Virus record (IMG/VR): IMGVR_UViG_3300025085_000236
Coordinates: 1-21,188 of that record
DNA length: 21,188 bases
Reading direction: 5' to 3' (one strand)
Origin: a virus
Shown here in pieces: positions 1 to 21,188 of this stretch (within the stretch, counting starts at the first letter, position 1; each line of letters starts with the position of its first letter). The notes under the pieces were generated by a model that did no database searches, had not been told where the DNA came from, and saw nothing but the letters and a program-made list of their open reading frames with translations. A program made the translations under genes and the position numbers.

Positions 1-407
1 TAGACATGAGAAATTTTAATCTCAAGTTTAAATTAGTTCCAAGAAATTCAGATGAATCTGCTATTATTAATGAAATATGTAAAATATTTAAAATGTGTAC
101 ACTTCCTGGCAGAAATCCAGGAAAAGTTTTTGGATTTGAAAATAAAGGAACAGCTAATGATTTCATAGCGGTTCCAAATTTATGTCAAGTTTCTTTTATG
201 AGAGGAGCAAAAGAACACCTAGCTCTTCCTAGATATAAAATGTGTGCTATTACTAATGTTGATGTAAACTACACACCAGATGGAGCTTACGCTACATATG
301 CAGATAGCAAAAACCCAGGTCAACCGGTTGCTATTGAATTAGCATTAGGTTTCCAAGAAACAAAACTTGTATTCTCAGAAGAAATCGCAGACAACTCAGT
401 AAGATAA
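1..407 (+). CDS. 48: Baseplate tail-tube cap protein, gp48-like (5' partial)
   Basis: C-terminal part of a T4-like baseplate/tail-tube junction protein. The frame is open to the left edge, so the ATG at 6 is probably an internal Met and the gene starts outside the window. The end has the pattern typical of gp48/gp54-type proteins: a 'DVNYTPDG.YATY' turn, then 'PVAIELALGFQETKLVF'. In T4 these proteins sit on the baseplate hub and start polymerisation of the tail tube. Adjacency to gp53 (one base between them) supports a baseplate cluster. gp48 is preferred over gp54 because gp48 belongs to the cyanomyovirus core set; this choice rests on family knowledge and was not tested here. Confidence 0.75.
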   Translation, partial: DMRNFNLKFKLVPRNSDESAIINEICKIFKMCTLPGRNPGKVFGFENKGTANDFIAVPNLCQVSFMRGAKEHLALPRYKMCAITNVDVNYTPDGAYATYADSKNPGQPVAIELALGFQETKLVFSEEIADNSVR

Positions 408-408
408 A

Positions 409-1038
409 ATGTATTTTTCAATCGTTCCAAACATCTCATACGATGAGAAACCAATTAGTTATCCATTTTCAAATTCCGATTTTGTAACTGCTAAGAATTT
501 CTTTCGTAGATACAGAATTAACGATGACGTATTTTCTTATGCGATTATTTTTCAAAAGTATTCAATTGAAGACGGAGAACGTCCAGATACATTAGCAGAT
601 AAAGCATACGGAGATCCATTCTATGATTGGATTATTGTTTTGACAAATAATATGGTCAACGTCAAATATGATTGGCCAATGACAAACTATGAGATGTATA
701 AGGTTCTAGAAAAAGAATATGATGATCCGTATGGAACTATACATCACTACGAAACAGATGAGATTGGACCATACAAAAAAGGTCAACGTGTTGATGAGAC
801 ATTCTACAATACAACACACAAACTAAACATTGATGGTGCTATCACAACAAAAAACGGCAACGAGATTTGTGGTCCCGTCACCGTTGCTGAGTGGTATAAT
901 AATGAGAATGAAAAGAAAAGAGAAATCTTTTTACTGAAACCTGCATATCTAGAATCATTTGTTAATGATTTCAGAAGACAAAATTTATACAAAAAAGACG
1001 CTAACTTTATCAGTCAGCGTCTAAAGAAAACTGGTTGA
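409..1038 (+). CDS. 53: Baseplate wedge subunit gp53
   Basis: A 209-residue protein, close to the usual gp53 length. The N-terminal half reads as the gp53 family: 'MYFSIVPNISYDEKPISYPF', a segment with 'FRRYRI..DVFSYAIIFQKY', then 'YGDPFYDWIIVLTNN' with its aromatic cluster. gp53 is a structural protein of the T4 baseplate wedge that helps join wedges into the complete baseplate. It follows the gp48-like gene with one base between and is the last gene of the plus-strand block. The next gene is on the opposite strand, with a hairpin between them. No catalytic residues are expected. Confidence 0.88.
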   Translation: MYFSIVPNISYDEKPISYPFSNSDFVTAKNFFRRYRINDDVFSYAIIFQKYSIEDGERPDTLADKAYGDPFYDWIIVLTNNMVNVKYDWPMTNYEMYKVLEKEYDDPYGTIHHYETDEIGPYKKGQRVDETFYNTTHKLNIDGAITTKNGNEICGPVTVAEWYNNENEKKREIFLLKPAYLESFVNDFRRQNLYKKDANFISQRLKKTG

Positions 1039-1046
1039 CTTTTCCA

Positions 1047-1071
1047 GGCAAAATTTTGCCCGAAATTTTTT
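1047..1071. terminator. Hairpin terminator between convergent genes
   Basis: A perfect 14-bp palindrome, GGCAAAATTTTGCC (1047-1060), lies 9 nt after the gp53 stop and is followed by a T-rich run (1064-1071). Read on the plus strand it forms a GGCAA/TTGCC stem with an AATT loop, placed to end the baseplate transcript. Being symmetric, it could also act on the converging minus-strand transcript. The stem is short, so termination strength is uncertain. Confidence 0.55.
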
Positions 1072-1078
1072 CCCAGTT

Positions 1079-1288
1079 TTATCGTTTTGAAAAACCCAAT
1101 TTGTAGCAAGTAGGTTTTGCTAGTTCTGGGTCTTTTTTTAATGCTCTAAACACATGACCGTGAACGTCTGCTTCATAAGTAAGGTGTGCTTTGGTATGCA
1201 CGAACTGAATCACAAATAACATTCCAACAAACGTAAGGTTTAGATAAGTTGCTGGATGATTCAGTCCTCTCCAGAGAAACTTAATCAC
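1079..1288 (-). CDS. Small membrane-associated protein downstream of gp32
   Basis: A 69-residue protein of unknown function. It begins with GTG inside a GTGA overlap with the gp32 stop codon, so it is likely translated by coupling to gp32. Residues about 12-30 (HPATYLNLTFVGMLFVIQFV) form one hydrophobic segment, followed by a charged tail rich in His and Lys with a single Cys. It is the last gene of the leftward gp32 operon and runs to the intergenic hairpin at 1047-1071. No enzymatic motif is visible. Confidence 0.65.
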   Translation of the reverse strand: MIKFLWRGLNHPATYLNLTFVGMLFVIQFVHTKAHLTYEADVHGHVFRALKKDPELAKPTCYKLGFSKR

Positions 1289-2208
1289 TCTTCAGCAAGA
1301 CGTGCAAAGTATGACAGTGCGTCGTCATCCTCAACGATTGCCTCTTCCTTGACGGGAGAGGGAGCATTCATTTGCTGACGGAAAGAAGATCCACCAGTGA
1401 TGTCAGGGTCGTTGAACCCACCAGTAGCAGCGACTGGTTCATACTCTTCACTGTCTACTGTAGGAACAGCAGCACGTTGAGTGATACCAAGCACCATATT
1501 CAGACGCTTCTCAAGGTCAGCATATGATTTGAACTGATCCTTGTGAGTGAATGCTTCAAGAGAATGCTCTTGCTTCCAGATTGCTTCTAGTTGATCATCA
1601 TCAGCTGACAGAGCAGAGACATTATCAAACTCAGAACTATCGTAGTTCCAGTATCCTGCGACCTTCTTGATCTTCAGTTTGAAGTTAGCACCTTCCCACA
1701 GATCAAAGACGTTTACTTTCTCTTCATCTTGGAACTCAGGTTGCATCGCAGCGAGGATCTTGTCGTGGATCTTCTTGCCATACTTATAGAGGAAGACTTT
1801 GCCTTCGTTCTCAGGGTGCTTAGGATCTTTCACAACATAGATGTTGCTGTAGTATTGAAGCTTACGCTTCTGCTTACGAGCAGTCTCTTTGTCTTCATCA
1901 GCACCGCTGTTCCAGAGACGGCGGTTAACTTCACCAACAGGATCGTTTTCGTTGAGTGTAGTCAAAGAGTTTTCAATATACCAACCACCAATACCTTGGA
2001 AGGCGTGGGAGTATAGTTTCGCCCATGGGAGAGTCTCTCCATCAGGGGCAGGGAGGAAACGGATAACAGCGTATCCATTTCCAGAAGCGTCAACCTCTGG
2101 TTTCCAGAAACGTTCATCAACGTTCTTACCGCTGGATGATTTCTCTAATTCCTTTTGTAGGAAGTCAAAGTTGGTCTGGGATTTACGCTTAAGGTCTGAA
2201 AAAGACAT
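1285..2208 (-). CDS. 32: Single-stranded DNA binding protein gp32
   Basis: A 307-residue homologue of T4 gp32, which coats single-stranded DNA in replication, recombination and repair. The basic N-terminus carries the cooperative-binding motif around 'LKRKSQ' (residues 6-11). The core shows 'AVIRFLP', 'GWYIE', 'YSNIYVVKDP..PENEGKVF', 'YGKKI' and 'DLWEGANFKLKIKKVAG'. The C-terminus is acidic (EEAIVEDDDAL), the tail that in T4 contacts partner proteins. The protein has no cysteine. The zinc site of T4 gp32 (His64, Cys77, Cys87, Cys90) is therefore absent, with 'NDPV' where T4 has its first Cys pair. A strong sigma70 promoter lies directly upstream. Confidence 0.95.
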   Translation of the reverse strand: MSFSDLKRKSQTNFDFLQKELEKSSSGKNVDERFWKPEVDASGNGYAVIRFLPAPDGETLPWAKLYSHAFQGIGGWYIENSLTTLNENDPVGEVNRRLWNSGADEDKETARKQKRKLQYYSNIYVVKDPKHPENEGKVFLYKYGKKIHDKILAAMQPEFQDEEKVNVFDLWEGANFKLKIKKVAGYWNYDSSEFDNVSALSADDDQLEAIWKQEHSLEAFTHKDQFKSYADLEKRLNMVLGITQRAAVPTVDSEEYEPVAATGGFNDPDITGGSSFRQQMNAPSPVKEEAIVEDDDALSYFARLAEE

Positions 2209-2294
2209 AGATTTTTTGGATTAGATTGGATTTGGTTTACGTGTTGGGTCTTACGTGCGAACCAGTCTCCCAGTCCCGTCTGCCCAACGAAGTT

Positions 2295-2323
2295 ATTATA
2301 GCAGGTGGTGGGGTGGGTGTCAA
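2295..2323 (-). promoter_or_regulatory. Consensus sigma70 promoter for gp32
   Basis: On the minus strand a perfect -35 TTGACA (2318-2323), a 17-bp spacer and a perfect -10 TATAAT (2295-2300), preceded by TGC (extended -10). The -35 overlaps the stop codon of the upstream DUF1825-like gene. It would give gp32 an independent early promoter with a leader of roughly 80 nt. Confidence 0.85.
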
Positions 2324-2667
2324 CCCGGTGGACCTTCACCGTTTTCAAAACGAGTCTTGAGATTTTGAACTTTCTCCAACAACTCATCAAACATCTGCTC
2401 GATAGGTGTACCAGGTGTGGCACCTAGCATAACAACCCCTTGCTTCATTGTCTCAAGGACAGAGACAGCTTCAGGATCGTCACTCAACTTGATACGAGCA
2501 TGAAAGATCTTTTGCTTTTCAATAAGAGTTGCTAGAGTATCAAAGTATTCTAGTTTACGTTCTTCATCAAGAAGAGCAAAGTTCATAGCAGATCTAAAAC
2601 AAAACTGCTGTAGTTCCATCATCTCTTGGATATCTCCTCGGATGATATCTGATTTAAAGAAGCTCAT
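2320..2667 (-). CDS. DUF1825-like protein
   Basis: A 115-residue, mostly helical protein. Start 'MSFFKSDIIRGDIQEM', middle 'FDTLATLIEKQKIFHARIKLSDD' and end 'TPIEQMFDELLEKVQNLK' follow the layout of DUF1825, a small family common in cyanobacteria and found in cyanophages. The molecular function is not established to my knowledge. Its start overlaps the gp33 stop by ATGA, and its stop lies on the gp32 promoter -35 box. Position between gp33 and gp32 suggests co-expression with replication and late-transcription genes. The assignment rests on recognising the pattern, not on a search. Confidence 0.7.
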   Translation of the reverse strand: MSFFKSDIIRGDIQEMMELQQFCFRSAMNFALLDEERKLEYFDTLATLIEKQKIFHARIKLSDDPEAVSVLETMKQGVVMLGATPGTPIEQMFDELLEKVQNLKTRFENGEGPPG

Positions 2668-2885
2668 ACTAATGTCAACTTGGCACGACTGGTTTTTTTC
2701 ATAAAGTTAAGTTGCTGTGCGTCATGACGCAACTTTTCTTTGAGTGGTTTACTAATTAATTTATTAATAGTATCAACTTCAATCTCATTCACTTCACAGT
2801 AGTGGATAACCGAATCAATATAATTCATATCGGGATTGTGTAAAGCAATCTTCTCCACCTCCTGCGAGAATCTCGCAGCAGTCAT
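2664..2885 (-). CDS. 33: Late transcription co-activator gp33
   Basis: A small protein matching the C-terminal part of T4 gp33, which bridges RNA polymerase and the sliding clamp at late promoters. The helical stretch 'VEKIALHNPDMNYIDSVIHYC' followed by 'EIEVDTINKLISKPLKEKLRHDAQ' parallels T4 gp33. I chose ATG 2885 (73 residues) because a good ribosome site (AGAGGA) lies 7 nt upstream, just past the exonuclease stop codon. A longer version starting at ATG 2918 (84 residues) is open but would overlap the upstream gene by 29 nt and has no clear ribosome site. Presence of gp33 fits the TAAATA late-type boxes seen across the window. Confidence 0.8.
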   Translation of the reverse strand: MTAARFSQEVEKIALHNPDMNYIDSVIHYCEVNEIEVDTINKLISKPLKEKLRHDAQQLNFMKKTSRAKLTLV

Positions 2886-2889
2886 AAAC

Positions 2890-3585
2890 TTATCCTCTAA
2901 TAATTGTTTCTTGTCCATATTGTTCTTGATACTCCGAGATATAACTCATTAGTTTCATAAAGAATTCTTTCTTAGGTGGAAGCTCCTTAACTTGAGTCTC
3001 TCCGTTTTCACAAGCAACAATAGTAACGAGTTGTTTGACACTCAACCCGTAATTTTCTTGTAGCATACATGCATATGCAGTTTCTTGAACGAAGTAATCG
3101 TAGAGGTATGCTTCACGCTTTGGTTGTTCTGCTGTCTTAAAGTCAATGATAGACAACACACCGTCAAACTCAGCGATACAATCTACTCGCCCAGCAATCT
3201 CTAAATGTTTAGAGTAGAGCGCCGCTTCCTGTAAGTAAATATTATTTATACGGTCCAAAGTAGGACGACTATGATGAAACATTAGTACAGGAAGTGGGTG
3301 CGATTTATACTTCTTTAGGTCTAGATTATTATTGAGGTAGTCCTCAGCAATAGAGTGATACTTGTTTCCTCTACCAGTAGCACGAGTGGACTTGGCATTC
3401 GCTGCCTTCTCACCAACGCGAGCTCGCCACTTAGCAAGACCTTCTAACTTTTTTTTGTTGTTGCCAATCACAGTGGTGACAGATGGATAATGATGTCCTG
3501 TTGGTGTAAGATAAACACGTTTTCCCTCCACCATTTTAGCAGACATTTCAATAGGATCTAATCCCACATGATTGAACAGTTTCAT
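2890..3585 (-). CDS. PD-(D/E)XK exonuclease, RecB/MGME1-like
   Basis: A 231-residue single-domain nuclease. Visible motifs: a His/Glu helix near residues 77-82 (HSIAED), 'GRVD' at 132-135 giving the first catalytic Asp, 'IIDFKTA' at 146-152 giving Asp148 and Lys150, and a Q-x3-Y motif (Gln167-Tyr171) characteristic of the RecB branch. Such enzymes degrade DNA ends and are thought to serve phage recombination or host DNA breakdown. It starts in an ATGA overlap with phoH and is followed after 4 nt by gp33. The substrate (single- or double-stranded ends) cannot be read from the sequence. Confidence 0.82.
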   Translation of the reverse strand: MKLFNHVGLDPIEMSAKMVEGKRVYLTPTGHHYPSVTTVIGNNKKKLEGLAKWRARVGEKAANAKSTRATGRGNKYHSIAEDYLNNNLDLKKYKSHPLPVLMFHHSRPTLDRINNIYLQEAALYSKHLEIAGRVDCIAEFDGVLSIIDFKTAEQPKREAYLYDYFVQETAYACMLQENYGLSVKQLVTIVACENGETQVKELPPKKEFFMKLMSYISEYQEQYGQETIIRG

Positions 3586-4334
3586 AGACCTAGATTAATT
3601 TTATTAATAATGTAAGATTTGACAAGACCAGAGCGAACGATATCATCCACACCAAACTCAACCAGTGCGAACTCATCCATGTTTTGTAGGATGCGTTGGA
3701 AGTCTAGGATACCTGAGCGTTCAGAGATCTTTTGAAGATCAGTTTGTGCTGCGTCTCCACAGAAAATGATCTTGCTGTCCTGTCCGACACGAGTGATGAT
3801 TGAATCTAGTTCATGGAAGTTTAGGTTCTGACACTCATCAATGATAACGATAGCATTGTCAAGTGTAGTGCCACGAATGAAACTAGTAGACCAGAAGGAG
3901 ATAGTTTCCTGTGCCTTCAGGTTATCGTAGAGCATTTCATATGATGCATCATCAGGCATCTCAAACATGGATTGAACCATGTTCTTGTATGGTATCTGAT
4001 AGAGAGAAGACTTATCCTCGTGGTCTCCAGGAAGGAAACCAATCTCCCTAGTAGCGACAAGAGAGCGGACAATATAGATCTTTTCAAAAGGTGTATACTC
4101 ATTGAGTACATCCTTAAGTGCTTTGTAAAGAGCAACATATGTTTTGCCTGTGCCTGCTACACCATAGGCATAGACCATCTTACCTTTGTCCCACTCATCA
4201 AACATGATTTGTTGATTGTGAGTAAGAGGTTCGATTGGAACCATGTATGCTTCATCAATAGGTTTACGACGCTTCCTTTGCTTCGCATTCATACCCTGTC
4301 CTGGTGCTTTAGTAGTCTTCTTTCTAGCTGGCAT
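3582..4334 (-). CDS. phoH: PhoH-like P-loop ATPase
   Basis: A 250-residue PhoH-family ATPase. Walker A is GVAGTGKT (residues 58-65), Walker B is IVIIDE (162-167), and a sensor-like 'FCGDAAQTD' lies at 191-199. The N-terminal 25 residues are Lys/Arg-rich. The start at 4334 is chosen because it lies one base after the stop of the preceding gene (TGACATG); an ATG at 4385 is open but would run 48 nt into that gene. phoH belongs to the cyanomyovirus core. Its role is unresolved: it is named after a phosphate-starvation gene, but expression and function in phage differ between reports. The closest fold is the helicase-like domain of RNA/DNA ATPases. Confidence 0.9.
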   Translation of the reverse strand: MPARKKTTKAPGQGMNAKQRKRRKPIDEAYMVPIEPLTHNQQIMFDEWDKGKMVYAYGVAGTGKTYVALYKALKDVLNEYTPFEKIYIVRSLVATREIGFLPGDHEDKSSLYQIPYKNMVQSMFEMPDDASYEMLYDNLKAQETISFWSTSFIRGTTLDNAIVIIDECQNLNFHELDSIITRVGQDSKIIFCGDAAQTDLQKISERSGILDFQRILQNMDEFALVEFGVDDIVRSGLVKSYIINKINLGL

Positions 4335-4335
4335 G

Positions 4336-4599
4336 TCAGTTATACTTTTGTGTGATGGTTCTGTTTCTTGGTGCTTTAGGAGCAATCTTATTCTTCATTA
4401 TATCATGAAAACCAGGATGTGTTCTACTCATCTTGTCTCTCCAATCACCAACCTCACCAGAGGCAGGGCATGTAGATGGATCACTCCAATCTCTATCCCA
4501 TTCTGGATTGTCATCTTTCCACTGACCCCATTCATGAACACTAAGTATTACTTCTTTTTGTTCACCAGTTTCTTTGTTAATCACTGGATACGTCGCCAT
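4336..4599 (-). CDS. Conserved T4-like phage hypothetical protein (87 aa)
   Basis: An 87-residue protein of unknown function with a strong ribosome site (GGAGG, 6 nt before the ATG). It opens 'MATYPVINKETGE' and continues with a Trp-rich segment ('EWGQWKDDNPEWDRDW'), 'GEVGDWRDK' and 'HPGFHDIM', a layout I associate with small proteins of T4-like phages whose N-terminus recalls FmdB-type zinc-ribbon proteins. The paired cysteines of a zinc ribbon are missing (only one Cys), so metal binding is unlikely. It overlaps the previous gene by 23 nt and phoH follows one base later. Confidence 0.72.
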   Translation of the reverse strand: MATYPVINKETGEQKEVILSVHEWGQWKDDNPEWDRDWSDPSTCPASGEVGDWRDKMSRTHPGFHDIMKNKIAPKAPRNRTITQKYN

Positions 4600-4807
4600 C
4601 GGAACCCTCCTTTACTTTATTAAATCCAAATGGACCTGCTAGTTTTTCTTCTAGTGCTGCCTTCAGAGCAACACCACCAATCGCTTCCATAACTTTGAGA
4701 ACCTGCTCAGGTTTGGCATCCTCCCCAAGTTCTTTAGCGATATACCAATACTTAGGCCAGAAAGTTTTGCCTGCCAATTGATAGTCTTCAAGTGTTAATA
4801 GTTTCAT
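4577..4807 (-). CDS. Hypothetical protein (76 aa)
   Basis: A 76-residue protein not recognised beyond being a probable cyanophage gene. ATG 4807 is preferred: it overlaps the thyX stop as ATGA and has GGAG 5 nt upstream. A GTG two codons earlier is also possible. The sequence is a compact helical domain ('KTFWPKYWYIAKELGED', 'PEQVLKVMEAIGGVALKAALEEKL') with a short acidic Gly/Ser tail. The final 23 nt overlap the next gene. Context, between ThyX and PhoH in one operon, says only that it is probably an early or middle gene. Confidence 0.7.
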   Translation of the reverse strand: MKLLTLEDYQLAGKTFWPKYWYIAKELGEDAKPEQVLKVMEAIGGVALKAALEEKLAGPFGFNKVKEGSDGDVSSD

Positions 4808-5454
4808 GACCACTCCAGTGCTTCAGCACAAATAGGTAATTCTTTGACAAATACATCGCGACATTGATGAGCGATATCCATGTGTTCTTTCTGTGTTCCA
4901 TGAGCAGAACGCAGATCGATATAATGCATCCATGAACGAACTGAACCGCTCATGTAAATTTTTGTGGGAACTGCTAAAGGAAGCACAAAACGAGCACATT
5001 CCTTAGCAATATTTTGAGCAAGCATCTCACGATAAAGATCCATACCTTCAGCAAAATAGTTCTGCATAGCAATCTCGAATCTCTGACGAGTGAAACCATC
5101 AATGTCATCAATACTATTCTGCCTGTTCTTTGTATCTTGACGACGCAACTCAGGTAGAGGAATCTTATCAGTCAACATAGAACTATCAGCATACCGTTGA
5201 GAAAACTCTTGGAATGTGAAACTCCTATGCCTCAGGATCTGAGCTGCGATTCCGCGATTCGTTTCAATCTCTAGTGTCATGAACGCTTGTTCAAATACAG
5301 ACCAGTGATTATGTTTGATACAATAACTAAGGAGTCCCGAGACTTTCGGGTTGTCCTGGTTGTTCGGGTTGCTCACCCTCGCTACGTACCCCATCATCTT
5401 CTCCGCTTCTGGGGTGATAGAAACTAGACGGACTGACCCATGTTGTTGCTTCAT
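4804..5454 (-). CDS. thyX: FAD-dependent thymidylate synthase ThyX
   Basis: A 216-residue flavin-dependent thymidylate synthase, which makes dTMP from dUMP using methylene-tetrahydrofolate, FAD and NADPH. The ThyX signature is present at residues 75-88, from 'RHRSFTFQEFS' to QRY. Further on are 'ECARFVLPLAVPTK' (152-165) and 'SWMHYIDLRS..GTQKE' (174-190), which belong to the nucleotide-binding region. The length is normal for the family. The ATG has AAGGA 7 nt upstream. Unusually, the first 128 nt overlap the end of the upstream gene in another frame. In the phage it would supply thymidylate for DNA synthesis. Confidence 0.93.
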   Translation of the reverse strand: MKQQHGSVRLVSITPEAEKMMGYVARVSNPNNQDNPKVSGLLSYCIKHNHWSVFEQAFMTLEIETNRGIAAQILRHRSFTFQEFSQRYADSSMLTDKIPLPELRRQDTKNRQNSIDDIDGFTRQRFEIAMQNYFAEGMDLYREMLAQNIAKECARFVLPLAVPTKIYMSGSVRSWMHYIDLRSAHGTQKEHMDIAHQCRDVFVKELPICAEALEWS

Positions 5455-5620
5455 TCTTGAATCCTTTACTCATCATTTCACGTTTTTTCTTGAGACCTGC
5501 CTTCGCAGCACGTAACTGCAGTCGCATGTAATGGATCTCTTCATCAGTATACATCATCGGATTCTTATCCGCAAGCTTAATCGCTTTCTTTGCTACTTTA
5601 ATTGTGTCTTTAAACCTCAA
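5327..5620 (-). CDS. Basic helical hypothetical protein, TTG start, overlaps thyX
   Basis: A 97-residue protein whose start is TTG, supported by a near-perfect ribosome site (AGGAGG, 7 nt upstream) and by a TTGA overlap with the previous stop. The N-terminal 50 residues are helical and very basic ('FKDTIKVAKKAIKLADK', 'LRAAKAGLKKKREMMSKG'), compatible with nucleic-acid binding, though that is a guess. The C-terminal 45 residues are low in complexity (Pro/Glu/Gly) and are encoded within the thyX 5' region in a different frame, so that tail is probably shaped by thyX coding constraint. Confidence 0.65.
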   Translation of the reverse strand: MRFKDTIKVAKKAIKLADKNPMMYTDEEIHYMRLQLRAAKAGLKKKREMMSKGFKNEATTWVSPSSFYHPRSGEDDGVRSEGEQPEQPGQPESLGTP

Positions 5621-5820
5621 TGGGTTACCTCCTTTAAGTACTGGAGGAATGCTTCTTCAGCACCCTCTGTTGATTGATTGCCCTGAGATACCCAATGATG
5701 ACAGAATTCATATAGATGCTTTCCTGTTTTTAATTTCAAATAGTGTTTCAATTTAATAAACACATCAGCACGAAGAACCATACGTTCATCGCTGTATCTC
5801 CAATCAGATTCAATATCCAT
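5617..5820 (-). CDS. Hypothetical protein (67 aa)
   Basis: A 67-residue protein with no recognised domain. It looks like a small helical domain ('FIKLKHYLKLKTGKHLYEFC', 'GAEEAFLQYLKEV') with one Cys and several aromatic residues. It heads the leftward thyX operon. No ribosome site is visible before the ATG, and a late-type ATAAATA box lies 2 nt upstream, so translation may depend on a short leader made from the sigma70 promoter at 5844-5872. Its stop overlaps the next TTG start. Confidence 0.65.
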   Translation of the reverse strand: MDIESDWRYSDERMVLRADVFIKLKHYLKLKTGKHLYEFCHHWVSQGNQSTEGAEEAFLQYLKEVTH

Positions 5821-5821
5821 A

Positions 5822-5828
5822 TATTTAT
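5822..5828 (-). promoter_or_regulatory. Late-type box ATAAATA
   Basis: ATAAATA on the minus strand immediately before the ATG at 5820. It matches the T4-like late -10 core. Being so close to the start codon, it would yield a nearly leaderless transcript, which lowers confidence. Confidence 0.35.
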
Positions 5829-5843
5829 GGGTAGTATCGATCC

Positions 5844-5872
5844 ATCATAGCACAAAAAAAGGAGGGTCGCAA
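5844..5872 (-). promoter_or_regulatory. Sigma70-type promoter built into a terminator
   Basis: Minus strand: -35 TTGCGA (5867-5872), a 17-bp spacer, and -10 TATGAT (5844-5849) preceded by TGC. The -35 lies in the hairpin described at 5854-5878, and the spacer is its descending stem plus T run. It would start the thyX-phoH-gp33 operon. Confidence 0.6.
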
Positions 5873-5878
5873 CCCCCC
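5854..5878 (-). terminator. Rho-independent terminator
   Basis: Minus strand: a 7-bp stem with one G-T pair (arms GGGGGGT and ACCCTCC), a TGCG loop, then seven T (5854-5860). It follows the small gene at 5888-6058 and would end its transcript before the thyX operon. Confidence 0.8.
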
Positions 5879-5887
5879 GTGATGATG

Positions 5888-6058
5888 TTATGCTAAGATT
5901 CTCCTACAAATACGTTTACATAATGACTGACCTTCTCGACATTCGATTAAGCATTCATAGTATTCATTAATTGTTTCTAGTTCCTCTTGTGATTGTTTTA
6001 CAGATGATTCAAAATTTCTCCACTCATGTAATTGATTGAAAGAAATTAAATTATGCAT
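5888..6058 (-). CDS. 56-aa protein with twin CX3C motif
   Basis: A small gene with an excellent ribosome site (AGGAGG, 7 nt before ATG 6058) and a terminator 10 nt after its stop. The 56-residue product begins 'MHNLISFNQLHEWRNFESSV'. A long helix follows (residues about 15-35, Gln/Glu-rich), then four cysteines as C36-x3-C40-x6-C47-x3-C51 in 'CLIECREGQSLCKRIC'. Twin CX3C spacing can lock a helical hairpin by two disulfides or bind a metal; neither is proven here. The function is unknown. It appears to be its own transcription unit, between two minus-strand terminators. Confidence 0.75.
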   Translation of the reverse strand: MHNLISFNQLHEWRNFESSVKQSQEELETINEYYECLIECREGQSLCKRICRRILA

Positions 6059-6140
6059 GATGCACCTCCTTGGTATAGAATAAAACTAAATCATAACTAA
6101 GATTTGTTTATTACATCACTAGTCCTCATTTCTATAACTA

Positions 6141-6146
6141 ATTATA
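6141..6146 (-). promoter_or_regulatory. Possible promoter of the twin-CX3C gene
   Basis: A TATAAT -10 box on the minus strand, about 80 nt upstream of ATG 6058. No convincing -35 lies 16-18 bp upstream, so this is weak evidence. The rest of the AT-rich gap 6059-6199 shows nothing else I can support. Confidence 0.3.
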
Positions 6147-6199
6147 AGGGTTTCATAACATTTTAGCATCCGTAAATATGCTCAAAAATAAATAGGCAC

Positions 6200-6224
6200 A
6201 AAAAAAGAAGGGCGTTAACCCTTC
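6200..6224 (-). terminator. Rho-independent terminator
   Basis: Minus strand: stem GAAGGG/CCCTTC, loop TTAACG, then seven T (6200-6206). It ends the transcript of the DUF4278-like gene. It closely resembles the element at 5854-5878, including the shared T7-GTGC sequence after the stem. Confidence 0.8.
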
Positions 6225-6245
6225 GTTTATAAGTTTACAAGTAAC

Positions 6246-6413
6246 TCACTTACTATAAGTTTTACCACGATAGCAGAATGTGCCATGGGTTTCCTTTGAT
6301 TCTACACAACGTGTCGAATACTCAACACCACGATATGTGGTCATAGCAATCTGTGCGTCATGCAAAGCAGATACTTTATTAATCTGCTTCTTGATCATGT
6401 TTAGTGTGTTCAT
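6246..6413 (-). CDS. DUF4278-like small protein
   Basis: A 55-residue protein with AGGAG 8 nt before its ATG and a terminator soon after the stop. It carries two copies of a Tyr-Arg-Gly-x-x-Tyr unit: 'TYRGVEYS' (residues 26-33) and 'CYRGKTYSK' (47-55). This paired pattern is the hallmark of DUF4278, a family of small cyanobacterial and cyanophage proteins whose function is unknown to me. The N-terminal 24 residues form a basic helix. It is probably co-transcribed with the gene at 6455-6619, from which it is separated by a hairpin (6425-6458). Confidence 0.75.
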   Translation of the reverse strand: MNTLNMIKKQINKVSALHDAQIAMTTYRGVEYSTRCVESKETHGTFCYRGKTYSK

Positions 6414-6424
6414 TTGTCAGTCTC

Positions 6425-6458
6425 CTGAAGTTAGGGTTTTTAATCCCCGTTCCTTCAG
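6425..6458 (-). other. Intercistronic hairpin
   Basis: Minus-strand arms CTGAAG (6453-6458) and CTTCAG (6425-6430) enclose 22 nt that include GGGG and CCC runs able to pair. The first arm contains the stop codon of the upstream gene; the second touches the ribosome site of the next gene. It could modulate translation or mRNA stability. Confidence 0.4.
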
Positions 6459-6619
6459 TCGTGTGCGTCCCATGGATAACATTCAGGCGTTGATTCCTTC
6501 ATTACCTCAATCAACTCTACCTTAAAAGCATTTGAGATATTCTCGTTTGCTTTCATTCTTAGAATGATTGCGTCAGCTTGTTGGCAGGTGAGTGATGTAT
6601 AGAATAATAGTTCTAGCAT
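6455..6619 (-). CDS. 54-aa conserved cyanophage-type small protein
   Basis: A 54-residue product starting 'MLELLFYTSLTCQQADAII' and ending 'STPECYPWDAHD'. The hydrophobic start, then 'A.II.RM..NE', then a short helix before a Cys-Tyr-x-Trp-Asp ending, is a layout I recognise from many cyanophages as a protein of unknown function. Upstream are a CGGAG ribosome site, a structured leader and a clear promoter (6685-6713), so it is the first gene of its own small operon. Two cysteines (12 and 47) are present. No domain assignment is offered. Confidence 0.72.
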   Translation of the reverse strand: MLELLFYTSLTCQQADAIILRMKANENISNAFKVELIEVMKESTPECYPWDAHD

Positions 6620-6676
6620 GGGATGAACGGCTCCGTTCCGCGACTTACTTGCGTCCCACCCAAGAGTGGGATGAAC
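6620..6676 (-). promoter_or_regulatory. Structured 5' leader with direct repeat
   Basis: The leader between the promoter at 6685-6713 and ATG 6619 contains a stem CCCAC/GTGGG near 6654-6669, an AACGG-AG-CCGTT inverted repeat next to the ribosome site (6625-6636), and an 11-bp repeat CGTTCATCCCA found at both ends (6619-6629 and 6667-6677). This is more structure than a normal short leader shows. Confidence 0.5.
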
Positions 6677-6696
6677 GTATGGTAATTATACCATAC
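6677..6696 (-). promoter_or_regulatory. Palindromic operator-like site over the -10 box
   Basis: A perfect inverted repeat with 8-bp arms GTATGGTA and TACCATAC around a 4-bp centre. The -10 TATAAT of the minus-strand promoter (6685-6690) lies across its centre, the position expected for a repressor operator. No repressor gene is evident in the window. Confidence 0.45.
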
Positions 6697-6713
6697 TTTA
6701 TTTATGGTCGCAA
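6685..6713 (-). promoter_or_regulatory. Sigma70 promoter of the small-gene operon
   Basis: Minus strand: -35 TTGCGA (6708-6713), 17-bp spacer, -10 TATAAT (6685-6690) with TGG before it (extended -10). An ATAAATA late-type box (6699-6705) lies inside the spacer, so early and late control may be combined here. Confidence 0.75.
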
Positions 6714-6714
6714 G

Positions 6715-6984
6715 TCAACTTCCAGATAGGTAAAATGAATCTCCTCTCGCATGACAAACTCTCTTGACCTGTGCGTCATAGACAGGAACTGTTCCAGCAC
6801 CAGTAATTAAATTCTTGGCAAAATCAAATGCTTCTTTGAATCTACCAAACTTATACACATCGTCATAAGTTTTAGCAGATACGAGAACACCATCCTTCCT
6901 CCATGTCTTCATCGTATGCCAGACTGTAGGTTCAGATAGTTTGCGATAGAAAATACACCAATTACCTTTTTGATTTGCACTCAT
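6715..6984 (-). CDS. Hypothetical protein (89 aa)
   Basis: An 89-residue protein, start in an ATGA overlap with the preceding stop. It opens 'MSANQKGNWCIFYRKLSEPT' and contains 'YKFGRFKEAFDFAKNL' and 'VPVYDAQVKRVCHARGDSFY'. It looks like a small alpha/beta domain with two cysteines, and I do not recognise a family. It is the third gene of the operon beginning at 7651. Its end lies just upstream of the promoter at 6685-6713. Confidence 0.65.
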   Translation of the reverse strand: MSANQKGNWCIFYRKLSEPTVWHTMKTWRKDGVLVSAKTYDDVYKFGRFKEAFDFAKNLITGAGTVPVYDAQVKRVCHARGDSFYLSGS

Positions 6985-7238
6985 TTGCTTTTCTTGTTAG
7001 GATTTTGCCAGAGTTTAGGATTAGCTCTACCCTCTGTTTGTTTCATACTAATCACATTATGATACTTGTCCCAGTAATGGTCAAATATTTCTACTTGTTT
7101 AGCAGATATAGCAATGTCATATTGAACACTACCTTCAACATCATACTCAATAATATAAGCAGTGCATGGTAGTGACGTATCTTTTGCTAATTCAGGATCA
7201 CAATTTTCATGAAGTAAATTCAAGAGCGACCTCCCCAT
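6981..7238 (-). CDS. Hypothetical protein (85 aa)
   Basis: An 85-residue protein overlapping the upstream gene by 19 nt and the downstream gene by 4 nt (ATGA). It starts 'MGRSLLNLLHENCDPELA' and has an alternating beta-like stretch ('CTAYIIEYDVEGSVQYDIAI') followed by a helix ('EIFDHYWDKYHN') and a basic C-terminus. No known domain is recognised. The tight overlaps on both sides argue that it is a translated member of the operon. Confidence 0.66.
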   Translation of the reverse strand: MGRSLLNLLHENCDPELAKDTSLPCTAYIIEYDVEGSVQYDIAISAKQVEIFDHYWDKYHNVISMKQTEGRANPKLWQNPNKKSK

Positions 7239-7651
7239 TGAATCTGGGGATACGCTTCTTCAACACATTGCTTTGTGATCTTCCAACGCTTACCGATCTT
7301 TTTATCTTTCATTAAACATAACACTTCTGCTTCTCCTTGATGGAGACCTTCGAGAAGTTGAATGAATAAGGTTTCGCGACGATTTTGTGATACATTCGCT
7401 CCACCTTTAAAGAAGAGATAAAGTTTACGATACTCATGAACAAGTTTCGTATGCTCTGTCTCTTCTGGTGCTTCATTCTTTTCATAAGGAACTTCACCTT
7501 CTGGAAGCATAGAAATAATGCTCTCATCAAAGTTGGCAATTAGAATTTGCCTGAGTGCTGGAGAGTTATGCTCCACCAAAAGTTTAATTTTTTGTGCCTT
7601 AGTTTTAGCGTTGCTTATTTTTTGCAGCACTTCATTCAGTAATAATTGCAT
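7220..7651 (-). CDS. Conserved T4-like phage protein (DUF6433-like)
   Basis: A 143-residue protein. The N-terminal helix 'LQKISNAKTKAQKIKLLVEH', then 'SPALRQILIANFDESI..LPEGEVPY', then 'HEYRKLYLFFKGG' and 'SQNRRETLFIQLLEGLHQGEAEVLCLMKDKKI' match a conserved protein family of T4-like phages that I know as DUF6433. It has no established function. It heads a three-gene operon and has a late-type box 23 nt upstream of the start codon. The DUF number is from memory and should be treated as tentative. Confidence 0.68.
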   Translation of the reverse strand: MQLLLNEVLQKISNAKTKAQKIKLLVEHNSPALRQILIANFDESIISMLPEGEVPYEKNEAPEETEHTKLVHEYRKLYLFFKGGANVSQNRRETLFIQLLEGLHQGEAEVLCLMKDKKIGKRWKITKQCVEEAYPQIQWGGRS

Positions 7652-7673
7652 GACCTAATTAATATCATAAGTG

Positions 7674-7680
7674 TATTTAT
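7674..7680 (-). promoter_or_regulatory. Late-type box ATAAATA
   Basis: ATAAATA on the minus strand, overlapping the stop codon of the upstream membrane-protein gene and 23 nt before ATG 7651. It is well placed to drive the DUF6433-like operon late in infection. Confidence 0.55.
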
Positions 7681-7901
7681 TCTTCCTCAAGTTCCTCTTC
7701 ATCTACAAAGCGAACTGACAGAAGTTCTTCGTTGATCCATTGACCGTCTCCGTCTAACATTTCTGGATGGATGTTGTCTTCTTGCATACGATACATGTAC
7801 TCATGGAGTTTTTCGTTTGCTGTCCACCCAGCAATCACACCAACACATAAAAATATAAAGGAAACAGTTGCTGAGAAATAAACAATGGTTGCTTGCGTCA
7901 T
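7677..7901 (-). CDS. Small single-pass membrane protein (74 aa)
   Basis: A 74-residue protein with one clear transmembrane helix at the N-terminus (residues about 4-26, 'ATIVYFSATVSFIFLCVGVI'), then 'GWTANEKLHEYMYRMQED' and a very acidic end ('FVDEEELEEE'). ATG 7901 is chosen because GGAG lies 8 nt upstream; a GTG at 7937 is open but would overlap the preceding 45-aa gene. The protein is probably anchored with its acidic tail in the cytoplasm. The function is unknown. It follows glutaredoxin and a 45-aa basic protein in one transcription unit. Confidence 0.7.
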   Translation of the reverse strand: MTQATIVYFSATVSFIFLCVGVIAGWTANEKLHEYMYRMQEDNIHPEMLDGDGQWINEELLSVRFVDEEELEEE

Positions 7902-7915
7902 TGGTTCAACTCCAA

Positions 7916-8053
7916 TTAAATTTGTTTGCTGTCCCACAAAAGTTCAAAGTTGAAATAGACTCTTCGCTTTAGTAGGGTAAAAAACCTAGTGATAGCGATA
8001 CCTTTTGATGGGGGTTTCGCTTCTTCCTTTTCTGCCTTCGCCCCCCGAAGCAT
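7916..8053 (-). CDS. 45-aa basic protein
   Basis: A short gene filling the gap between glutaredoxin and the membrane protein. The 45-residue product begins 'MLRGAKAEKEEAKPPSKGIA' and continues 'ITRFFTLLKRRVYFNFELLW', a basic amphipathic segment that could lie on a membrane. A late-type box (8068-8074) and an AAGG ribosome site lie upstream. The stop is 14 nt before the next start, with that gene's ribosome site in between, which is the spacing expected for a real gene. No family is recognised. Confidence 0.55.
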   Translation of the reverse strand: MLRGAKAEKEEAKPPSKGIAITRFFTLLKRRVYFNFELLWDSKQI

Positions 8054-8067
8054 TAGTTCTATGCCTT

Positions 8068-8074
8068 TATTTAT
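8068..8074 (-). promoter_or_regulatory. Late-type box ATAAATA
   Basis: ATAAATA on the minus strand, 15 nt upstream of ATG 8053 and 12 nt after the glutaredoxin stop. It fits a late promoter for the 45-aa protein and the membrane protein that follows. Confidence 0.5.
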
Positions 8075-8085
8075 TTTAAGATCTT

Positions 8086-8331
8086 TCACTTTTTTGGTGC
8101 AGAGACTAATCCATTTTCCAATAAGAATTTAGCGGTCTCTACCAAACCACCAATTTCTTTCCCATCTACAATAACATAAGGAAAAGAACTTGCTTCAGGA
8201 TAATCAACACGAAGTTCATCTCCATTACTACACAACTGTTCATCATAATCAGTGATGTTCGCACGTTCAAAGAGTTGCTTCAACTTACTACAGTAAGAAC
8301 ACCCTGGTGTAGAATAAACTTTAATCTTCAT
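8086..8331 (-). CDS. grx: Glutaredoxin
   Basis: An 81-residue glutaredoxin. The active site is C11-S-Y-C14 in 'VYSTPGCSYC'. The cis-proline is at 51 ('SFPYVIVDG') and the glutathione-binding Gly-Gly at 61-62 ('IGGLVE'). It would reduce disulfides with glutathione and could feed ribonucleotide reductase, which cyanomyoviruses usually carry elsewhere. The start at 8331 is chosen because it overlaps the purM stop as ATGA and has GGAAAA upstream; an in-frame start 21 nt earlier is less likely. It is co-transcribed with purM. Confidence 0.9.
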   Translation of the reverse strand: MKIKVYSTPGCSYCSKLKQLFERANITDYDEQLCSNGDELRVDYPEASSFPYVIVDGKEIGGLVETAKFLLENGLVSAPKK

Positions 8332-9257
8332 TGTACTTTTCCAATAACCCAAGACATCATACCATAAGGTGTGTCAGAAATCAAGGTCTGAGTTAGTTCT
8401 GCTACCTCAGGTGGCACAACTAAACAGAATCCAATACCAAGATTGAATACATTACGCATCTCTTCTTCAGAAATGTCTCCTGCCTCCTGGATCTTGGTGA
8501 AGAGTTCTGGTCTCTCCCAAGCAGAATAGTCAACGTCAACGGTGAGACCCCTTGGAAGGCATCTTGGGAGGTTCTCAGGGAGTCCCCCTCCAGTGATATG
8601 TGCCATGCCTAGGATAGGAACTTCATCCAACAGGTGTTGGATCAAACCAGAGTAGATGGTAGTTGGAACCAACAGCTCAGGCATCTCTTTATAGAAGATA
8701 TAATTTCTCCACAGCATATCATTGACAAGAGTGTATCCATTACTATGAAGACCACTGCTCTCAATACCAATGACTACATCACCTTCTCTGATGTTACTAC
8801 CATCAACAATATCATTCTTCTCTACAATACCAGTACAGAAACCAGCAAGATCATAATCAGTTGCTCTGTAATGCTCTGCAGTTTCTCCACCTAGGAGCTC
8901 CATACCAGTAAGTTCACATGCCTTGACGACTCCATGCACGATTTCACTTACATTAGCATCAAGAGATTTAGTAGAGATATAGTCTAAAAAATATAATGGT
9001 TTAGCGCCAGAACATATAATGTCATTGACGCACATAGCAACGAGATCCTGACCAATAGTGGAGTAATCACGAGCAATCCTACAGATATTAATTTTAGTTC
9101 CGACACCATCAGCACCAGATACCAACACAGGTTTCTCATATCCTGATGGAATCTCCATCATTCCATTGAACCCACCAATACTAGGTGCCATCACCTTAAG
9201 ATATTCTACAAAGGATCTACCCTTTTGAATGTCAACGCCTGCAGTTTTGTAGTCCAT
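8328..9257 (-). CDS. purM: Phosphoribosylformylglycinamidine cyclo-ligase (AIR synthetase) PurM
   Basis: A 309-residue PurM, which closes the imidazole ring of AIR from FGAM using ATP in de novo purine synthesis. Family landmarks: 'YKTAGVDI' at the N-terminus, 'GADGVGTK' (48-55), 'DLVAMCVNDI' (71-80), 'GGETAEHY' (123-130), 'SSGLHSNGY' (167-175) and 'HITGGGLPENLPR' in the C-terminal half. It is somewhat shorter than the bacterial enzyme (about 345 residues) but has both domains. PurC, a later step of the same pathway, is encoded 0.7 kb upstream in the same orientation, so the pair should raise purine supply during infection. Confidence 0.95.
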   Translation of the reverse strand: MDYKTAGVDIQKGRSFVEYLKVMAPSIGGFNGMMEIPSGYEKPVLVSGADGVGTKINICRIARDYSTIGQDLVAMCVNDIICSGAKPLYFLDYISTKSLDANVSEIVHGVVKACELTGMELLGGETAEHYRATDYDLAGFCTGIVEKNDIVDGSNIREGDVVIGIESSGLHSNGYTLVNDMLWRNYIFYKEMPELLVPTTIYSGLIQHLLDEVPILGMAHITGGGLPENLPRCLPRGLTVDVDYSAWERPELFTKIQEAGDISEEEMRNVFNLGIGFCLVVPPEVAELTQTLISDTPYGMMSWVIGKVQ

Positions 9258-9427
9258 TAGTCTCTACCTAAACGAATGTATAATGTAATGAGTGATTGTG
9301 AGATTAGATCACAGGAATATGTGAATCCAATTTTGTCTTCCTTATCCCAGTGTTCTCTTTGACTTTTAAGAATAGCAGAAAACTCTTTGATCTTAGCCCG
9401 CATTTCTTCTTTTGATAACTTATCCAA
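9257..9427 (-). CDS. Small helical protein, probable TTG start
   Basis: A protein of about 56 residues before purM. The frame is open to a TTG at 9454, but TTG 9427 has a good ribosome site (GGGAG, 6 nt upstream) and overlaps the previous stop by only 8 nt, so I prefer it; ATG 9403 is a shorter alternative. The sequence is helical and charged ('SKEEMRAKIKEFSAILKSQR', 'SCDLISQSLITLYIRLGRD'). The stop overlaps the purM start (TAATG), indicating translational coupling. No family is recognised. Confidence 0.55.
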   Translation of the reverse strand: MDKLSKEEMRAKIKEFSAILKSQREHWDKEDKIGFTYSCDLISQSLITLYIRLGRD

Positions 9428-9692
9428 TGATTTCTCCCGTAATAATACCGTCAAGTCGTTTTAGTTTCCATACAATGTAGTCCATGGTAGGGACACACTG
9501 GGGATTCCACCCAGCAAAAGTAGTGTGTTCTCCACTTGGAATCTGCCAACAGGGAGCATCATCATTCTCAAGGTCTAATGATTCTCTATAAGCATCATCA
9601 CCAAGTAGAACACATGCTCTCTCTGCTTGATTCAAACTACCGAAACAAGCAAATCCATTCTTCTTAATCTCCTCAGGGATTTCATGTTTCAT
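9420..9692 (-). CDS. Hypothetical protein (90 aa)
   Basis: A 90-residue protein starting in an ATGA overlap with the upstream gene. It has 'MKHEIPEEIKKNGFACFGSL', 'AERACVLLGDDAYRESLD' and a Trp/Pro/Cys segment 'CWQIPSGEHTTFAGWNPQC', with four cysteines in all. It may be a compact globular domain. I cannot assign a family. It sits between purC and purM in a run of overlapping genes. Confidence 0.65.
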   Translation of the reverse strand: MKHEIPEEIKKNGFACFGSLNQAERACVLLGDDAYRESLDLENDDAPCWQIPSGEHTTFAGWNPQCVPTMDYIVWKLKRLDGIITGEIIG

Positions 9693-9928
9693 TCTAATAC
9701 AATTTCAACTTCTTCATCAAGTTCCCAAGAATCTTCACCCTCAAGATACTTCTCTAGCTTACCAACTAATTCTGATGGAAACTCATCAACAAACATTCCC
9801 CATGTTCCTGTTTCCACAGGATCGGGTTCCCAAGTAGATACTTTCACATCCTCATATTCAGAAAAAATAAACTCAACAATATTTGTTTGGTCGTCTTCAG
9901 TTTGACAGTAAATTTTAAGATCGTTCAT
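9689..9928 (-). CDS. Acidic hypothetical protein (79 aa)
   Basis: A 79-residue, strongly acidic protein directly after purC, joined to it by an ATGA overlap. It begins 'MNDLKIYCQTEDDQTNIVEF' with alternating hydrophobic residues suggesting beta strands, then 'GTWGMFVDEFPSELVGKLEK' and an acidic end ('DEEVEIVLE'). Small acidic phage proteins sometimes act as DNA mimics or inhibitors, but nothing specific supports that here. Probably translated together with PurC. Confidence 0.65.
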   Translation of the reverse strand: MNDLKIYCQTEDDQTNIVEFIFSEYEDVKVSTWEPDPVETGTWGMFVDEFPSELVGKLEKYLEGEDSWELDEEVEIVLE

Positions 9929-10623
9929 TGAATAGCAAGAGGTTGTAGTCGGTCAAGGATCTCACGATAAGCAGGTACGATATCACCTTCATCATTTCTG
10001 AATAGATCTTTATCAAAGCGTTCATCACCACCAATCTTCCACAGTCTCATACTATCAGGACTGATCTCATCAGCAAGTAGCAACTCACCATGTGCGGTGT
10101 ATCCATACTCAACCTTAAAATCCACAAGGTCAATACCTAAGATGTAGAACAATGAACGAAGGATGTCATTGATACGTAGAGTCATCTCAATAAAAGGTTC
10201 TGGATCATGTCCCATTAGTTTTACACGATCCTTTGTAAGTAGAGGGTCGTGCTTACTATCATCCTTCAGAAAGAACTCAACAATAGGATGAGGTAGTGAA
10301 TAACCTTCACGAAGAGTTGTCTCACGGACAATAGATCCAGCAGCACGGTTCCTACAAATAACTTCCAGAGGAACAATGTCTACTTTCCTACAGATCATTT
10401 TATTAGCACCAACCATATTGATGTAATGAGTTGGGATAAGTTCTTTGGCAAGTTTCTCAAAGATAAGAGCAGAGATACTACAGCAGAGGGATCCTTTTCC
10501 TAAAGGATGATCAACCATCTCGCCATTACCTGCTGTCACTCTATCATGATACTCAATGATGACACGATCAGCGTCATCACCAGCATACACAGTTTTGACC
10601 TTGCCTTCTACGATTACTTCCAT
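9925..10623 (-). CDS. purC: SAICAR synthetase PurC
   Basis: A 232-residue phosphoribosylaminoimidazole-succinocarboxamide synthase, joining aspartate to CAIR with ATP. It begins 'MEVIVEGKVKTVYAGDD', the usual PurC start with the 'GK.K.VY' nucleotide loop. Signature regions are 'PLEVICRNRAAGS' (85-97) and 'LLADEISPDSMRLW' (182-195). Length is normal for the family. The ATG at 10623 is chosen by the family N-terminus; upstream in-frame codons contain the promoter. There is no obvious ribosome site, and the leader from the promoter at 10648-10676 would be only about 18 nt. Confidence 0.95.
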   Translation of the reverse strand: MEVIVEGKVKTVYAGDDADRVIIEYHDRVTAGNGEMVDHPLGKGSLCCSISALIFEKLAKELIPTHYINMVGANKMICRKVDIVPLEVICRNRAAGSIVRETTLREGYSLPHPIVEFFLKDDSKHDPLLTKDRVKLMGHDPEPFIEMTLRINDILRSLFYILGIDLVDFKVEYGYTAHGELLLADEISPDSMRLWKIGGDERFDKDLFRNDEGDIVPAYREILDRLQPLAIQ

Positions 10624-10647
10624 AAAAATGAGGCGTTTAACTTTCAC

Positions 10648-10676
10648 AGTATACAATAAAAAACCACCCCCGTCAA
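10648..10676 (-). promoter_or_regulatory. Sigma70 promoter of purC
   Basis: Minus strand: -35 TTGACG (10671-10676), 17-bp spacer, -10 TATACT (10648-10653). The -35 lies in the loop of a terminator hairpin and overlaps the stop codon of the upstream microprotein. Confidence 0.8.
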
Positions 10677-10687
10677 GCAGAGGTGGT
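10658..10687 (-). terminator. Terminator overlapping the purC promoter
   Basis: Minus strand: stem ACCACC (10682-10687) with GGTGGT (10663-10668), a 13-nt loop, then a run of T (10658-10663). It would end transcripts from the psbD side before purC. Confidence 0.6.
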
Positions 10688-10750
10688 CGGTCTAGGAGGT
10701 GGTCTGAATGGGCAATCGCGACACCCAGCACCACAACATCCTCTACTCAT
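10673..10750 (-). CDS. 25-aa cysteine-rich microprotein, DUF5522-like motif
   Basis: A 25-residue frame starting at ATG 10750 (8-nt overlap with the previous gene's end) and reading MSRGCC-GAGC-RDCPF followed by a Pro/Arg tail. The CC-x-x-G-C-x-x-C-P-(F/Y) spacing resembles the cysteine motif at the end of DUF5522 proteins in bacteria, which is likely metal-binding. No strong ribosome site is visible, so coupling to the upstream gene is the probable translation mode. The cysteine pattern is too ordered to dismiss, but the length and lack of independent support keep confidence moderate. Confidence 0.5.
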   Translation of the reverse strand: MSRGCCGAGCRDCPFRPPPRPTTSA

Positions 10751-10964
10751 GTTCATTAAAGTGATTATTAATAACTTCAATACGCTCATCTTCATGAGCA
10801 ATGATATCTAGTTGTTCCTGAATAGCAGCAAGCACATCAGGGTGCTCACCAATACCTACAGGATTGTGTAGGTATACTTCTATGTTTGCTTTTGCTTTGG
10901 CAATACTACCTAGAGCATCAGCAACTAGAGCATCCAACATTTTTTGGCGAAGATTGCAAGACAT
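10743..10964 (-). CDS. Conserved cyanophage hypothetical protein (73 aa)
   Basis: A 73-residue helical protein: 'MSCNLRQKMLDALVADALGS', 'AKANIEVYLHNPVGIGEHPD', 'LAAIQEQLDIIAHEDERIEV'. The pattern is one I associate with cyanomyoviruses, where it is annotated without function. It probably folds as a helical bundle or coiled-coil dimer. A late-type box (10984-10990) lies 20 nt before its ATG. Its 3' end overlaps the start of the cysteine-rich microprotein. Confidence 0.72.
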   Translation of the reverse strand: MSCNLRQKMLDALVADALGSIAKAKANIEVYLHNPVGIGEHPDVLAAIQEQLDIIAHEDERIEVINNHFNEHE

Positions 10965-10982
10965 AATAATTTCAGATTTGTT

Positions 10983-11189
10983 TTATTTATTGTAGAGATC
11001 TTCCAGTTTTTCTCTGGATAAATCTACATACATCAATTCCTCACCTGCTTGTGGTGCTTCTGGATGACGTGGTTTGGGTGTATTCATCTCTACTTTAATA
11101 GATTGAATATTAGCCCACATCATAGCGAAAGCACCACCAGCAATAAGAGCGAAGCATATGAAGTATAGTGTAACTTCAAATTGATTCAC
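10983..11189 (-). CDS. Small membrane protein after psbD (68 aa), GTG start
   Basis: A 68-residue protein starting with GTG in a GTGA overlap with the psbD stop; AGAGG lies 9 nt upstream, inside the psbD end. One transmembrane helix spans residues about 5-27 ('[20 protein letters not shown]'), followed by a Pro-rich linker ('[18 protein letters not shown]') and a short charged tail. Coupling to psbD means it is made with D2. It may therefore act in the thylakoid membrane, but no known photosystem subunit is recognisable. Confidence 0.7.
10984..10990 (-). promoter_or_regulatory. Late-type box ATAAATA
   Basis: ATAAATA on the minus strand, overlapping the end of the post-psbD membrane gene and 20 nt upstream of ATG 10964. 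It fits a late promoter for the 73-aa protein. Confidence 0.5.
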
Positions 11190-12241
11190 AGTGCGTTGCC
11201 TCTGGGCAATACTTCCTCAGGGAAGATAAAGTTTTCGTGTGGTTGATCGGCAGGTGCCAACCATGCACGTAGTCCTTCATTCAATAGGATGTTCTTAGTG
11301 TAGAAGGTCTCAAATTCTGGATCTTCTGCTGCTCTGATCTCTTGACTCACGAAATCGTAAGCACGAAGATTAAGAGCAAGACCAATAATGCCAATAGAGG
11401 AGACCCAAAGACCCATAACAGGCACAAACAACATGAAGAAATGAAGCCAACGCTTGTTAGAAAACGCAATACCGAAGATCTGCGACCAGAAGCGGTTTGC
11501 AGTGACCATAGAGTAAGTCTCCTCCTCTTGAGTTGAATCAAACGCCTTAAAGGTATTTGCTTGTTCTCCATCTTCATATAAAGTATTCTCCACTGTGACA
11601 CCATGGATTGCTGACAGCAATGCTCCACCTAGTATACCAGCAACTCCCATCATATGGAAGGGGTTGAGGGTCCAGTTGTGGAATCCCTGAAGGAACAGCA
11701 GGAACCTGAAGATCGCCGCGACACCAAAGGACGGCGCGAAAAACCAAGAGGACTGTCCCAAAGGATAGATGAGGAAAACACTGACGAATACAGCAATAGG
11801 ACCAGAAAAAGCAATCGCATTGTAAGGTCTGATACCAATCAGGCGAGCAAGTTCAAATTGCCTAAGCATGAAACCAATGAGAGCGAAGGCACCGTGGAGA
11901 GCCACGAAATTCCAGAGTCCCCCAAGTTGGCACCACCGCTGGAAATTCCCCTGAGACTCAGGACCCCAAAGTAGCAGAAGAGAATGACCCATAGCGTCAG
12001 CAGGCGTCGAGACAGCTGCCGTAAGAAAGTTAGCACCTTCAAGATAGGAAGAAGCAAGACCGTGGGTGTACCAACTCGTAACAAAAGCTGTGCCAGTAAG
12101 CCAACCGCCAATGGCAAGATAAGCAGTGGGAAGAAGTAGGAGTCCAGACCAACCCACAAAGACAAAGCGATCCCGTTTAACCCAGTCGTCCAAGACATCG
12201 AACCACCCCCGTGTTGGTGTTGTTAGTGTACTTGTTGTCAT
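11186..12241 (-). CDS. psbD: Photosystem II D2 protein
   Basis: A full-length 351-residue D2, one residue shorter than the usual cyanobacterial protein. Functional residues are kept (numbers one lower than standard): redox-active Tyr159 in 'LIYPLGQSS', His188 in 'FHNW', chlorophyll ligand His196 in 'NPFHMMG' and iron ligand His213 in '[10 protein letters not shown]'. It pairs with D1 in the PSII reaction centre and was acquired from a cyanobacterial host. It lies downstream of psbA with a small membrane-protein gene between them, and it keeps photosynthesis running while host D1/D2 synthesis falls. AAGG lies about 10 nt before the start. Confidence 0.98.
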
Positions 12242-12253
12242 TTATTTTTTACC

Positions 12254-12484
12254 TTAGTTATTAAGTTCCAAAAAGAATTTTGTTTGATCTACTGGCAATT
12301 TTGATGCCGGATCGTAGATAGATGAATCGCCATAAGTTTTGTGGTCTTTGTATCCAACCATACGACCTTTCGTATTTTGAAGTGCTGCCATCATAGCAAT
12401 GATGAGAAAGATTGCTGGTGGTCCTATGATAAGGGCACCACCGATCACGTAGTAAGTAAGCAGTTCGATTAGGTCAGTAGACAT
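12254..12484 (-). CDS. Membrane protein between psbA and psbD (76 aa)
   Basis: A 76-residue protein with one long hydrophobic helix (residues about 8-35, 'LTYYVIGGALIIGPPAIFLI' continuing to 'AMMAAL'), broken by Gly-Pro-Pro, and a polar C-terminal half ending in Asn-Asn. Psb-like small subunits were considered, but none matches. Its position inside the psbA-psbD unit suggests a thylakoid location. A terminator (12501-12530) separates it from psbA, so it depends on read-through or on the weak promoter near 12533. Confidence 0.68.
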   Translation of the reverse strand: MSTDLIELLTYYVIGGALIIGPPAIFLIIAMMAALQNTKGRMVGYKDHKTYGDSSIYDPASKLPVDQTKFFLELNN

Positions 12485-12500
12485 AAAACTTTACAATAAT

Positions 12501-12530
12501 GAAGAAAAGAAAAGGGGTCCGAAGACCCCT
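12501..12530 (-). terminator. psbA terminator
   Basis: Minus strand: a perfect 7-bp stem AGGGGTC/GACCCCT closed by a stable TTCG tetraloop, followed by a T-rich run (TTTCTTTTCTTC). It lies 24 nt after the psbA stop. Confidence 0.85.
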
Positions 12531-12532
12531 GA

Positions 12533-12538
12533 ATTATA
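12533..12538 (-). promoter_or_regulatory. Possible extended -10 promoter for the psbD unit
   Basis: TATAAT preceded by TGG on the minus strand, between the psbA stop and its terminator. The -35 (TTGGTT) is weak. Transcription would begin inside the hairpin, so the resulting RNA might escape termination. This is tentative. Confidence 0.35.
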
Positions 12539-12553
12539 CCACAGGTTGAGTGA

Positions 12554-13633
12554 TCAACCAACAGATGGAGCAATCAAGGCCACAGGTGTGGACTCAGCTG
12601 CTGCAAGATCAAGCGGGAAGTTATGTGCATTTCTTTCGTGCATGACTTCCATTCCGAGTCCTGCACGATTGAGCACGTCGGCCCATGTGTTGAGGACACG
12701 TCCTTGTCCGTCGAGGATGGACTGGTTGAAGTTGAATCCATTGAGGTTAAATGCCATGGTGCTTACGCCCAATGCAGTGAACCAGATTCCAACTACAGGC
12801 CATGCTGCTAGGAAGAAGTGCAAGGAGCGGGAGTTGTTGAATGAAGCATATTGGAAGATCAAACGACCAAAGTAACCGTGTGCGGCGACAATGTTATATG
12901 TCTCTTCTTCTTGTCCGAACTTATAACCATAGTTCTGAGACTCAGTTTCAGTCGTCTCACGGACGAGTGAAGATGTAACCAAAGAACCGTGCATGGCGGA
13001 GAACAGTGAACCACCGAACACACCAGCAACTCCCAACATGTGGAAGGGGTGCATCAGGATGTTGTGCTCTGCTTGGAAGACAAGCATGTAGTTGAATGTA
13101 CCACTGATACCCAAGGGCATCGCATCAGAGAAAGAACCCTGACCGAAGGGGTAAACTAAGAATACTGCTGATGCTGCTGCAACTGGTGCAGAGTATGCAA
13201 CGCAGATCCATGGACGCATACCTAAGCGGTAAGAGAGTTCCCACTCGCGTCCCATATATGCATAGATGCCGATGAGGAAGTGGAATACTACGAGTTGGAA
13301 AGGACCGCCGTTATACAGCCACTCATCGAGTGATGCTGCTTCCCAGATGGGATAGAAGTGAAGACCAATTGCGTTTGAAGATGGGACAACAGCACCAGAG
13401 ATGATGTTGTTGCCATACATGAGTGAACCAGCAACTGGTTCGCGGATACCGTCAATATCGACGGGAGGTGCTGCTACGAAAGCAACGATGAAACATACAG
13501 TTGCGGCAAGCAATGTAGGAATCATCAACACGCCGAACCAACCGACATAAAGACGGTTGTTGGTGGACGTTACCCACTCGCAGAAAGATTCCCACGAGGA
13601 AGTAGATTGTTGTCTAGAAAGAGTTGAAGCCAT
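12554..13633 (-). CDS. psbA: Photosystem II D1 protein (D1:2-type)
   Basis: A complete 359-residue D1. Key residues are at standard numbers: Glu130 ([10 protein letters not shown]), the state found in high-light D1:2 forms rather than Gln130; Tyr161; Asp170; Glu189-His190; chlorophyll ligand His198; iron ligands His215 and His272; and Mn ligands His332, Glu333, His337, Asp342 and Ala344. Ala344 is followed by a 15-residue extension for the CtpA protease. No intron or insertion is present. It replaces photodamaged host D1 during infection. Expression is from a strong promoter at 13805-13833 with a leader of about 165 nt. Confidence 0.99.
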
Positions 13634-13684
13634 TGAATTGAAAAAGGGTTAGATAAGAGTGCAGGGAAACACTGGTAAATTATT

Positions 13685-13707
13685 CCTGTCTCACCCTCAG
13701 AGGCAGG
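13685..13707 (-). other. Hairpin in the psbA 5' leader
   Basis: Minus strand: arms CCTGCCTC and GAGACAGG pair over 8 bp with one mismatch around a 7-nt loop. A second perfect hairpin, TAAACA-GCG-TGTTTA, lies upstream in the same leader. These could protect the psbA mRNA or tune translation. I see no known riboswitch. Confidence 0.5.
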
Positions 13708-13799
13708 TATTAAAGACTGTTTTTTAAACACGCTGTTTAGTCTTGGTGAGGCGTGTGTTCAAACGAAGAAAAAACTTTACGTTTCTTAATCAATCGATG

Positions 13800-13806
13800 T
13801 ATTTAG
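13800..13806 (-). promoter_or_regulatory. Late-type box CTAAATA at psbA
   Basis: CTAAATA on the minus strand, overlapping the last 2 bp of the sigma70 -10 box. Together the two elements could let psbA be transcribed both early and late. Confidence 0.45.
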
Positions 13807-13833
13807 TATAGCAGGTTGTGCTATGTCCGTCAA
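13805..13833 (-). promoter_or_regulatory. Sigma70 promoter of psbA
   Basis: Minus strand: -35 TTGACG (13828-13833), 17-bp spacer, -10 TATACT (13805-13810) preceded by TGC. The flanks (GGGTTGAC and CCTGCTATA) are shared with the gp32 promoter. Confidence 0.85.
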
Positions 13834-13861
13834 CCCCTGAAAGATGAGTGATTATACTCAA

Positions 13862-14035
13862 CTAGTAAGAGGGGTCTTCCGAACTGAGATCAGTATAGCA
13901 CGTTTCTACCTCCCAGTGCGTCCAATCGACCTCTCTTTTTGCGATCATTTGTTCCAGTTCCTCAACTGTCATACACACTCTGACTGGTTTGCTAGTCTCC
14001 TTATCATAGATATGGAACATTTGTGTATCAATCAT
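13862..14035 (-). CDS. Conserved small protein upstream of psbA
   Basis: A protein of 57 residues from ATG 14035, or 64 if TTG 14056 is used; neither has a clear ribosome site, and the TTG directly abuts the terminator T run. It reads 'MIDTQMFHIYDKETSKPVRV', then a helix 'MTVEELEQMIAKREVDW' and a Cys/acidic end. It probably forms a small beta-beta-alpha domain. I have seen similar proteins near cyanophage photosynthesis genes but know no function. Its stop is 29 nt from the psbA promoter. Confidence 0.6.
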   Translation of the reverse strand: MIDTQMFHIYDKETSKPVRVCMTVEELEQMIAKREVDWTHWEVETCYTDLSSEDPSY

Positions 14036-14057
14036 TACTTTTTTTAATTCGGACAAT

Positions 14058-14095
14058 AAAAAAGGGACCTTCTGTTATGTGGCAGAGGTCCCTTT
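14058..14095 (-). terminator. Strong rho-independent terminator
   Basis: Minus strand: AAAGGGACC (14087-14095) pairs with GGTCCCTTT (14061-14069), with an additional CTG/CAG inner stem, then a run of T. It ends the rightward-lying hli/petF operon transcript. Confidence 0.85.
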
Positions 14096-14115
14096 AAGGG
14101 GCGACGATATGTCTT

Positions 14116-14122
14116 TATTTAT
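14116..14122 (-). promoter_or_regulatory. Late-type box ATAAATA
   Basis: ATAAATA on the minus strand directly after the stop codon of the 46-aa membrane protein and upstream of the terminator at 14058-14095. If used, its transcript would run into that terminator within about 20 nt. Confidence 0.4.
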
Positions 14123-14263
14123 TTAATTTGTAGGTGCCATGACAGGAGTCATGATACCGCCATCACCTCCACCATTGTCATCATCAGATTCTTTGATAAG
14201 ATATAATAAAAAATTTGCTACCATGAATCCAACTACTAATGCTAGAAAGTTACTAGTGTCCAT
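14123..14263 (-). CDS. 46-aa membrane protein next to hli
   Basis: A 46-residue product whose ATG directly follows the hli stop codon with no gap. One transmembrane helix ('FLALVVGFMVANFLLYLI', residues 6-23) is followed by an acidic, glycine-rich stretch ('KESDDDNGGGDGGIM') and a short tail. There is no separate ribosome site, so re-initiation after hli is expected. It is the last gene of the hli/petF operon, followed by the terminator at 14058-14095. The function is unknown; a thylakoid role is only suggested by the neighbours. Confidence 0.65.
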   Translation of the reverse strand: MDTSNFLALVVGFMVANFLLYLIKESDDDNGGGDGGIMTPVMAPTN

Positions 14264-14383
14264 TTACCATACTCCAGGAATAATCTGTCCAGTTGTAGCG
14301 TAAGTTCCAACAGCAATGATAAAACCAAGCATCGCCAGACGTGAGTTGAGGATCTCTGCCTCAGGTGTGAATCCGAATTTCAT
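14264..14383 (-). CDS. hli: High-light-inducible protein (39 aa)
   Basis: A 39-residue Hli protein. The conserved chlorophyll-binding helix is present as 'AEILNSRLAMLGFIIAVGTY', a form of the E-x-x-N-x-R-x-A-M-x-G motif with both pigment ligands (Glu10 and Asn13) and Arg15. The short C-terminus 'TGQIIPGVW' is typical of phage Hli. Such proteins are thought to bind chlorophyll and carotenoid and dissipate excess energy around PSII. AGGAG lies 8 nt before the ATG, and the start overlaps the previous stop (ATGA). Confidence 0.92.
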   Translation of the reverse strand: MKFGFTPEAEILNSRLAMLGFIIAVGTYATTGQIIPGVW

Positions 14384-14541
14384 TTGTTTTGCTCCTGTGT
14401 TTTGTTTTTGATAATAATTCTGCCTTTACCTGTTAGATATTCGATTTGGAATACTAACTCATCATCATGCCCCCAGCAGAGTTCTTCGTATAGGGCATTC
14501 AGTTTCTCCATGTCTTCATAGAGTTGATTAGGATTTGACAT
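14380..14541 (-). CDS. Conserved small protein (53 aa)
   Basis: A 53-residue protein: 'MSNPNQLYEDMEKLNALYEE', 'CWGHDDELVFQIEYLTGKG' and a basic end. ATG 14541 is preferred over the longer open frame because AGAGGAAG lies just before it and it overlaps the upstream gene by only 14 nt. It looks like a helix followed by a beta hairpin. Similar proteins occur in cyanophages without known function. It is cotranscribed with petF and hli. Confidence 0.68.
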   Translation of the reverse strand: MSNPNQLYEDMEKLNALYEELCWGHDDELVFQIEYLTGKGRIIIKNKTQEQNK

Positions 14542-14866
14542 CTTCCTCTTTGACTTCCCATGACCCGCCAACACCACCTTCCATATTGACAACAATGTCT
14601 TGTGTCTTTGAATGATGAGGTTCGTGTGGTCTGTCCATGGGTTGAGATGGTTCAAATGGAGTGCGTGAAAGATTTTTAATAACTATAAACGCATCCTTAT
14701 TATATTTGCGAGTACCGTAAGGGGTTGCCCACTTTTTATTGTACTCCTCACCTTGGTGGATACCAGAAACTACTGTACCACCGATCTCGATTACGATGTT
14801 ATCATGTCTTACATCCCAACCAAGGGTTGCAATCTGATTCCAAAGATCATCTTGTGTAAATTCCAT
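14528..14866 (-). CDS. Hypothetical protein after ferredoxin (112 aa)
   Basis: A 112-residue protein starting at ATG 14866, where it overlaps the petF stop as TGATG; the frame is open further upstream, but that part lies inside petF. It begins '[20 protein letters not shown]', continues with beta-rich segments ('IVIEIGGTVVSGI', 'KDAFIVIKNL'), a Pro/His-rich linker and an acidic Gly end ('GGVGGSWEVKEED'). No family is recognised. The coupling suggests equal expression with ferredoxin. Confidence 0.65.
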   Translation of the reverse strand: MEFTQDDLWNQIATLGWDVRHDNIVIEIGGTVVSGIHQGEEYNKKWATPYGTRKYNKDAFIVIKNLSRTPFEPSQPMDRPHEPHHSKTQDIVVNMEGGVGGSWEVKEEDVKS

Positions 14867-15159
14867 CAATAAAGACTCTCTTCCTGTTCGGTCAAAACTA
14901 CGCAATCACTAGTAGGATAGGATACACATGTCAGAATAAATCCTTCTTCCATTTGATCATCATCCAAGAACGATTGATCGCTTTGATCGACAGAACCACT
15001 CTCAAGTTTACCAGCACAAGATGAACAAGCACCAGCACGGCATGAGTAGTTCATATCAACGCCTGCTTCTTCAGCAGCGTCGAGGATGTACTGATCGTCT
15101 TCGCATGGGAAGGACGTTTCAGTTCCATCAGGTGCCTTAGTTGTGATAGTAAATGCCAT
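14866..15159 (-). CDS. petF: Plant-type [2Fe-2S] ferredoxin
   Basis: A 97-residue ferredoxin, the normal length. Cluster ligands are Cys40, Cys45, Cys48 ('CRAGACSSC') and Cys78 ('[12 protein letters not shown]'). The C-terminus 'LTEQEESLY' matches cyanobacterial PetF. It accepts electrons from photosystem I and could route them to phage-favoured reductases instead of carbon fixation. Its start overlaps the stop of a 28-aa membrane peptide. A promoter-like sequence at 15223-15251 may give it separate expression from the upstream hli. Confidence 0.96.
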
Positions 15160-15245
15160 TAGTATGTTTCAGAAAGTTGTTCTACAGAATATGCCAGTGC
15201 TACTAGGAACACGACACTTACCATTGTAAAGAATGATGCCGCCAT
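15159..15245 (-). CDS. 28-aa membrane peptide between hli and petF
   Basis: A 28-residue frame starting 2 nt after the hli stop and ending in a TAATG overlap with petF. It reads '[20 protein letters not shown]' then 'VEQLSETY': one transmembrane helix with a short polar tail, similar in size and shape to tiny photosystem and cytochrome b6f subunits, although I cannot match one. GGAG lies 10 nt upstream. The double coupling argues it is translated, but its start region also carries a good promoter match (15223-15251), so the region may be conserved for either reason. Confidence 0.58.
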
Positions 15246-15251
15246 TGTCAA
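15223..15251 (-). promoter_or_regulatory. Internal sigma70-like promoter for petF
   Basis: Minus strand: perfect -35 TTGACA (15246-15251), 17-bp spacer, -10 TACAAT (15223-15228). The -35 includes the hli stop codon. It lies about 64-92 nt upstream of the petF ATG. Confidence 0.5.
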
Positions 15252-15457
15252 GCTACTCCAAAAAAGAAGTTGCCTGTGATGGCATATGACAGGAAACCAG
15301 CAATAATACCAAGCATTGCCCAGCGACCATTTGCTTTTTCAGCACGGTCTGCATGAGTCTCATACCCATAACGCTCTGCTTCTGTGGGATCTACATACAT
15401 GCGTGGTTCTGTTGCCCACATGTTTGTGCGTCCACCATCTTCTGTTGTTACGGTCAT
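15248..15457 (-). CDS. hli: High-light-inducible protein (69 aa)
   Basis: A 69-residue Hli protein of the longer type. The first 38 residues are polar ('MTVTTEDGGRTNMWATEPRM'), then the chlorophyll-binding helix 'EKANGRWAMLGIIAGFLSYA' (40-59) with the ELNGR-like signature at Glu40, Asn43 and Arg45, and a short 'TGNFFFGVA' end. It heads the leftward operon hli, 28-aa peptide, petF and others, transcribed from the strong promoter at 15485-15513. It likely protects photosystems during infection. Confidence 0.95.
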   Translation of the reverse strand: MTVTTEDGGRTNMWATEPRMYVDPTEAERYGYETHADRAEKANGRWAMLGIIAGFLSYAITGNFFFGVA

Positions 15458-15484
15458 GATACGTTTCGTAATGAATCTTTACAT

Positions 15485-15513
15485 AGTATATAGTAATAGT
15501 TAAGATCTGTCAA
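15485..15513 (-). promoter_or_regulatory. Sigma70 promoter of the hli-petF operon
   Basis: Minus strand: perfect -35 TTGACA (15508-15513), 17-bp spacer, -10 TATACT (15485-15490), leader about 20 nt before ATG 15457. It is divergent from the late-type boxes at 15528-15538. Confidence 0.85.
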
Positions 15514-15527
15514 GCCCCAACCACAGC

Positions 15528-15538
15528 ATAAATAAATA
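15528..15538 (+). promoter_or_regulatory. Tandem late-type boxes ATAAATA
   Basis: Two overlapping ATAAATA copies (15528-15534 and 15532-15538) on the plus strand, 22 nt before ATG 15560. They are the only plus-strand late boxes placed before a recognised gene and would drive the exported-protein trio. Confidence 0.6.
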
Positions 15539-15559
15539 TGGATCCTAAATGAGAGTGAT

Positions 15560-16054
15560 ATGAAAAAGTTATTACCACTCGCAATGCTACTGATGACCGC
15601 TACTGCAGCGAATGCTGGCGGACTTGTATCAAAACAATCTTCTAGTGTTCAACTGACTGTTGAAGCTGCTAGATCAACTGCTGTAAGAGTAGGAAATTCT
15701 TATAGTATTTCAGGTAGTGGTATTAATACTACTGATGGCACTACGACAGGAACTATTTCTGCTGGCACCATTACTAGTGGCATCTATTCTCCTGGAACTA
15801 TCTCAGCAACTCAGGCAACTGATGGAAATGCTTTCACATATAGCACCTCGTTTACTCAAGGTGATGCAATCCCAACTGCTGCTCCTACTGTAGGAGATGT
15901 TCCTAACTTCAGTAATGTAACTTCTTACACTGCTGGTAGTGCTGGAAGTCTAGCAGGTACTGTAGCAACTTCAGGTGCTCTAACTGTAACCGCTGGTGGT
16001 CCTGGTACTACTGCAACTGGACAATTTGTTTCTGAGATCACTGTCATTGACTAA
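15560..16054 (+). CDS. Exported Ser/Thr/Gly-rich protein (164 aa)
   Basis: A 164-residue protein with a textbook signal peptide: 'MKKLLPLAMLLMTATAANA' with cleavage expected before Gly20. The mature part is low in complexity and beta-prone, rich in Thr, Ser, Gly and Ala ('GTISAGTITSGIYSPGTIS' and similar runs), and has no cysteine. Similar proteins occur in cyanophages and are sometimes called structural, but no function is known to me. It is first of three plus-strand genes, all with export signals, under tandem late-type boxes. It may act at the host envelope or on the virion surface. Confidence 0.75.
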   Translation: MKKLLPLAMLLMTATAANAGGLVSKQSSSVQLTVEAARSTAVRVGNSYSISGSGINTTDGTTTGTISAGTITSGIYSPGTISATQATDGNAFTYSTSFTQGDAIPTAAPTVGDVPNFSNVTSYTAGSAGSLAGTVATSGALTVTAGGPGTTATGQFVSEITVID

Positions 16055-16065
16055 GGAGATAGGTA

Positions 16066-16503
16066 ATGAATACTATGATTCGTTGGTCTGTGATGTCTGT
16101 GGTGGGTGCTTGTGTCACACTTGCTCCTGCCCTGGCGGTCCCCGTGGTCCCAAACTTCACACAGGGAAGTATGACGAGCAGGACAGAGACCACTCAGAAG
16201 ATAACTGAGACAATAAATTCAATGGATTATAACACAGGGTATCAGTATTCTGCTACTGGCACTGGTGTATCAGCATCTGGTACTTTATCACCACAACCAG
16301 GTGCTACTAATGTAACTATTAATGGAGTGACTTCATCATGGACTGGAGTAACAAGCAAACCCCAATTCACACAAACAGTACCAGGAGCAGCGTTTCAGTT
16401 CACAGAAACTTATCGCGGACCTGGTTTAAGCAATCAAACGATTATTCAAAGAGTAACCGAGGTCGAAAGCGCAACAGATACTACAAGTATCTTCTCCCAA
16501 TAA
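16066..16503 (+). CDS. Exported Thr/Ser-rich protein (145 aa)
   Basis: A 145-residue protein with a strong ribosome site (AAGGAG, 7 nt before ATG) and a signal peptide ('MIRWSVMSVVGACVTLAPAL', cleavage likely after 'ALA' at 24). The mature part contains 'FTQGSMTSRTETTQKITETI', 'YNTGYQYSATGTGVSASGT' and 'FQFTETYRGPGLSNQTIIQR', with a beta-rich, Thr/Gln/Ser composition like the previous gene. The last 166 nt are overlapped by the next gene in another frame. The function is unknown; location outside the cytoplasm or in the envelope is inferred from the signal. Confidence 0.74.
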   Translation: MNTMIRWSVMSVVGACVTLAPALAVPVVPNFTQGSMTSRTETTQKITETINSMDYNTGYQYSATGTGVSASGTLSPQPGATNVTINGVTSSWTGVTSKPQFTQTVPGAAFQFTETYRGPGLSNQTIIQRVTEVESATDTTSIFSQ

Positions 16504-17249
16504 CATTAATATTTGCTAATCCTTCTTATGCTGAAACTGTTGGTGGTGTCTCTGCTACTGCTAATCCTGTGGCTAATAGTTCAGGCTCCGTTACAAACCA
16601 AGCTATACAAGTCCTTCAGGGACCATATATTACAAACACATACGGAGGTGGTATACAATGTCAGGGTCCCACTCGCAACTTTACCCCCTATGTAACAGGA
16701 AGTGTCTCTGCTTCTAAACCATACGAACCTTTCTACGATGACCCAGTATATGATGTCACTGATAACTTTGGGGACTTCGATGATGATGGGAAACCTATTG
16801 GTGATGGAAGATTAGATAATCCTGGTGATGTTTTGTTCACTAAAAAAACTAGAACAGGACAAAAAGATAACTATAGTCTAGGTCTAGGGTTCTCTATGAC
16901 ATGGAGTACACCTACAGATAAGAAATTACAAGATCTTTGTAAGGAAGCAGCATCTTCTAACATTGAGATGATGCAACAAATAACTGCCAATAAAAGATTG
17001 GACTTTGAGATTGCAAGACTTAAGAATTGTGGTGAGTTAAAGTTAAAAGGAATTCAATTCCATCCCAAGAGTCCTTACTATAAAGTATGTGCTGATGTGT
17101 TGGTAAACAATCCTCCAGGACATAGACATCCACACTATCATAACATCCCTAGCGTTTCTTCTTCCTCCTCGGAAAGACAGAACGAATCTCCTTCACAGCA
17201 TGATTCATCTGACGCTGCTCTGCTAGGCGCTCCCCTACAGACAAAATAG
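16338..17249 (+). CDS. Exported protein with unresolved start
   Basis: A protein of up to 303 residues. The recognisable part starts with a signal-like segment at residues 43-65 (basic 'RKRNRYYK', hydrophobic 'YLLPITLIFA', cleavage after 'NPSYA'). The mature domain follows: 'ETVGGVSATANPVANSSGS', 'QVLQGPYITNTYGGGIQC', a helix 'RLDFEIARLKNCGELKL', 'FHPKSPYYKVCADVLVNNPP' and a His-rich segment. The only possible ATG/GTG/TTG start is 16338, which places 42 odd Ser/Arg-rich residues before the signal and overlaps the previous gene by 166 nt. The last 101 nt overlap a converging gene, giving a low-complexity tail. Confidence 0.65.
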   Translation: MDWSNKQTPIHTNSTRSSVSVHRNLSRTWFKQSNDYSKSNRGRKRNRYYKYLLPITLIFANPSYAETVGGVSATANPVANSSGSVTNQAIQVLQGPYITNTYGGGIQCQGPTRNFTPYVTGSVSASKPYEPFYDDPVYDVTDNFGDFDDDGKPIGDGRLDNPGDVLFTKKTRTGQKDNYSLGLGFSMTWSTPTDKKLQDLCKEAASSNIEMMQQITANKRLDFEIARLKNCGELKLKGIQFHPKSPYYKVCADVLVNNPPGHRHPHYHNIPSVSSSSSERQNESPSQHDSSDAALLGAPLQTK

Positions 17250-17958
17250 GAGGTTTCTTACCACGTAAAGTAGAAATCTTTTTCATAACTTTCTTGACCG
17301 TTGGTTTGACTGCTTTCAATAGTATGTCTGCCAGCGGTTTTGCTAATAGTGCTGATGATGTAGCGATGACAGCAATACCACCTACCTGCATTACCTGTCC
17401 ACCACTAGGTAGACCAGCAAGAATTTGTGTAGGTAAAGGAACTGGATCTGTTAGTTGAACACATGTATTATCGATGAGTTTGTATCCAGTAACTATCTTT
17501 CTAAATCCTTCTACATATGTTCCAGCAGGTTCTTGTGCCTGCTGTACTTTAGTAGGACATTCAACATTAGCAGTAGATGGTGGAGGTGATGGTGTGTCTG
17601 TTTTTGTTTCTGGTGGTGTAGGTTTATCTGGTGTTCTGTTATCCACCTGAGGTGGACCAGTCATAATCATCTGGTTTGGTTCAAAAGAAAGAGGATTAAA
17701 ATTGGGAACACCAGAATCGCAATACGTAACCAAACCATTGGTATCATCCTCTCTTAATTGATTATTTTTAGCACTATTAGTTTCAGTCGCCTCAACACAT
17801 CCTGGTATATTAACCACAGGCACACCAATATTCACAACTACTGGAGCTGCTATTGGTAAGGAGGTTGAAGTGTTATTAAAGTCATAGGTGGGTATAGTAT
17901 TAATCTGAATATCTTTAATACTAATATCTCCACCTGTAATAATAGGTATCTCAGGCAT
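17149..17958 (-). CDS. Proline-rich membrane/structural protein (269 aa)
   Basis: A 269-residue protein. The N-terminal third is Ile/Val/Thr-rich ('IPIITGGDISIKDIQINTIP'), then a proline/threonine linker (about 107-128, 'TPDKPTPPETKTDTPSPPPS'), a domain with two cysteines, a transmembrane helix near residues 190-215 ('VGGIAVIATSSALLAKPLAD') and a very basic tail ending 'PRRKKKR'. This suggests a membrane-anchored or virion-associated protein with a cytoplasmic basic end. Similar proteins occur in cyanophage structural regions. Its 3' end overlaps the converging plus-strand gene by 101 nt. Confidence 0.68.
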   Translation of the reverse strand: MPEIPIITGGDISIKDIQINTIPTYDFNNTSTSLPIAAPVVVNIGVPVVNIPGCVEATETNSAKNNQLREDDTNGLVTYCDSGVPNFNPLSFEPNQMIMTGPPQVDNRTPDKPTPPETKTDTPSPPPSTANVECPTKVQQAQEPAGTYVEGFRKIVTGYKLIDNTCVQLTDPVPLPTQILAGLPSGGQVMQVGGIAVIATSSALLAKPLADILLKAVKPTVKKVMKKISTLRGKKPPILSVGERLAEQRQMNHAVKEIRSVFPRRKKKR

Positions 17959-18071
17959 CAGTCTTCAAACATTTTAAAAATTCCTGTCCAAATAGAATGA
18001 AAGAATACATATAAGAAAAATGTTTCTGTCGCTTCTTTCTTCTGTTGCTTCTTATAAGTCGTCTGAGCCAT
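17958..18071 (-). CDS. 37-aa small protein
   Basis: A 37-residue product with a good ribosome site (GAGG, 7 nt before ATG 18071) and a stop that overlaps the next start (TGATG). It has a Lys/Gln-rich N-terminus ('MAQTTYKKQQKKEATE') and an aromatic hydrophobic end ('TFFLYVFFHSIWTGIFKMFE') that could insert into or lie along a membrane. It is basic-then-hydrophobic, as in some small lysis or membrane-active proteins, but nothing specific supports that role. Transcribed with the downstream 269-aa protein. Confidence 0.62.
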   Translation of the reverse strand: MAQTTYKKQQKKEATETFFLYVFFHSIWTGIFKMFED

Positions 18072-18092
18072 AATGTTTCCTCAATACTTAAC

Positions 18093-18099
18093 TATTTAA
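18093..18099 (-). promoter_or_regulatory. Late-type box TTAAATA
   Basis: A TTAAATA variant on the minus strand, overlapping the stop of the 189-aa gene and 22 nt before ATG 18071. The spacing is the same as at other late-type boxes in the window. Confidence 0.4.
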
Positions 18100-18665
18100 C
18101 AATCATTAAACACGCTTCCAACTTGAGAACCAAGTGATGATCCTGCTTTCTGTCCTAGGAGCAATGCCCATCCACCTGCCAACCAACCCACGTAGGGGAT
18201 GCTAGCAAGGGCAGGAACAGCAACTCCAGCAGCAATAGCACTACCTGCCATTGCACCTTGTGAACGTGCTCCAGCGTCCGCCACGATGCACTCGATTTCT
18301 TTCGCAGACTTTCCCTGCTCGTCAGTTGCACCTCCTAGATTCCTGGTGCCTTCACGGGTATATTGATCACGGCGGTACTCATTTCTAATTTCAGATCCGC
18401 CACCAAACAATCCTCTCCTCTCTTTGTCAACATCTAAAGACCTTTCAGACTCCAAAATCTTAGGATCGTCAGCACGGAATTCAATCTCATAACCATCCTT
18501 ACCTGCCTTAATCCTGTAAGAAGAATAAGGACCACGGGGGATGTGAAATGTAGGAGGTTGGAGCACAGGTTCAGGTTCCTGCCTGAAAACATATCCAAGC
18601 AGACCTATATGTGCTACAACAAATACTCCGCCAACTGAAGCGGCGACGATCTTAAGTTTATTCAT
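18096..18665 (-). CDS. Membrane/structural protein (189 aa)
   Basis: A 189-residue protein. A hydrophobic N-terminal helix (residues 5-27, 'KIVAASVGGVFVVAHIGLLG') acts as anchor or uncleaved signal, followed by a charged central region ('GLFGGGSEIRNEYRRDQYTR'). The C-terminal 55 residues are Gly/Ala-rich and hydrophobic ('GAMAGSAIAAGVAVPALASI', 'GWLAGGWALLLGQKAGSSLG') with small-residue spacing as in glycine-zipper membrane segments. Cysteines are at 'IECIV' and the last residue. It could be a virion protein that inserts into membranes during infection. No known family is assigned. Confidence 0.66.
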   Translation of the reverse strand: MNKLKIVAASVGGVFVVAHIGLLGYVFRQEPEPVLQPPTFHIPRGPYSSYRIKAGKDGYEIEFRADDPKILESERSLDVDKERRGLFGGGSEIRNEYRRDQYTREGTRNLGGATDEQGKSAKEIECIVADAGARSQGAMAGSAIAAGVAVPALASIPYVGWLAGGWALLLGQKAGSSLGSQVGSVFNDC

Positions 18666-18667
18666 GG

Positions 18668-18892
18668 TTAGAATGGCATAGAGGGACCAGTTACTTCAGG
18701 CATCTTAGGCATAGCAGCATTTACCATTCCTGGTAGTGCTTCTGTGATTGCTTCGGTGATAGCAGCAGTTGCTTTCTCCCTAGCACCTTCGATTAATGTA
18801 TCCTTTTGAACGTAAAGATAAGCACCACCCCCTAAGACAGATAAAGAAACTAGACCAGACAATAAAGCAACTACATTAATCAATTTTTGCAT
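18668..18892 (-). CDS. Small membrane protein (74 aa)
   Basis: A 74-residue protein starting 'MQKLINVVALLSGLVSLSVL', one transmembrane helix (residues 5-28), then an amphipathic Ala/Glu helix ('GAREKATAAITEAITEAL') and a Pro/Met-rich end. ATG 18892 is chosen over the longer open frame because GGAG lies 7 nt upstream; it overlaps the upstream gene by 17 nt. The role is unknown. It sits with other membrane proteins in a block preceding the 189- and 269-aa proteins. Confidence 0.68.
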   Translation of the reverse strand: MQKLINVVALLSGLVSLSVLGGGAYLYVQKDTLIEGAREKATAAITEAITEALPGMVNAAMPKMPEVTGPSMPF

Positions 18893-19166
18893 CTTTCTTC
18901 TCCAATGTAGGTGCTTCCTTTGATTCATCCTTCTTCTTAGAAGGCATGACACCAAATGTAGCTAATGTTCCAGTAAAAACACTGGCAATAAAAGTTGGAT
19001 CGATATTTTTTTGAGGAACACCAGGAACAGTTACATAATTAAGGGTCAGAATTGCTGCTGACCATCCAAGAATAATAACTCGGACGAGAGTTGATACACC
19101 CTCATCCGCCCACTCAAATTTGTTTTCCTTTTTGGCTTCCTCTTTCTTCTTTGGATTTGATTCCAT
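18876..19166 (-). CDS. Two-helix membrane protein, holin-like
   Basis: A 96-residue protein with a Lys/Glu-rich N-terminus ('ESNPKKKEEAKKENKFEW'), two hydrophobic segments (about 25-47, 'STLVRVIILGWSAAILTLNY', and 56-74, 'PTFIASVFTGTLATFGVM') and a charged Lys-rich C-terminus. Size and layout (two helices, short loop, charged tail) are those of small phage holins, but also of other membrane proteins, and no sequence signature was recognised. A late-type box (19189-19195) lies 23 nt upstream, which fits late expression. Confidence 0.65.
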   Translation of the reverse strand: MESNPKKKEEAKKENKFEWADEGVSTLVRVIILGWSAAILTLNYVTVPGVPQKNIDPTFIASVFTGTLATFGVMPSKKKDESKEAPTLEKKDAKID

Positions 19167-19188
19167 GAATAAAGAAATAAGGCATCTC

Positions 19189-19195
19189 TATTTAT
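19189..19195 (-). promoter_or_regulatory. Late-type box ATAAATA
   Basis: ATAAATA on the minus strand, at the stop codon of the 89-aa gene and 23 nt before ATG 19166. It would drive the membrane-protein block. Confidence 0.5.
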
Positions 19196-19464
19196 CACTC
19201 AGCAGGTGCTTCTTCTTGTGCTGCTTGATATGCTGCTACAACTTCTTCAGTCCAAGTAGCAGCAGCGATGGCAGCAACTCTAGGATCTTCGTTGCTTACA
19301 TCATCACCAGGATTAATTACATGACGATGGAAAGAAGAAGCAACTTCTGTCCACTTAGTACCTTCATTATTATCTTTAAGAATCTGATCTCTTCTTCTTA
19401 CTTGAATGGATCCGTTGAGTAGAACTTCAATTTTATCTACTACTGATTTTTCTTGTAATGCCAT
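19195..19464 (-). CDS. Conserved phage protein (89 aa)
   Basis: An 89-residue protein: 'MALQEKSVVDKIEVLLNGSI' with beta-like strands, 'VRRRDQILKDN', 'SSFHRHVINPGDDVSNEDPR' and a helical Ala/Glu end ('EEVVAAYQAAQEEAP'). The strand part with 'RHV..PGDD' followed by 'DPRV..I' recalls small proteins found beside tail-fibre genes in many marine phages. The function is unknown; it may be a virion component. It follows the tail-fibre-like gene, with a late-type box (19503-19509) before it and a GGAG ribosome site. Confidence 0.68.
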   Translation of the reverse strand: MALQEKSVVDKIEVLLNGSIQVRRRDQILKDNNEGTKWTEVASSFHRHVINPGDDVSNEDPRVAAIAAATWTEEVVAAYQAAQEEAPAE

Positions 19465-19502
19465 TAGGATTGTTCTCCAAACTAAACAGGTTTAGGCGTA
19501 AG

Positions 19503-19509
19503 TATTTAT
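19503..19509 (-). promoter_or_regulatory. Late-type box ATAAATA
   Basis: ATAAATA on the minus strand, covering the end of the tail-fibre-like gene and 39 nt before ATG 19464. Confidence 0.5.
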
Positions 19510-21011
19510 GAGTCAGTGTGATAAGAGAACTCTACACGATAATTACAGTTTGAATTTGGTACTGTTGTTATATTTAGGTTAGACCAACTCGCATTATCTC
19601 TTGTGGCAAGACCTGCATAAAAAGAAGTACTACCATTTTTGAATTCAGATGCGATATTGACAGCACCATCAGGTATATTAATATTATTCATAGATGGAGA
19701 ACCACCAGATCCAGTAGTATCATTTATTGTGAATGGGAGACCAGTAATTAACCACAACCCAACCCCACCAGTACGTGCAGTACATTGTATCGAACAAGAT
19801 ACATTAACAAGTCTACCTATTTTAGTGTAATTTCCAATCGGGGCGGGACTATAGGTACATGTTGGCGCAGTGGTGGAGGCACCAAAAGCGGGAGTCCAAG
19901 TGCCCTCCTCATAATCGTCTAATACCTCACTGGTCATTCCAGCAGCGTTGGCATTAGCAGAGAAGTCAATACCAGTTCCTGCTGTTGAGAATTTTAGGTT
20001 ACCATTAGAAATTTGAACTTCACCATCAGAAGTTATACGAAGTCTTTCTTCTGCAGCACCCGTCCCTTCTGTATAGAAAGTAAAAAACGAACTTCCATAC
20101 AGAGATTGTAAACGGCATTCTCTATCTGTAACTCCACCTAAAATTCTTACTCCGCCAAAATTACCTGTAGCAGCATTGTCAAATTCACCTATAATTCCAC
20201 CGCTCGTATGGTTACTCTCTGTAACGAATAAAGCATCACCAGTGTGAGATTGTTTGCCCACAAGCAACCGACCACTTGAATCTATACGAAGTCTTTCTGT
20301 TGATGTTGATGTTCCACTATTTGTCTTAAATACCAGCGCGGAGGGAACATTATTAGCAGAAGGAGTTCCATCAACCTCTGTAACAATAGAAGCACCTTCT
20401 ATTAGTTCTGTTGTGCCATCATGACCTTGGAAAGAAATAGTTCCAAGAATATCATTATCTTGAACTATTGCTTCTCTGCCTTTTGCAAGAATAAAGTTAG
20501 GTCCACTGGCACCCGTACCATCTCTAAAGATAGATAAAGCACTGTCATAATAAGTATCTCCCTGAATCTGGAAAACAGGAGGAGCATTGTTATCATTAAA
20601 AAATCCAAATTTTGCAGAAGTTAATCCTTGTAAAACTCTTCCACTTGAATCTATAGTAAGTCTTTCTAAATTATTTGTAAATATTGAAAGATCATTTATA
20701 CTAGTACTATTTGCTATACGAGGACTAAATCCTGAACTAGCATCAAAATAAATAGTACCAGATTCTTGTATGGATATATTTCCACCAACATTAAGTTTTT
20801 GTGTTGTATTACCAGTTCCGATGCTAACATTATTACCAGTCCAAATTAGATTATTGCTATCATTAATCTCTAAACTATTGCTACCCTCAACTAATCTATC
20901 AGCAGGAGTAATACCCAGTCCAATCCACTTAGCACCATCCCATTTGTATGTGATAGATCCTTCTGTAAAAGTATCATTTACACTAGGACTTGCTGGAAAT
21001 ACAATTGCCAT
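19506..21011 (-). CDS. Tail-fibre-like structural protein (501 aa)
   Basis: A 501-residue modular structural protein. The N-terminus 'MAIVFPASPSVNDTFTEGSI' plus 'YKWDGAKWIGLG' resembles the short attachment domain of many marine phage fibre proteins. The body is a series of beta repeats ending in an 'ERL.I.S.G' unit, seen three times (about 116-127, 239-251 and 322-334). The C-terminal domain starts near 'DDYEEGTWTPAFG' (365-377) and looks like a jelly-roll receptor-binding or tip domain, with four cysteines. It probably contacts the host surface. A late-type box precedes it, consistent with a late structural gene. Confidence 0.82.
   Translation of the reverse strand: MAIVFPASPSVNDTFTEGSITYKWDGAKWIGLGITPADRLVEGSNSLEINDSNNLIWTGNNVSIGTGNTTQKLNVGGNISIQESGTIYFDASSGFSPRIANSTSINDLSIFTNNLERLTIDSSGRVLQGLTSAKFGFFNDNNAPPVFQIQGDTYYDSALSIFRDGTGASGPNFILAKGREAIVQDNDILGTISFQGHDGTTELIEGASIVTEVDGTPSANNVPSALVFKTNSGTSTSTERLRIDSSGRLLVGKQSHTGDALFVTESNHTSGGIIGEFDNAATGNFGGVRILGGVTDRECRLQSLYGSSFFTFYTEGTGAAEERLRITSDGEVQISNGNLKFSTAGTGIDFSANANAAGMTSEVLDDYEEGTWTPAFGASTTAPTCTYSPAPIGNYTKIGRLVNVSCSIQCTARTGGVGLWLITGLPFTINDTTGSGGSPSMNNINIPDGAVNIASEFKNGSTSFYAGLATRDNASWSNLNITTVPNSNCNYRVEFSYHTDS
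20272..20667 (-). repeat. Direct repeat inside the fibre gene
   Basis: A 27-bp sequence starting ccacttgaatctata occurs at 20272-20298 and again at 20641-20667, with two mismatches. Both encode the 'ERL.IDSSGR' unit. A more diverged third copy lies near 20033-20048. Confidence 0.7.
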
Positions 21012-21039
21012 TTGATTTTAGATTAGAGATACCCTGATG

Positions 21040-21046
21040 TATTTAT
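21040..21046 (-). promoter_or_regulatory. Late-type box ATAAATA
   Basis: ATAAATA on the minus strand, immediately after the upstream structural gene's stop and 29 nt before ATG 21011 of the fibre-like gene. Confidence 0.55.
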
Positions 21047-21188
21047 TACTTAGCGTTAGCTGTTTGGAATGGCGACTCAGCAAATGCTGCGAAGATGTAT
21101 GTTGTTCCATCTTGATTCTGATGAGCATCACCATCTCTCAATTTAAATCCATTAGATAAGAAATCCATTCCAGTTTCAGTTGATTCAT
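21046..21188 (-). CDS. C-terminus of a tail/structural protein (DUF7483-like), partial
   Basis: The last 47 residues of a minus-strand gene that continues past the right edge. The visible end reads 'TGMDFLSNGFKLRDGD', then 'YIFAAFAESPFQTANAK'. The pattern 'DF.SNGFK.R....YI.AAFAE.PF' is the end of a domain common in marine phage tail or fibre proteins (I know it as DUF7483). With the adjacent fibre-like gene it marks a tail/adhesin cluster. Length, start and full domain content cannot be seen. Confidence 0.75.
   Translation of the reverse strand, partial: ESTETGMDFLSNGFKLRDGDAHQNQDGTTYIFAAFAESPFQTANAK

Follow-up and report, generated by a model that had tools for sequence, protein, structure and literature searches.

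The described phage genes closest to the locus analysed here are those of the two-component spanins (lambda Rz/Rz1, T7 18.5/18.7, P2 LysB/LysC), late exported pairs encoded by overlapping, out-of-frame genes, and those of the class II (two-TM) holins. In T7, the holin 17.5 and the spanins 18.5/18.7 are encoded in the interval between the tail fibre and the terminase. No publication naming a holin or outer-membrane lysis proteins of a marine cyanophage was found in the literature searched. A 2018 survey recorded 20 Prochlorococcus/Synechococcus phages without an identifiable spanin, and lists P-SSP7, Syn1, Syn9, S-SM1, S-SM2, P-SSM2/4/7 and P-HM1/2, among others, as spanin-less (PMC6139136). 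Its authors suggested that the host outer membrane may be fragile, and that an outer-membrane protein could serve as o-spanin.

The locus belongs to a gene cluster that has been reported before. T4-GC 218, 219, 234, 235 and 237 cluster in 15 of 16 cyanophages, and functional reasons for this clustering were proposed (Sullivan 2010, PMC3037559); it is the same cassette. The portions of that paper considered here give it no function, do not mention a nested start, a T7-like counterpart or a host operon, and suggest mobility via a 'plasmid stability' protein. The preliminary description of this DNA, which spoke of an undescribed system, was therefore half right, the cassette having been on record since 2010 with no function attached.

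The window, i.e. the whole stretch of 21,188 nucleotides, is a fragment of a T4-like cyanophage (Kyanoviridae), with about 89-90% identity to S-CAM4 and ACG-2014e/j across most of its length. The features of the locus are collected in Table 1. Three plus-strand open reading frames with exported products, called A, B and C below, were confirmed between minus-strand blocks, and the beta-rich composition ascribed to them is supported. They are consecutive, as had been claimed, with the reservation that C does not simply follow B, its ATG (16338) lying inside B. Profile comparison identifies A and B as paralogs (96.4%, E 1.4e-9, over a region that takes in the signal peptides). With tblastn, 366, 406 and 421 phage records were matched by A, B and C respectively, nearly all named cyanophages; among marine cyanophages, nearly all of the T4-like and many of the T7-like ones have the cassette. 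The PHROG families of the three proteins (564, 650 and 848/1755) have no function assigned.

Table 1. Features of the cassette in the window.
Feature	Position	Strand	Description
Late promoter motifs	15527..15538	+	two overlapping T4-type motifs, NATAAATA, 22 bases upstream of A
Gene A	15560..16054	+	164 aa, exported, Thr/Ser/Gly-rich; phrog_564, T4-GC237; paralog of B; signal peptide likely 15560-15616
Gene B	16066..16503	+	145 aa, exported, predicted all-beta; phrog_650, Pfam DUF6322, T4-GC236; signal peptide likely 16066-16137
Gene C	16338..17249	+	303 aa precursor; phrog_848/1755, T4-GC235; presequence 16338-16532
Gene C, mature part			beta region, helix and four conserved Cys
B/C overlap	16338..16503	+	166 nt, out of frame; ATG of C nested in B
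G234	17149..17958	-	phrog_570, T4-GC234; Pro-rich, hydrophobic segment near C-terminus
G219	18096..18665	-	phrog_605, T4-GC219; N-terminal membrane segment and C-terminal hydrophobic region
G414	18668..18892	-	phrog_568; small, single-TM, label 'plasmid stability'
G218	18876..19166	-	Pfam DUF6450, phrog_721, T4-GC218; small, two-TM, Lys-rich ends, holin-like
Late promoter motif	19189..19195	-	ATAAATA, upstream of G218

Export signals of the Sec type were recognised in all three proteins, as the preliminary description had proposed, their cleavage being deduced from motifs. The signal peptides of A (MKKLLPLAMLLMTATAANA, then cleavage before GG) and B (MNTMIRWSVMSVVGACVTLAPALA, then cleavage before VP) are textbook examples. 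That of C has a hydrophobic core and an AxA site (YLLPITLIFANPSYA, then E) after an unusually long basic N-region, and the Ala at the cleavage site is invariant among 64 sequences. The B proteins of podoviruses begin with MKKLLLLLLLASPAAA, then Q, so that the type of signal is kept while its sequence has diverged; the B homolog of P-SSP7 is SignalP-positive according to its depositors. These signals are not an isolated oddity of the locus, since membrane proteins are predicted for the four convergent genes at 17149-19166 as well. A lipobox-like motif was present in 2 of 46 B proteins and in none of 64 C proteins, and C is not predicted to carry an N-terminal TM anchor, a short h-region being followed by the AxA site. 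A reading of B as a lipoprotein, from the GAC in the window, was rejected because the Cys is not conserved. After the signal, 63 of the 64 C proteins have four Cys, which may confer a capacity for disulfides.

Structure models were poor, with pLDDT of 49 (C, AlphaFold2) and 65, and no claim on the fold of C is based on its model. The low-confidence model of B is all-beta with long strands. It gave no significant PDB match in a fold search (best PDB E 5e-3, TM ~0.2), and in BFVD its best-supported matches were cyanophage homologs or unnamed proteins; sequence searches of the PDB gave no matches. Among the weak fold hits of this model were beta-barrel pore-formers (lysenin, aerolysin, protective antigen), a likeness that two long strands account for, that falls short of significance and serves as an idea only.

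The late promoter placed before A by the preliminary description is supported by the overlapping NATAAATA motifs, and by an [AC]TAAATA at most 50 nt upstream of A in 65 of 74 T4-like loci (background 1.1%). A late motif also lies at most 90 nt upstream of G218, on the other strand, in 56 of 63 loci (background 2%), and the window as a whole has 14 late motifs where 4.7 are expected. Judged by these motifs near A and near G218, both arms of the T4-like cassette look late, and late motifs on both arms are a new observation.

The start of C lies in the -1 frame of B. This nested ATG is kept in 83 of 86 T4-like and 81 of 83 T7-like loci (164/169 in total; the loci are mutually related and the counts not independent). 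Wherever it is kept, the frame of C is open across the overlap, compared to 7.5% (T4-like) and 1.3% (T7-like) of synonymous reshuffles of B. In T4-like phages the B residue spanning the ATG varies between Ser, Thr, Lys, Gln and Arg, its codon invariably ending in A; all 47 Ser codons at this place are TCA, while A-ending Ser codons make up 24% of those in B genes overall. In the T7-like group, 80 of the 81 loci that keep the ATG have Ser TCA (background 31%). Because the residue of B changes at a constant third base and two phage families agree, we regard the nested start as secure. One locus (L030, ~5514-5870) offers a test provided by nature: B and C are parted by an insertion and C has acquired a new ATG leading into a canonical signal peptide of 29 residues; the insert has no Rfam intron match at the gathering threshold. 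The C protein of P-SCSP1u has an ordinary short signal peptide. A frameshift fusion of B and C was rejected, since the nested ATG is conserved and both L030 and P-SCSP1u use separate canonical starts.

In T4-like phages, A-B-C is convergent with G234, G219, G414 and G218, all predicted membrane proteins. In most of these phages G218 stands on the arm opposite to A-B-C. The 3′ ends of C and G234 overlap by ~100 nt (window 17149-17249). A 41 kb contig of a 1.7 Mb genome carries G218-A-B-C on one strand (L221, 3670-5468), an order intermediate between the T4-like and T7-like ones. The 'plasmid stability protein' label of G414 finds no support in Pfam, and the mobility or pseudolysogeny arguments built on it (PMC3037559, PMC9602691) look weak. 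Elsewhere in the window, three small single-TM proteins are encoded on the minus strand near psbA/psbD (7677-7937, 10983-11189 and 12254-12484).

In T7-like cyanophages the genes run [tail fibre]-[phrog_9426]-G218-B-C-[terminase small subunit, HNH, terminase large subunit]. G218 was upstream of B, with G218-B-C consecutive, in all 75 T7-like loci where G218 and B were both found, and in KBS-P-1A, SS120-1, P-SSP10, P-SSP7 and MedDCM-S45-C4 the block is flanked by tail fibre and small terminase. In the MPP-C phage P-SCSP1u, a G218-B-C block was matched by position and signal/TM features, on the terminase strand. Preceding G218 is phrog_9426, which shows a weak relationship to G234. That B and C of T7-like cyanophages follow a phage-specific two-TM DUF6450 protein, in most cases within the interval from tail fibre to terminase, is a new observation. 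In P-SSP7, the products flagged for TM segments or by SignalP in the depositor annotation are, besides Hli and PsbA, only 042, 043 (G218) and 044 (B); our own scan adds weak single hits only, mostly large soluble proteins. For 043, two TM segments were counted by the depositors with TMHMM, and one passed the threshold in our scan.

Syn5 has none of A, B, C and G218, and its horn proteins were rejected as homologs for this reason. Between its tail fibre and terminase it encodes gp47, which is small and has a hydrophobic segment at the N-terminus; gp47 and gp48 (L259, 36392-36835), both with hydrophobic segments, are candidate lysis genes unrelated to G218. Syn5 gp48 has phrog_2738 in common with KBS-P-1A, a 56-aa hydrophobic protein that is a further candidate for the holin of some T7-like phages.

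We propose that the cassette may be a late lysis module, with the DUF6450 protein as holin and A, B and C as a non-canonical system for breaching the outer envelope, a reading to which we give slightly less than even credence. G218, with its two TM segments and charged ends, would be a holin in the inner membrane; B and C, together with the B paralog A in T4-like phages, would pass through Sec to the periplasm and would fold there as beta-rich, disulfide-containing proteins. At lysis these would act on the outer envelope, for instance as beta structures assembled within the outer membrane or on its surface, and would stand in for the missing spanins. The case rests on position and elimination: G218-B-C occupies the place of the T7 holin and spanins in T7-like genomes, and recurs in two unrelated phage families; Syn5, which has no such block, has gp47 in that place. 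What the sequence itself offers are the export signals and late motifs, the start of C inside B, the conserved cysteines, the link with G218, a position syntenic with the T7 lysis locus, and an ancestry shared with host exported proteins (see below); from these we infer that G218 acts as a holin, that A/B/C act on the outer membrane, and each step of the mechanism. The nested gene, the A/B paralogy, the holin-like partner, the T7-like homologs and the host operon were overlooked in the preliminary description, and they shift the balance towards lysis.

Compared to class II holins, G218 is likewise small, with two TM segments, Lys-rich termini and a late motif, and it is a small TM protein, late by motif, near putative lysis genes; unlike them, it matches only unnamed PHROGs and DUF6450 and no named holin family. 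It is a putative holin by topology and position. The nested, -1 frame layout of B and C resembles that of overlapped spanin genes (PMC6139136), and the pair shares with two-component spanins a linked holin-like gene and periplasmic cysteines. B and C differ in having no lipobox, no predicted inner-membrane anchor and beta-rich mature parts, and the cassette differs in its extra paralog A, its homologs in host genomes and the lack of sequence similarity. Since lipobox and membrane anchor are missing, B and C cannot be classed as spanins, and the proposal is that they work like spanins.

Several observations stand against a lysis function. A, B, C and G218 show no sequence similarity to known holins or spanins, and there is no endolysin gene within the cassette. 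The structure models are poor, G218 of most T4-like phages stands on the arm away from A-B-C, and phrog_2738 competes with it as holin candidate. Neither C nor a G218 match above the cut-off was found in the spanin-less S-PM2 and Syn5, or in S-SZBM1 and S-CREM2. Host genomes have homologs of A, B, C and G234 without G218, which means that the exported proteins can have a non-lytic role. Still more tentative is the wider proposal that a new module, common to unrelated T4-like and T7-like phages, serves the 'spanin-less' marine cyanophages to breach the outer membrane; in it, a phage holin would be combined with a nested exported pair, beta-rich and disulfide-containing, related to a host surface operon.

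The host homologs lead to the main rival of the lysis module, remodelling of the host surface: the phage version of a picocyanobacterial operon for exported proteins would coat or change the cell surface late in infection, and would alter adhesion, aggregation, re-adsorption of progeny to debris, or grazing. In freshwater Synechococcaceae contigs with host flanks, genome scans and whole-genome searches found A-B-C in this order and a G234-like gene convergent with it; these contigs lack G218 and the overlap of B with C. The identical A-B-C order is seen in L179 and L181, and phrog_9426 is matched by a G234-like protein from a host (E 2e-4). Of 299 genomes in the order, 20 have more distant homologs of C; among these 20, G004 and G282 at least look like phage contigs. 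Many of the C homologs sit amid groups of small exported proteins. In an hhalign comparison, the C proteins of phage and host were aligned with 99.6% probability (E 4e-24), and both have the four cysteines. These comparisons indicate that A, B and C share ancestry with an operon of exported picocyanobacterial proteins, which had not been reported before; the phage cassette differs from that operon by the B/C overlap, the presence of G218 and fewer exported members. Because such operons exist, the idea of the preliminary description that the proteins decorate the surface is kept as a possible function, and the long strands of the all-beta model of B would fit it. Against surface remodelling, the late motifs leave a short time for any benefit before the cell lyses, and it would leave unexplained why the genes are so tightly linked, at the T7 lysis locus, to one for a two-TM protein specific to phages. 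On balance we consider it rather unlikely.

The picocyanobacterial operons (L213, L211, L212, L216, L250-L258) have about 5-8 small exported proteins around the C homolog, several of which carry a Phe-rich motif at the end; no function or family name was found for these operons. Close C homologs in assemblies filed as Nonlabens, Prochlorococcus single cells, Lewinella, Formosa and Euryarchaeota MAGs (L175, L177, L172-L174) look like cyanophage sequence in host assemblies.

A role in the virion, either as structural proteins with a hydrophobic N-terminus that does not serve as a signal, or as exported proteins binding released virions, would agree with the late motifs and with the tail-fibre genes that adjoin the T7-like homologs; the consistent Sec-type signals and the four conserved Cys speak against it. 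S-SM1 has all the genes, and its virion-proteome paper, in the portions considered, still calls T4-GC 218/219/234/235/237 hypothetical, its table allowing at most one of them as structural (PMC3037559). This weakly disfavours the structural reading raised by the preliminary description, and we judge a virion role unlikely. The virion proteomes of S-SZBM1 and S-CREM2 were rejected as negative evidence, being uninformative because these phages are without C, as was a GenBank 'hypothetical' label as an argument against a virion location, the known virion protein T4-GC969 being labelled likewise. Superinfection-blocking proteins are normally made early. Superinfection exclusion, also suggested earlier, here by periplasmic or outer-membrane proteins that block a receptor, would suit exported proteins whose genes are conserved across phages with common hosts; since the genes look late by the motifs of A and G218, and given the linkage to a holin-like gene and the absence of a PADLOC match, we hold it to be more improbable still. 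An anti-defence role was rejected, PADLOC giving no match.

Marine cyanophages kill a large share of ocean picocyanobacteria. The cassette provides named genes with which the idea of a fragile outer membrane can be tested, and holds a deeply conserved pair of overlapping genes, the second of which is often annotated with a wrong start codon. If the lysis module proposed here is real, these phages would share a surface operon with their hosts and would use it for lysis.
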